Positions 1-54,307 of a stretch of DNA of 54,307 bases are shown in pieces. The translations under genes were made by a program, and so were the position numbers. Positions within the stretch are counted from its first letter, which is position 1. Every line of letters begins with the position of its first letter. The notes beneath the pieces are model-generated. The model had not been told where the DNA came from. It made no database searches and was given only the letters and a program-made list of their open reading frames with translations. The stretch comes from Bacteroidaceae bacterium. Its GTDB lineage: Bacteria > Bacteroidota > Bacteroidia > Bacteroidales > Bacteroidaceae. The DNA lies in the NCBI GenBank assembly GCA_017547205.1, contig JAFYQH010000030.1:1-54307 (forward strand). Direction: 5' to 3'.

Positions 1-2043
1 AACCCACTCGTCAGAGTACTCTTTGCCACCTCTGTTGTCGTGGAAGAGGGGAAGAATCTCGTTCTCGAGAAGAGCGTAGATTGTAGCAGCATCGAGCTGG
101 TCCTGATGCTCCTGGTTCTGGTAAGTACGCTGCTCTTTCAACGCCCAACCTGCACCGGGTTTGTAACCCTCGCACCACCATCCGTCGAGGACAGAAAGGT
201 TGAGTACACCGTTCATAAGAGCCTTCTCACCTGATGTACCTGATGCCTCCAAAGGACGTGTAGGAGTATTCATCCAGATATCAACACCCGATACGAGCAT
301 CTTAGCCAAATCCATATCGTAGTTCTCGAGGAAGATAATCTTGCCAAGGAACTGAGGCATCTTAGAGATCTCCATAATCTTCTTGATCAAGCCCTGACCT
401 GCACCATCGTGGGGGTGAGCCTTACCTGTGAAGAGGAACTGGATGGGACGCTCCTCGTTGTTTACAATCTGAGCAAGACGCTCGAGGTCTGTAAAGAGGA
501 GGTGTGCACGCTTGTAAGTAGCGAAACGACGACCGAAACCGATAAGAAGCGCGTTGGGGTTGATCTTGTCGAGAAGATTTACAATGCGCATGGGATCGCC
601 CTGGTTCTTCAACCAGTTCTCCTTGAATGACTGACGGATGTGGTCGATGAGCTTGCCCTTGAGCTGCTTTCTGATAGCCCAGATTTCGCTGTTGGGTACA
701 TTGTAGATAGCCTCCCAAATGCTTGCGTTAGACTGGTCACCGTGGAAAGATGCATCGAAGTACTTCTCGTAGAGAGCATCCCATTCGGGAGCTACCCATG
801 TGGGGAAGTGAACACCGTTGGTTACGTAACCTACGTGGTTCTCCTCAGCGAAGTAACCCTTCCAAATACCAGCAAACATATATTTTGATACCTTACCGTG
901 AAGACGGCTCACACCGTTGATCTCCTGGCAAGTGTTACAAGCGAATGTTGACATACAGAAACGCTCCGATTTGTCCTTAGCGTTGATGCGACCCATGCCC
1001 ATGAGCTCGTCCCATGTGATGTTGAGCTTCGCGGGGTAGTTTCTCATATACTTGCTGAAGAGAGCCTCGTCGAAGTAGTCGTGACCTGCGGGAACGGGAG
1101 TGTGTACTGTGTAGAGTGAGCTTGAGCGTACAATCTCGAGAGCCTCCTCGAATGTGTAACCATCCTTGATGTACTGTGTAAGACGGTGGAGGTTACAGAG
1201 TGCTGCGTGACCCTCGTTACAGTGGTAGATATCCTTCTTGATGCCGAGCTTCTCGAGCATAATCATACCACCGATACCGAGAAGAATCTCCTGCTTCAAA
1301 CGGTTCTCCCAGTCGCCACCATAGAGTTTGTGAGTGATAGGTCTGTCATACTCGCTGTTCTGCTCGAAGTCTGTATCGAGAAGATACAAGGGAACACGAC
1401 CTACGTTTGCACGCCATACGTTAGCCTGTACATTGAAATCGTTGAAGGGAACCTCGATTACCATGGGAGCACCGTTGCTATCCATTACACGCTCAATGGG
1501 GAGTGTGTTGAAGTTCTGTGCCTCGTAGTTAGCAATCTGTGAACCATCCATTGAGAGGGCCTGTGTAAAGTAGCCATATCTGTAGAGGAAACCTACTGCA
1601 CACATATCAACGTTTGAATCCGAAGCCTCCTTAAGGTAGTCACCTGCAAGTACACCAAGACCACCTGAGTAGATCTTGAGCACGCTTGAAAGACCATACT
1701 CCATACAGAAGTAAGCAACTGAAGGTCTGTTTGCATCGGGCTTAACGCTCATGTACTTCTCAAAACGAGAATATACGCTATCCATTACAGCGAGAACATT
1801 CTTGTCCTTTGACAGCTCCTCAAGTCTCTCGTAACCAAGTTTCTCAAGCAAAAGAACGGGGTTCTTTCCGCACTCGTTATACAATTTCTCGTCGAGCATA
1901 GCGAAAAGGTCTTTTGCATCCTGATTCCAAGACCACCACATATTGTGTGCAAGGATATCAAGCTTCTTAAGCGCCTCAGGTATCTGTGATTTTACATTAA
2001 TCGTTTTCCAATTAGGAACATTAGCATTACTAATTTCAATCAT
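1..2043 (-). CDS. glgP: Alpha-glucan (glycogen) phosphorylase, GT35, 3' end cut by the window
   Basis: The frame is open from an ATG at 2043 down to base 1, so the C-terminus lies outside the window. The enzyme would release glucose-1-phosphate from glycogen or maltodextrin using PLP. The N-terminus reads [14 protein letters not shown], followed by an HNMWWSWN segment and then YFCMEYGL and [18 protein letters not shown], which match the family's N-terminal glucan-binding part. Near bases 160-270 the protein reads [19 protein letters not shown] and then DGWWCEG, the PLP-lysine region; many relatives have Met where this one has Glu before the Lys. It begins 15 bases after the glycogen synthase stop codon, so the two are probably one glycogen operon. 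About 680 residues are visible, against roughly 850 for the short bacterial form. Confidence 0.93.
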
Positions 2044-2058
2044 ATCTTTTATATTAAA

Positions 2059-3744
2059 TTATAAATCTTTTCTTTTTTCTGCTTGACGCAATGCATGGTC
2101 ATAAGCATTGAAATAGTTGAGGATAAAGCATTTCCACAATGCCTTATCTGCAATTTTCGCTGCTTTTTTCCTTATAGCATCGACGTCTTTCTTATTTTGA
2201 GCCGCAAATGTACAAATAGTTTTTGTAATTACATCAGACATTTCGAAATAATTGCTGTCTGTGCGCTCAATAACCTCCACACCATCATTGAGTTCACCCT
2301 GTCGGCCGAGCAACGAATTCACCCAAAGACCAAATCCGGCGAGGTTTGTGGTGATAGTGGGAATGCGGAACGCAACGCTCTCGAGCGGGGTGTATCCCCA
2401 AGGCTCGTAGTACGAGGGATAGACGCTAAGGTCGTTACCGATGAGAGCATCGTAGTAGTTCATGTTGAACACGCCGTCGCTGCCATTCAGATAACAGGGA
2501 ACATAAACCACCTTCACGCGGCTGCCATCTATTCTATCGAGGCCCAATGAACGTATTGCACACACTACAGCATCCTCGTTGGTGTTGTGAAGCTTGTGTG
2601 TGATGAAAGGATTCTCGAGGGGAGTATCCCACTCGGCATCTGTCTGTGCAAGACGCTCACAAAGATCCTCGCGTGCTGTGTCCATCCATGCGGGTACATC
2701 GATAAATGCAATGATGTCGCGGTCGAGCTCTTTCTGATCTCTCAAGCCACGCATCGCCTGCAAGAAGAGGTCGATACCCTTATTTCGCATCTCCATGCGG
2801 CCGCCAAGACCGATGAGCAGTGCGTCGTCGCCTATTTTTGTACCGGTAAGCGCTTCAACGGCACGGATTCTGAGCTCGCGAGCCTTCTTGCGCTTGCTGG
2901 TGAAAGCAGCACCCGAAGGAACGAAATCCTTCTCGAAACCATTCTCGAGAACTACATCAATCTTGCGCTCAATGAGCTGCTCGCACTCGCGAGCGGTCAA
3001 ATCGCTCACTGTGGTGAAGCAATCGACGTTGTGTGCGGTCTGCTTCTCTACCGAATGCTTCGACTGAACATTGAGCTCAGCTGCCATCTGGTCGCCATTG
3101 TATCCCTCGAAATAGTCGTACAAGGGCTTACCGTTCGATGCAATCGAACGACCGATGCTTGTTGCATGTGTTGTAAAAATTGTACCAACCTCGGGGAGAT
3201 TCTTTTTAATATAAAGTGCTGCACCACCACTCTGCCATTCGTGAGCCTGTACTACAGCCTTACCCTTCTTGACAACTTTTTTATAGAAGCTTTCGATAAC
3301 ACGACCCACCGAATATCCAAAAATCATTGAATCGTCATAATCGCCATATCCATGCAATGAATCGACTGCAAAGTCGTTCCACAATTCACCATAAATCGCA
3401 TCCTTGTCGGCCATGTAGCCTGTATAATCGACCAAGATTACCTTGGGACGACCGGGAATTTCCCAATATCCGCAACGAACTGTCAGTTTTTCATCGCTCA
3501 ACGACTTACGCCATGCGCTCCACAAGCGCTTATCCTCAGTAAAGAGAGGATTCTCTTTCTCTTTCCAAAGATCGGGACCTATGTAAATAGTATTCAAGCC
3601 TTCCACCTCTGACAGGGTGCGAGCCTTTGTAGATACCACCGTATAGATGCCACCAACCTTATTACACACTTCCCAACTAATTTCGAACAGATACTCGGGA
3701 AGCATCAAATCTTTCTTCATCTTCAAATTTATTTTCCAATACAC
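2059..3744 (-). CDS. Glycogen synthase, GT3-like (eukaryotic-type)
   Basis: The 561-residue protein would elongate glycogen from a nucleotide sugar. Near the N-terminus it has EISWEVCNKVGGIYTVVSTK, the donor-site signature of the fungal/animal synthase family (GT3). Towards the C-terminus SYYEPWGYTPLES carries the E-x7-E catalytic pattern. Bacteroidota commonly use this type in place of the GT5 GlgA of proteobacteria. Methionines at residues 1, 9 and 14 are possible starts; homology begins only after residue 15, so MKKDLMLPEY at residue 9 (base 3720) is a realistic alternative. It is the first gene of a likely two-gene operon with the phosphorylase. Family assignment is firm. The substrate (UDP- or ADP-glucose) cannot be read from sequence here. 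Confidence 0.93.
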   Translation of the reverse strand: MYWKINLKMKKDLMLPEYLFEISWEVCNKVGGIYTVVSTKARTLSEVEGLNTIYIGPDLWKEKENPLFTEDKRLWSAWRKSLSDEKLTVRCGYWEIPGRPKVILVDYTGYMADKDAIYGELWNDFAVDSLHGYGDYDDSMIFGYSVGRVIESFYKKVVKKGKAVVQAHEWQSGGAALYIKKNLPEVGTIFTTHATSIGRSIASNGKPLYDYFEGYNGDQMAAELNVQSKHSVEKQTAHNVDCFTTVSDLTARECEQLIERKIDVVLENGFEKDFVPSGAAFTSKRKKARELRIRAVEALTGTKIGDDALLIGLGGRMEMRNKGIDLFLQAMRGLRDQKELDRDIIAFIDVPAWMDTAREDLCERLAQTDAEWDTPLENPFITHKLHNTNEDAVVCAIRSLGLDRIDGSRVKVVYVPCYLNGSDGVFNMNYYDALIGNDLSVYPSYYEPWGYTPLESVAFRIPTITTNLAGFGLWVNSLLGRQGELNDGVEVIERTDSNYFEMSDVITKTICTFAAQNKKDVDAIRKKAAKIADKALWKCFILNYFNAYDHALRQAEKRKDL

Positions 3745-3819
3745 GATGTTTCACTCCTGAAACACCTTATTATATAATAAACAAAATAGGGAGAAAGTCG
3801 CCTTTCTCTCTATCGCATG

Positions 3820-3827
3820 CAAAGGTA
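3820..3827 (-). promoter_or_regulatory. Candidate -7 element for the glycogen operon
   Basis: The minus strand reads TACCTTTG, a perfect Bacteroidota -7 box (TAnnTTTG), about 76 bases upstream of the glycogen synthase start. No clear TTTG sits 19 bases further upstream; that position is T-rich. The leader holds a small hairpin, GAGAAAG/CTTTCTC, at about 3790-3808. The rest of the gap from 3745 to 4040 shows only this element and the terminator of the V-ATPase operon. Confidence 0.5.
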
Positions 3828-3979
3828 GTATTTTTTTTTCAAATAATAAAATCTAGACATATCTAATTGACATTACATATGTTCCGCAACGCAAATACCA
3901 CGGCAAAAAAAGTATCAAAAAGTAAGCACCCATGCATGTTTCATAGCGTTTCCCATGGTTAAAAACCGTTAACAGTTAC

Positions 3980-4019
3980 AAAAAGAATCCAGGGACGCCG
4001 TTTTAACAACAGCGCCCCC
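3980..4019 (-). terminator. Rho-independent terminator of the V-ATPase operon
   Basis: On the minus strand a 9-bp GC-rich stem (GGGGCGCTG paired with CGGCGTCCC, with G-U pairs) closes a 9-base loop. A short T run follows a few bases later. It lies 22 bases after the stop codon of the K subunit. Confidence 0.65.
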
Positions 4020-4040
4020 GGAGCTAAAATCGGATTAAAA

Positions 4041-4472
<432 letters not shown>

Positions 4473-4485
4473 TTATTATTTATAT

Positions 4486-6330
4486 TTATTCTTTATTTTT
4501 GAAAGGTTTATATTCAACGCCCTTACCCTCGTAACCGGCGTTCTTGAAATATTCTACGAATGTAAGACGCAAGGGGTGTACAAATGCGCTAAGGCACGAC
4601 ATTGCAATATTCAGTGTGTGGCCGACGATAATAATCAGTCCGAAACCGATCCATCCGAACACCGCACCAATGCCCTCCTGTCCATCCACAACCATCATAG
4701 CAAGGCTGTTGAAGGTCTGTCCCAGCATACCGCCGGCCAATCCCAGGGCAAACAGACGGATATACGAAAGCACATCACCCAAAAGGCCCGATGCCATGTT
4801 GTAGGTATCCCACAAACCGGCACCCACATTGGCAAAAATGTTGCGCTTGAGGTTGTTGAGCAAGTAAATGCCCACAGCACCCAATCCGCCGACAGCAATG
4901 AAGGCCCATTTGGAAACCTCGGCCGGAATAACACTCATAAACGAGAGCGCCGAAATGACAACACCGCCTACAACAACCAGCCACCAGCCCCACGCACTCA
5001 ACGACTCCTTGAAGCCATAGAAGAATGTGCTGTTTATAGCCTTGACGGTCATTGCAATCGATATATGAACCACACCGATAGCCAATGCAAGTATCATCTG
5101 CTTGTCATATGTGGAGCCAAACAGCTCGACATTGCCGGCAACGATAAAGCTCTTCAGTTTCTCGGGAATATCCGAGCTTATGAGGCTTATACCGAAGAAT
5201 GTACCAAGGAATGCACCAATGATAGTGGTGAATATACCAAGGGTAATCACCAGGTTCATCATGCCGGCCATATCCTTGCCAAGTTTCTTCTTTAGCAGGA
5301 ATCCCAACAGAATGAGTATCAATCCGTAGCCCGCATCGCCCATACAAAACGCAAAGAAGAGCGAGAAGAACGGAGCAACGATAGGCGTCGGATCGAAATC
5401 GGTGGCACTGGGCATACCATACATTTTGGTGAGCGACTCGTACATGCGTGTAAAGGCATTGTTCTTCAGCTTCACAGGGGCGCTGTCGCCACGCTTCGCC
5501 GCACGCATCTCGTAAAAGACGCTGCAACCATCGAGGAACGACTGCGCATCGGTAACGCTATCCTCGGGCACCCAACCCTCGAGCAACACCAGTTTGTCGT
5601 CGGAAACCTTCTCGCCATCGAGCATCACCTTCGAAAATTCTATATTTTTCTGTATATGCTTGCCATATGCACGCAACAGGGGCAAATACTCCTCGGCACA
5701 GCTCTCCAACTGGTCGGCAACGGTAATGATGTTGGCCGAAATATTCTCGAGCTCAGCCTTCAGTTTGCCAAGCGACGATGATGCCAAACGCGCAGGCTCG
5801 GCCTCAATCTCGAAATCGGCATCTGTGTGCGTTACAGTAACAAAATAACATTTCGAAGCGGTTCTGTTTATCACAACTGCATTGTAAAGCTCGCACCACT
5901 GTTGGTCGAAAGCCTTATCCTGCACCTGATAGAAACGTATTGCGTAACCGGCAGCGGACAGCTTGTCGAAGACCGCGCTGTCGAAGTCGCCCCACACCTG
6001 CATGGTGGCAATATCCTTCTCAACAGCCATTTTCTCTTGTACAAGCTGCTCCTGACGTTTGAACAACTCCTCGCACTTATCCTCGACAAGGAGAGCATTC
6101 TCGCACTCGCCTGCATGAACAGAATCGTTGGGAGCAATAGCCTCGAGCCTTTTCACAATTTTCTCGCAGCGAGCATACTCGGCCAACAAGGCCTGCAATT
6201 CGGGTGTATCGGCCGAACCACTGTTTTTCTCGACCACATGCACCACTCCTGCATTGCGCAAGCCCACGAGGAACTCCTCGTACTCCTTATGATAGACCAA
6301 CATGGTCAGTTTATTCATTCTGCTAATCAT
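4486..6330 (-). CDS. ntpI: V-type ATPase subunit I (stator, a-subunit homologue)
   Basis: This 614-residue protein has a soluble, coiled N-terminal half (to about residue 320) and a membrane half with about seven hydrophobic helices. It would form the ion half-channels against the K ring and anchor the peripheral stalk. The membrane half contains PFFSLFFAFCMGDAGYGL, a typical segment of archaeal/bacterial I subunits, and GLWDTYNMASGLLGDVLSYIRLFALGLAG, in which YIRLFALGLAG carries the conserved channel arginine. The start overlaps the stop of subunit D by 4 bases (ATGA), a sign of translational coupling. Confidence 0.93.
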   Translation of the reverse strand: MISRMNKLTMLVYHKEYEEFLVGLRNAGVVHVVEKNSGSADTPELQALLAEYARCEKIVKRLEAIAPNDSVHAGECENALLVEDKCEELFKRQEQLVQEKMAVEKDIATMQVWGDFDSAVFDKLSAAGYAIRFYQVQDKAFDQQWCELYNAVVINRTASKCYFVTVTHTDADFEIEAEPARLASSSLGKLKAELENISANIITVADQLESCAEEYLPLLRAYGKHIQKNIEFSKVMLDGEKVSDDKLVLLEGWVPEDSVTDAQSFLDGCSVFYEMRAAKRGDSAPVKLKNNAFTRMYESLTKMYGMPSATDFDPTPIVAPFFSLFFAFCMGDAGYGLILILLGFLLKKKLGKDMAGMMNLVITLGIFTTIIGAFLGTFFGISLISSDIPEKLKSFIVAGNVELFGSTYDKQMILALAIGVVHISIAMTVKAINSTFFYGFKESLSAWGWWLVVVGGVVISALSFMSVIPAEVSKWAFIAVGGLGAVGIYLLNNLKRNIFANVGAGLWDTYNMASGLLGDVLSYIRLFALGLAGGMLGQTFNSLAMMVVDGQEGIGAVFGWIGFGLIIIVGHTLNIAMSCLSAFVHPLRLTFVEYFKNAGYEGKGVEYKPFKNKE

Positions 6331-6953
6331 ACGCCCTCCTCCTCTCTCTGTTCAAGAAGCGATTTAAGAATCTTCTGAGAAGATTTCGACAAGTTCTCCT
6401 CGTCCTCCATAAATCGTTTTATTTTACGTATAGCATCCTGATAGCCCGGAATCTGCACCTTCTCGAAAAGGTTCACCTTTTGAGTGGTTTTCTTCCTGGC
6501 CCTCTCAAGAAGGCTCAATTTCTTTTCGAGCAACTCTCGTTGTATAGCCGTCATTGCCATCTGTTTCAGGAGCTCAATGCCATCGGCATACCATTTGGGA
6601 GCGTTGAACATGCTGTAAGGGGCAACCTCGAACTCCACGTTCTCGAGCACGGGCACCTTGACACCGGCAACCTTCTGTTTGCCGATGACAATTTTTCCGG
6701 CCTTCACCAACGCAGCGTCGAAGTCGTTCCAGAGAGCAAACATGGTCTTGTAGCTATCCATCTGGCGCTCGTACTCCTCGTCGTGTTCAACCATCTCACC
6801 CCTGCACTTCTTGACCTCGACACGCAGAGCGCTCTCCTTGTTCTTGATGATAGGGAGAGTGCGCTGTCGCACCTTCAGCTGTTTTTCGAGCAGTTGCAAC
6901 GATGTTTTATTATACTGAAATGAAATCATTATCTCTATGCATTTACTTTCCAA
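6327..6953 (-). CDS. ntpD: V-type ATPase subunit D (central shaft)
   Basis: This 208-residue protein is almost entirely helical and charged, with long N- and C-terminal coiled-coil segments, as expected for the shaft that turns inside the A3B3 head. The N-terminus (MISFQYNKTSL after the first in-frame Met) and the C-terminal KVNLFEKVQIPGYQDAIRKI match the ATP-synt_D family. An internal methionine at residue 9 (MISFQYN) is the likelier start by comparison with the family. The gene overlaps subunit B upstream by 19 bases if the first Met is used, and subunit I downstream by 4 bases. Confidence 0.9.
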   Translation of the reverse strand: MESKCIEIMISFQYNKTSLQLLEKQLKVRQRTLPIIKNKESALRVEVKKCRGEMVEHDEEYERQMDSYKTMFALWNDFDAALVKAGKIVIGKQKVAGVKVPVLENVEFEVAPYSMFNAPKWYADGIELLKQMAMTAIQRELLEKKLSLLERARKKTTQKVNLFEKVQIPGYQDAIRKIKRFMEDEENLSKSSQKILKSLLEQREEEGV

Positions 6954-8260
6954 TAGGTATCAACAAGCTCCTGACGGATATTAACCTCCTCGGGTTTGAA
7001 ATATTTTGCAAACAAGCCCCAAGTAACATCGAGCATCTCAGTGGTGTTAAGGTTAACATCGATTGCAAGAAGTTTATCCGAATAGTCCTTGGCAAAAGAG
7101 AGCGTACGTCTGTCGTAATCGGTAAGGTCGAAACCATTCTCCTGCTTTGTCTTCGCATTGGCTGCATCGGCATAAAGACGAACGGCAGCGTTCATCACCT
7201 GGGGATGGTCTTTTCGTGTCTTCTTGCCCGCAACCAACTGTTTCAGACGCGAGAGCGAACGGAAAGGATCGACAATAACCTTACCGATGTCGCTGTCGCG
7301 ACGAAGGAAGAGCTGACCTTCAGTAATATAACCGGTGTTATCGGGCACAGCGTGAGTGATATCGCCACCCGAAAGTGTGGTCACCGCAATGATGGTGATT
7401 GAACCACCCGAGGGGAACTGCACAGCCTTCTCGTAAATCTTTGCAAGGTCCGAATAGAGCGAACCGGGCATTGAATCCTTAGAGGGAATCTGGTCCATAC
7501 GGTTCGACACGATTGAGAGCGCATCGGCATACATTGTCATGTCGGTGAGCAACACAAGTACGCTCTGGTTTTTCTCCACAGCGAAATACTCGGCAGCGGT
7601 AAGCGCCATATCGGGGATAAGAAGACGCTCCACGGCAGGATCCTCGGTTGTATTCATGAAACAGATAATACGATCCAGAGCACCTGCATTCGAGAAGAGG
7701 TTCTTAAAATAGAGATAGTCGTCGTTTGTCATACCCATACCACCAAGGATAATCTTGTCGGTCTGTGCACGCATGGCCACATTGGCCATCACCTGGTTGT
7801 AGGGCTGGTCGGGGTCGGCAAAGAAGGGAATCTTCTGTCCTGTCACAAGCGTGTTGTTAAGATCGATACCCGCAATACCTGTTGCAATGAGCTCCGAAGG
7901 CTGCTTACGGCGAACAGGGTTCACCGAGGGGCCACCAATCTCCACCTCGACACCTTCGACCATAGGGCCACCATCGATGGGATTACCATAGGCATTGAAA
8001 AAACGTCCTGTCAGCTGGTCGCTCACCTTGAGCGAGGGAGCCTTGCCCATAAATATCACTTCGGCGTCGGTAGGGATACCACCGGTTCCTTCAAAAACCT
8101 GCAAGGTAACCTCATCACCCATAATTTTTACAACCTGCGCCAGTTTACCGTTTACCGTCGCAAGCTCGTCATAACCCACACCTGTTGCCTTCAACGAACA
8201 GGTAGCCTTGGTTATGGCTGTAATTTTGGTATATATTTTTTGAAATGCTTCAGTTGCCAT
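6935..8260 (-). CDS. ntpB: V-type ATPase subunit B (non-catalytic head subunit)
   Basis: This 441-residue protein belongs to the rotary ATPase alpha/beta superfamily without a Walker A loop, as expected for the regulatory B subunit. Recognisable segments are SELIATGIAGIDLNNTLVTGQK, QKIPFFADPDQPYN, LVLLTDMTMYADAL and TEGQLFLRRDSDIG. It would alternate with subunit A in the hexameric head and contribute the arginine finger. It sits 21 bases after subunit A in the operon. Confidence 0.95.
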   Translation of the reverse strand: MATEAFQKIYTKITAITKATCSLKATGVGYDELATVNGKLAQVVKIMGDEVTLQVFEGTGGIPTDAEVIFMGKAPSLKVSDQLTGRFFNAYGNPIDGGPMVEGVEVEIGGPSVNPVRRKQPSELIATGIAGIDLNNTLVTGQKIPFFADPDQPYNQVMANVAMRAQTDKIILGGMGMTNDDYLYFKNLFSNAGALDRIICFMNTTEDPAVERLLIPDMALTAAEYFAVEKNQSVLVLLTDMTMYADALSIVSNRMDQIPSKDSMPGSLYSDLAKIYEKAVQFPSGGSITIIAVTTLSGGDITHAVPDNTGYITEGQLFLRRDSDIGKVIVDPFRSLSRLKQLVAGKKTRKDHPQVMNAAVRLYADAANAKTKQENGFDLTDYDRRTLSFAKDYSDKLLAIDVNLNTTEMLDVTWGLFAKYFKPEEVNIRQELVDTYWKVNA

Positions 8261-8281
8261 AATTTTTTAATTATTTATACG

Positions 8282-10039
8282 TTATGCAGATTTCTTCGTC
8301 GCAATAAGCTCCTGCAATTGTTGTATGTAATTGTTAAACTTCTCCGATTTATACTCAGAATAGTTCATCTGCTTACACAAATTGATAACCTTCTTGAAGA
8401 AGTCGGTAACCTCGAGGAAGTTCTCGAATTTGAACTTGGTGTGACAGATATCCATCACCAAGGTAAGAATCTGCTCCTGTCGTTCGAGCGGAGTAACAGC
8501 ATCCACCTCGTCGAAGGCATCCTGCTGCAGCACCACGAAGTCGATGAGCTCCGATTTCCAGAATGTAACGTGGTACTCCACGGGTACACCGTCGTCACCA
8601 AGGATGTTAATCTGCTCGGCAATCTCCTTACCGCGCAACAATCTTGTCTTGGCCTCGTTCACCATTTCGAGCCATCCGTCGTTAATGAGTCCTGAGATAT
8701 ATTTATCGAATTCGGGATACTCGATATACTTCGAATATGAATCGATGGGGTTCACAGCGGGGTAACGTTTCTTGTCGGCACGATCCTGCTCCAAAGCATA
8801 GAAACAGCGTGCAACCTTCTTGGTATTCTCGGTCACAGGCTCCTTAAGGTTACCACCCGCGGGCGACACAGTACCGATGAAGGTGATAGAACCCACCTTG
8901 TCGTTGTTAAGAATAACATAACCGGCGCGGCTATAGAAGTTGGCGATGATAGCCGAAATATCCATGGGGAACGCATCGGGACCGGGGAGCTCCTCCATAC
9001 GGTTCGACATCTCGCGAAGCGCCTGTGCCCAACGCGATGTCGAGTCGGCCATAAGCAACACTCTCAATCCCATGGCACGATAGTATTCGGCAATGGTCAT
9101 TGCAGTATATACCGATGCCTCACGTGCAGCAACGGGCATGTTCGATGTATTAGCGATGATGATGGTACGCTCCATGAGCTTGCGTCCTGTGTGGGGGTCG
9201 ATGAGCTCGGGGAACTCGGTGAAGATCTCCACAACCTCGTTGGCACGCTCACCACAGGCAGCGATGATAACGATATCGGCCTCGGCCTGCTTCGATATAG
9301 CGTGCTGCAACACGGTTTTACCTGTACCGAAGGGGCCGGGGATAAATCCTGTACCACCCTCTACTATGGGGTTCAGCGTGTCAATTGTGCGCACACCTGT
9401 TTCGAGCAATTTGAAGGGACGGGGTTTCTCTTTGTAGTTACCCATGGCCACACGAACAGGCCACTTCTGAATCATATTGATGTTCATCTCCTCGCCGGCC
9501 TCGTTCACAAGCACAGCAATGGTGTCGGTAATTTTGTACTCACCTGCCTTTGCTACAGATTTCACGCTCCATGTACCCTCGAGGGTAAAGGGGGCCATAA
9601 TCTTCAAGGGCTGGTTGTTCTCCTCCACCTTGCCGAGCCACGATGCAGCCTGCACCTTGTCACCGGCATTCACGATGGGCTCGAATGCCCATATTTTATC
9701 TTCGTCGAGCGGGTTGGTATAGTCGCCACGCTTCAAGAAAACACCTTCCATCTTGTCGAGGTCGTTCTGAAGACCGTCGTAGTTCTTCGAGAGCATACCG
9801 GGAGCAAGAGAAACCTCGAGCATATGACCGGTAAATTCCGCCTCCTCGCCAATTTTCAGACGACGGGTGCTTTCGAACACCTGAACATAAACCTTCGCGC
9901 CGTTTATCTTGATGACCTCTGCCATCAAACGGTCGCCACCGGTCGAGATATAGCAAATTTCGTTCTGTGCCACAGGGCCATCAACAGCCAACAGCACCAT
10001 ATTTGCAATAACACCGGTTACTTTTCCTTTTGTTGCCAT
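8282..10039 (-). CDS. ntpA: V-type ATPase subunit A (catalytic)
   Basis: This 585-residue protein is the nucleotide-hydrolysing head subunit. The Walker A loop GPFGTGKT lies at residues 235-242. The A-type non-homologous insertion precedes it (around residues 110-190), and MADSTSRWAQALREMS follows. The length matches bacterial NtpA. The gene lies between the DUF2764 gene and subunit B with gaps of about 20 bases, so it is in one transcript. Confidence 0.96.
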   Translation of the reverse strand: MATKGKVTGVIANMVLLAVDGPVAQNEICYISTGGDRLMAEVIKINGAKVYVQVFESTRRLKIGEEAEFTGHMLEVSLAPGMLSKNYDGLQNDLDKMEGVFLKRGDYTNPLDEDKIWAFEPIVNAGDKVQAASWLGKVEENNQPLKIMAPFTLEGTWSVKSVAKAGEYKITDTIAVLVNEAGEEMNINMIQKWPVRVAMGNYKEKPRPFKLLETGVRTIDTLNPIVEGGTGFIPGPFGTGKTVLQHAISKQAEADIVIIAACGERANEVVEIFTEFPELIDPHTGRKLMERTIIIANTSNMPVAAREASVYTAMTIAEYYRAMGLRVLLMADSTSRWAQALREMSNRMEELPGPDAFPMDISAIIANFYSRAGYVILNNDKVGSITFIGTVSPAGGNLKEPVTENTKKVARCFYALEQDRADKKRYPAVNPIDSYSKYIEYPEFDKYISGLINDGWLEMVNEAKTRLLRGKEIAEQINILGDDGVPVEYHVTFWKSELIDFVVLQQDAFDEVDAVTPLERQEQILTLVMDICHTKFKFENFLEVTDFFKKVINLCKQMNYSEYKSEKFNNYIQQLQELIATKKSA

Positions 10040-10057
10040 ATATAAATGTCTTTATTT

Positions 10058-10900
10058 CTATTGATAATCTTCGTCGTTGATAGTGAGTCCGCTTTTCAGG
10101 TTGGCTATAAGCTCCTTGTAGCGCTCCATACCGGTTTCGGCGTCGAGCTTCGCCCAACGCATTGCGATATCGAGCTTCTGCAAGAATACATACAGACGCT
10201 CCACTGTGAAATAGAGGAACACCGAGTTCTCGTCGAGCCACTTCCATTTCAGTTCGTCCATCTGGCGTTCGCGTTCCTCCAGTCTGTCCATCTCGCACAA
10301 GCGCTGCACCGTTTCTATATAGTCCAGTGTCGATGAGAGGCTGAAATCGCGTGCGCTCGAGGTACGTATCGTCTCGGTAATCTCGTCGTCACCCACTACA
10401 CAATCGGCCACATTCAATTTATATTTTCTTGCTGTGAAAGCTACCTGCAGGTTATTCATGTTACGGCAGAAACCGAACCACTCGGCAATGAACCTGTTGC
10501 CACACTCCATTGCGTAGTTATAATAATACGAAGCCAAAATATCCTCGTACATCACATTTTCGCGAGCCTCTGTAGCAAAATAGCTCTCAAGAAAATCGTA
10601 CATATACGATGGATAAGCATTTGTACGCGCATCGCCACTTTTCGACGACGAAACAAGCTCAACAAGCTCTTCGCGAGTGAAATGCCCCACACGCTTCATA
10701 TCCGCCTCGTAGCCATTCTTCAACAGCGCCATGATATTCTCGTTGTCCCATGCATAGAAAAACAAATCTATCAATTTCGCATCCGACGACGACAAGCCGG
10801 GATATACATCCTCCTTGAACTTCTCTATCGAAAAATTCACCTTGCTACCGTCAAAGGAAATATCGGGCAATCCGGATACCAAACAATGATATTCACTCAT
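10058..10900 (-). CDS. DUF2764 protein of the V-ATPase operon (probable C-like stalk subunit)
   Basis: This 280-residue, mostly helical and acidic protein starts MSEYHCLVSGLPDISFDG. From memory of the family, DUF2764 genes sit between subunits E and A in V-ATPase operons of Bacteroidota, spirochaetes and chlamydiae, and that is the order here. No separate subunit C is present in the operon. I infer that this protein fills the role of C, the socket between the shaft and the ring. The family call rests on position and general resemblance; the role is an inference. Confidence 0.8.
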   Translation of the reverse strand: MSEYHCLVSGLPDISFDGSKVNFSIEKFKEDVYPGLSSSDAKLIDLFFYAWDNENIMALLKNGYEADMKRVGHFTREELVELVSSSKSGDARTNAYPSYMYDFLESYFATEARENVMYEDILASYYYNYAMECGNRFIAEWFGFCRNMNNLQVAFTARKYKLNVADCVVGDDEITETIRTSSARDFSLSSTLDYIETVQRLCEMDRLEERERQMDELKWKWLDENSVFLYFTVERLYVFLQKLDIAMRWAKLDAETGMERYKELIANLKSGLTINDEDYQ

Positions 10901-10911
10901 ATTGTAAGGGA

Positions 10912-11496
10912 TTAGAACAGGAGTTCAATTATTTGCGGACGAAGAAATGACTTCAAGAAGGCCTCGAACTCGCCCTCGCCAAAGTTCACCTTGTACGAAC
11001 CATCGGCAGGCGACACCGAGAAGCCTTTAACGCCATTCACCTGTTTCACCTCGACACCCTTATCGAGCAAAGCCTTGGCCTTAGCCGCAAAGAACTTCTT
11101 CAAATCCTCGGCCTCCGATGTCGAAATAACAAGCTGCTCGTTTGCATTCCAACGCTCGGCAATCTTCAATATAACCTGCTTGAGCAAATCCTCTTTGAAA
11201 GCAGCCTGAAGGCTCTCCTTTATAACAGTATCTGTTACTATGTTTGCAACCTCCGATTTAATGGCACCCACAGCCTGAGCCGAATAGAGCTTCAGCTCCG
11301 AACGTGTGTTGGCGTCCAGTTCCTCGGCGTCCTTACGTGCTTTGGCCATCACAGCCTCAGCCTTAGCTTCAGCCTCTTTAACGATTTCAGCGGCTTTTGC
11401 ATTAGCCTCGGCAAGAATGCGATCGGCCTCGGCACGACCCTTCTCAACACCCTCGTTAAAAATCTTCTCGGTCAATTCTTGAATTTTATTCTCCAT
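10912..11496 (-). CDS. ntpE: V-type ATPase subunit E (peripheral stalk)
   Basis: This 194-residue protein has a long Ala/Glu/Lys-rich N-terminal helix (to about residue 95) and a compact C-terminal domain, the layout of the E stalk subunit. It starts MENKIQELTEKIFNEGVEKG. It is the first gene of the operon, with the DUF2764 gene following after 11 bases. Confidence 0.9.
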   Translation of the reverse strand: MENKIQELTEKIFNEGVEKGRAEADRILAEANAKAAEIVKEAEAKAEAVMAKARKDAEELDANTRSELKLYSAQAVGAIKSEVANIVTDTVIKESLQAAFKEDLLKQVILKIAERWNANEQLVISTSEAEDLKKFFAAKAKALLDKGVEVKQVNGVKGFSVSPADGSYKVNFGEGEFEAFLKSFLRPQIIELLF

Positions 11497-12012
11497 ATAT
11501 ACTAATATTATTTATTATTTTCTCTATAAACAAACGGACAAGCCCCGCAGAGAGCCACCGCCTAATAAAATGCAAAAATAGTGATTTTTCTTCTAAATCC
11601 CCCTTTAATTGTAATATTTATTTAATCAATCACATAACAGCCGATACCACATGCAAATATCAAAAAATATACACATTGCATAAAGGTCTAAAATTCGGTA
11701 AAAAAATCCCATTCGATGCAATCGGACAACCAGGAGGAGAAAACAAAAAGTGCCACGTTTCACAACGCAGCACTTTCACTAAACAACTAAGAAAAAACTA
11801 TACTATCATAACTGATTATATACATGTGCAAACTATTCACATAGTCATCACACACTGCAAATGTATAAAATAAACTTCTTATTGCAAACTTTTTTACAAA
11901 AATTATTTACAAAACCTCCTTTTTGTTCAAAAGCTGCATGCCTAAGTGAATAAAAAAAGCAAGAAGCCACACAACAGCGGCTTCTTGCTTTACTATTCAC
12001 AGGAGGTAAATC
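11497..12012. promoter_or_regulatory. Intergenic region between carB and the V-ATPase operon, with -7 element at 11573-11580
   Basis: These 516 bases hold no convincing gene. The minus strand carries TATTTTTG (11573-11580), a -7 box matching TAnnTTTG, 77 bases upstream of subunit E. No TTTG is seen 19 bases before it. A second stem-loop, AAAGTGC/GCACTTT (11747-11776), is followed by a T run on the minus strand and could end a short transcript. The carB terminator occupies 11952-11989. The rest is AT-rich and shows nothing clear. Confidence 0.5.
11952..11989 (-). terminator. Rho-independent terminator of carB
   Basis: A perfect 11-bp stem (AGCAAGAAGCC with GGCTTCTTGCT) encloses a 10-base loop. 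On the minus strand seven T residues follow. It lies 23 bases after the carB stop codon. Confidence 0.9.
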
Positions 12013-15000
12013 CTATGCCTGATATTCATCCCAGCTCTTAACGGGGATTTCGCTCAAATCGGTGTTGCAGAACGCACGGATGAAGGCGCTTGCAAGACGC
12101 GCATTTGTAATCAAAGGAATGTTGTGGTCGATAGCACCGCGACGTATTCTGTAACCATTTGTCAACTCGCGTTTAGTATGGTTCTTAGGAATATTGATAA
12201 TAAGATCGAAACGGTGGTCGGCAATCATCTTCATGATGTTATCCTCGTTCTCGGGTGACTCATCGGGCCACAATACGGGAGTAGCAGGAATTCCGTTCTC
12301 GTTGAGGAAATTAGCTGTACCCGATGTAGCATAAATCTCGTAACCCTTCTCGGCAAGCATAGCCGATGACTCGAGCAAATCAACCTTCGATTTCGATGCA
12401 CCCGACGACACCATAACGGTCTTCTTGGGAATATTGTAACCAACGGCAATCATTGCATTGAGAAGCGCCTCGTCGAAGTCGTCGCCAATGCAACCAACCT
12501 CACCAGTTGAAGACATATCAACGCCCAAAACAGGGTCGGCCTGATGCAGACGAGAGAATGAGAACTGCGAAGCCTTAACACCAATCCAATCGATGTCGAA
12601 CGCCGACTTGTCGGGCTTGCTGTAAGGAGCATCGAGCATGATGCGTGTAGCAGTTTCGATGAAGTTACGTTTCAAAATCTTGGAAACGAAGGGGAACGAA
12701 CGAGAAGCACGCAAGTTACACTCAATAACCTTCACCTCGTTGTTCTTGGCAAGGAACTGGATATTGAAGGGACCAGAGATATTAAGCTCCTTCGCAATGC
12801 GACGGCTGATTTTCTTGATGCGACGTGCAGTTTCGAAGTATATTTTCTGCGCGGGGAATACGAGCGTAGCGTCACCAGAGTGTACACCGGCAAATTCCAC
12901 ATGCTCAGAGATTGCATACTCTACAACCTCGCCATTCTGCGCAACAGCATCGAACTCAATCTCCTTGGTCTCCATCATGAACTGTGAAACAACCACGGGG
13001 AACTCCTTAGAAACCTCGGCAGCCATCTGCAAGAACTCCTTCAATTCATCCTCGTTGTGGCACACGTTCATGGCAGCACCCGAAAGCACGTACGAAGGAC
13101 GTACAAGCACAGGGTAACCAACCTTCTCTACGAACGCCTCCATATCCTCGATGCTTGTGAGCTCCTTCCATGCGGGCTGGTCGATGCCAAGCTGGTCGAG
13201 CATAGCAGAGAACTTGTGACGGTTCTCGGCGCGGTCGATTGAAACGGGCGATGTACCGAGGATGGGCACCGACTGACGATGAAGCTTCATTGCAAGGTTG
13301 TTGGGAATCTGTCCACCAACCGATACAATCACACCACCGGGCTGCTCAAGATCGATAACGTCGAGTACGCGCTCAAACGAAAGCTCATCGAAGTACAATC
13401 TGTCGCACATATCGTAGTCGGTAGATACAGTCTCGGGGTTGTAGTTAATCATGATAGATTTGTAACCGAGCTTGCGAGCAGTCTGAACGGCGTTAACCGA
13501 ACACCAGTCGAACTCAACCGACGAACCGATGCGGTAAGCACCCGAACCGAGCACAACCACCGATTTGTCATTCTTATAATAATTTACATCGTAGCCTGTA
13601 ACACCATATGTCATGTACAGATAGTTTGTAAGCTCGGGATGCTCCGAAGCCACGGTATTGATACGCTTAACAGCGGGAAGGACGTTCAATTCCTTACGAC
13701 GAGCACGAACAGCAAGACTGTCACGCTCCATGTTATCCTTAGATTTAATTACAAAGCGAGCAATCTGGAAATCGGAGAAACCATACTCCTTAGCCTTGCG
13801 GAGAACATCCTCGGGAAGTTCCTCAACGCTATTGTACTGCGAAAGCACAGCCTTGTAATCAACAATATTTTTCAGTTTGCCAAGGAACCAGGGGTCAATC
13901 TTGGTAAGCTCGCTGATACGCTCGATAGTGTAACCCTCCTCAAGTGCCGATGCAATAGAGAAGATACGAAGATCGGTGGGGTTGGCAAGCTCCTCATCGA
14001 GATTATCGAAGTGAGTATGTTCGTTACCAACGAATCCGTGCATACCCTGACCAATCATACGAAGACCTTTCTGGATAACCTCCTCGAACGAACGACCGAT
14101 AGACATAATCTCACCTACCGACTTCATGCTCGAACCAATCTGGCGTGAAACGCCTGCGAACTTGGTCAAGTCCCAACGGGGAATTTTACAGATAAGGTAG
14201 TCAAGCTGGGGAGCCTCGTAAGCCGAATTGGATGTACCCATCTCGCCAATCTGGTCGAGTGTGTAACCAAGAGCAATCTTCGCAGCCACGAATGCCAAGG
14301 GATAGCCTGTAGCCTTCGATGCCAAAGCCGATGAACGGCTAAGACGCGCATTAACCTCAATTACACGGTAATCATTGGTTTCGGCGTTGAATGCATACTG
14401 AATGTTACACTCACCCACGATACCCAAGTGACGGATACACTTAACAGAAATCTCCTGAAGCATCTTCACCTGCTCCTCGCTCAACGAGCATGTGGGAGCA
14501 ACAACGATAGACTCACCTGTATGAATACCCAGGGGGTCGAAGTTCTCCATGCTTGCAACTGTGAAGCAGTGGTCGTTAGCGTCGCGAATAACCTCGAACT
14601 CAACCTCTTTCCAACCCTTCAACGATTCCTCTACAAGGATCTGGTTTGCAAATGTGAAGGCGCTCTCGGCAAGCTCAATGAACGAAGCCTCGTCGCGGCA
14701 GATACCGCTACCCAAACCACCCAACGAGTAGGCCGAACGTACCATTACGGGGAAGCCAATCTCGTGTGCAGCCTTCAACGCATCCTCCATGCTCTCCACA
14801 GCCTGGCTGACAGGAGTCTTCATGGGAATCTCGTCGAGCTTCTTCACAAAGAGGTCGCGGTCCTCGGTGTTCATGATAGCCTCTACCGAAGTACCAAGAA
14901 CCTTCACACCATATTTCTGAAGAATACCCTGTGTATAGAGTTCTGTACCGCAGTTAAGAGCTGTCTGTCCACCAAATGCCAACAAAATACCGTCGGGACG

Positions 15001-15237
15001 CTCTTTTTTAATAATCTCTTCTACGTAGTATGTATTTACGGGAAGGAAGTAAACCTTATCGGCAATACCCTCCGATGTTTGGATGGTAGCAACGTTGGGG
15101 TTTACCAACACAGATTGAATACCCTCTTCACGCAAAGCTTTCAAAGCCTGTGAGCCTGAGTAGTCGAACTCACCTGCCTGTCCAATTCGCAAAGCGCCGG
15201 AACCAAGCAGCAACACTTTTTTCAGTTTTTCTTTCAT
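12013..15237 (-). CDS. carB: Carbamoyl-phosphate synthase large subunit
   Basis: This 1074-residue protein is full length for CarB. It joins bicarbonate, ammonia and two ATP into carbamoyl phosphate for pyrimidine and arginine synthesis. The two ATP-grasp halves are visible. The N-terminal half starts VLLLGSGALRIGQAGEFDYS and contains EVNARLSRSSALASKATGYP. The second half starts VVLGSGAYRIGSSVEFDWC and contains ECNLRASRSFPFVSK. The C-terminal MGS-like allosteric domain is at about residues 940-1074. The glutaminase subunit CarA is not adjacent in this window. The gene follows the amidophosphoribosyltransferase gene by 25 bases and is probably co-transcribed with it. Confidence 0.97.
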   Translation of the reverse strand: MKEKLKKVLLLGSGALRIGQAGEFDYSGSQALKALREEGIQSVLVNPNVATIQTSEGIADKVYFLPVNTYYVEEIIKKERPDGILLAFGGQTALNCGTELYTQGILQKYGVKVLGTSVEAIMNTEDRDLFVKKLDEIPMKTPVSQAVESMEDALKAAHEIGFPVMVRSAYSLGGLGSGICRDEASFIELAESAFTFANQILVEESLKGWKEVEFEVIRDANDHCFTVASMENFDPLGIHTGESIVVAPTCSLSEEQVKMLQEISVKCIRHLGIVGECNIQYAFNAETNDYRVIEVNARLSRSSALASKATGYPLAFVAAKIALGYTLDQIGEMGTSNSAYEAPQLDYLICKIPRWDLTKFAGVSRQIGSSMKSVGEIMSIGRSFEEVIQKGLRMIGQGMHGFVGNEHTHFDNLDEELANPTDLRIFSIASALEEGYTIERISELTKIDPWFLGKLKNIVDYKAVLSQYNSVEELPEDVLRKAKEYGFSDFQIARFVIKSKDNMERDSLAVRARRKELNVLPAVKRINTVASEHPELTNYLYMTYGVTGYDVNYYKNDKSVVVLGSGAYRIGSSVEFDWCSVNAVQTARKLGYKSIMINYNPETVSTDYDMCDRLYFDELSFERVLDVIDLEQPGGVIVSVGGQIPNNLAMKLHRQSVPILGTSPVSIDRAENRHKFSAMLDQLGIDQPAWKELTSIEDMEAFVEKVGYPVLVRPSYVLSGAAMNVCHNEDELKEFLQMAAEVSKEFPVVVSQFMMETKEIEFDAVAQNGEVVEYAISEHVEFAGVHSGDATLVFPAQKIYFETARRIKKISRRIAKELNISGPFNIQFLAKNNEVKVIECNLRASRSFPFVSKILKRNFIETATRIMLDAPYSKPDKSAFDIDWIGVKASQFSFSRLHQADPVLGVDMSSTGEVGCIGDDFDEALLNAMIAVGYNIPKKTVMVSSGASKSKVDLLESSAMLAEKGYEIYATSGTANFLNENGIPATPVLWPDESPENEDNIMKMIADHRFDLIINIPKNHTKRELTNGYRIRRGAIDHNIPLITNARLASAFIRAFCNTDLSEIPVKSWDEYQA

Positions 15238-15262
15238 ATCCTTTTCGGTATTTGGTTTTAAT

Positions 15263-17146
15263 TTATTCAGTTATGTTAGATTCGTAATATTCGATGTATG
15301 CAAGGTTGGCCAACTTGTTACCACCGGGTGTGGGATACTTACCGCTGAAGTACCAGTCACCGGGATGAGCGGGACACGCCTTGTGCAAGCCATCCATTGT
15401 CTGGAATATAATTTCAAGGTCGGCCTTCAGGTCGGCAGGCTTGAGCAATTCCACAATCTTGCCCGAAATTTCGTCAGCTGTAAGAGGAGCATACAACGCT
15501 CTTGTGCAGTTGATTATATCCTTATCCTCTTTCTTCACCTCCTCGACACAATTTTTATATACATCGTGAATTACATTCTCCATGCCCTTATCCTTGAGCA
15601 GTTCGAGCGCCGCGAAGAAGGCCACAAAGTGGTCGAACTTCTCCATGTCGATACCATAGTAGTCGGGGTATCTGATCTGGGGGCTCGAAGATACTACGAT
15701 AATCTTCTTGGGCTCCAATCTGTCGAGAATATTCAGGATGCTCTGTCGCAATGTGGTACCACGCACGATACTGTCGTCGATGACCACCAAATTATCCACC
15801 TTGGGGCGGATGGTGTCATATGTGATATCATATACGTGGGCAGCAAGGTCGTTACGCTTCTCACCTGTAGAGATGAACGTACGCATCTTGATATCCTTGT
15901 TGGCCACCTTCTCCTGTCGCACCTTGCGCGAAAGAATATCCTTTATCTTGGCGTCTGTAAGATTGTCCTTATTCTCGGAAATAGTCTTTATCTTCCACTC
16001 ATTCAGATAGTCCTGCATAGAATCGACCATTCCATAGAATGCCATTTCGGCTGTATTGGGAATGAACGAGAAGACCGTGTTGTCGAGGTCGTGGTTTACA
16101 GCCTCGAGAATCTGGTCGCGCAGGTTGGCACCGAGTTTCTTTCTTTCGAGATAAATATCTCTGTCGTTACCGCGGCTGAAGTAGATACGCTCAAATGCAC
16201 AAGGCAACAAATCGATTTTGGGCAACAACTGCTCCTGGCGCAAGCGGCCGAATTTATCCATAATGAGTGCCTCGCCGGGCTTCATCTCAACCACCTGGTC
16301 GGTCTTCAGGTTGAGCGTTGTCTGAAGCGCTACGCGCTCGCTGGCAACCGCAAAAATTTCGTCATCGGCATACCAAAAGGCTGTACGTATGCCCCAGGGG
16401 TCGCGCATTGCGAACATTTCTCCACTACCTGTTATTCCGCAGAATATATAACTACCATCCATCATGGGGGTAGATGTGGCAAGCACATTGGCAATATTTA
16501 TACGCTCCTCGATGGTTCTTGTAATATCCATTCCGGTAAGACCCTCGGCCTCGCACTCCTTGAAGACGCGCTCAACCTCGCGGTCGAGACGGTGTCCCAT
16601 GAGCTCCAACAACACATATGTATCGGCATAGACACGGGGATGCTGTCCGCGAGAAACCAATTCATCGAATACCTTATCGACATTCGTAATGTGGAAGTTT
16701 CCGCAAAGAGCAAGGTTCTTTGCACGCCAGTTATTACGCCTGAGGAAGGGGTGCACAAACTGCAAACCCTCTTTATCGCTTGTAGTGTATCGCAAGTGTC
16801 CCATGTACAACTCGCCTGCGAAAGGCAGATTTCTGTATGCATAGTCTGCATCGTTACGCAATGCCACAGGCGAATTTATATATTTTTTCTCGGCTGCTGC
16901 AAACACCTGAGAAATAGCTCCTGCTCCCTCGGCACGCTCACGGAACATATAATCCTCACCGGGAGTGGCCTCGAGCTTCACGCATGCGATACCTGCACCC
17001 TGCTGTCCGCGATTGTACTGCTTGTTCATAAGCAGGAAAAGTTTATTCATACCATATGCCCACGTTCCATATTTCTCTTGGTAATAGCTCAAAGGCTTAC
17101 GCAATCGTATCATGGCAACGCCACATTCATGTACCAACGGTTCCAT
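15263..17146 (-). CDS. purF: Amidophosphoribosyltransferase (PurF-type, long form)
   Basis: This 627-residue protein would make phosphoribosylamine from PRPP and glutamine, the first step of purine synthesis. Cys8 in MEPLVHECGVA is the probable N-terminal nucleophile after a short propeptide, and YNRGQQGAGIA follows in the class II glutaminase domain. The PRPP-binding loop is VIDDSIVRGTTLRQS near residue 460. It is longer than the E. coli enzyme (about 505 residues), as is common in Bacteroidota; I cannot define the function of the extra segments. It lies immediately upstream of carB, so one transcript may feed both purine and pyrimidine synthesis. Confidence 0.92.
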   Translation of the reverse strand: MEPLVHECGVAMIRLRKPLSYYQEKYGTWAYGMNKLFLLMNKQYNRGQQGAGIACVKLEATPGEDYMFRERAEGAGAISQVFAAAEKKYINSPVALRNDADYAYRNLPFAGELYMGHLRYTTSDKEGLQFVHPFLRRNNWRAKNLALCGNFHITNVDKVFDELVSRGQHPRVYADTYVLLELMGHRLDREVERVFKECEAEGLTGMDITRTIEERINIANVLATSTPMMDGSYIFCGITGSGEMFAMRDPWGIRTAFWYADDEIFAVASERVALQTTLNLKTDQVVEMKPGEALIMDKFGRLRQEQLLPKIDLLPCAFERIYFSRGNDRDIYLERKKLGANLRDQILEAVNHDLDNTVFSFIPNTAEMAFYGMVDSMQDYLNEWKIKTISENKDNLTDAKIKDILSRKVRQEKVANKDIKMRTFISTGEKRNDLAAHVYDITYDTIRPKVDNLVVIDDSIVRGTTLRQSILNILDRLEPKKIIVVSSSPQIRYPDYYGIDMEKFDHFVAFFAALELLKDKGMENVIHDVYKNCVEEVKKEDKDIINCTRALYAPLTADEISGKIVELLKPADLKADLEIIFQTMDGLHKACPAHPGDWYFSGKYPTPGGNKLANLAYIEYYESNITE

Positions 17147-17588
17147 ATATCAAAGTAATAAATTACAAAAATGGTCGTTTCTGCTTAAAAGAGAAAACGA
17201 CCACAAACAATATAACCATATAGAAACGACAAAACAGCGACAAACAAATCAAAAGAATGACAATAACCATTCGCCACGGATACACGGCAAATACCGTTAT
17301 CCTGCAAATAGTGTTTCTCATTACCCTTTTGATACAACATCGTCTGCATTGTCATTTACGTTCAAAGTGTCAAAACCGGAAGACGACAGGCCGAAAAAGC
17401 CTACCCTTCCAAATAACGACTGCAAAGATATATAATTTTCCGCAATAGAAAAACGGTTGCAAGTAATAAAATCAATAAACTTCTCATTTTTTTTGAAAGC
17501 CCCTAAAAATCACCGCATCGACAAAAATCTCTTACAACGATTTTTACAACCTCGGAAACAAAAAAGCTAAAAAAATGGGCCGTTTCTA
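17147..17588. promoter_or_regulatory. Upstream region of purF with -7 element at 17423-17430
   Basis: No supported gene is present in this stretch. The minus strand has TATCTTTG at 17423-17430, a good -7 box. It would give a leader of roughly 270 bases before the purF start. I see no recognisable riboswitch fold in the leader, but I cannot test this by folding. The right-hand end is AT-rich up to the tRNA promoter. Confidence 0.45.
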
Positions 17589-17618
17589 TTGTCAATACGA
17601 CACAAATTATTACCTTTG
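17589..17618 (+). promoter_or_regulatory. Promoter of the tRNA-Thr pair
   Basis: TTG at 17589-17591, exactly 19 bases, then TACCTTTG at 17611-17618: an ideal Bacteroidota vegetative promoter. The predicted start lies near 17625, about 15 bases before the first tRNA copy. Confidence 0.75.
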
Positions 17619-17639
17619 CGCCACGTTTCGCAAAGGATT

Positions 17640-17712
17640 GCCGAATTAGCTCAGTTGGTAGAGCAACTCATTCGTAATGAGTAGGTCTGGGGTTCGAGTC
17701 CCCGAATCTGAG
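17640..17712 (+). pseudogene. Degenerate tRNA-Thr(CGU) copy
   Basis: The D arm, anticodon arm (ACTCA, loop TTCGTAA, TGAGT; anticodon CGT) and T arm are perfect and identical to the downstream copy over 64 bases. The 3' acceptor strand reads AATCTGA and fails to pair with GCCGAAT at four of seven positions, including the terminal pair. I therefore judge it non-functional. It is closest to the promoter, so the intact copy relies on the same transcript. Confidence 0.7.
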
Positions 17713-17854
17713 AGCTAATTTCAGCAAAGAGTTCTTTTACAATAAATTATCCCTTGCTCGCTTAAATAGGCGGGACAAAATCGGGACAATGCCGAATTAG
17801 CTCAGTTGGTAGAGCAACTCATTCGTAATGAGTAGGTCTGGGGTTCGAGTCCCC
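17640..17854 (+). repeat. Direct repeat of 64 bases (tRNA-Thr body), probable attachment-site history
   Basis: Bases 17640-17703 and 17791-17854 are identical. The 78-base spacer (17713-17790) contains the short tandem motif CGGGACAAAATCGGGACA just before the second copy. This could be left by an earlier integration at the same tRNA or by tRNA duplication. No matching third copy is visible at the right side of the prophage, so its other end is probably beyond the window. Confidence 0.6.
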
Positions 17855-17863
17855 AACTCGGCT
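17791..17863 (+). tRNA. tRNA-Thr(CGU)
   Basis: This 73-base cloverleaf has acceptor strands GCCGAAT and ACTCGGC (one A-C mismatch), anticodon CGT in the loop TTCGTAA, and a TTCGAGT T loop. CCA is not encoded. The prophage integrase begins 80 bases downstream. This is the usual layout when a phage integrates at a tRNA 3' end and restores it, so this copy probably forms the left attachment site. Confidence 0.85.
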
Positions 17864-17942
17864 CAAAGGTTTATTTTTAACAGTTAAACACTTATGGAAC
17901 AACAATTTAGTAGCATTTCTAAACCCAAGAAATGTAAAAAAA

Positions 17943-19106
17943 ATGTTGTCTATCGACATCAGTGAAGTCGTTTATTTCACTTTCCCCAAACTCTACACCG
18001 GCAAAGAATGGTACATTGGCTTTATGGCCTATGATCCGGCGCAGAAGAAGATGCGAAGAAAGCGCATCAAGATAAATCACATTGAAAAAATTTCCGACCG
18101 CAAGAAGTATGCACGAGGTTTAATCGAGCGCCTAACTGTTCAATTAGACAGAGGCTGGAATCCTTGGGTGCAGAAAGAGCTGCCATCTGCTTACAAAGCA
18201 TTTGACGATGTCTGTGCAGCATATATTCACGCTTTAGACAAAGGATTATCCGAGAATTACTATCGAGAGACCACGCATAAGGAATATTCTTGTATGCTGC
18301 ACACGCTCCAAAAATGGAACAAGACACGCATACAGCCAGCATACTACATCTATCAGTTTGATAGGGATATGGTCCTCGAGTTCCTTAACTACGTCTATGT
18401 AGAGAGGGACAACAGCCTCGTGACTCGAAATAAATACCTAATATGGTTGTCATCGTTCTCGACGTGGCTTGTTCAACGCCTTTTCTTAAAAACAAAGCCA
18501 ACTGACGGTATCGCAAAAATCAAGAACAAAGGGCGCGAAAAAGACCGAGACCTGATAACTGATGAGGAACTGAAGAAACTACACGATTATCTCGAGGCGA
18601 ACAACAAGCATTTCCTCTTGGCGTGTTACATCTTGCACTATGTGCTGATACGCCCCAAAGAAATGTCATATCTCCAGCTAAAGGATTTTTCTCTAAAAAA
18701 ACAAACAGTCGTGCTCTCAGGCGAGTACACAAAAAACAGACGCAATGCGGTTGTTACTTTGCCCGCAAAAGTCATCCGCCTAATGATAGAACTTGGAACT
18801 TTCGATTCACCAGACTCATATTATCTATTCTCAAGCGGTTTTCGCCCAGGCAAGAGCCATATGCACCAAGTCCAATTCCGCAAGTATTGGGCGAGTCATA
18901 TTCGCCCATATATGGGCTGGGGACCACGAAAGAAGTTCTATTCGCTGAAGGATACAGGTATAACCAATATGATTCGTAACAATATGGATATCCTATCAAT
19001 TCGAGACCAGGCACGACACTCAAGCGTGCTCATGACGGATATGTATACACCTGCTGATTTGAAGGAAGCCAACAAACTATTGCTGAATTACGAGGGTGAT
19101 TTATAG
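17943..19106 (+). CDS. int: Phage tyrosine integrase
   Basis: This 387-residue protein has the catalytic layout of site-specific tyrosine recombinases: Arg237 in LIRPKEMS, Lys264 in EYTKNRR, His359 in ARHSSVLMTDMYT, and the nucleophile Tyr368. The second box reads YSLKDTG (333-339) where most family members have H-x-L-R; Lys336 takes the usual Arg place. The N-terminal part (about 1-190) is an SAM-like, core-binding region with YFTFPKLYTGKEWYIGF. It stands 80 bases downstream of the tRNA and is the only phage gene on the plus strand. An upstream ATG at 17894 is in another frame and meets this start at a run of eight A residues. Confidence 0.92.
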   Translation: MLSIDISEVVYFTFPKLYTGKEWYIGFMAYDPAQKKMRRKRIKINHIEKISDRKKYARGLIERLTVQLDRGWNPWVQKELPSAYKAFDDVCAAYIHALDKGLSENYYRETTHKEYSCMLHTLQKWNKTRIQPAYYIYQFDRDMVLEFLNYVYVERDNSLVTRNKYLIWLSSFSTWLVQRLFLKTKPTDGIAKIKNKGREKDRDLITDEELKKLHDYLEANNKHFLLACYILHYVLIRPKEMSYLQLKDFSLKKQTVVLSGEYTKNRRNAVVTLPAKVIRLMIELGTFDSPDSYYLFSSGFRPGKSHMHQVQFRKYWASHIRPYMGWGPRKKFYSLKDTGITNMIRNNMDILSIRDQARHSSVLMTDMYTPADLKEANKLLLNYEGDL

Positions 19107-19108
19107 AA

Positions 19109-19134
19109 TTGGGCGCGTCTCACGACGCACCCAA
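19109..19134. terminator. Hairpin between the convergent integrase and spanin genes
   Basis: TTGGGCGCGTC and GACGCACCCAA pair with one mismatch around a TCAC loop. The hairpin starts right after the integrase stop and overlaps the last codons of the spanin gene. Neither side has a good T run, so termination is plausible but not certain. Confidence 0.45.
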
Positions 19135-19521
19135 CCCCCGCTTAATGATAAAAATAAAGCACACAAAACATATTATGACAGCAAAAAAAGGCCAAGTTTT
19201 AAGTTTTAGCATTTCCCAGAATGTAAGTTCCCTTTCAACCTCAACGGTCTCTATCTTTGGAATGGTGTCGCATTGGAAAATTGTGTCACGAACAACTGTT
19301 TCGCGCCATCTGTCTCGAAACCTTGTTTCACGCACAGTGTCTCCTTTTATATATATAAGGATACTATCAACAACGTGCACACTGTCAATTCTTGAATTGG
19401 TATGCTCGTTATGATGTACCTCTTTTGTCTGCACAGGAACATATTTTGTAGCACAGGAATTGACAAATAGTGTCAAGACAAATACCATCAAAAGGTAAAA
19501 AAACTTCATATTTCTTTCCAT
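19120..19521 (-). CDS. Probable unimolecular spanin (outer-membrane lipoprotein with C-terminal membrane helix)
   Basis: This 133-residue protein has a hydrophobic N-terminal signal ending in LTLFVNSC, a lipobox with Cys23. A charged periplasmic stretch follows (about 24-105). A single membrane helix, TWPFFAVIICFVCFIFII, lies near the C-terminus. Lipoprotein at one end and inner-membrane helix at the other is the design of u-spanins such as T1 gp11, which bridge both membranes and fuse them at lysis. It is the last gene of the holin-lysozyme cassette. No sequence family is recognised, so the call rests on topology and position. Met5 (MKFFYLL) is a possible start. Confidence 0.65.
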   Translation of the reverse strand: MERNMKFFYLLMVFVLTLFVNSCATKYVPVQTKEVHHNEHTNSRIDSVHVVDSILIYIKGDTVRETRFRDRWRETVVRDTIFQCDTIPKIETVEVERELTFWEMLKLKTWPFFAVIICFVCFIFIIKRGLGAS

Positions 19522-19567
19522 TTCTTGTAGAACTTGTAAAGATTTACAAGTAATTTTAACTAGTTAT

Positions 19568-20020
19568 TTATAAGTCCTCATACATTTGAGCCTCCCATTC
19601 ACGGCGTTTGACAAGCCCGGGCAACTTGATTTTCACTCCACTCTTCGGGTCTGTTCCGTACACCCATCGACGGAACTCGTTGGGTATGGAAAAGTCATCT
19701 ACATTGGCAAGTAGTTTCTTACGCAATGTAGAACTACGGAATTTGCTCCACCCCAGATTGAATATAAACGATACAAGAGCATCGTATTGCCCCTGAGAAA
19801 GCACACTTGAGTAGCGTTCGGCGTCGAGGAGCCTCTCTACATCTTCTACATCTTCTACAAACAACCTATCTGCAAGATCCTTGTTTATGACATCACCTAT
19901 TTTGACGTTCTTTATGTGGCCATAACCTATTGTAAGGACTCCCGACGGACAACGATAGGCCTTTAGGCGCAAGCCCTCGTGTTCTTTTATTACTACCTCT
20001 GCATAGTCACTAATCTTCAT
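19568..20020 (-). CDS. Endolysin, GH24 T4-type lysozyme
   Basis: This 150-residue enzyme would cut peptidoglycan during phage release. The active site shows Glu15, Cys24 and Thr30 in EHEGLRLKAY and VLTIGYGH. This is the Glu-(8)-Cys-(5)-Thr spacing known from phage P1 Lyz, with Cys in place of the Asp of T4 lysozyme. No signal peptide is present, so it should need the holin for export. Its start overlaps the holin gene by 11 bases. Confidence 0.92.
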   Translation of the reverse strand: MKISDYAEVVIKEHEGLRLKAYRCPSGVLTIGYGHIKNVKIGDVINKDLADRLFVEDVEDVERLLDAERYSSVLSQGQYDALVSFIFNLGWSKFRSSTLRKKLLANVDDFSIPNEFRRWVYGTDPKSGVKIKLPGLVKRREWEAQMYEDL

Positions 20021-20483
20021 AGTCTTTCTTCTTTAGGTCTGATAGGTCAATATCAAGATGGCGTTCGGTCTTATCAACGAGGACTTTCTGCGCCACTCGC
20101 GCCCAAGCTGCATCATTGCAAGAACTCTCGTTCTCAAGTATGCTCCAAAGTTGCCAAAAGCAGACAGCACCAGCTGCTACCTTGGTCATATCGATGCCGA
20201 TGCCTGAGGTTATGTATAAATTGATAAAATATGCCAGGATTATCAGGGCATATACCTTGATGAGCGTGTGGATGACGCGCCCGAAGTTGGAGCTGCGGAA
20301 TTTTCCCGATTTTTTTGGAGCTTGTTCTCCAAACTTTACTTTAACTCGTTTGTCGAGCTGCCACGCAGTGTAGCAGTCGTAGAAGATTGCCAAGGTACAA
20401 ATTAGTATATATGGCAATGTGGGCTTGAGCAATGCAAATGTTGCTCCAAGAAGAGAAAACAGAGGTCGTAATATCACTTTCAT
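20010..20483 (-). CDS. Probable holin
   Basis: This 157-residue protein has hydrophobic segments near residues 5-20, 22-40, 70-95 and 100-115 and a charged C-terminal tail (KTERHLDIDLSDLKKKDYED). Size, topology and position directly before the endolysin fit a class I or TcdE-like phage holin. I recognise no exact family. It starts 17 bases downstream of a late-promoter element. Confidence 0.7.
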   Translation of the reverse strand: MKVILRPLFSLLGATFALLKPTLPYILICTLAIFYDCYTAWQLDKRVKVKFGEQAPKKSGKFRSSNFGRVIHTLIKVYALIILAYFINLYITSGIGIDMTKVAAGAVCFWQLWSILENESSCNDAAWARVAQKVLVDKTERHLDIDLSDLKKKDYED

Positions 20484-20499
20484 ATCTTTATTGTTTGCT

Positions 20500-20534
20500 C
20501 AAAAGTACGAGCATCACAATCAAGATAAAAAGAC
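20500..20534 (-). promoter_or_regulatory. Phage late promoter of the lysis cassette
   Basis: Minus strand: GTCTTTTT (20534-20527), 19 bases, TACTTTTG (20507-20500). The same two-part motif with identical spacing is found upstream of four other operons of this phage. The holin start codon follows 17 bases later. Confidence 0.75.
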
Positions 20535-20580
20535 TGTCAATTTACTATGGCAAGAAAAAGGTAAATCACCATTATTAACA

Positions 20581-21939
20581 TTACAAATAAAGTTCGGGCA
20601 TCAAAATCTTTCTATACGCACCGCTCTTGACTTTCTTTTTAGTTATCTCAAGTGGTCGATATTGCTTTTTAATAACGAACTTTTTATAGTCTTTTCCCAT
20701 ATAGCAATACTGCCACCAAATAGGATTTACCATTTCATATAGTTTGCGTCTAATCTTGAATGTTCTATAATGTATACTCATTCCAAGATATGAGTTCATA
20801 GAACCAACGAACTTTTCAAGATATTGTAAAGCCTCCCCATTTTCTGCAATTTGATTGTAAAATGATAATTTATAGCACATTCTACCTCTTGTGCGGTTGC
20901 TTATATAAGTTCTACCAGGTTTTATCATTGCTCCGACAAATAAGACTCCGTTGCGCACAGGCTGAATGTAGATTTTCTTTGGATGTAAATTAACAAGCAA
21001 CTGTTCCTTGAGGAAATGCTTGAGTTCTGGAACAAAGGCCACCAACTCCTCACGAGTCGGCATGAGTATTATGAAATCATCAACAAAGCGAAGATAATGC
21101 TTGTAGCCTTTTACATTCAATATCCAATGGTCAAGAACAGATGCATAGAAGTTTGCAGATAGCTGAGAAGGCAGATTGCCGATGGCGCAACCTTTCTCTT
21201 TTGGTTGGCCAAACAGCGTTTTCTTGGGTGGTATATGGCTCCATTTCTCAAGGCTGCTACATCGTATGCAGTTGTCCTGTGGAGAATGAAATACGAGGCA
21301 TTGAGTAGTGTATAACAAGCAATCAATATCATCACCTTTGTAATGGTCACGAATGAATATATCTAGCATCTCATATAGCAGGGCCTTGTCCATAGACATA
21401 AAGAACCCCTCTATATCGAAACGTCCTACCCACCAATCCGGGTGTTCATCAACCATCCTTTGTGCCTCTTTGACTGCAACGTGTACGCCTTGTCCTACGC
21501 GGCAGTTCTTCGAGACATCACCTTGCTCTGTAAACCGTTCCTCAAATAGCGGGTTCACTCGCAATGCCCACCAATGGTGCACAATTCTATCAGCAAAATC
21601 TGCGGCAAAAACCTCTCGATATACGGGCCAATCAACAACAAAGCTTTTGGATTTATCAGGAGAATAACACGCATGCCGAATTGTATTCCATTTCTTAACT
21701 ATTTCTCTTTGACATTTTGGAAGAAAATGAAGATAGTCATTGCTTGACTTCTTTTTTTTACTACAGTCTTCAAAAGCCTCTACGAATGAGCTAAATGAAA
21801 TGTCATAGGCTACTTTGTCATCTGCGAGGGCAACAGCTCGAACTCGATTACTATTATTACGATTGTTGTTGTTGTTGCTATTACCATTATTCATATTCAC
21901 GTTCCAAGACTGAATGTACCTACTTAGTTGTTCCTCCAT
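20581..21939 (-). CDS. DGR reverse transcriptase with the template repeat inside its reading frame
   Basis: This 452-residue protein copies the TR RNA into adenine-mutated cDNA. Reverse transcriptase motifs are in order: RFDIEGFF (173-180, catalytic Asp175), IGNLPSQLSANFYAS (253-267, the LPSQ-like motif 4 of DGR enzymes), and RFVDDFIIL (284-292, Asp287 and Asp288). Residues 10-39 are encoded by the TR and are Asn-rich. The ATG at 21939 is the only usable start: a stop codon lies ten codons upstream, and no ATG, GTG or TTG occurs in frame between the TR and the conserved domain. No Shine-Dalgarno is visible, which is usual in Bacteroidota. Order avd-TR-RT is that of Bordetella phage BPP-1. Confidence 0.95.
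   Translation of the reverse strand: MEEQLSRYIQSWNVNMNNGNSNNNNNRNNSNRVRAVALADDKVAYDISFSSFVEAFEDCSKKKKSSNDYLHFLPKCQREIVKKWNTIRHACYSPDKSKSFVVDWPVYREVFAADFADRIVHHWWALRVNPLFEERFTEQGDVSKNCRVGQGVHVAVKEAQRMVDEHPDWWVGRFDIEGFFMSMDKALLYEMLDIFIRDHYKGDDIDCLLYTTQCLVFHSPQDNCIRCSSLEKWSHIPPKKTLFGQPKEKGCAIGNLPSQLSANFYASVLDHWILNVKGYKHYLRFVDDFIILMPTREELVAFVPELKHFLKEQLLVNLHPKKIYIQPVRNGVLFVGAMIKPGRTYISNRTRGRMCYKLSFYNQIAENGEALQYLEKFVGSMNSYLGMSIHYRTFKIRRKLYEMVNPIWWQYCYMGKDYKKFVIKKQYRPLEITKKKVKSGAYRKILMPELYL
21823..21912 (-). repeat. DGR template repeat (TR)
   Basis: These 90 bases match the variable repeat at 22486-22575 at 78 positions. All 12 differences fall on adenines of the minus-strand TR. It contains 33 adenines and 13 AAY (Asn) codons, nine of which are altered in the VR. 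The last 24 bases, from CGAGTTCGAG to CTCGCA, are identical in both and are the expected homing-initiation end. Flanking sequence diverges at once on both sides. Confidence 0.97.
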
Positions 21940-21990
21940 TGCTGAAGGGAGATACCCAAATAAACCTTAAAGTTAGCTGCTCGCTCCCAA

Positions 21991-22362
21991 TCAGCGTTGC
22001 CGATTGGAATTCTGGCTTTCAAGCGTGCGATTACGCCAGCCTGTGGCTTGCCTGCCTATGCTGTCTGCAAGTTCGAGTATATCCGAAAACTTGCGAATGT
22101 CTATCTGCCGCTCATCTCGACAAATCATCAGCATCAATCGTAGAGAACTGTACTTTACATCAAATTCATTCAGGAAATGTACCCTTTGTTCTTTATTGCT
22201 ATTTGCACGTTGCAACAGTTCACAACAGTCTATACCCGTCATAACCATACGCTCTGCAAAAGAGTATCTATAGAACTTATCAAATTGCATTCTTGCTCTC
22301 AGAATGAGCTGAAGCAATGAGTACATATCCTTATATATTTTAGTTTCTTGCGCGAGTGCCAT
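21991..22362 (-). CDS. avd: Avd-like DGR accessory protein
   Basis: This 123-residue protein is all-helical and basic, with segments IYKDMYSLLQLILRARMQFDKF, FAERMVMTGIDCCELLQRAN and IGRQATGW, resembling the four-helix Avd family. In BPP-1 Avd binds the reverse transcriptase and template RNA as a pentameric barrel. I chose the ATG at 22362 over an upstream TTG at 22386, because the TTG overlaps a promoter -7 box. The gene ends 51 bases before the reverse transcriptase start. Confidence 0.88.
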   Translation of the reverse strand: MALAQETKIYKDMYSLLQLILRARMQFDKFYRYSFAERMVMTGIDCCELLQRANSNKEQRVHFLNEFDVKYSSLRLMLMICRDERQIDIRKFSDILELADSIGRQATGWRNRTLESQNSNRQR

Positions 22363-22383
22363 TTTATGCTTAAAAAGTACGGA

Positions 22384-22391
22384 CAAAGGTA
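22384..22391 (-). promoter_or_regulatory. Candidate promoter -7 element for avd-TR-RT
   Basis: TACCTTTG on the minus strand, 22 bases before the avd ATG. It lies directly against the T run of the terminator that follows the target gene. No TTTG is found 19 bases upstream; that position falls in the terminator stem. It would let the mutagenesis unit be transcribed independently of the tail-tip genes. Confidence 0.5.
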
Positions 22392-22426
22392 AAAATAAAA
22401 AAATAAAAATCCCCCTTACGGGGGAT
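22391..22426 (-). terminator. Terminator after the DGR target gene, also a candidate DGR hairpin
   Basis: ATCCCCC/GGGGGAT (22409-22426) forms a 7-bp stem with a GTAA tetraloop on the minus strand. A T-rich tract follows (22410-22391). This is a good rho-independent terminator. DGR target sites often need a stem-loop shortly downstream of the VR, so it may serve both functions. Confidence 0.8.
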
Positions 22427-22428
22427 AA

Positions 22429-22449
22429 TATCTCTTCAAAAAAGAGATA
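22429..22449 (-). repeat. 8-bp stem-loop downstream of the VR
   Basis: TATCTCTT and AAGAGATA pair perfectly around a five-base loop, 36 bases after the VR end and 21 bases after the target stop codon. Size and place fit the hairpin or cruciform that helps target recognition in BPP-1. Confidence 0.5.
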
Positions 22450-22470
22450 AAGAGTTAAAGGGCTAAAGAG

Positions 22471-23256
22471 CTAATAAGGTTTATTTGCGAGGGCAACAGC
22501 TCGAACTCGATGACTACTATTACGAAGGTTGTAGAGGTTGCTATAACCATTAGGCATATGCACGGTCCAAGACTGCGTTGAATTAATCTCTGTTGAACTC
22601 CAATACCAATCACCAGTGATTGTGCCACCATTGAAAAACTTAGTTAAGAAAGCGTTTATCTCGAGCTTATATTCTGCTATAAGGCGATCTACCGCAACGC
22701 TGGGTAGAAACCATTGCAAAGGGTCATGGGCATTGGCCTTGTAGTTCCAAGCGGCTTCGCAAGCAGGAACACCTTTAATATTCTGCGAGTCCGTTTTTCC
22801 CGCTTGTTGTTCGATGGCTGCCAATGTATCCTCAAAACCATAGCCTACTTCGTACAAACCGACATTACCTGCTCCATAGTTCTTCACATTTTTTAGGTCT
22901 ACGCCATAAGCACCAAACTTAAAAGTTGCACCTCCATCCGAATTGACACAATCTGCTGCTGCAATGATAAATTCCATCTTCCGTGCACGTATCGTTACAC
23001 CAAGTTTACTATACTGCGCTTTTCCGTTCGCAGACATTGCAGACCACTCCTCGCCCGTAAAATGGCTAACTGTACCGTCGGATATCTTTACGCACGCAAT
23101 GCGTAAATCACGCAAGCCACCAGCCCATTTGATATACTCTTTAAATTCTGACATCGGAGTCTCAAAAGTAACTTCTGGGAAACCAATCTCATTCAATGCT
23201 TGTACTTGCATCTCCTTATTCAAGCGTAGGAGTAACGCTTCTTTATTTGTACTCAT
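22471..23256 (-). CDS. DGR target protein: C-type-lectin-like tail-tip adhesin carrying the variable repeat
   Basis: This 261-residue protein is a probable receptor-binding tip. The C-terminal domain has WYWSSTE (about 217-223), then the VR-encoded segment starting QSWTVHMPNG and ending RVRAVALA, then NKPY. The WSSTE...RVRAV pattern is that of DUF1566/Fib_succ_major-type C-type lectin folds, the fold used by known DGR targets such as Mtd. The N-terminal part (MSTNKEALLLRLNKE) is shared with the upstream paralogue and may attach to the fibre. It follows the paralogue by 17 bases. Confidence 0.88.
   Translation of the reverse strand: MSTNKEALLLRLNKEMQVQALNEIGFPEVTFETPMSEFKEYIKWAGGLRDLRIACVKISDGTVSHFTGEEWSAMSANGKAQYSKLGVTIRARKMEFIIAAADCVNSDGGATFKFGAYGVDLKNVKNYGAGNVGLYEVGYGFEDTLAAIEQQAGKTDSQNIKGVPACEAAWNYKANAHDPLQWFLPSVAVDRLIAEYKLEINAFLTKFFNGGTITGDWYWSSTEINSTQSWTVHMPNGYSNLYNLRNSSHRVRAVALANKPY
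22486..22575 (-). repeat. DGR variable repeat (VR)
   Basis: The last 30 codons but four of the target gene. Relative to the TR, Asn codons became Thr, His, Pro, Tyr, Leu, Tyr, Leu, Ser and His through twelve adenine substitutions, to C, T or G. No difference is seen at any non-adenine TR position. This is the footprint of past mutagenic homing. Confidence 0.97.
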
Positions 23257-23273
23257 ATGAAAATCGTTTATCG

Positions 23274-24074
23274 TTAGAACTCTTCACAAACTGCGCGGAC
23301 AAGGTAAACCGTATCTTTATTACTCACTACAATAGCCCCCCAGTGAATGGAGAAAGCAAAGCCACCTGAAGCGTCATATTCAGTGCTACTCCAATAATAA
23401 TGGGTATTATCATTGAATGAAAGTTTACACTCTGCATTCCAAAAATACTCAAGTGCCTCTTGTATCTGTTCCTTACACCTATAGGCGATAATCCACACCC
23501 CCAATCCCGGGAGATGCCAATCGCTTGTATCCTCAATGCCGTCATACTCCTGTGTGTAGGCTTTATAAGCTTTGGTCATCTCTGCGGCAGGGGCACCTTT
23601 CACTCCTTGTGAACCTGTAGTCCCTGAAAGTTGTGCAATGATGGCCTCTGTATTAGCCGCACCGGCAAAGTCATTGTAAGCGGCTCCGAGACTGCGGTTG
23701 TCGAGTTCTCCAACATTTACACGGTTACTAAAGGGAAGCGTCATACCTCCTTCAGCACTGGTGCAATCAGTTGCCGCTAAAACGAACGAGTGACCATAGG
23801 CTCTGACGCGGAGACCACGCTTTATAAACTTTGCCTTGTTGGCATTCGTCAAACTATCCCATTCCTCACGTGTGAAGTAATGGTATGTCTTGTCATCGTA
23901 TCTCTGCACAGCGAGGCATATATCAAGCAGGCCACCAACCCACTTGATATATTTACCGAACTCCGATGCCCGGCTGTTCTCTGTGACATGCTTCAGGCCG
24001 ACAGCGTTAAACGCTGCCGCCAGTTCTCTCTTGTTCTTGCGTAACAAGGTTACGCTCTGTTCCTTTGTACTCAT
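23274..24074 (-). CDS. C-type-lectin-like tail-tip protein, paralogue of the DGR target without a VR
   Basis: This 266-residue protein is homologous along its length to the downstream target: start MSTKEQSVTLLRKNK, middle EFGKYIKWVGGLLD, and end YYWSSTEYDASGGF ... LVRAVCEEF. Its C-terminal codons do not match the TR at the nucleotide level, so it lacks the homing signal and should not be diversified. It begins two bases after the tail-fibre stop codon. It may be a fixed tip protein, a structural partner of the variable one, or an earlier target that lost its VR. Confidence 0.8.
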   Translation of the reverse strand: MSTKEQSVTLLRKNKRELAAAFNAVGLKHVTENSRASEFGKYIKWVGGLLDICLAVQRYDDKTYHYFTREEWDSLTNANKAKFIKRGLRVRAYGHSFVLAATDCTSAEGGMTLPFSNRVNVGELDNRSLGAAYNDFAGAANTEAIIAQLSGTTGSQGVKGAPAAEMTKAYKAYTQEYDGIEDTSDWHLPGLGVWIIAYRCKEQIQEALEYFWNAECKLSFNDNTHYYWSSTEYDASGGFAFSIHWGAIVVSNKDTVYLVRAVCEEF

Positions 24075-24076
24075 AA

Positions 24077-27000
24077 TTAGTAAATTGTATTATTGATATC
24101 CTGGTTATCCTCTGCATAACCGGCAAGATACTCGTCGTAGGTCTCACCGTTGTAATACACGAGGTGCTCTGCTATATTCTCAAGGGTTACAGCCTCCACC
24201 TCCTCAACACCGCCGTAGGCCTCGTTATTGACCTGATCGATGAGATTGATGAAAGCTTCAATCACAACGAATATGGTTATCTCTGAGATGCCCTGCTCGA
24301 TGGCCTCTATCTCATAAGCCTCGCGGATCACTGTAAGCTGATATGTGCCGCTGATTACAGGCTTTGCAACCTTGTTGCCATCGGCATCTTGGCCTGCGAC
24401 CTTCTGCTCGATGATGGCGAGGAGTTCTGCACCGTCACCCTTCAGCACCTGGCCTACAATACGCACCATGGCGAGCAGTGGAGTTTCTTCCTGGTTCTCG
24501 AGGATGGTCTTCATCATCACCACAGCATTGAGTTTCGGCGAGTTCTCGAGACGGAGACGCTGCACAGCCTTTAGTGATGATATCTGCAATCCCGTTGCAG
24601 AGTTCAGTGCGGTAAACGTAAGCTCTGGCAAGCCCAAGAAACGAAGCTCAACCATCGTATCGGGCAAAGCAATATCGTTGATTGGCGAAGTCTCCGCTAT
24701 TGTAATACTCTCGAGTGCACTGCCCTTGGCGTTTATATGCTCGATGCGTGGACACTTCGATGCGTCAAGACTTTTGGCACCAGTATTCCTGATGTCGAGT
24801 GTCTTGAGGAATGGAAGATCGCCGAGCATATATGAAGTGAGTTTCGCATATCCCATTGGGCGCTCGATGTGGCTGTCACCACCTGTGATGATAGTCTCAA
24901 CGAGGCTCATAACAGAGAAATCAAAGTTCTCACTCAGTGTCAAGGCAGAGAGGTCTATGCTGCTCATTCTATCAGCTTGGTAGATGTAGAGCAACGCGCC
25001 CTCATCTTTAGCGAAGTTGGTAAATGTGTAGCTTTGACCGCCCTCGAGGTAACAACTCTCGGAGAGGTTGCCCGAAGCATCGTTACCGACACCGAAGTAA
25101 CCTGTTGCAGCAGCAGTGATGGTGATTGTTGCATCGGCACCACATGCGATACGACCTGACAAGACTCCACTGAAGAAGTCTCCCGTCTGGTAGTATCCGT
25201 CACGAATACGCCAACGAGTGCGAATGAATGCCGGGAGAGATGTCAAGCCAAGGCCCTGCAGAGCATAGAAGTATATCGCATCCGATGTAGCGGTGTACTG
25301 GATATACTTGCGGTAGCCATCGTAAGAGCTTACCACCTTCGGCCACACAAGCTGGCGCTTGGTGCAGTAGAAGTAGATTGCTCCATCAGGAGAGAACGGT
25401 TTCATCATTTGGCCGTCCACCTCGATCTGGCAAGAACGCATAGCGGCGATAACAGTGCGGAGGTCGATTGCAGTGCCATCGGCCAACAGCACTTCTTGCT
25501 GTTCACGGCAGCACACCCACAAGATACTGTTCCATCCCGCAAATGGGTTGGTATAGTCATCTGTTGAAGGCTTGCCAGGATCTACCTCGGGGTCTGTATC
25601 GCAACCGCCGTCGTTGTCCTTGTCGTTCACACCGTCGGCATCGTAAATCTTGTTGAGATACATTATAAGAGCATTCTCCGAGTAGATACCGCCTCGCACG
25701 CTTGCTCCGTTCTCAAGGAACCACATAGGCTGCATATTCTTTGCCTGTTGGTCTTTTCCACACGCGTAATCCGTAAAGCCGTAATAGCTCATCACGGATT
25801 TTGGATTCGCGTGCAGATGGAGCTTGGTGCGCCAATTTGTAGCCCACTGCGCGTTAATGCTCTTGTCACAAGTGCTGGCAAAGGCGAGCATATCATAGAG
25901 CTGGTATGGAACTTTCTTGCCGAGTGCATAATCGATGGCCAACTGGTCATTGTCCACCATAGATTCAAAGTAGTATGTCCAGGCAGGGAAAGTATCACCC
26001 GAAACCTCGCCCTTGTCGATGAGTTTCTGCACCCAGCTTGATTTCATCGTAGATGGTGCCATCATCTCAGCGACAGAGGTAACACCTCGCCACCAGCACA
26101 TACCTTGGTAGACAAGAAGCTCAAAGCCCTCAACAGGGTTCAAGACATCGCCCTCGACAACCCATTTACCGTTCTTCTGGTACATTGAGCCTGTGGTATT
26201 CTTCCACTGGCCATCAACGTAACGCATAAAGCGGTAGTTGCGTCCACAATAGAGAGAAAGGAGGTAAGGCATATCGGTGTCAAGGCCCGAAGTAGCCTTA
26301 AATCTTGTTTCAATCTGGTCGAGAGTCTCACCATCCGCACCGATGAACTCTACAAAGCTCTCATCCTGATAGTTCAAACAGCCGAGGTTGTAACCAGGGG
26401 TGTTCATAAAGCCGAGCGCAGTCTGCTCGCCTTTGTCTTCCTTCCAGTTGCCTCGTGCCTCGAAATACACATTCTGCAAGGTGTCAGAGGTTGAACGATA
26501 GACGCAAACAGGGTGGTTTGCTGTAGAATGGTTCATCTGCAGCCCCTCTATGTGTATGTCTCCGAGGTCATAGGTACCATCGAAGAAACGTTGTGCAGGG
26601 GTGAGATAGTCGCCACCGAGAGAACGATATGTGTAGTTCATCATATCGCAAGTACCGCAGTCATTCACGCCGCTTGAGTCGGAGAAATCGATCTTGACGG
26701 TGATGATATTGACAGGTATTGTATTCTCGCCGACACGAACCTTCTTCTTCGCAAATAGTGCGTATGTAAGTATTGCATCTGCATTGGTGTAGTCCGGGAA
26801 CAGAGGCTCAACACTCTTGGCCTTGTCAAGGTAGTAACGTGGGTTCTTCTTCGGTCTCTTGGCCGATGTTGTTCCTTGACGGCGCTTGCGTACTCCACGC
26901 GCTACGAATGAACGCCAGGGGCGCAATGGGTCGTAATAGTAGAGGTCAATGCTGAAGTTGTCGCTGGTAGATGTACCACCGTCAAACTCATTGAAGCTCT

Positions 27001-30000
27001 CTTCAGAAGCGACCTCCACGACATAGGCTATGCCGCGTGCGTAGAGCAATGTGGCCGAAGGTCTCAACATCGTTGTGCCTTCAGCTGTCTGCGAAACAAG
27101 CACATTCTCGAAATCGAACTCTTTAACCATCAGTTCGGTGTTGGTAAGGCGAACGAGATAGTTCTTGTGCGCTTGCGCCCACTCAAAGTATGTATTCCAG
27201 GCACAGAGGTTGAAGAGATAGAGGTCGCCCATCGTTCCGTTGAACTTGATGCAGTTCTCCTGGAACAGATTACCGGCACCGCCGACATAACCGATGTTGC
27301 CCACACGCTCGCCGTCGAGGTAGAGAACGATCATCGAATACTTGATACCGCCACGCTCTACATAGATGTTTGTAGGCTCTACAACGACGGCAACGGTATG
27401 TTCCTTACCCTGTTCGTATGAACGTTCCTCACGGGTGCGTACACCGTTCTTGCAGTATATGCCGACCTTTGAGCCGGTTACATAGAAACCAGCTCCGGCG
27501 CTTTCATCATAACACTCGATGAGCTTTGCACTCTTATCCTTTACATTCTTCGATGCAAAGGTAAACTGTATCGCGCCACCTGTCGCCTCAAGCATAGCTG
27601 AGCCGAACATATAATGGTTGAGTGTAGCCGTCACGTTCTCAGCAATACGGAGACAGTTCTTGCCGAGAAAAGTACCGAAACCATTAGATGTGTAGTTGGC
27701 CCCGGACAATTTCAGTTCATAGCCATTCGACTTGATACTGTGGTCGGCTTCATCATTGGAGCGACCAGAAAAATCAAAGTCATAAATGGTACCAGCTGTA
27801 AGTTCCGCGTCGATAGCGGAGCCATCAATGCGGACTGTAATCTCATCGCTCGCTACACCATTAACAACAGCCTTGTAGGTTATCTGCTGTCCGTCAGCAA
27901 AACCCTTTATCTGTTGTGATATAGTGTAAGTGCGGCTGTTGAGAGCAAGCAGCTGGGTGAACTGGTTGCCGTTGGCCAACACAGCAACGTGCGACTGCAC
28001 TTTGCCCGGCGCATAGACAGCGACATCGAGGCTCAATGTGTCGTAAAGCCTGATGGTGCCATTATTAGCATCATCATAGCGGATAGAGACAATAGGTGTA
28101 GTATTGTCCTCATCAACGACCATTATGGCCGAGTAGATGGTATTTCCCTTGGTACCTGAAGCGATATCAGTACCCTGCACGCGAATCGGATAGCTTCCGT
28201 GTGTGAGCCCGAGCTCGGTTGGGCGGATGGTGACAGAGTGTGTAAAGCTATCGTTTACGACAGCAGTTGCAAGCGGTTGCCATTCGCCACCGAGTTTGAT
28301 ATCAATCTGGGCCGATATACCTTTATCGCTCTGATTGTTGGCGAACTTATACAGCGGTACAGACACACTTGCTGTGCCTGGTGTAATTGGATTGTCGGCA
28401 GAATACTGCAGAACCTGCACAGAGGTACAAGTAACATCGACTGCAGTTACAGTGATATTCTTGCTTCCACTCGCACCTGTATCATCGTAGGCAACAAGCC
28501 TGTATTTCTTTGAGCCTGCAGCTGTAAAGAACTGTGTAAAATCGATAGGAAAACTATAGTCATTCAGATCTGCAGAGCTCTGCTGATTGACGGTCTGCGA
28601 GAACACAGTGATATTTGTGTCGCGGTCCACAATCTCAATGCGCTCGATGCTGTTTTCCGTCTCGACTCCAGTTGCAGATGATACCGAACGGATGGCCGCA
28701 GATGTGGCAATATTCGCGCCGTAGGCGCCATAGAGAGGAGAGTTCTTGAATGCGATGGCCACGATGGTTGCGCTACCTCCGCCAGTGCCTGTGCCGACGG
28801 GGAACTGCACCTCATCGCCGACGGTATCGCCGTCAGCATTCTGCATTGATATCTTGACAACACCCTCTGTCTCGGTATCAACAACAAGGTTTGCAGGTAG
28901 GTGATGACGTGCTCCTTCAGCCGAGAAGGCTTTGCCTGTGCCCACCTCGGGAGTGTCCGAAAGTTCAATCCTTGAGCCACCACCGAACTCACTCCAAAGA
29001 GCCGGCTCGTTGAAATCGGCAATCGAGCCTTGAAATTGCCTTGTCTCCATCTTGTTCTCAGCCACCTTGTAGCTGATAACAAGACCTTGCTTGGCATATG
29101 TAAGGCCCTTCTCTTTTTGGTGTGCCAAAAGAGCCGTCAAAGCACTCTCAAGAGTGTAGAAATTACCGAATGTAGGCGCACCTACAATATTATCAATGAT
29201 AATAAAAGGCTCGGATCCTGCGGCCAACGAACCGAAGTCTTTCCAGTTCTCGGGATTTATCCACTGCTCCTCGGTAAGAGACTTGCCCACGAACTGATAC
29301 GTTTTCCACGTTCCTGCAGCAATCTCGAAGGAGAGAATCAAGCCCAATGCGGCCTTTTTCTTAGTCCATGCAAGATGTACAGCAGACTTGCCGACATTCT
29401 CCGTGTCACAAAGCGAATAGTATCCACTGATTGGCATTTCTGTTGTTACATTGTAGATGTTTCCGACGGAGGAGCCGCCGAAGTCCTTCCAGTTATCTAA
29501 GTTCTCGAATGACTGAATTGTGTTCACACCGATGAATTGCTTTGCTACCCAACCATCCTGTGAGAGATACACTACGACCATACCAGCCGACAAGCGCCCA
29601 GCATTGACAAGATTTAAGACAACTGCCTCAAGGTCATACACCGTTGTCGGTGTCTTTTTCCATGTATTGACATTTACAACAGTCAAGTTTTGCGATTGCG
29701 AGCTGCCTAGCAATGATGAAACCTGTTGCTCGAGCACAACACCGCGACTGCCAGGGAAAGCTGTGTTTGCAGTCTCTCCCAGCGTGAGGTCAGAGCCAAT
29801 AGCTGCCAACTGAGAGCCACTCCAACGGTAGCATTTACCATCATCTTTACAAAGAAAAACCTTGCCCGAAACAGGGATATAATTGCTTTGAAAGGACTCC
29901 TCTCCAGGCCAATTACTAAAGAATTTATTATCTTCATAATTATGTGCCACGAATCTATTCAGCGTAGAACTGAAATATACAGAAATTGGTATTCCTCCTG

Positions 30001-30646
30001 CCATTTCGGTTATAATGCCAGGCTCAACATTAGTTTCGGAAGTAAAAGCCTTAAATTCAACAACATCATCAACAAAAGCAGGAAGGTTTGCTGCTGGTAC
30101 CTTGCCCATCGCATCGAGTGTAGCAATGCCTGAAGGCCTACCTATTTGGCTGTAGATGTCGGTAACATTCTGATAGAGTCCCTCGATATTGGTCACATTC
30201 TGAAGGACTGTTGTTTCAACGGAAGCCAATCCGTTCTGCAGCGATGTTACCGTGGTGTTGATTGAAGCAATCGAATGGTTTGCCGAATCTGCGCTGTTCT
30301 GAGCGGTATTGGCCGCATTCACAGCAGAATTGAGAGCAGTCCTCAACTCTGTCAGAAGAGATGGAGTCAGTAGGCCAGCATTAGCGGTAGAAGCCGCAGG
30401 AATCGTAATGTTCAGCGGAACTTCAGTACCGTCATTGAGCCTCTTCTTCATCGAAATGATGAAATTGCTCTCCGAAGCCTGATGGCCCAAAGAAGCGCCG
30501 TCAATTTGCGCCTCTGGCATCGTGTCTATCAATGCCTGGATGAGAGACACGAACAAACCACCAATTCGCGAAGCTGAGTTCTCATGCTCTTCTGTTGCAT
30601 CTCGCACAGTAGCTGCAAGAGGAAGTAGGTTTGTTAATTTACTCAT
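24077..30646 (-). CDS. Large tail fibre protein
   Basis: This 2189-residue protein is the longest of the phage. The N-terminus (MSKLTNLLPLAATVRDATEEHENSA) resembles fibre-attachment segments of other Bacteroidales phages. Coiled-coil and repeat-like stretches follow (100-170), then repeated modules with DFGG/WKDFGS motifs (about 380-560), Ig-like regions around 650-950, and a LamG-like region around 1000-1150. A long C-terminal part includes Leu-rich stretches near 1960-2060. It is followed directly by the two lectin-like tip genes, so it likely carries them. Domain limits are judged by eye. Confidence 0.85.
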   Translation of the reverse strand: MSKLTNLLPLAATVRDATEEHENSASRIGGLFVSLIQALIDTMPEAQIDGASLGHQASESNFIISMKKRLNDGTEVPLNITIPAASTANAGLLTPSLLTELRTALNSAVNAANTAQNSADSANHSIASINTTVTSLQNGLASVETTVLQNVTNIEGLYQNVTDIYSQIGRPSGIATLDAMGKVPAANLPAFVDDVVEFKAFTSETNVEPGIITEMAGGIPISVYFSSTLNRFVAHNYEDNKFFSNWPGEESFQSNYIPVSGKVFLCKDDGKCYRWSGSQLAAIGSDLTLGETANTAFPGSRGVVLEQQVSSLLGSSQSQNLTVVNVNTWKKTPTTVYDLEAVVLNLVNAGRLSAGMVVVYLSQDGWVAKQFIGVNTIQSFENLDNWKDFGGSSVGNIYNVTTEMPISGYYSLCDTENVGKSAVHLAWTKKKAALGLILSFEIAAGTWKTYQFVGKSLTEEQWINPENWKDFGSLAAGSEPFIIIDNIVGAPTFGNFYTLESALTALLAHQKEKGLTYAKQGLVISYKVAENKMETRQFQGSIADFNEPALWSEFGGGSRIELSDTPEVGTGKAFSAEGARHHLPANLVVDTETEGVVKISMQNADGDTVGDEVQFPVGTGTGGGSATIVAIAFKNSPLYGAYGANIATSAAIRSVSSATGVETENSIERIEIVDRDTNITVFSQTVNQQSSADLNDYSFPIDFTQFFTAAGSKKYRLVAYDDTGASGSKNITVTAVDVTCTSVQVLQYSADNPITPGTASVSVPLYKFANNQSDKGISAQIDIKLGGEWQPLATAVVNDSFTHSVTIRPTELGLTHGSYPIRVQGTDIASGTKGNTIYSAIMVVDEDNTTPIVSIRYDDANNGTIRLYDTLSLDVAVYAPGKVQSHVAVLANGNQFTQLLALNSRTYTISQQIKGFADGQQITYKAVVNGVASDEITVRIDGSAIDAELTAGTIYDFDFSGRSNDEADHSIKSNGYELKLSGANYTSNGFGTFLGKNCLRIAENVTATLNHYMFGSAMLEATGGAIQFTFASKNVKDKSAKLIECYDESAGAGFYVTGSKVGIYCKNGVRTREERSYEQGKEHTVAVVVEPTNIYVERGGIKYSMIVLYLDGERVGNIGYVGGAGNLFQENCIKFNGTMGDLYLFNLCAWNTYFEWAQAHKNYLVRLTNTELMVKEFDFENVLVSQTAEGTTMLRPSATLLYARGIAYVVEVASEESFNEFDGGTSTSDNFSIDLYYYDPLRPWRSFVARGVRKRRQGTTSAKRPKKNPRYYLDKAKSVEPLFPDYTNADAILTYALFAKKKVRVGENTIPVNIITVKIDFSDSSGVNDCGTCDMMNYTYRSLGGDYLTPAQRFFDGTYDLGDIHIEGLQMNHSTANHPVCVYRSTSDTLQNVYFEARGNWKEDKGEQTALGFMNTPGYNLGCLNYQDESFVEFIGADGETLDQIETRFKATSGLDTDMPYLLSLYCGRNYRFMRYVDGQWKNTTGSMYQKNGKWVVEGDVLNPVEGFELLVYQGMCWWRGVTSVAEMMAPSTMKSSWVQKLIDKGEVSGDTFPAWTYYFESMVDNDQLAIDYALGKKVPYQLYDMLAFASTCDKSINAQWATNWRTKLHLHANPKSVMSYYGFTDYACGKDQQAKNMQPMWFLENGASVRGGIYSENALIMYLNKIYDADGVNDKDNDGGCDTDPEVDPGKPSTDDYTNPFAGWNSILWVCCREQQEVLLADGTAIDLRTVIAAMRSCQIEVDGQMMKPFSPDGAIYFYCTKRQLVWPKVVSSYDGYRKYIQYTATSDAIYFYALQGLGLTSLPAFIRTRWRIRDGYYQTGDFFSGVLSGRIACGADATITITAAATGYFGVGNDASGNLSESCYLEGGQSYTFTNFAKDEGALLYIYQADRMSSIDLSALTLSENFDFSVMSLVETIITGGDSHIERPMGYAKLTSYMLGDLPFLKTLDIRNTGAKSLDASKCPRIEHINAKGSALESITIAETSPINDIALPDTMVELRFLGLPELTFTALNSATGLQISSLKAVQRLRLENSPKLNAVVMMKTILENQEETPLLAMVRIVGQVLKGDGAELLAIIEQKVAGQDADGNKVAKPVISGTYQLTVIREAYEIEAIEQGISEITIFVVIEAFINLIDQVNNEAYGGVEEVEAVTLENIAEHLVYYNGETYDEYLAGYAEDNQDINNTIY

Positions 30647-30674
30647 AAGTGATTATATTTTGAAAAATGTATTT

Positions 30675-30709
30675 CAAAAGTAACCACCACAAAAAGGAGG
30701 TAAAAAGAC
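30675..30709 (-). promoter_or_regulatory. Phage late promoter of the tail fibre and DGR target genes
   Basis: Minus strand: GTCTTTTT (30709-30702), 19 bases, TACTTTTG (30682-30675). The fibre ATG follows 28 bases downstream. Same motif and spacing as at 20500, 35932, 44593 and 52077. Confidence 0.75.
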
Positions 30710-30710
30710 A

Positions 30711-31166
30711 CTATTTTCGCAACTCCTCGACAATGGTATTTAATGCTTCATGAGCGTAAATATCAGTCATTGCTCGACGGAAAACAGCCAATGAGGTGTA
30801 GAGCTTATGCGAATACCAGTTCCTGCGCTTGCGAGGCTTGCCACTAGTCTTGTAACCTCCCCAAGCAGGGCCAACCTTACGCGGTATGTCCAGCCTATTT
30901 TCGCGCCTATATTCAGGATCCAGAAATTCAAGGTCTCCGCCGTTACCTCGAGCGTAGCCACGTCCTGTACCGAAAGCCTGATATATGCCATATCCAGCCC
31001 ATTTGATAAGAGTACTATCTGCGGTCGAAGAAGTTCCAGAGAAGCTGCTCATCAAGGAGCCAGTACGGACTATGTTGTGTTTGGCAATCTTCTCTTGCCA
31101 AATATCAATCATCATATCCGTCCAGGCCTTGATGTATTCCTTTTGATTCTTTACTTCATCTGCCAT
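30711..31166 (-). CDS. Phage neck or tail-completion-like protein
   Basis: This basic 151-residue protein contains WAGYGIYQAFGTGRGYARG and a GKPRKRRNWYSHKLYTS segment. The first stretch recalls HK97 gp10-type tail completion proteins, which cap the tail next to the connector. The resemblance is weak. It ends the portal/connector operon and overlaps the preceding gene by 16 bases. Confidence 0.5.
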   Translation of the reverse strand: MADEVKNQKEYIKAWTDMMIDIWQEKIAKHNIVRTGSLMSSFSGTSSTADSTLIKWAGYGIYQAFGTGRGYARGNGGDLEFLDPEYRRENRLDIPRKVGPAWGGYKTSGKPRKRRNWYSHKLYTSLAVFRRAMTDIYAHEALNTIVEELRK

Positions 31167-31654
31167 TGTTCTTCATTATAACAAAGGTTTTCAGGCTCGG
31201 AGCACTCAAGCATAAAGCAGAGTCCCGTACAACCGCTGAACATATATTTATTGAACTCCCTATAAAATATGCTGTCAGTCTTGAGATAAATTAGATCATC
31301 GCATCCCGCCTTGTCTTTGATAAGGCGAGATACAATCTGGGTGTAAAGTTCGCGACAAACTGCAAGCTGCTTCTCGCGGTCTTCCATATCGTTGATCCTA
31401 TAACGTCGAAGCAACGAAACTGTAAAAACGCGTTTGCGGAAATATCCGCCACTGCTACCGCGGAAGTTCTGCCCCTCTGTAGTGTCATCAAACACAAAGA
31501 AGTTCGCAACTTTGCGTAACTCATTGATTACTCCCTCCAGGTTCTCTATGCCTGGGCAGGTGGCAAAATGGAAGCCTTCGGCCACGGCCAATCTATTCTC
31601 ATTACATAAACGCTCAAAATATTCTTGAGCATTAAAAAAAAACTTTCCCATCAT
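31151..31654 (-). CDS. Conserved phage protein, connector region, function unknown
   Basis: The 167-residue product from MMGKFFFNAQEYFERL is the likely form: this ATG overlaps the preceding stop codon as ATGA, and the longer frame would overlap the upstream gene by 73 bases. It has no membrane segment and no motif I recognise. Its place after the portal and two connector-like genes suggests a head-tail joining role. Confidence 0.6.
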   Translation of the reverse strand: MMGKFFFNAQEYFERLCNENRLAVAEGFHFATCPGIENLEGVINELRKVANFFVFDDTTEGQNFRGSSGGYFRKRVFTVSLLRRYRINDMEDREKQLAVCRELYTQIVSRLIKDKAGCDDLIYLKTDSIFYREFNKYMFSGCTGLCFMLECSEPENLCYNEEQWQMK

Positions 31655-32454
31655 CTTTTCATTGCTTGCTTGAATTCTTCTGCCTCGCGTGCCTTTGCAT
31701 CGAGTTCTGTCAAGGCTCGCCATGTATCAATGGCGAGGATTTCCTTCTCCTTGGTGACATCACCACCAGTCAATGCGCGTATCTGGGCATTCATTGCTTC
31801 GACAACAGATTGAGAACTGCCACCCTGTGTGCGTTTGAAAAAGTTGCTGAAATGCTTTGAGAAATGCGCCTTCAGTTGAGTATACCACTGAATGATTGCG
31901 AAAAGTTCATATTTTTGTAATGATTCAATACGCGCTTTAGCGCCATCATCAGGCCACTCTTTACCGCCCACATTGTGCGAGTAAACAAGATTTGCAATAT
32001 CTATTACTGCGGCAGGATTTTTACTCATTAAATATCCTTGGTACAAGTTGTCGAGCATAAGGTAGGTTTCAAAGGGAACACCGTGCAAGAATTTATCAAT
32101 CGCCTTGCGTCCATCAAGTTCATCGAGCAGCACAGGGTGTATTCCAGGCTCCATTACCCATTGTATAGCTTCAGTAAGTACTGTTATATCTTCTGATGAC
32201 AGAGTGCAGTGCATCGCTCCTTCAGATGTATGAACACAACACTTGGCATAGCCACCTTCTGCCTTTTCAATTACCATATTGGCAAAGTAAAGAGTAATAC
32301 GCAAGAGTGCTGTTGTCTGGTCATAAGCTGATAGGAAAACAAGCACTGCCTTCAGTTGCCTTTGATCAAGTTCCTGCCAACATTTAGGGAATTTGAAATC
32401 CAGCGTATTCCCATTGGCTATAACAGTATGTTTATACTTTCCCATATTACCCAA
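31651..32454 (-). CDS. Phage protein of unknown function (267 residues)
   Basis: Mixed fold, with DFKFPKCWQELDQRQLKAVLVFL near the N-terminus and a charged helical C-terminus (REAEEFKQAMKR). No catalytic motif is seen. Overlaps its neighbours by 8 and 4 bases within the portal operon. Confidence 0.65.
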   Translation of the reverse strand: MGNMGKYKHTVIANGNTLDFKFPKCWQELDQRQLKAVLVFLSAYDQTTALLRITLYFANMVIEKAEGGYAKCCVHTSEGAMHCTLSSEDITVLTEAIQWVMEPGIHPVLLDELDGRKAIDKFLHGVPFETYLMLDNLYQGYLMSKNPAAVIDIANLVYSHNVGGKEWPDDGAKARIESLQKYELFAIIQWYTQLKAHFSKHFSNFFKRTQGGSSQSVVEAMNAQIRALTGGDVTKEKEILAIDTWRALTELDAKAREAEEFKQAMKR

Positions 32455-33262
32455 AAAAGTAAGCTCCGTTCTCTTTTTTGTTCTCGAACTTGCCGCTTTT
32501 CCGTGCCTGGTATGCCGAAGAAGCCTTATAGGTCGGGAACGAGTCTATCATTGTATCAAGGAATCTCAGCAAAGTTTGCACAAGCGGGTGTATATCGGCC
32601 GAGTGCATATCACATATCTCTGCCGATATGATGCTATGTATAAGCTGTATAACTTGAGTCTGATGCGCTGTAATGTCATTGTGTCGGATACATGCCAACA
32701 ATTCATCAACCAACTCATCGCCAATGATATCACGAATCCTTGCCTCGGCCATTGTGACAAGAGGCTGATATTTGGCGCAATCCCTGCGATATATTTCGGG
32801 GAAAGCCTTGCGACGGAAATATTCAGCCGACCAGAAGAAAGTGCTGAAATATCCTTTTGCGATATCACTATCATACCACTCCTCGTGTCTTCTCAAGAGA
32901 GACAATATCGCATCGAAAGCATCATCATACACGTCAAGCAGTTTCTTGAGCAAACGATTAACACGTTCCGAGCTTGCCGGAGTGATATTCTCTGTAGAAA
33001 CGACTCCAAAACCACTGTCGGTAAGAACAAGGTCAAGATGGGGAATAGTATCAGCATATGCCTTAACACATATGGCTGTCGTGATAAGCCTTTTTTCTAT
33101 AGCCGAAGGTTCATCTATGGCATAAAGGCCGAGAGTACCGAATAGGTTCTCCTGGGTAGTCTCTAATTGAGGAACAACAGCCTCATAGACGTGGTTGTTG
33201 CAGTTTGTGGCCGAGTAACAATATTTCTCGAACACTTCTTGAGTGATATCAATCTTATTCAT
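32447..33262 (-). CDS. Phage protein of unknown function (271 residues, possible DUF6712-like)
   Basis: Soluble, mainly helical and acidic protein starting MNKIDITQEVFEKYC. It resembles in size and place the DUF6712-type proteins I recall from Bacteroidales phages, but I cannot confirm this. It follows the portal gene with an 8-base overlap, which suits a head-tail connector or portal partner. Confidence 0.6.
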   Translation of the reverse strand: MNKIDITQEVFEKYCYSATNCNNHVYEAVVPQLETTQENLFGTLGLYAIDEPSAIEKRLITTAICVKAYADTIPHLDLVLTDSGFGVVSTENITPASSERVNRLLKKLLDVYDDAFDAILSLLRRHEEWYDSDIAKGYFSTFFWSAEYFRRKAFPEIYRRDCAKYQPLVTMAEARIRDIIGDELVDELLACIRHNDITAHQTQVIQLIHSIISAEICDMHSADIHPLVQTLLRFLDTMIDSFPTYKASSAYQARKSGKFENKKENGAYFFG

Positions 33263-34631
33263 CGTTAGGATCTTTTTGAGTACCGTTTTTAGCAGAAACT
33301 TTCACCGCATCGTTTTTCTTATCAAGAGTAGTGAGCATAATCAAAGGGACATCAGGATAAACCTTATCACTCCAACCGTTATACTCAATGACTACATTGT
33401 GAATGTTGCAAAGCAGGTCGTGTGGTGCCACCTCAAGAGACTGTTTGAGTGTAAAGAGTTCCCTTTTATCGCTACCTGAGTTATTTGTCTGCGACTTACC
33501 TGGTGTCGCACCCACGAGATTCGGGTGAATATTGAAAGCATAACACATCACATTGTTAGCCTCTGCAATATCTTCAGCCCAATCGCCTCCCTCCTTGCCT
33601 TTATCCACAACATTGATTCTCACCATAGAAATTTCTTTGCCATCAGGATTGATATAATATCCCGAAATCCACACCTTGCCCGAATTCTCGATACCTGTGA
33701 CAAAATTGACAATATTCTCTTTCTCCTTCTTAATACGCTCAGCTTTCTCCTTTGGGTCGGATATACCTTCATTGGAACAGATATGTTTCCAATAGTCATT
33801 ATGTACCTCTACAATGTACTTGACAGAAGTCGAATTCTTGAGTTTTGCCTTCTTGCCGAGACCAATGAGCTGCTTGATATCATACCAATGGCCTTTGAAT
33901 ATTGAGGTATAGTAAGGAACGGGGTAATACTGAAGACCTGGAGTCGGAAATCGCGAAACAATGGCGAATTTTCGTTCATTCGTTCTCACTCGACGCTTAC
34001 CATCTTTCCCCGGTTCCTTTCCCATCCTAACAAGTAAATCACCCAGAGGGTCAATGAAGTCCAACAAGGGAATAACCTCGATATCATCTTTCGCAGGTGT
34101 ACCCTTGCGAAAATCGGCATAAAATATATTATTTATTTTACCCTTATCATCAGCCTTTTCAAAACGGCAGTGACAAGCCTCCTTATGGCGGAGCTGCACA
34201 ATCTTTGAAGAGTCACGCGACAGAATGATTACGCTGACAGCATAGTAAAACCATTTGAAATCCGTAATCTGCTCGATCCATAAAGAAGGCAGAAAATTGC
34301 GATTGAAGAAGCGTTTAATCTCGGGGTCTCGAGTAGGCTCCTTTGTCTCATAGTCGATATATTTCAGGCCGCTGCCATAACAGGTCAAAACGTTGAAATA
34401 TTGATTCTGCGCAAGAATTTCATCCTTGCCAATAGCCCCCATTAAAGAATAGGGAATTTGATTATCAGGACCGAAAGGTACATACTTAAATTGCGTGCCT
34501 GGAATGGGCACGGCATCACCAGAGAAATCCTCATCAAATATGGCAGAAGAGTCATCTACAGTCTCGATACTGCAATGTACCGAGTCGGAAATCTCATAAA
34601 CCCCATAAGTCTCAGTATTGTTATCAATCAT
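33255..34631 (-). CDS. Portal protein
   Basis: This 458-residue protein would form the dodecameric DNA gate of the capsid. Portal-like features are the N-terminal YVPFGPDNQIPYSL, the central YYPVPYYTSIFKGHWYDIKQ and the late AFNIHPNLVGATPGKSQTNNSGSD. The last corresponds to the crown/clip region seen in HK97-type and related portals of Bacteroidota phages. It overlaps both neighbours by a few bases. Confidence 0.82.
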   Translation of the reverse strand: MIDNNTETYGVYEISDSVHCSIETVDDSSAIFDEDFSGDAVPIPGTQFKYVPFGPDNQIPYSLMGAIGKDEILAQNQYFNVLTCYGSGLKYIDYETKEPTRDPEIKRFFNRNFLPSLWIEQITDFKWFYYAVSVIILSRDSSKIVQLRHKEACHCRFEKADDKGKINNIFYADFRKGTPAKDDIEVIPLLDFIDPLGDLLVRMGKEPGKDGKRRVRTNERKFAIVSRFPTPGLQYYPVPYYTSIFKGHWYDIKQLIGLGKKAKLKNSTSVKYIVEVHNDYWKHICSNEGISDPKEKAERIKKEKENIVNFVTGIENSGKVWISGYYINPDGKEISMVRINVVDKGKEGGDWAEDIAEANNVMCYAFNIHPNLVGATPGKSQTNNSGSDKRELFTLKQSLEVAPHDLLCNIHNVVIEYNGWSDKVYPDVPLIMLTTLDKKNDAVKVSAKNGTQKDPNDE

Positions 34632-34861
34632 CTGTATATAGTTTTACCGTTAATCTCAAAAAGTGTAATATCTCTGAACTCGCGAATCTGCCCGTTCGGG
34701 AACCTCACCTTGTGAGTACCACCGCGTCGATGTACCGAAAAGCAGACAACGCCCTTGTAGGAAAGGATATCGCCTGTCGATAATTTCCAAAGTCTCAAAT
34801 CGACAGGTTTACCCATCTCAAGCAACTTAAAAGCGTCTTTGTAATAAATAGTCCTATCCAT
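34628..34861 (-). CDS. Small phage protein (77 residues), unknown
   Basis: Basic, beta-rich small protein starting MDRTIYYKDAFKLLEMGKP. It has one-base and four-base overlaps with the genes on each side (34861 and 34628-34631), so it is translated within the portal operon. No family recognised. Confidence 0.6.
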   Translation of the reverse strand: MDRTIYYKDAFKLLEMGKPVDLRLWKLSTGDILSYKGVVCFSVHRRGGTHKVRFPNGQIREFRDITLFEINGKTIYR

Positions 34862-35916
34862 TAGTTAAAAGTAATATCGAAAGTCTTGTCAAACAATTTA
34901 GGTGGCCTTATGGTATGAAGCATACCAGAGACGAATGAAGCTCTGCGATATGTGTAATCAAAAGAGGGCATAGAGTCATCATCATTGGCATATTTAATCT
35001 CAGAGTCTGAAAGCACAATTTCATCATCGGCGACGCCCATAGAATCAAGCAAAAAAATAGATTTAGACCGTGCAAGGTCCATACCGAGGCGAAGCATACT
35101 GTCAAGCAGCACACCGCTGTTTGCCTTAAAATACTCGGTATCATCGATATCGTACTGACGGAATCTGCCGTCTATATAAGCGTGCGAACGCTTTATCTCA
35201 TATTCTGTCTCGATTGTTCCTGTAAGATACATAGTTTCCCAACAGCCGAAGTTGTTGAGAAACAACAGAGCTGGGTCGGCTTTCGCTTGAATAGAATCTA
35301 TCTCAAAGGAGAATGATCGTTCTCCAGCTCGCACAACGTAGCCGATAAGTTCTCCCATGGAGTCATCAACGAACTTTGCAGGCGAGACATTGACACTATT
35401 TACAACATTGAGGACAACATCCTGCTCACTCATGAGCGACACCTCTTTCGTGTCAATGCCCGATTCGGTATAATAAGAAGCCAAAGCATATACACTGCAA
35501 GCACTCTGCGGATAGAATGAAAGAGTCTCATATCTGCCGAGCTGGGTGGTTTTCCTATTTATCAAAGTTGTGAGGAAGAACGAAGGCAAGAACTCCTCCG
35601 CGCATTCAGAGATACGCACAGCTGTCCTGAACACTCGATACGAAACAGAGTGATCACTCTTACCTGTTTCCTTGACCGTAAAAACGAAATCAGCGAAAAC
35701 GCCATCGATGTGACTCTCGAGAATACGGCGCAAGTTATATAGCCTTATCTCGCCATTACCGTCGGGAACATATTCTGCCGAAAAGATGGTTATACCACCA
35801 AGCGCTATTAAAAAAATGACACTATTACTTGCTCCATCTATCCATAGTTCCTGCAGATGTGTAGAGAAAGCCAGGCCACTAGCACCATTATCTTGTATTT
35901 CGCGTATTACTGCCAT
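34861..35916 (-). CDS. Phage structural-type protein of unknown function
   Basis: A frame continues upstream to 36102, but the ATG at 35916 (MAVIREIQDNGASGL, 351 residues) is preferred. A late promoter lies 16-50 bases before it, and the longer form would run into a terminator. The protein is beta-rich with no membrane helix or catalytic motif. It is the first gene of the operon that leads to the portal. Confidence 0.65.
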   Translation of the reverse strand: MAVIREIQDNGASGLAFSTHLQELWIDGASNSVIFLIALGGITIFSAEYVPDGNGEIRLYNLRRILESHIDGVFADFVFTVKETGKSDHSVSYRVFRTAVRISECAEEFLPSFFLTTLINRKTTQLGRYETLSFYPQSACSVYALASYYTESGIDTKEVSLMSEQDVVLNVVNSVNVSPAKFVDDSMGELIGYVVRAGERSFSFEIDSIQAKADPALLFLNNFGCWETMYLTGTIETEYEIKRSHAYIDGRFRQYDIDDTEYFKANSGVLLDSMLRLGMDLARSKSIFLLDSMGVADDEIVLSDSEIKYANDDDSMPSFDYTYRRASFVSGMLHTIRPPKLFDKTFDITFN

Positions 35917-35931
35917 TGAATTTATTTTGTT

Positions 35932-35966
35932 CGAAAGTACACAATGCTCTGAAACAGTAAAAAGAC
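35932..35966 (-). promoter_or_regulatory. Phage late promoter of the portal operon
   Basis: Minus strand: GTCTTTTT (35966-35959), 19 bases, TACTTTCG (35939-35932); the ATG at 35916 follows 15 bases later. The -7 box has C for T at its seventh position compared with the lysis and fibre copies. Confidence 0.72.
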
Positions 35967-36078
35967 AAGCAACTGTTCCAGGTACGCAGAACACCCACTG
36001 CCGCCGTAAGGCGGCGCGATTTTTCAAAACGTGCACAAAAAAAAGCTGTTTCTTGCGCATATGGTCAGCAATATGCAC

Positions 36079-36114
36079 AAAAAAAGGAGCAACGCTGTGC
36101 ATTACTCCTTTTTT
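36079..36114. terminator. Bidirectional terminator between the ArdC-like cluster and the portal operon
   Basis: GGAGCAA and TTACTCC (one G-U pair) form a stem, with seven A before and six T after it on the plus strand. It can therefore stop transcripts from both sides. It lies 14 bases after the stop codon of the 36128 gene. Confidence 0.75.
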
Positions 36115-36127
36115 CTTGTAGTGACTG

Positions 36128-36604
36128 TTATTTAACGAGTTCGGCCTCTATCTCGGCAATTTTCTTGTTAATCTTGTCGCGGATGAAATCCACAAAGTTC
36201 AACAGCAGTTCTCGGTTGGAAATCTTGAAAATGCTCTCCTCGCGATACGAGGGTGCGCCCGAGTTCGCAAAGATAAGGCGGTAGTTTGTAACCTCGAAAG
36301 TATCATCCTCGTTGAGCACCTCTTCTGCGGTGTTAATCTTGTCGAGCGTGTCGATGAATGTCGAACGCTTGGCCGAAAGCTCCTTCTTTGCCTCAAGCAC
36401 CTTGAGGCACTCGGCGAGTTCCTTTTGCTTGCGCTCCATTTCTTTCTGCAACTGCTCGGCCTGGCGCTCTGCCTCGCTTTTAGGCTTGGTCTCCTTGCCT
36501 TTTTTCTCGTTCTTGGGGGTTGCAGGGGGTGTGGGGGTGGTAGCCACTGCTGTTGCGTTGTTCACTACGTTTGCACTCTCGATGTTCTTTTTTGTTGTCT
36601 CCAT
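36128..36604 (-). CDS. Coiled-coil phage protein, unknown
   Basis: 158 residues. A Thr/Pro/Ala-rich, disordered N-terminus is followed by a Lys/Glu-rich coiled coil (about 35-80) and a compact C-terminus ending KKIAEIEAELVK. No known family. Last gene of the three-gene cluster with the ArdC-like protein. Confidence 0.6.
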   Translation of the reverse strand: METTKKNIESANVVNNATAVATTPTPPATPKNEKKGKETKPKSEAERQAEQLQKEMERKQKELAECLKVLEAKKELSAKRSTFIDTLDKINTAEEVLNEDDTFEVTNYRLIFANSGAPSYREESIFKISNRELLLNFVDFIRDKINKKIAEIEAELVK

Positions 36605-36656
36605 AGTTATAAAATTTTAAGGAGTTAATACTATACACCTGTCGCGCGGTGTCCGC

Positions 36657-37091
36657 TTATTTTGTTGTTATTGTATGCACCTGGGTAATATCGAAGAGGT
36701 GGCACACCGGGAAATAATCCTCTTTTTCGGTTGCGTGTTCTCCTTTGGCTTTCGCCTCCGCAACTCGTTCCTTTTCGGCTTTAGTGGCCTTTGGTGTAGC
36801 CCAAATCATAAAGGACTGTTGCCCTTTCTTCACTGTGTAGCCGGCTTTCTTCCACTCTTCAAAAGTTCGGAGGTCGGTTGTGCCGTATGTTGTCGAGTAG
36901 TAGCCTTTCAGCAACTCGTTCACATTCTCGGCCTCGCCAGTGAGTTCGGCCACCGCTTTCAACTCGCGCGATAACGCGCTCAACTGCTGTCTGCGCTCGA
37001 TAGCGCGCTGTTTCTTTTCTTCGCTAATTTGTTTCATAACCTTTCTAAATTCCTTTACACATAGTCTCCATATCTCAAACTCGCTTAGCAT
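36657..37091 (-). CDS. ArdC-like single-stranded DNA-binding domain protein
   Basis: 144 residues. An N-terminal helix is followed by TFEEWKKAGYTVKKGQQSFMIW (about residues 77-98), the core of the N-terminal ssDNA-binding domain of ArdC-type antirestriction proteins, where a TYxEWxKxGxxVKKGxK pattern is typical. The metallopeptidase part of full ArdC is missing. A role in DNA entry or replication is possible. An internal Met at residue 19 is an alternative start. It overlaps the preceding gene by 7 bases. Confidence 0.65.
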   Translation of the reverse strand: MLSEFEIWRLCVKEFRKVMKQISEEKKQRAIERRQQLSALSRELKAVAELTGEAENVNELLKGYYSTTYGTTDLRTFEEWKKAGYTVKKGQQSFMIWATPKATKAEKERVAEAKAKGEHATEKEDYFPVCHLFDITQVHTITTK

Positions 37092-37288
37092 ATCACATAC
37101 TCGTTGCCTTTGTTCTGAAAAAAGCTGTCTCCGCTTGTGTAGAGCTCGAGCACCTCGCCCTCTGCGGTGGTAAAAATGATGCTCAACTCATAGAGGCTGT
37201 TGAATACCTTGTTAATCTTCGCGCCCTTGAAGAACTTGTTGATAACCTCGAAACCTTGCTTTTTTGTGAATGTCTTGTAACCTTTCAT
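37085..37288 (-). CDS. Small phage protein (67 residues), unknown
   Basis: Starts MKGYKTFTKKQGFEVINKFF; a small alpha/beta protein with no recognised family. It is the first gene of the ArdC-like cluster. Confidence 0.5.
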   Translation of the reverse strand: MKGYKTFTKKQGFEVINKFFKGAKINKVFNSLYELSIIFTTAEGEVLELYTSGDSFFQNKGNEYVIC

Positions 37289-37553
37289 AATCGTTGTGTG
37301 TGTTGTGTTTTACCCTTGCTTTGCAATAATTTATCTGGCGGTTGAAGCCAGATCCGGTGTGAGCCTTTTAACTTTTTTGCTCCTCACACTGAGCTTTTTT
37401 TTAATTTTTCCGTCGTATATCGCCGACCGTTTGTTTCGCCTTTTGTGGCTGCTTAAAAGTGACCGACAGCGCAGTGGTGCAAGGTTTTATTCGAGAAATA
37501 CTACCTGAGAGAAAAGAGGTGTGGAGATTTTTAGAGAAACCAGGGGCCTGACC

Positions 37554-37583
37554 TTGATTAGCGAGATGGCGAAAGTACCTTTG
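37554..37583 (+). promoter_or_regulatory. Consensus plus-strand promoter in the gene-poor region
   Basis: TTG (37554-37556), 19 bases, TACCTTTG (37576-37583): the same ideal host form as the tRNA promoter. It points against all surrounding genes. Predicted start near 37590. No coding region follows that I can support. Confidence 0.6.
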
Positions 37584-38084
37584 CAGCGAAAAAGGGAAAC
37601 ACAAAACGGTCGCTATACAAGGATTTAATGAAAAGGCGAAGTGTGAGAAAAAGAGCAAAAAACAGATAGCTGTGCTATCGCAATAGAAACAAGAACACCC
37701 GTGCAGTATTCGGTCTTGAGACTTGATGAAGAGACGGAGATAATACAAGCTGGGTACGGTACCGCGAAATTCTGTTCATATTGCATATCTGAAAGAAATA
37801 TGTCCAAAATGAAAGGAATTTCGCCGCCCGCCCCACTTTATAGGCGGTTGAAAAAGAAAGAATTACCTATCGAAAAAACGGGGAAAATTCAGCAAATTTG
37901 GATTTTTTCCGCTCCTCGCGAGCGTAATTGAATGAGTATCGGGCAATTACGCGAGCGCCCCGCCGCATTTTATGCGGTTATCCGTAAGGGTACCCCCCAG
38001 CGCCCTACGCCAAGACCGCCGATTACCGATTATATTTTCGCGGAATATGCCGACCGAAATCGGCGGTAAGCGCGAACGCGCGCA

Positions 38085-38119
38085 TAAAAAAAGCGGTGTG
38101 GCGATTACCTCACCACACC
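38085..38119 (-). terminator. Rho-independent terminator of the terminase operon
   Basis: GGTGTGG/CCACACC stem with an 11-base loop, followed on the minus strand by GC and a run of T. It lies 24 bases after the terminase stop codon. Confidence 0.8.
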
Positions 38120-38142
38120 ACCGATATAAAGGCGATTACCAT

Positions 38143-39765
38143 TTAGGTAGGACACGAGCCTACATAACAAACATCAGTAAAAAGTTGCGGAAACCTCTCA
38201 CAGCCTATAGCCAACGTATCAAAAGCGTCGCTACCATCTGTGCGGCTCTCAAGTTTATCTTCTTCAGTCTCGGCAAGTTTCTCTCCGCGCTTATCCTTAC
38301 CGCCATTGTAAACACCCGCAGTCTGTATAGATATAATCAAGTCCTCATTATTCTCGCGATTGATAAGAATACGGCGATTAGCCTTACCTACAAACATACG
38401 GTTGATAAGCAACTGCTTCTCCATATGTCGCATAGGCTTGCCTATATAGACATCATTTACATCCCAACCTTGGGCTTTGAAAGCCTCAATGATAACCCAA
38501 CGAAAGTCCTCATCATTCACTGCATAGTTACTGCCGAGAGCAGTGCTGTCATAGTAGAAAACAACCTCCTTATGCTCGTGGTCGCGGTAATACTCGCAGA
38601 AGTCGCCCACAAGTTCCACAAGTTTACGCTCATACTTAACAAAGAATGATTTGATGACACATAGGTTCTTGCCATCGGCAACCTGCCCAGCAACTAACCA
38701 GTTGATGTTAGCATTGAAGTCAAAGGCAATGCAGATAGGCTGCTTTGAAACTACATCGGCATCCATCAACGAATGAGCCTCTTTGATTTTGTCGAACTGA
38801 TACTCAAGAGAGTCAAGATAACTGAAATTAGTGGCCGAGTAATAATTGGCCTCACTCAACGAATTATAGAAGCCGTCGCGCGATATACCCACACGCTTGC
38901 ACATAACAGAGGTCTGGAAGGTAAGCGGTGGCAGGTCACGTTTCAACTGAGAGATAAAAGCATCGCCAAGAACTGCAAGATTATACAACGTAGGTGCCTC
39001 GCGATAATACACTGCGACAGAGCGCAGTTTACACAGGTCACGGTTTAGCTGTGTCAGATAAGCCTTCGTATATTCAGGAACAGGGCGACCTTCAGCCTGC
39101 AATTTCCTCACACGCTCCTTAACCTTCCATATCTCGTAAACGATGCCACGGATTAGTTCGATAGTCTCCTGGTCACACTTGTTCTGATAATCAAGGAACC
39201 AACTACCTTGTTTTGTTAAAGGCATATCACTTGTGATGAGCATACCGTGATGGTAGCTCTTATGGCCGAAATATTGTCGATTACCACGATTGGCAGGGAA
39301 TGTCTCATCTTTCAACTGTTCGTAGTCAATAAACTTTGCCTCATCAATATCCAAAGCATCAAAGCTGTGCGAGTTCGACGTACCTTGCCTATCTTGTGAA
39401 ACAATAAAACCGATAGAGCCATTATAAAAAGAGAGCACATTATCATAGTTCTCGGGTTTGAATATAGGCTCACCCCACCCCCAAGCTTTAGGAGGCTTAC
39501 GACCAATGCACCAATGAATGTTACGTTTGAATCCCCATTTCTCCCAATGAACGAGCATAGAAGGCAGTGTATTCGTAAGTGCACGCTTGGCATTTGGTGA
39601 TACAATGCCCGTAATAGATCCAGGCATACGCTGAAAGTTTCTCAAGTTCCATTCAGCATGTATCACACCTTTACCAATGGCACGACCAGCACAAAGAATA
39701 GTATCCTTTGCACCGATATACATAACTTCCTGCTGTATGTCGTTAAGGTATATTTTCTGTGCCAT
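38143..39765 (-). CDS. terL: Terminase large subunit
   Basis: This 540-residue protein is the packaging ATPase and nuclease. The ATPase domain has an arginine-type Walker A, GRAIGKG (27-33), with Gly in place of the usual Ser/Thr after the Lys, and Walker B ALDIDEAK (137-144). The nuclease domain shows CIAFDFNANI, VFYYDST and GSDAFDTLAIG, which supply the acidic cluster of the RNase H-like fold. The start overlaps the upstream gene by 23 bases. Confidence 0.9.
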   Translation of the reverse strand: MAQKIYLNDIQQEVMYIGAKDTILCAGRAIGKGVIHAEWNLRNFQRMPGSITGIVSPNAKRALTNTLPSMLVHWEKWGFKRNIHWCIGRKPPKAWGWGEPIFKPENYDNVLSFYNGSIGFIVSQDRQGTSNSHSFDALDIDEAKFIDYEQLKDETFPANRGNRQYFGHKSYHHGMLITSDMPLTKQGSWFLDYQNKCDQETIELIRGIVYEIWKVKERVRKLQAEGRPVPEYTKAYLTQLNRDLCKLRSVAVYYREAPTLYNLAVLGDAFISQLKRDLPPLTFQTSVMCKRVGISRDGFYNSLSEANYYSATNFSYLDSLEYQFDKIKEAHSLMDADVVSKQPICIAFDFNANINWLVAGQVADGKNLCVIKSFFVKYERKLVELVGDFCEYYRDHEHKEVVFYYDSTALGSNYAVNDEDFRWVIIEAFKAQGWDVNDVYIGKPMRHMEKQLLINRMFVGKANRRILINRENNEDLIISIQTAGVYNGGKDKRGEKLAETEEDKLESRTDGSDAFDTLAIGCERFPQLFTDVCYVGSCPT

Positions 39766-40372
39766 TTGTGTTTACTTTGAATATATCATCAGGATTGAAG
39801 TCCTCATCCTCAAGCTTAATTTCTTCGATATAGTCATACTCCTTGCTGTAGTGCTCGATTTTCTTCCTGATAACCTCTCGTATATTAGGGATAGGCTTAA
39901 ATCCAGCGACAGAAGGGTCGTCGGTCGGCACGAAAGCCTGCACTACAATTTTGTCATAATCAAAATTGAGTTCATCCTCTTTATCGAGCTGGGTGTATTT
40001 AGCGTACTTATCTGCTGCTGCAGCCATAGCCTTTGCATCTTTATTGATACGGGCCACCTCATAAGCCTCGTTAATCATCTCAAGGAAACGATAACGATGA
40101 TAGTCCTTAGAGGTCTTCTGAAATTCCCCAAGGAGTAGTTTCAATATGGAAAGGTCGGTATAAGCCTGGCTTTTACAGAGCTTATAATCCTGTTGAAGTT
40201 TAAGTACGATCTCTTTATCCTTGATACGAGGATGCTGCAGCCAGTAATTGTAGAGGTCGCGCAAGCGGAAGATATGCTCTTGCGTAGCGAGCGGTAGCCC
40301 GATACGTTGCATATCATTGGCATCTGCGAAAAGATGATCACGGGCCGTGTCTATAATTGCGGGGAGTGGCAT
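39743..40372 (-). CDS. Probable terminase small-subunit-type or partner protein
   Basis: 209 residues, helical N-terminus and acidic C-terminus (EEIKLEDEDFNPDDIF). The segment IVLKLQQDYKLCKSQAYTDLSIL looks like a helix-turn-helix. It lies directly before the large terminase, where a DNA-recognition subunit is expected. The neighbour at 40374 is a second candidate for that role. Confidence 0.55.
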   Translation of the reverse strand: MPLPAIIDTARDHLFADANDMQRIGLPLATQEHIFRLRDLYNYWLQHPRIKDKEIVLKLQQDYKLCKSQAYTDLSILKLLLGEFQKTSKDYHRYRFLEMINEAYEVARINKDAKAMAAAADKYAKYTQLDKEDELNFDYDKIVVQAFVPTDDPSVAGFKPIPNIREVIRKKIEHYSKEYDYIEEIKLEDEDFNPDDIFKVNTNGTENIP

Positions 40373-40373
40373 A

Positions 40374-40649
40374 TCATTCGTCTATTGTCATATCTTTAAC
40401 ATAGCTTGCCGTGAGTTGCACAGCAAGCGGAGAACCAACTTTCGCAAGCTCAAGTTCCTGCTTGCGAAGAGCCAACGCGGTAGTCGCTTTGCCTTTGTCA
40501 TACGCCTTGCGTAAAGGTGAGAGTTTATTGCTGAGTTCCTCGCGCAAGATACTCTCATCGACATCAAGCAGAGCTGCTATATCGCTCACGGGAGTTAATG
40601 CCTCTGCAAGTTCCCGGACATTTTGTATAAGTTCATCAGAGAAGTCCAT
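40374..40649 (-). CDS. Small helix-turn-helix protein, terminase small-subunit-like
   Basis: 91 residues. VSDIAALLDVDESILREEL is a helix-turn-helix, and AYDKGKATTALALRKQELEL plus AVQLTASYVKDM resemble the N-terminal part of phage small terminases. One base separates it from the 39743 gene. The two could share the DNA-recognition and assembly tasks. Confidence 0.55.
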   Translation of the reverse strand: MDFSDELIQNVRELAEALTPVSDIAALLDVDESILREELSNKLSPLRKAYDKGKATTALALRKQELELAKVGSPLAVQLTASYVKDMTIDE

Positions 40650-41112
40650 CGATTGGTAAAGATTTATCCTGCATTAAGGCAAAGCCCTGTGCAAGCTGGT
40701 TATACAGTTCAGGCGAAGATGAAATGATTCCACACTCAAAGCGATTTCCGCGCGTTTGGTTCTGCGAGGTAACAACCGCCACCTTGTAGCGATTATTACT
40801 GAGCAGAACGACCTTAGAGTGGTTTTCAGCAAGGTAAACAGACTCGAATATAGAAGTGATGAACTTATATAGATGAACTGTTTTCCTTGCCGCTTTAAGG
40901 TCGCAAAAAAGAGAGGCCGACGTGATTAAGCCCTCTTTCCGTAATCGCCAGATACGGCGCAGGAACTCTTCGGAGGTGGAGAAGGTTGAAATAACAATCT
41001 CCGAAGCCCCGATGTGTTCCAAGATGGAGGCAATCACATCGGCCAGCTGGACAGTGTTTGAGAAATAAGCCTGCACAGGCCTATTCTCAAACTGTTCCAA
41101 CTTGAAAGCCAT
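40636..41112 (-). CDS. PLD-like (HKD-fold) phage protein
   Basis: 158 residues. The fold pattern fits one half of a phospholipase D domain: IVISTFSTSEEFLRRI, then NHSKVVLLSN (HxK, His97 region) and VVTSQNQTRGNRFECGII. The Asp of the HKD signature is not in its usual place, so catalysis is doubtful. In this operon a DNA-binding or processing role in packaging is conceivable. It overlaps the next gene by 14 bases. Confidence 0.55.
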   Translation of the reverse strand: MAFKLEQFENRPVQAYFSNTVQLADVIASILEHIGASEIVISTFSTSEEFLRRIWRLRKEGLITSASLFCDLKAARKTVHLYKFITSIFESVYLAENHSKVVLLSNNRYKVAVVTSQNQTRGNRFECGIISSSPELYNQLAQGFALMQDKSLPIDGLL

Positions 41113-41116
41113 AAAG

Positions 41117-41899
41117 TCAAAGGTTTATGCCAAGTTCAGATAATTCGGCAATGGTGTCGTCGCTGATGGGCGCGCCAGCTTGCTGTATTATCCTCGCACG
41201 TTCAACAATTTTAGAACGAAGAGTGTCAGCTTTCGCTTCATAGCCCTCCTCGATGAGTTTCTTCAGTTTACCCTTACCCTCAGAGATGTACTTACGCGCG
41301 TTTCCAATCTGTGTGGCGAGTTCTGCAGGGTCCACAAAACTTGTTACACCAACTTCATTGTCAAGAACAGTAGGTGCATCTTTAGGATAATTGTTTTCCT
41401 TAAGATAGCCATCGTAAACTGCAAGTGCCTCACGGTAAGCCTTTTCCGCTTCATTAAGAAGTTTCAGTTTCTCGTAGCGGTCACAAGGTTGCAGTTTTTC
41501 CATAGCTTTCAGTTCCTCAAAGAGAGCCTTGATTTTTGCGTAACGCTCAAAGTTACCATCCCAAAGCTGCTGTATCTGCTCGGGGAGTTCATCGTGGTCG
41601 GCACGCTTACCTGCGTGTTCTGCCTCAGGTTTCTCAACCATTTTCTCGACAACAGGCATTATCTTCTTTTCCATAGCAACGACCTCATGCAGAGTCTTGC
41701 CATCATCGCGTATGCGAAGGTGTTTCTTCAGCTCGTACTCGAGTTTAGGCATCATCTTCACACCTCTACGTATGATATTCTGGTGCAGAATACGATTCCG
41801 GTTAAGTTGTAGGAGCATTGTTGCTCCCTCATCTATATTTCGCTCGCTCACAGGAGTGTCAAGCCAAGTTCTTATTTTCTCAGTAAATTTATGATCCAT
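41117..41899 (-). CDS. Coiled-coil phage protein (260 residues), unknown
   Basis: Strongly helical and charged, with long Lys/Glu-rich segments (70-180) and a C-terminus ending SDDTIAELSELGINL. No motif recognised. First gene of the group that runs into the terminase; it sits 4 bases before the PLD-like gene. Confidence 0.6.
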   Translation of the reverse strand: MDHKFTEKIRTWLDTPVSERNIDEGATMLLQLNRNRILHQNIIRRGVKMMPKLEYELKKHLRIRDDGKTLHEVVAMEKKIMPVVEKMVEKPEAEHAGKRADHDELPEQIQQLWDGNFERYAKIKALFEELKAMEKLQPCDRYEKLKLLNEAEKAYREALAVYDGYLKENNYPKDAPTVLDNEVGVTSFVDPAELATQIGNARKYISEGKGKLKKLIEEGYEAKADTLRSKIVERARIIQQAGAPISDDTIAELSELGINL

Positions 41900-41914
41900 A
41901 GTTCCTAAAATTTA

Positions 41915-41949
41915 AGGTCGGCAGCAGCCCTAAAGCAAACTGCCGACCT
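41915..41949 (-). terminator. Strong hairpin between the probable tail-tube gene and the terminase group
   Basis: A perfect 10-bp stem (AGGTCGGCAG with CTGCCGACCT) with a 15-base loop. The sequence after it on the minus strand is AT-rich but lacks a long T run. It may reduce read-through rather than stop it. Confidence 0.55.
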
Positions 41950-41970
41950 CCGTACAGACAAAAGCAGTAT

Positions 41971-42573
41971 TTATCCCTGTTCAACAAGTTCGCCAGTTGA
42001 AGCATCGATATCGCCAGCATCGGTTTTGATTATACCCTTATAGAAAGGAGCTGCACAAGTATCAGAAACCTCAATATTTAATGTTGTACCCGATGCATCG
42101 GTCTCTTTTGCGCCCGATTCCTGGGTAACCTTCACATTTGTTGTGAACTTATCGTTACCAACAACTCGGAACGAACCGTCACGTTCCTGGTAGATGAACA
42201 GTAGGTTCGATGCGTTGGCAAGACGTGCAAAGCCTGTAGCCTCCTCTCCCTTACCAGGGTGCTTGAATGTTGCCTTATTGATGAAACTCTTTGAAGGCTT
42301 ATCGCCCTGTGAATCACAAATGACATTGGATGCAGAGTCATCAAGGTCAATAACCTTAAATGTTGCGTCAGCAACAAGAATGAAATCACCTTTATAACAA
42401 GCAAGTTCACCCATCTTGACATTTTCATCACTTAACTTCGGGAGTTCCGGGTATTTGGCTATATTATCCTGCTGGATAAAGTACGCCTTGCGGCGGATAC
42501 CAGGGAGTACCGTGGTACCGTCGCAAAAACGAAGAGAATCGTATAGATTCGAAGTAGAACATTTCTCACTCAT
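41971..42573 (-). CDS. Probable major tail tube protein
   Basis: 200 residues, beta-rich and acidic. It contains TGFARLANASNLLFIYQERDGSFRVVGND and ends with a threonine-rich, Ig-like segment. Size, composition and position right after the capsid gene suggest a tail tube or decoration protein. No decisive motif is present. Confidence 0.5.
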   Translation of the reverse strand: MSEKCSTSNLYDSLRFCDGTTVLPGIRRKAYFIQQDNIAKYPELPKLSDENVKMGELACYKGDFILVADATFKVIDLDDSASNVICDSQGDKPSKSFINKATFKHPGKGEEATGFARLANASNLLFIYQERDGSFRVVGNDKFTTNVKVTQESGAKETDASGTTLNIEVSDTCAAPFYKGIIKTDAGDIDASTGELVEQG

Positions 42574-42584
42574 AGTCTCTTTCT

Positions 42585-43538
42585 TTAAGCGTTGAACAAT
42601 TTACCGACAAGCAATTTCTCAGGTGAGATAGTCTCGAACTGCACACCGAAGAACATTGTTGCGATGAACTGGAGAACAAAAGCAGAATGCTTCTCTACTG
42701 CGACGTTCTCCTCTTCACCTTTCTGGTTTACACCAACAAGCATATTGCCAGGAGTACTCAAGTGGATGAAGCCCGAGCCCTTCTTGTTAGCCATAGGAAC
42801 GAACTCGATGTTCTCAAAGCCCTCGACAATCTTTTTCTCGTATGCAGTGTTATAAGGCACAGCACCAGTTGTAGCCTTATAATCCTTCATATAGGCGCGG
42901 TGAATCAATGGGTCACAGTAAAGCTTCAGCTTTGTTTCCTCAAGCAATAATTCATTGCCCGCCTCGCAGAACTGTGTGATCAAATCAACCGCATTGGTCT
43001 CATCGATTTTCTCTGAAAACTCGAACAGGTTACCCTTGGCAACTGAGATGTTACCTTCAGTAATGTCAGAGGTTGTAATTGTGTCAAAGCCGTTGAACAG
43101 GTCAATAGTCTTGTCACCATCAGCCTTACGCACTGCACCCCACAACGCTTTGTAAAGGTTATGACCAAGGCGCCCTGCATAGTAAGACAACACCTTCTGA
43201 ACAATCTCTGTATGCTTCAGGGCCTCTCCCTTTGTTATGGCAGAGCCATAAAGCGACTGAACTACGGAGTTAGGTTTGAACTCGCGGACAACCGAGCCAA
43301 AGAAGGTGTAAAGTGTTCGACCGTTAATTTTGGTCTCGCTCTGGTCGATACGAGTGTCAGAGTATGGTCCGAACTGCATATCACCTTCCAACTGGCCGAC
43401 AGTCTCGGCATAACGGATTCCCGTTCTCAAACTCATGTGCTGAAGTGCTGGAGCCAAAGCGTGCACAGGCATCATCAACAACTCTTTGCGTAATTTCTTG
43501 GCACCCTTGGCCAAGTCATCGTGTGAAATATTAACCAT
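42585..43538 (-). CDS. Major capsid protein
   Basis: 317 residues following the prohead protease by two bases, the classic neighbour. Soluble mixed fold with RADGDKTIDLFNGFDTI-like centre, EAGNELLLEETKLKLYCDPLIHRAYMKDY (the spine/P-domain style region of HK97-type capsids) and VQFETISPEKLLVGKLFNA at the end. Assignment rests mainly on context and size, with general resemblance to capsids of Bacteroidota phages. Confidence 0.78.
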   Translation of the reverse strand: MVNISHDDLAKGAKKLRKELLMMPVHALAPALQHMSLRTGIRYAETVGQLEGDMQFGPYSDTRIDQSETKINGRTLYTFFGSVVREFKPNSVVQSLYGSAITKGEALKHTEIVQKVLSYYAGRLGHNLYKALWGAVRKADGDKTIDLFNGFDTITTSDITEGNISVAKGNLFEFSEKIDETNAVDLITQFCEAGNELLLEETKLKLYCDPLIHRAYMKDYKATTGAVPYNTAYEKKIVEGFENIEFVPMANKKGSGFIHLSTPGNMLVGVNQKGEEENVAVEKHSAFVLQFIATMFFGVQFETISPEKLLVGKLFNA

Positions 43539-43540
43539 AA

Positions 43541-44575
43541 TTAAAAAAGGTCTTTTACGCTGTTAAACATCTCCTTTGAGCGAGAAACGACATCGAAGTC
43601 CTCAGTCTCATTGGTATTTACAATCTCGGAATCCTCAGCACCAGCACCATTCTTCAGGTCCTCGATCTGAGTTTTAAGTTCAGCAATGGTACTGTCGCGG
43701 TTGGCGATAGTATCATCCTTTTCTGCGACGGAGTTCTCCAGTGAGGCAATGTGGTTCTCGACCTTCTGCATTTCATCACTAGTGATGGCAACTGCGCCCT
43801 CAGCGGTTGTGTCAAAATCCTCTTTGCCGAGAACCTTGCCCACGGAATTGAATTTCTTTTTCATTTGTGTTGAAGTATTAGAGTTATCGCCATTGTCAGT
43901 AGTTTCGGCTGCTGCCTCATTCTTCTTGCCTGTAATGGCATTGATGAAGCGTGTAACCCAAGAAGGTGTATCATCCTCAAAATTAACGTTCTCGATAGGA
44001 AGCCCCATACTGAGGAAACGGTCACGGTCAGCCATAGAAAGATTCAATTTCTTGTCATCGTTAGATATCTCATCGATAAGACCGAGTTCAAGAGCTTCGG
44101 ATGCGGTCATCCATTTACCCTGCTTGAGAACATTGAGAATTTCAGAGATAGGCTTACCACAACGGTCAGCATAGAGTTGTGCGAGTACGACATCAATTTT
44201 GTCGTTCTCTCTCTTGTTGGCCGTAAGGTCGTCGATGAGTTTCTGAATCTGGTCTGCATTGTAATTGCCCCAGGCATCAATGAAGTTAGAACACTTGTGA
44301 ACGAGGAAGAAAGAATATTTTCCCATCACGATTTTCTTTGCACCCATAGCTGCCACAGTAGCAGCTGATGCAGTAAAGCCAGAGATGTACGCAGTAACAT
44401 CGCCGTGATCCTTGAACTGTTGCATTATGTCAAGGCCGTCATCGAGCAAACCTCCAGGAGAGGAGATAAGCACATCAACAGGCTGGTTCTTGTAACGGGA
44501 CAAGACCTCACGCACATAAGTTTTGGAGCAGTTCCAGCAACCGATTGTAGTGTTAAGAATAAGATGGTAGTTCAT
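43541..44575 (-). CDS. ClpP-like prohead protease fused to a scaffold-like C-terminus
   Basis: 344 residues from the ATG at 44575; an upstream TTG two codons earlier is less likely. The protease part (1-190) shows LISSPGG, the nucleophile Ser70 in SGFTASAATVAA and His93 in FFLVHK, as in ClpP/S14 head-maturation proteases. After a polar linker (about 210-250) comes a long acidic coiled coil (to residue 320) that looks like a scaffold. Protease and scaffold in one chain would shape the procapsid and then digest the core. Confidence 0.87.
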   Translation of the reverse strand: MNYHLILNTTIGCWNCSKTYVREVLSRYKNQPVDVLISSPGGLLDDGLDIMQQFKDHGDVTAYISGFTASAATVAAMGAKKIVMGKYSFFLVHKCSNFIDAWGNYNADQIQKLIDDLTANKRENDKIDVVLAQLYADRCGKPISEILNVLKQGKWMTASEALELGLIDEISNDDKKLNLSMADRDRFLSMGLPIENVNFEDDTPSWVTRFINAITGKKNEAAAETTDNGDNSNTSTQMKKKFNSVGKVLGKEDFDTTAEGAVAITSDEMQKVENHIASLENSVAEKDDTIANRDSTIAELKTQIEDLKNGAGAEDSEIVNTNETEDFDVVSRSKEMFNSVKDLF

Positions 44576-44592
44576 TTGCAATATAGTTTATG

Positions 44593-44627
44593 CAAATGAA
44601 CGAAGTCAGGGAGATTAGTAAAAAGAC
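44593..44627 (-). promoter_or_regulatory. Phage late promoter of the protease-capsid operon
   Basis: Minus strand: GTCTTTTT (44627-44620), 19 bases, TTCATTTG (44600-44593). The -7 box has T for A in its second position, as in the tape-measure copy. The protease ATG follows 17 bases later. Confidence 0.68.
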
Positions 44628-44653
44628 CTATAATATAGCCATATAGCCCTTTA

Positions 44654-45070
44654 TTAGTCTAAAATAGGCAATAAACCGAGAGTATTGGAGTACTCGACCG
44701 TCAGTGTAGTACCAGACTTCTCCGTAACGACAGAAGGGAAATTATCCGACGTAGTCGTAATAGGATATGGGGCACGTTCAGTACCCAAGAGATACTTTTC
44801 TCCCATCACTGTTGTCAATCTATAGCACAGATGCTTATTTGTCAGCAGGAACTGCTCCTTAAGAAAAGCAGTCATCTTGATATTATATATCGTATTTTTC
44901 TTGACAATCTTACTTGTAGAGGTTGCAGATGAGAGGCCGACGGTATCCATCAGCTGAAAATTACGCCACATATTCAGGAACACTCCTTTTCCTGGTACAA
45001 CGGTTATGTCCTTGAGGAAACGAGACTCGATAAATTCCACTTTGTATATGTTCTTCAGTATAGTTGCCAT
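44654..45070 (-). CDS. Small phage protein (138 residues), unknown
   Basis: Starts MATILKNIYKVEFIESRFLKD; beta-rich and basic with no membrane helix. It stands between a small HTH-like gene and the protease operon. A structural role such as a head or tail accessory protein is a guess from position only. Confidence 0.55.
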   Translation of the reverse strand: MATILKNIYKVEFIESRFLKDITVVPGKGVFLNMWRNFQLMDTVGLSSATSTSKIVKKNTIYNIKMTAFLKEQFLLTNKHLCYRLTTVMGEKYLLGTERAPYPITTTSDNFPSVVTEKSGTTLTVEYSNTLGLLPILD

Positions 45071-45119
45071 AGTAGTTAATAGTTGTTAAATATAGTTATC
45101 AGTTCTAAAACCCGAAAAA

Positions 45120-45617
45120 TCACTCATCTTGTCGGTTTTTTTTTCGTGTAAAATTTCGCAAATCGATTCCTTTTTCAGTATAAGCTTTCCTGATACGGAA
45201 ATATTTCTGCCTGACTGTCTCGACAGAGTCAAGTGATATGCCGTGCATTTCGCACCAGGCAGCGATATGCGAATTCACCCCCTTGCCATCATCAACCATA
45301 GCAAGTTGGGCAAGTTCGTTCCACATATTCAGTCTGAACAGATCTTCGATTGACTCCGTTACAGCTTTCTTTGCACTATTGGAAAGATAGTTGTAATACT
45401 CTGCTGGTTTGGCTTTGGAATCAGGAATGCAGATGGCTGTCAATTCGCCGTTCGGATTGATTTCTACAGGAACATCTTTCGGCCTACGCTGGAGAAAAGT
45501 ACGGACAACAGCATTCACATTGGAATGCTCGGGAAACGAGACAGGTTCGCCCAAAGAGTGAACCAGCCACTCTTTTAAGTAGGGTTTCAGTTTGATGTAA
45601 ATACAGAATTTGCTCAT
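45120..45617 (-). CDS. Conserved phage protein with possible DNA-binding C-terminus
   Basis: 165 residues from the ATG at 45617 (MSKFCIYIKLKPYLKEWL); a longer frame begins at 45659 but would overlap the promoter -7 box. The C-terminal half (HIAAWCEMHGISLDSVETVRQKYFRIRKAY) looks like a helix-turn-helix with a basic tail. It could bind the TGTAG-rich DNA just upstream, which is speculation. Confidence 0.6.
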   Translation of the reverse strand: MSKFCIYIKLKPYLKEWLVHSLGEPVSFPEHSNVNAVVRTFLQRRPKDVPVEINPNGELTAICIPDSKAKPAEYYNYLSNSAKKAVTESIEDLFRLNMWNELAQLAMVDDGKGVNSHIAAWCEMHGISLDSVETVRQKYFRIRKAYTEKGIDLRNFTRKKNRQDE

Positions 45618-45635
45618 AACTATACACTTATTCCG

Positions 45636-45643
45636 CAAAATTA
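45636..45643 (-). promoter_or_regulatory. Candidate -7 element for the 45617 gene
   Basis: TAATTTTG on the minus strand, 18 bases before the ATG. No late-type GTCTTTTT or TTTG is found at the expected distance. A CTGCT/AGCAG inverted repeat (about 45663-45678) lies where an operator would. Confidence 0.4.
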
Positions 45644-45701
45644 AGCAGAAAATGAGCAAAACCTGCTAAATAAAGCAGATTTTCCACAGACATATTTAGG
45701 T

Positions 45702-45917
45702 TTCTACATTTACTACATTTACTACATTTCTATAATCTGTTGATTTACAGCATTATAAGCAAAGGTGTCAAATTCTACAAAGTAGAAAAAACAGCTATTT
45801 TGTAGAAAAAAAGGTAATGTAGTGAAATTTGTAGAACAATGTAGTAAGTATGTAGCGCTGTTTCTACAATGTAACTTCTTTATTATTAACATTGTAGAAT
45901 ATGTAGAATGTGTAGAA
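45702..45917. repeat. Array of TGTAGAA/TTCTACA repeats
   Basis: In 216 bases, TGTAGAA occurs five times on the plus strand (45801, 45830, 45893, 45902, 45911) and its complement TTCTACA three times (45702, 45773, 45862). Five further partial copies read TGTAG or CTACA (45713, 45722, 45818, 45840, 45851). The last three full copies are spaced nine bases apart. This intergenic block (45618-46026) has no supported gene. Confidence 0.75.
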
Positions 45918-45972
45918 ACAATTTTTGTCCGAAAAAAATCACTTTTGTTCAAATCACACTCAAAACAGAAAT

Positions 45973-46001
45973 AAAACAAAAGGGCGCTGTCTCCAGCACC
46001 C
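45973..46001 (-). terminator. Rho-independent terminator after the tail/baseplate gene
   Basis: GGGTGCTG and CAGCGCCC pair over 8 bp (one G-U) around a GAGA tetraloop, followed on the minus strand by TTTTGTTTT. It lies 26 bases after the stop codon of the 46027 gene. Confidence 0.85.
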
Positions 46002-46026
46002 TCTGAACGCAAATAAAAACGCATTC

Positions 46027-48051
46027 CTATTCCTCTAATTCATAGAAATATCCAGTAACGAGTTTCTCGGTACCTTTTGCACCAACCTGATACTCCAGTT
46101 TCTCGCAAAGGAACTTTTTGTTATGTATGATGAAAGTAGAGTTCACTTTCAGTTGCTTCTCTGAAATGAATTTTATACAGTACTTGACCTGTGTACCTAT
46201 GCTCTTCAGATGTTTGTAAACCTCGGAGTAGAACGTACGGAATTTGTACTTATGCCCGATGATAGTCCTGTATTCGGTATCGATATTCAATGCTAGGCTC
46301 TCATACGCAAATTTCTGTATGGTACCACCACTTGTATAAGTGTTTGCCTGCCACTGGTCTTTGATGTATCCAGCTGGGTAAAATAGGTAATTCTCAACTT
46401 GAGTTAATAAAGAACTTGGATAACCGTCGTTGTAATCAGTTTCGGCACGCTTGGCCATACCGCCGTCATACAGGCATATGGACATTATATCCTCCTTGGT
46501 GTCCACCTTCTCAGTCTCTCCTGATATCAATCCCGCTATATATATGTTGGTCTCATTGTCAATACCAGCAGGGTCTGTATTGTCAGCCTTAACAAGATGG
46601 AAACAACTCTTCGTTGCCGATATGCTGCCATCTGCATTATAGAACTCTACATTACCGTCATTGATTGACTTCGCCGGGCATATCTTCAACTCGATATCGA
46701 TATCCTCTTTCTCTTCCACATTGATAAGATTTGCGAACTCATCGATAGCAATAGTTCTTCCATGGTTGGTATATGTACGGCCTTGTGCATCAACGTGGTC
46801 ATAAAGCTCAATAATGTATGAGTGGCCACACACTTTGAATATTGTGCCTTTGTGCTTCAATAGCCCAGTACTTGTCTGCCCATTGCCTCTGTCTTGAGAA
46901 AGCTTTGTAACAAGATTCTGCAGCCCATTGGCAAGGTCAGCCTCATTATTGTAGGTTGTATCTATCTTGGCCGCCTCGCGGATATCATCATCAATGCGGT
47001 CATATACGTCAGTAACCTCTGCATAACCGATATTGGCATTTGCGATATCGGTTGTTTCATCAGGTTCTATGCTTACAGAATATTCCTCCAGGATATTGTC
47101 GATATACTCAATATTTTCCTTGTAATAGTCCGCTCTGGACCTTATCATAGTCCTTTTGCTACTCTCATCTATAAAGAACACGACAGCAAAAAGATTCTCT
47201 ATTTCCTCGATAAACTGCGCGACTGTCCAGTGAGGCAGAGCGCGTGCAATGGCAGAACGGTTATTCGCCGTTACAATAACCAGGTGCATAAAGAACTCAT
47301 TGTCACGTAGGCAATTCTCCTCAACAGGATAACCAAGGTTATCAAAGATACGCTCTATCATCTGCACCAAGTATGGTTGTGCCGAGAGATAGACTGTATC
47401 GATGTTGTTAATTGCGGGACATCGTTTGGAATTACCGTTGTTGTCCGTGTAGGTCTTAATTCCAAAATTGTTACAGGTTACATCGAAGTTCTCATTGACA
47501 CAGGGCAAGGCCACCCAATCGATGGGAGCCTCCTTGGTGTTCTCATTCCATAGTTTTTTGCACAGATTCTTGTATGCAGCATCTATACCAGCAGAAGATA
47601 CGTCACTGTTGAATTGCGAACGAATCTTCTCGGCCATGGTGAACATAGTAAGGTCTGAAGATGATATCCCAGCCACATCATACCAGGTGCCCAATGGAAG
47701 TTCATCGATAAAACGATTCTCATTCTTGTTGTAGAAATTGAGTTCAGAGTTTCCACCCATAAGCTGCACCTTGATGGTAGTGTCTGTAATGTTGGTAATG
47801 GTTGCAGTACCGTTCAGGATATCTACATTATCTACATTCAGTTTGGCAGAGAATGTGGTCTTCACAGCCTTTCGCTGGTCTTTGCGGTACAGGTGTCCGA
47901 AGATAGCTATATTCTCGGGGCAGAGTGCTGGGAGAGTTATGTCATAGGTGTATGAACCAGACTTTGTAAAGTAAGTGTTTTCGCGCACGAATTTTACAGC
48001 CTGTTTTTCATCAATAACGGCCTGTTTGCCGTTCAGGTATAGTGTTGTCAT
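46027..48051 (-). CDS. Tail-associated / baseplate hub-like protein
   Basis: 674 residues. N-terminal MTTLYLNGKQAVIDEKQAVKFVRENTYFTKSGSYTYDITLP and several beta-rich stretches are seen, with no membrane segment. It overlaps the tape measure stop by 4 bases, the standard place of a distal tail or hub protein. The specific role is inferred from this position. Confidence 0.65.
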   Translation of the reverse strand: MTTLYLNGKQAVIDEKQAVKFVRENTYFTKSGSYTYDITLPALCPENIAIFGHLYRKDQRKAVKTTFSAKLNVDNVDILNGTATITNITDTTIKVQLMGGNSELNFYNKNENRFIDELPLGTWYDVAGISSSDLTMFTMAEKIRSQFNSDVSSAGIDAAYKNLCKKLWNENTKEAPIDWVALPCVNENFDVTCNNFGIKTYTDNNGNSKRCPAINNIDTVYLSAQPYLVQMIERIFDNLGYPVEENCLRDNEFFMHLVIVTANNRSAIARALPHWTVAQFIEEIENLFAVVFFIDESSKRTMIRSRADYYKENIEYIDNILEEYSVSIEPDETTDIANANIGYAEVTDVYDRIDDDIREAAKIDTTYNNEADLANGLQNLVTKLSQDRGNGQTSTGLLKHKGTIFKVCGHSYIIELYDHVDAQGRTYTNHGRTIAIDEFANLINVEEKEDIDIELKICPAKSINDGNVEFYNADGSISATKSCFHLVKADNTDPAGIDNETNIYIAGLISGETEKVDTKEDIMSICLYDGGMAKRAETDYNDGYPSSLLTQVENYLFYPAGYIKDQWQANTYTSGGTIQKFAYESLALNIDTEYRTIIGHKYKFRTFYSEVYKHLKSIGTQVKYCIKFISEKQLKVNSTFIIHNKKFLCEKLEYQVGAKGTEKLVTGYFYELEE

Positions 48052-51000
48052 CTTTTAGGGTTGTTTTTGAGTCTGTTATAATCTGAATACTTCTTGTCGA
48101 AGCCACGTTCGCCATCCATCACCATAAAAGCCTCAATTCCCTCATCAAGACGTTCGCTGAGCCTCTGAATAACCTTGCTGTTACCATTTATGCTTCCAGC
48201 AACCGCAAGCAGCTCTCCGCTGTTCTGAACGCTTTCGTTTGCCGTAGTGGTTGTAGCCTTGACAACTGCACCAGTTCCAAGGGCGTGCGACACATCATTG
48301 GCCGTAATACTGCCTACTGTGTTGTTGCGCTGGGCATAATCGACAAGAGAGAAGAATGGGGACAGATAAGGATTTCTTGTCGCCTCTGCATTGGCAACAA
48401 ACTCATTGGCGTGGACAATGCCCACCTCCTCGTGATCGTTAGCCGACTTGCGTGTAAAACCACCTCCATAGAAACCAGCCTGCTGCGCCTGGTGCTGTTT
48501 TCGTATGGTTGCGATTTGAACAGCACCTGCAGCAAGTGCCATAGCAGCAGCTATCGGTCCGAGAATCCAATGTTCCTTGGAGGCTGAAGCATACGCATTG
48601 ATAGCAGCGACAGCAGTCTGAGCGATAGCACCTGCAATCTCAATTTTCTGCGCCTGCTTGTTATACTTCGTTTTTACTTTGGCTATCTCCTTCTCTTTCT
48701 TCTCCTCGAGTTGCTTTGAGCGGGTAGAGTTCTTCCCAGCTGCAGCAATCATCTTGTCGTATTTCTTCTCAATCTCCGAGACCTCTAAGTCACAACAAGC
48801 TTGCGAATATGCGGAGTACTGCTCAAGTGCAGCACCAGCTATAGCCCAGGTTGATTGGGCCACTGCACCAATCTTCTCCATACTTGAGATTGTCTTGTCG
48901 GTAGTACCCGAGACAATGGCATCAATCGATGAATACATATTGGTGAGCATATCACCATAGCCACCATCGGAGAACTTACCACCCTCGGTATATTTCTCCT
49001 GAATGGCTTTGCGCAGTTGCTGGTACTCCTCTTCTTTTACAAGTCCTGACTTGTGCATCTCATCGAGCGTGAGAAGTTCTGCTTTCATCTGCGTCTCGGC
49101 AGATGTCTTGGAATACTCTTTGCGCCATTGCTGGAGTCTCTCGGCATATTCCTTTTGCTTTCGTAGTGCTTCATCCGCTTCAGCCCGTGCTATCTGTTGC
49201 TCAATTTGGTGTGCCTCTTTCGACATTGCCTGTTCGCGGTAGAGCTGGGCTTTCCTGCGTAGGTAGTCAATGTTTATCTCAAAGAGGCGTTGGTCGCGGG
49301 CTTTCTCGTTGCCAAAAAGAATGTTATTCACATCGTAACAATCCTCAAGCACCTGTTGCTGTTCCTTTTGTTGCTGTCGCTCCAAATCTTCGATAGACAA
49401 ATTCAACAACTCACGGTTGTGTTTCTCAAGCAGTTGCCTCTTCTTGTCAAGCAGCTGGAGATAACCATCCTCATCGGTCATATTCCGCTGTTCATAAGCA
49501 GCCTTGCAGTCCTCGATATATTGCAGTTCCGCCTTTTGGAGACGTGCAACGTGTTCCTGATATGTTATCTCTCCACGCGAGTATGCAGCATCCTCAATGG
49601 TACGCTGGAGTACCCATTTCTCTTTTGCTGCTCTCTCGGCCAGTTTAATCTCCTCCTTAAGTTTTTCTTCTGTCTTGGGAATACCGCCCCCTCCAGAGCC
49701 ACCCCCGCCTTTCTTGTTACCTTTGACTTCATCAACGTATGAATTGCTCAAGTCGTTTCCATAAGTATCGAATATCATCGCCTCCTTTTCTGCGATGGCA
49801 TCAAGTTCTTTACTTAAATCCGCAAGGGTGCTTTTCTTTGAAGCCAATAATGGAGCGGTAGAAGCCCCGGTATATCCCGCCATAGTCATACCAGCAGTAC
49901 CGTAGGCATACATATTCGTTGAGGGCCCTGCAGACTCTATATTTCTTTGGCGTTCTTCAAGTCTCTCAATCTCTGCTTCAAGCTCGGCCTTTTCGATATT
50001 CAAACGCGCTTTCTCGCCACCGAGTTCGGCAAGCATATCCTTGGCTCCTTCGAGCTCATATTTCTTCTTCAGAGCTTCATTGTATTTTGTCAAGGCTTCT
50101 GCATTGGCTGTATACTGGCCTGTCGTCTCATCCAGTTTAGCATTATATCCCGGAATAATCTGATTTAGTGCCTCGATAGCCTTTTTTCTGTCCTCCAACG
50201 TAGCGTTTTCATTCTCAGCCGTTTTTATGAGTGCTTTCAGCCTTGCCTCCTCCTCGCCAACTTTCCTGTTGGCTTCCTCCCTTATCTTTCCGAGTGCTTT
50301 TTCTCCCTCGGACAATTTTTCCAAACGTCTGTTGTAGTCTATCAAAAGACCAACAACAGCAGTGATGGCCACAATGGCGATACCCCAAGGGTTGTTCATC
50401 ATTGCGGTTTTCAGTTTCTTGAGCAGTGCTAAAGATTTCTCCTGTAGGAACAGTTTCGCTTTCTCCAAGGTAATTTCTCTTTCAGTGATGAAGTTCTTTG
50501 CCTTTAGATAGCCGGTATAGAGCAGAACAGCAGAGCCTGTCGTGATGATTGTCGTCTTATACTGGCTGAATATATCGAACAGGGCATTGAGCATTTTTAT
50601 CATCATCGTTCCTGTCGATGTGAACGCGCCCATGACGGGCAGCAGCTTCTCTCCGAGAGCGACCTTTACCTCCTCGAGTTTCTTGCGCTTCTTCTCCAGT
50701 TTTGCCTCCTCGGTCTCATTCTGCACGGAGAACTCCTTAACAACCGATGTAGCCTCTTTGTACGCCTCTGTCGCAACCTCCTGTTGCTGTCGTACCATAT
50801 CGACATTGCCAGCCAATGATGCGAGAACGGCCGAAGCTCTCGCTCCATCGGTGCCCATCTCCTTGAACACAGGTGCAAGCACGTCCATATTTCCAAAGGC
50901 ATTAAGACGCTCAAGCAATGTAAGCAACGCACCATTGGTGTCGGTCTTCACCATATCGGTGAACTCCTTCACATCCATACCCACCGCCTTTGCAATCTTC

Positions 51001-52055
51001 GCAGGATCCTGGAACATCTTTGTGATGAGCTGCGATACTGCAGTCGCTGACATCTCGACAGCCTGGCCTTGGCTGTCAAGAACTGCGGCAAAGCCCATTA
51101 TCTGCGGTATGGTCATATCAGCCTGCGCGCCGACACCGGCAAGGCGCTTGGTAAAGTTGGCCAAATAAGGTGCTGCAGCTGTGCAGTTTTGCGAGAGCTC
51201 ATTGATTACTGAACCGACTGCAAGCATAGACCTCTCAGTTCCGAGAGCCTTCTCGTCACCGAAAATGCTCGTCAGCTTTGATATCTCAAGCGTTGCACCT
51301 TCGCCAAGGTCATCGAGGGCAACATTGATGATATCAGCGGCTTTTACGAAGCCCAGAACATCCTCCTTTGATGTCTTGCCAAGTCGGCCAGCTTCCTCGG
51401 CCAATTTATTGAGTTCAACGATAGATGTGCGTGTGTCAATCTTCTTGAACTCCTCGTTTAGTTCCTCAACACTCTGCCGTGTCATACCTGTGAACTTTTG
51501 CACATTGGCCATCTCCGCGTCGAGCTTAATGTAACTATCCACATTGTCACGCATAAACTCGGCCACAGAGTCTTTAACCTCAAGGACAGAGGCTGCAATC
51601 ATCGAGATGTCTCCGCCAATGTCAAGCATATCCTTCATAGAGAGTCCTGAGTCCGTCACAACCTTCTGTTCATCGGCTATCTTCTTGAGTTCAGCCTTTA
51701 CCTGTTTTAGCTTCTCGTTGTACTCTTCCCACTGCTTTGTACCTCGAGGAATTTCATTCAGCATTGATATGATGAGAGTTTTCGTTTTCTTCAAGTCCCT
51801 TTCACTCTGCTGGGAAAGGTGTTTCATTGCAGATTCAATTTGACCGACCTTTGTCAAGGCATTGTTCATCTCCTTGATAGCAGGTCGTAACTGTTTCTGC
51901 AGTTCCTGAACTTGTTTGAAATCTCCAGCATTACTTGCCTCAATGAGTTTTTTCTTGAGTTCCTCGACTTTCGATTTTACGGTTTCAAATTCCTTTTTCG
52001 CTTCCTCACCATTGACCTTGAGGTATAAACTTGCGGTATCTCTAATTTCTGACAT
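48048..52055 (-). CDS. Tail tape measure protein (TP901 family)
   Basis: 1335 residues. Long coiled coils (20-150, 690-760, 850-1100) frame a TP901-type core at about 180-420 with TGMTRQSVEELNEEFKKI, LNKLAEEAGRLGKTS and AVLDSQGQAVEMSATAVSQL. Hydrophobic segments (about 505-520, 560-580, 1180-1210) are typical of tape measures that enter the host membrane. Length sets the tail length and indicates a long non-contractile or contractile tail; no sheath gene is recognised, which favours a siphovirus-like particle. Confidence 0.92.
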   Translation of the reverse strand: MSEIRDTASLYLKVNGEEAKKEFETVKSKVEELKKKLIEASNAGDFKQVQELQKQLRPAIKEMNNALTKVGQIESAMKHLSQQSERDLKKTKTLIISMLNEIPRGTKQWEEYNEKLKQVKAELKKIADEQKVVTDSGLSMKDMLDIGGDISMIAASVLEVKDSVAEFMRDNVDSYIKLDAEMANVQKFTGMTRQSVEELNEEFKKIDTRTSIVELNKLAEEAGRLGKTSKEDVLGFVKAADIINVALDDLGEGATLEISKLTSIFGDEKALGTERSMLAVGSVINELSQNCTAAAPYLANFTKRLAGVGAQADMTIPQIMGFAAVLDSQGQAVEMSATAVSQLITKMFQDPAKIAKAVGMDVKEFTDMVKTDTNGALLTLLERLNAFGNMDVLAPVFKEMGTDGARASAVLASLAGNVDMVRQQQEVATEAYKEATSVVKEFSVQNETEEAKLEKKRKKLEEVKVALGEKLLPVMGAFTSTGTMMIKMLNALFDIFSQYKTTIITTGSAVLLYTGYLKAKNFITEREITLEKAKLFLQEKSLALLKKLKTAMMNNPWGIAIVAITAVVGLLIDYNRRLEKLSEGEKALGKIREEANRKVGEEEARLKALIKTAENENATLEDRKKAIEALNQIIPGYNAKLDETTGQYTANAEALTKYNEALKKKYELEGAKDMLAELGGEKARLNIEKAELEAEIERLEERQRNIESAGPSTNMYAYGTAGMTMAGYTGASTAPLLASKKSTLADLSKELDAIAEKEAMIFDTYGNDLSNSYVDEVKGNKKGGGGSGGGGIPKTEEKLKEEIKLAERAAKEKWVLQRTIEDAAYSRGEITYQEHVARLQKAELQYIEDCKAAYEQRNMTDEDGYLQLLDKKRQLLEKHNRELLNLSIEDLERQQQKEQQQVLEDCYDVNNILFGNEKARDQRLFEINIDYLRRKAQLYREQAMSKEAHQIEQQIARAEADEALRKQKEYAERLQQWRKEYSKTSAETQMKAELLTLDEMHKSGLVKEEEYQQLRKAIQEKYTEGGKFSDGGYGDMLTNMYSSIDAIVSGTTDKTISSMEKIGAVAQSTWAIAGAALEQYSAYSQACCDLEVSEIEKKYDKMIAAAGKNSTRSKQLEEKKEKEIAKVKTKYNKQAQKIEIAGAIAQTAVAAINAYASASKEHWILGPIAAAMALAAGAVQIATIRKQHQAQQAGFYGGGFTRKSANDHEEVGIVHANEFVANAEATRNPYLSPFFSLVDYAQRNNTVGSITANDVSHALGTGAVVKATTTTANESVQNSGELLAVAGSINGNSKVIQRLSERLDEGIEAFMVMDGERGFDKKYSDYNRLKNNPKR

Positions 52056-52076
52056 ATAAGGTAAAATTTTACCCTA

Positions 52077-52111
52077 CAAATAAAAAGCAAGAATATTGAA
52101 CGAAAAAAGAC
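52077..52111 (-). promoter_or_regulatory. Phage late promoter of the tape measure operon
   Basis: Minus strand: GTCTTTTT (52111-52104), 19 bases, TTTATTTG (52084-52077); the ATG follows 21 bases later. The GTCTTTTT element overlaps the T run of the upstream terminator. The -7 box differs by one base from TAnnTTTG. Confidence 0.65.
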
Positions 52112-52132
52112 CGAAACATCACTGTTTCGGTC
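52103..52132 (-). terminator. Rho-independent terminator upstream of the tape measure gene
   Basis: A perfect 9-bp stem (GACCGAAAC with GTTTCGGTC) around a six-base loop, followed by six T on the minus strand. It ends the transcript of the small membrane protein gene. Confidence 0.88.
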
Positions 52133-52138
52133 TCTTGG

Positions 52139-52369
52139 TTATTGATTTTTCTTTTTGTACTCCTCAACATTCTTTTCCCATTTCCTGATGAATTTCGGCT
52201 CCCATTTGAAGAAAACCGAGATAATGGCTATTGGGAACATAAGAGGCAACAACAGAAGGTACAACAGTCCCATAAGCACTGTTTTCCATTTATAGATAAT
52301 AAAGACAATCAACACACCTATAAGCCAATAGATGCCGTGTCCTGGAGCAAAAAAAGCAAGCTGTATCAT
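52139..52369 (-). CDS. Small membrane protein, unknown
   Basis: 76 residues with two hydrophobic helices (about 12-28 and 31-52) and a basic C-terminal tail (KWEKNVEEYKKKNQ). It has its own promoter-like box and terminator. Superinfection exclusion is a common role for such proteins, but nothing here proves it. Confidence 0.55.
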   Translation of the reverse strand: MIQLAFFAPGHGIYWLIGVLIVFIIYKWKTVLMGLLYLLLLPLMFPIAIISVFFKWEPKFIRKWEKNVEEYKKKNQ

Positions 52370-52389
52370 ATTGTCTGTTTTTATATCCT

Positions 52390-52397
52390 CAAAGATA
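52390..52397 (-). promoter_or_regulatory. Candidate -7 element of the small membrane protein gene
   Basis: TATCTTTG on the minus strand, 20 bases before the ATG at 52369. No clear upstream element at 19 bases. Confidence 0.4.
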
Positions 52398-52474
52398 AGG
52401 GAAGTTATTCAAATATCACCTTTATTTGCAAAATAAATCCGTGGTTTATGCAATCAACTGATTGACAGTGTAGT

Positions 52475-52771
52475 TTATTCTTCCTCGGCTGATGGCTTGT
52501 CTATGGCTATAAACTGCATATTCCAATACCATTCATAGTCGAAATAAACAGTCTTGTATCCAAGGTTTACCATAATCTCTGCGATATCGTTTATCTCAAG
52601 TTCTACCAATTCTCTAATGATTACTTTAATAGTGTGAGATGTAAACTCTACCACTCCATCAAACTCCTCCATCGGGCGGTACTGCTCAAGAAAATCGAAC
52701 AACGGAGAATAAATGGCATTGTAATTTGAACGTAATGTGGTAATCTGCTCTAAATATTTATCGTTACTCAT
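52475..52771 (-). CDS. Small acidic protein (98 residues), unknown
   Basis: Starts MSNDKYLEQITTLRSNYNAIY and ends in SAEEE; no recognised family. It overlaps the previous gene by 4 bases (ATGA), third in a compact three-gene early-type operon. Confidence 0.6.
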   Translation of the reverse strand: MSNDKYLEQITTLRSNYNAIYSPLFDFLEQYRPMEEFDGVVEFTSHTIKVIIRELVELEINDIAEIMVNLGYKTVYFDYEWYWNMQFIAIDKPSAEEE

Positions 52772-53121
52772 AATTGTACCTCCTTTCCGTTCAACATAAA
52801 ATATCGTATCGGCATATTAAGACCGTTTCTGTAAACCCCTGTTATAGTTGCAATGTAGAAGCGGACAACCTGCTGGTCGCTGTTTCCATTCACAACCACG
52901 TGTATGCAGCTCATACGGTTTGTTGTCACGGAAAACGGTTTGGTCTTTGGGTAGAGTCCATTTGCGTGCCTAACTACGCTCTTGATGGTTTCTACAAGGT
53001 CATCAAAGTCCTTGTCGCTTGTCAATAGGCAACCTTTGTAATCCTTGCAGAACTTGCATATATCCTTTGCCTTGTTGTTGATGGGTGTAAGCGTTTCCAC
53101 CTCGTGTATTAAGTAAATCAT
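52768..53121 (-). CDS. Small protein (117 residues), unknown
   Basis: Starts MIYLIHEVETLTPINNKAKD; soluble alpha/beta protein with KFCKDYKGC. No recognised family. Four-base overlaps with both neighbours show translational coupling. Confidence 0.6.
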   Translation of the reverse strand: MIYLIHEVETLTPINNKAKDICKFCKDYKGCLLTSDKDFDDLVETIKSVVRHANGLYPKTKPFSVTTNRMSCIHVVVNGNSDQQVVRFYIATITGVYRNGLNMPIRYFMLNGKEVQL

Positions 53122-53441
53122 TTGCCCACCTCCTTTCCTGCTGCAAGAGCTTCGAGAGCCTCCTTAATTGAATAGTCGCCATAATCATTGTTTGTAAACA
53201 ACATATAGCTAAGAATGACAACTGCGATGCCGAAGAGAACACACCATCCGTTGAGGAGAAACAGACCGAACACGAACATCAATGCTCCGCACAATGCGAG
53301 GCTGGAACAGAGGAACAGACCGAAGCCGTGTTCAACGATAAAATGTAACAGATTACTGCGGCGGAGCCTTGCCACCGCCTTAAGAACTTGCACCTTGCCG
53401 CCGATGGTGGCCGATGGCGCCGGGATTGAAATTGTTTTCAT
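53118..53441 (-). CDS. Small membrane protein (107 residues), unknown
   Basis: A basic N-terminus (to about residue 35) is followed by two hydrophobic helices (about 38-60 and 62-80) and a short charged tail ending AAGKEVGK. First gene of the operon, preceded by a structured leader of about 250 bases. No family recognised. Confidence 0.55.
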   Translation of the reverse strand: MKTISIPAPSATIGGKVQVLKAVARLRRSNLLHFIVEHGFGLFLCSSLALCGALMFVFGLFLLNGWCVLFGIAVVILSYMLFTNNDYGDYSIKEALEALAAGKEVGK

Positions 53442-53586
53442 ACGAAACTATGATTTTGTTGTAGCAAATGGCGAAATAAAAAACGGCCGCCATACCCGTT
53501 GCTACAACAAAATCATAGTTCACCCCGAAGGATAAAAGAAAATGTTCGGATACAGCGACCGCTATGTGGTACGCATAGTTTCGTAT
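53440..53586. repeat. Nested inverted repeats in the leader of the 53441 operon
   Basis: A perfect 22-bp inverted repeat (53446-53467 with 53499-53520) encloses 31 bases with a further 6-bp stem ATGGCG/CGCCAT. A 13-bp element (ATACGAAACTATG, 53440-53452) overlaps the left arm and recurs inverted at 53574-53586. More pairing is visible to 53660 (GGGCA/TGCCC; GGCATCGG/CCGATGCC). The left arm touches the ATG of the downstream gene, so the hairpin could block its translation. Confidence 0.75.
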
Positions 53587-53701
53587 ATGGTGCCGGCAAA
53601 AAGCCGAGGCATCGGGGCACAAAAAATGCCCGTTTCGTGACGAGCAATTAACCGATGCCCTACGGAGTGAACTAATCACTATGAAAATTGTTGTAGCACT
53701 G

Positions 53702-53732
53702 CAAATGTAGTGCTTAAATTTGAATAAACAAA
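53702..53732 (-). promoter_or_regulatory. Consensus promoter upstream of the structured leader
   Basis: Minus strand: TTTG (53732-53729), exactly 19 bases, TACATTTG (53709-53702): an ideal host-type Bacteroidota promoter. Transcription would start near 53695 and run through the inverted repeats into the three-gene operon. Confidence 0.72.
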
Positions 53733-53736
53733 TAGT

Positions 53737-54307
53737 TTAGGAATATTTTTTTATAAACTTATCCATTTGCATTTTAGAATGGTTGGTTACCCATTCTTTT
53801 TTCTTCATTTTTATGCAGAATGGTTTTATATTTTCTACTTGACCTAATTTCTCATAGCAAATACATACAAAGCGTAATGCTTGCTGATAGCCTGACCCCA
53901 ATTCAATACTTTCCAAAAATAGAGGCAACGCTTCTGAGTAATTACCAGAATCAAAAAGGCCTTTCGCCTCATAGTGCATTGCTTGTACTTTTTCAAAATG
54001 CAGACGTTCCTCTTCTCTTTTTTTATCGCATTCTGTAAAATAAACTATTTCCTTAATATCATTAAGTTCTAAAATTGAAGGATATTTGCTCGCCATTATT
54101 TCTATCTGCTTGAGAACTTCATCATGTTTTTGACACCATCTTAGAGCAAGCAGATATTTATATTCTACAAGAAGTTCATTAGGGTATTTAACCAATAGTT
54201 GTGAAAGAGGATCCAATTGTTTCTCAGGGAAAATATCAAGTTCTTTTAATTCAGGAATGCGTTCCTCTATTTCTTCTCGCACTCTAAAATCGTTGAGAAC
54301 ACGATTA
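53737..54307 (-). CDS. TPR-repeat protein, 5' end cut by the window
   Basis: The frame is open to the window edge (codons read NRVLNDF before a GTG at 54282), so the start probably lies outside. At least 189 residues are visible. They contain helical pairs such as MHYEAKGLFDSGNYSEALPLFLESIELGSGYQQAL, a tetratricopeptide repeat. It is more AT-rich than the phage structural genes. Whether it belongs to the prophage or to the host cannot be told. Confidence 0.65.
   Translation of the reverse strand, partial: NRVLNDFRVREEIEERIPELKELDIFPEKQLDPLSQLLVKYPNELLVEYKYLLALRWCQKHDEVLKQIEIMASKYPSILELNDIKEIVYFTECDKKREEERLHFEKVQAMHYEAKGLFDSGNYSEALPLFLESIELGSGYQQALRFVCICYEKLGQVENIKPFCIKMKKKEWVTNHSKMQMDKFIKKYS

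What the first reader, a model, noticed from the sequence alone, without database searches (positions are those of the whole stretch)
20581..24074. Complete diversity-generating retroelement in a tRNA-associated prophage
Seen directly: TR (21823-21912) and VR (22486-22575) are both 90 bases, agree at 78 positions, and all 12 differences fall on adenines of the TR coding strand. Nine of 13 AAY codons changed. An Avd-like gene and a reverse transcriptase with FVDD and LPSQ motifs complete the set, in the order target-avd-TR-RT. Known: adenine-specific mutagenic homing in BPP-1 diversifies a C-type-lectin tail tip. Inferred: this phage varies its receptor-binding tip and has done so recently. With 33 adenines the TR can in theory specify about 4^33 nucleotide variants.
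Basis: partly seen in the sequence, partly recalled or inferred. Interest (0 to 1): 0.95.

Follow-up and report, generated by a model that had tools for sequence, protein, structure and literature searches.

The report
Retroelement with a guide-like RNA leader
A gut-bacterium prophage carries a genuine protein-diversifying retroelement, and its template RNA appears to bear a folded leader whose tip can base-pair with the edge of the gene stretch to be rewritten, which may be how this kind finds its target.

Summary
In detail: TR 21823-21912 and VR 22486-22575 differ at 12 of 90 positions, all TR adenines, beside Avd and a DGR-type RT. As a DGR it is a new member of a known kind in a tRNA-adjacent prophage. 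Several pairs of relatives show variation concentrated at TR-adenine sites of VR.

What looks new lies between avd and TR, at 21913-21971(-): a conserved RNA leader with a 6-bp stem paired in 60 of 60 cells, 5 of 6 pairs changed on both sides. The stem and a hairpin occur in 14 of 14 clade leaders checked; Rfam has no match above chance. Its tip (TAAGGTTTATTTG) is the exact reverse complement of the VR 3' boundary. Relatives keep this with unrelated sequence: 15 of 15 in L267, 12 of 13 in L332. The tip also pairs, usually more weakly, with the TR 3' boundary. I propose a guide that docks the template RNA at VR and sets direction. Structure is well supported; function is inferred; the feature was seen only in this clade. 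TR lies inside the RT frame with no non-coding spacer; such overlap is already classed in print.

The parts
21823..21912 (-). Template repeat (TR), 90 nt, 33 adenines; in frame inside the RT open frame
22486..22575 (-). Variable repeat (VR) at the 3' end of the target gene
21913..21971 (-). Conserved structured RNA leader between avd and TR
   Evidence: covariance model R1 match 51.1 bits (the window is one of the 10 building rows); covariation
21957..21969 (-). Guide element TAAGGTTTATTTG, reverse complement of the VR 3' boundary
22475..22487 (-). VR 3' boundary CAAATAAACCTTA (last 2 nt of VR plus 11 nt), pairs 13 of 13 with the guide; proposed IMH
21812..21824 (-). TR 3' boundary in the same register (proposed IMH*), pairs more weakly with the guide (5 WC + 2 GU)
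21950..21955 (-). Stem A, 5' strand GTATCT
21916..21921 (-). Stem A, 3' strand AGGTAC
21933..21948 (-). Hairpin B of the leader (CCTTC / GGAGG)
20581..21939 (-). Reverse transcriptase open frame, 452 aa, containing the TR at residues 10-39
21991..22386 (-). Avd gene (probable start near 22362)
22471..23256 (-). Target gene, 261 aa, VR at its C-terminus
23274..24074 (-). Target paralogue without VR; conserved syntenic twin
22409..22426 (-). Hairpin ATCCCCC-GTAA-GGGGGAT, 59 nt after VR, followed by a T run
17943..19106 (+). Tyrosine integrase
17641..17864 (+). Two tandem tRNA-Thr(cgt) genes beside the integrase
24077..30646 (-). 2189-aa phage protein (PHROG 14959, unknown function) next to the target pair

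Best explanation
This is an active-looking diversity-generating retroelement that rewrites the C-terminus of a phage protein by adenine-mutagenic retrohoming. Shown by sequence: its template transcript carries, between avd and TR, a conserved folded leader (guide, stem A, hairpin B). The guide can pair with the 3' boundary of VR, and usually more weakly with the matching 3' boundary of TR. Inferred: within the template RNA the guide pairs with the TR 3' boundary and closes the template. On meeting the recipient it re-pairs with the sense strand at the VR boundary, next to where the 5' end of the antisense cDNA must anneal. This docks the particle at VR and gives TR-to-VR direction. The 3' flank of TR, a non-coding spacer in BPP-1, is here RT coding sequence.
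For: TR/VR adenine pattern; Avd and RT families. Close clade relatives show VR change almost only at codon positions 1 and 2 (L028/L029 8,10,2 against 14,11,108 in the rest). Stem A: 60 of 60 cells paired, 5 of 6 pairs with both-side changes, covariation score reached by 0 of 500 shuffles, and RNAalifold on the leaders finds the same stem; 14 of 14 leaders keep stem A and hairpin B. Guide to VR boundary: 13/13 in the window, 12/13 L003, 13/13 L267 (15 of 15 over the longer stretch), 12/13 L332, 10/13 L181, with differing sequences. L267 was fetched after the pattern was first seen, L332 after L267. Permuting guides among 8 lineages with the register re-optimised each time reaches the observed total in 12 of 40320; 14 of 5040 with 7 lineages before L332. 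Duplex energy is better with the VR than the TR boundary in 10 of 13 loci, some of them close kin. The exact guide target occurs in the own, incomplete genome only at VR, apart from the guide's own complement. The leader model hits 13 of 99 sources at E<1e-6, all DGRs of this clade, and 4 of 399 family genomes, all at the DGR.
Against: Not general: over 62 representative DGRs the boundary signal is weak (7 of 62 at p<=.05, other windows 0-8; 6 of 62). L004, L009 and L341 pair only 6-7 of 13; L002, L164, L004 and L009 are not significant alone; in 3 of 13 loci the TR boundary pairs better by energy. Two of the five measures are weak or unremarkable: pairs with both-side changes 21 of 500 shuffles, pair types 399 of 500. 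A longer fold of 6 sequences returned the cis helix and a hairpin but not stem A. Synonymous constraint downstream of TR is not clear (2 of 19 pairs p<.01). BPP-1 tolerates change of the 4 nt after VR (PMC3240598, passages), so its mechanism need not include this. No experiment.
Confidence: 0.55

Rival explanations
1. The guide works only in cis: it pairs with the TR 3' boundary to close the template RNA for the RT. VR looks complementary only because its boundary must resemble that of TR for cDNA annealing.
For: Guide to TR boundary pairing is itself supported (0 of 20000 permutations in a nearly fixed register) and includes GU pairs; RNAalifold on 6 sequences pairs the guide with the TR boundary over 10 columns, 7 to 10 of them standard pairs per sequence; L164, L004 and L341 pair better with TR by energy.
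Against: A by-product should pair worse with VR, yet VR pairs better in 10 of 13 loci by energy, perfectly in the window and L267 where TR does not.
Confidence: 0.3
2. The inverted match is a pairing inside the target-avd-TR-RT messenger, or a duplicated protein-binding site, serving expression control rather than homing.
For: Both arms lie on one strand about 520 nt apart; a hairpin with a T run between them could end or modulate the transcript.
Against: The VR arm starts within 4 nt of the called VR end in 11 of 13 loci, which gene control does not demand; the sequences differ between L267 and the window beyond the first three bases, against a fixed protein site.
Confidence: 0.1
3. An ordinary DGR; the leader-to-VR complementarity is chance plus selection of examples, and only the leader fold is real.
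For: Weak signal across 62 DGR representatives; I noticed the pattern before testing it.
Against: L267 (15 of 15) and L332 (12 of 13) came from later searches, with new sequence in the same register.
Confidence: 0.05

Closest known systems
Bordetella phage BPP-1 DGR (mtd-avd-TR-brt)
   Same: Order target, avd, TR, RT; adenine mutagenesis; Avd; VR at the 3' end of a phage gene; an inverted repeat after VR.
   Different: BPP-1 has 144 nt between TR and brt, which fold and recruit bRT-Avd (PMC12875486, passages); here RT coding sequence follows TR at once. Hairpin 59 nt after VR with loop GTAA, against 4-34 nt and GRNA (PMC3240598, passages). The leader model does not hit BPP-1 (L266 among the 99 sources).
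DiGReF structural group 3 (TR overlapping the annotated RT ORF; PMC3521204, section 13)
   Same: TR overlaps the 5' part of the RT open frame.
   Different: The passages and section I read mention no shared reading frame, start-codon analysis, leader fold or guide.
Bacteroides phage DGRs (phage F2 L263, phage BS-TP1 L264)
   Same: Bacteroidota phage DGRs with related RT, 35% identity.
   Different: No leader-model match in L263 or L264.

Membership tests
Diversity-generating retroelement | TR/VR pair with differences confined to TR adenines | tested here: met
   12 of 12
Diversity-generating retroelement | DGR-type reverse transcriptase nearby | tested here: met
   PHROG 1423 'Reverse transcriptase' E 6.9e-64; FVDD, LPSQ motifs; matches BPP-1 brt at 23.7% identity, E 4e-15
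Diversity-generating retroelement | Accessory protein Avd | tested here: met
   bAvd E 3.2e-11 above cut-off; NCBIfam Avd model 38.1 bits, below its cut-off 80
Diversity-generating retroelement | Target with C-type-lectin-like variable domain | tested here: inconclusive
   Lcl_C E 3.9e-6 but 27.6 bits against cut-off 34.9; structure prediction switched off
Diversity-generating retroelement | Ongoing diversification | tested here: inconclusive
   Seen in relatives, not for this locus
BPP-1-type target site | GC-rich 7-10 bp stem with GRNA loop 4-34 nt after VR | tested here: not met
   7-bp stem present, but loop GTAA and 59 nt after VR
BPP-1-type template RNA | Non-coding spacer between TR and RT | tested here: not met
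   Conserved RT core starts 21 nt after TR, same frame, no ATG, GTG or TTG between
tRNA-adjacent prophage | Integrase next to a tRNA, phage structural genes, host flank | tested here: met
   right end lies beyond the contig

The most novel reading that the evidence does not exclude
A clade of DGRs finds its target by RNA guidance: the template RNA's leader base-pairs with the VR boundary, and the stronger pairing with VR than with TR sets the one-way flow of information. The IMH/IMH* difference in these elements would then be a difference in guide affinity.
Probability: 0.4. Interest if true: 0.87.

Novelty: new variant of a known kind. Interest (0 to 1): 0.7.

Why it matters
The way mutagenised cDNA retrohomes into VR is described as incompletely understood (PMC12875486, passages). 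A leader with covarying structure and a guide matched to the recipient edge makes a specific, testable answer for one clade, would give a reason why TR itself is not the recipient, and could let DGRs be aimed by base pairing in laboratory reporters.

Tried and rejected
Synonymous constraint in RT after TR, as a sign of an RNA spacer inside coding sequence: 2 of 19 sequence pairs at p<.01, both L003 against L012/L013, not independent; not claimed. Paralogue 23274-24074 as a second active target: rejected, because its C-terminus diverges mainly at third codon positions and its 3' end pairs only 7 of 13 with the guide. Guide pairing as a feature of all DGRs: not supported. In one search, with a cross-locus null, the boundary window gave 12 of 62 at p<=.05 and a control window gave 9; I judge that null inflated by composition and rely on the shuffles. 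The fixed-register permutations (VR 1, TR 0 of 20000; 9 lineages) use registers chosen for the own guide and are biased; the re-optimised ones are fairer (12 of 40320 for 8 lineages, 3 of 720 for 6, 1 of 24 for 4), and even they use lineages chosen partly after seeing the pattern. In one search (11 loci), L333 and L334 gave a higher-scoring unrelated segment, L337 had no TR/VR pair found, and L342-L345 showed no guide match in register. L011, L002 and L009 were left out of the permutations as near relatives of kept rows, L013 also out.

Print searches for a TR leader, guide or complementarity: (search listings), with passages read and one section. Handa 2018, Handa 2025 and Naorem 2017 are not held, and I saw nothing of Wu 2018; any of them could describe this.
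Full report
Observation. The window is a whole 54,307-base contig of a draft genome 83% complete. TR and VR were compared base by base: 12 differences, all at TR adenines, chance 1.3e-6. Avd and RT match their families. To the left lie host genes (carbamoyl-phosphate synthase, V-type ATPase), then two tRNA-Thr genes, then an integrase, phage lysozyme, the DGR, a 2189-aa phage protein, a head protease and a tape measure protein. Most other proteins tested in the phage part matched nothing. The prophage runs off the contig, so its right end was not seen.

Relatives. The RT (with TR) and its core were searched in genomes and viral contigs and phages. Of 133 loci with a readable RT core start, 112 gave a TR/VR pair (many are duplicates, several are copies of the window; 62 representatives remained after clustering 108 loci). 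Pairs of related loci were compared (18 pairs asked). VR differences at TR adenines: L213/L214 17 of 18 (19 differences in 9.2 kb); L007/L030 15 of 15; L212/L216 10 of 10; L012/L013 17 of 17; L205/L261 11 of 12; L189/L193 19 of 20; L181/L262 15 of 16; L220/L221 16 of 19; L193/L195 22 of 27; L212/L213 8 of 12. Seven pairs show no VR difference and are identical or nearly so throughout (L217/L218, L004/L006, L212/L226, L233/L257, L012/L029, L013/L028, L011/L027). L004/L005 (86.5% identical over 2.3 kb) gave 8 differences in the stretch, none at TR adenines; that alignment begins inside VR and the two TRs differ at 14 sites. L012/L013, of the window's own clade, have none in the 67-nt TR in a locus 89.5% identical. 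By codon position, VR differences among L028, L029 and L002 avoid third positions (8,10,2; 11,8,1; 11,10,1) while the rest of the gene drifts there; between more distant rows (window/L027 12,11,11; window/L028 16,12,15) third positions also differ.

Twin gene. A paralogue lies next to the target in the window and in each of 8 relatives aligned. The TR/VR scan found no repeat in it. Its C-terminus changes faster than the rest but with ordinary codon-position bias, so the DGR does not seem to write it.

TR inside the RT frame. In the window the RT open frame starts upstream of TR, TR is residues 10-39, and no ATG, GTG or TTG lies between TR and the RT core. In 62 representatives TR ends within 100 nt of the core in 54, the frame covers TR in 36, no start lies between in 24, and both hold in 18. 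BPP-1's open frame also runs back through TR although its annotated start lies after it, so an open frame alone proves little. In some clade members the only starts before the core are inside TR (L002, L004, L013). So TR is probably part of the RT coding sequence or holds its start codon, and the downstream RNA that BPP-1 keeps as a non-coding spacer is here RT coding sequence. The start codon is not settled. Overlap of TR with the RT ORF is already a class in DiGReF 2012.

Leader fold. An alignment of the avd-to-TR stretch showed a conserved box. In 10 leaders (A2) columns 17-22 pair with 60-65 in 60 of 60 cells; 5 of 6 pairs have both-side changes (21 of 500 shuffles reach 5); the covariation score is 0.756 against 0.305 shuffled, 0 of 500 as high; pair types are no more than shuffled (399 of 500); slid registers give at most 0.207. 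RNAalifold on A2 returns this stem and no other. On a longer stretch of 6 sequences it returned instead a helix of guide with TR boundary and a hairpin, without stem A. Checked one by one, 14 of 14 leaders pair 6 of 6 in stem A (two with one GU) and hold hairpin B of 4-6 bp (these leaders were found by alignment or model, so this is conditional; 10 are the rows of A2; hairpin B was read by eye first and then checked). Rfam gives one chance hit elsewhere at E 0.8. Model R1 finds 13 of 99 sources at E<1e-6, all in this clade and ten of them building rows or their copies, with two further places at E 1.6 and 4.3. It finds nothing in 24 other loci but one place at E 2.1, 4 of 399 family genomes, all five matches at the DGR, 1 of 354 order genomes, the own one, and 7 of 11 later loci at E 5.1e-6 or better: L331-L335, L337, L341 (L342 gave 0.041 and L345 0.24). 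Of these L331 and L333-L335 have leaders identical or nearly so to L181 and L164; L332, L337 and L341 are new. The other 7 loci lie on contigs already used.

Guide. The tip of the leader (21957-21969) is the exact reverse complement of 22475-22487, that is the last 2 nt of VR and the next 11. This was noticed and tested over all loci: strong in the window's clade, weak elsewhere. Locus L267, fetched afterwards by its Avd, shows 15 of 15 with different sequence at the same place before the same GGG box; the other 35 loci of that fetch score 4.6-10.2 against its 17.4. L332, fetched later still, shows 12 of 13. Full table (12 loci, pairs of 13 with VR and with TR boundary, each at its best offset): window 13 and 8, L011 11 and 7, L003 12 and 9, L013 11 and 9, L002 10 and 9, L164 10 and 8, L181 10 and 10, L267 13 and 8, L332 12 and 8, L004 6 and 7, L009 7 and 7, L341 7 and 7. 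Re-optimised permutation: 12 of 40320. In a fixed or nearly fixed register both boundaries pair above permutation. Energies: VR better in 10 of 13 loci, TR better in L164, L004 and L341 (that call adds L262, nearly a copy of L181).

Mechanism. Shown: complementarity, covariation, conserved register. Inferred: the guide closes the template on the TR boundary, then swaps to the VR boundary on the sense strand. PMC12875486 (passages) interprets its replication-direction data as cDNA pairing with a transiently single-stranded target; the guide would sit just downstream on the same strand, next to the cDNA 5' end. The TR boundary, matching less well, would not be a recipient. The likeness to intron guide pairing is recalled, not tested.

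Verdict. The DGR as found is ordinary. The leader and guide make it a new variant worth testing.

Noticed in passing
23274-24074: Target paralogue kept beside the target in all 8 relatives aligned; its C-terminus evolves fast with normal codon bias. Function unknown.
   Followed up: partly
22409-22426: Hairpin ATCCCCC-GTAA-GGGGGAT after VR; its 14-nt core is identical in the 9 window-clade loci (6 distinct), and a different GC hairpin stands there in L267 (sequence).
   Followed up: partly
L183:10548-11893: The relative prophage in G023 sits beside a tRNA-Ser with an integrase 34% identical to the window's, while Avd, target, paralogue and the end of the 2189-aa protein are 78-95% identical: the integration module was probably exchanged.
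   Followed up: partly
L236, L238, L246, L233, L260: Another DGR lineage shows CCAGTGA at the VR end and TCACTGG about 107-130 nt upstream of TR, perhaps an analogous element.
   Followed up: no
53446-53520: Perfect 22-nt inverted repeat arms 31 nt apart near the contig end.
   Followed up: no
L016, L022: Genome G016 holds two copies of an RT C-terminal fragment, 77% identical to window RT residues 365-451.
   Followed up: no
L021 (G018:C45:2775-2864): A TR/VR-like stretch in a 610-aa frame in a genome without another RT match; maybe an orphan target.
   Followed up: no
17641-17864: Two tRNA-Thr genes in tandem, 97% alike over 70 nt, beside the integrase.
   Followed up: no
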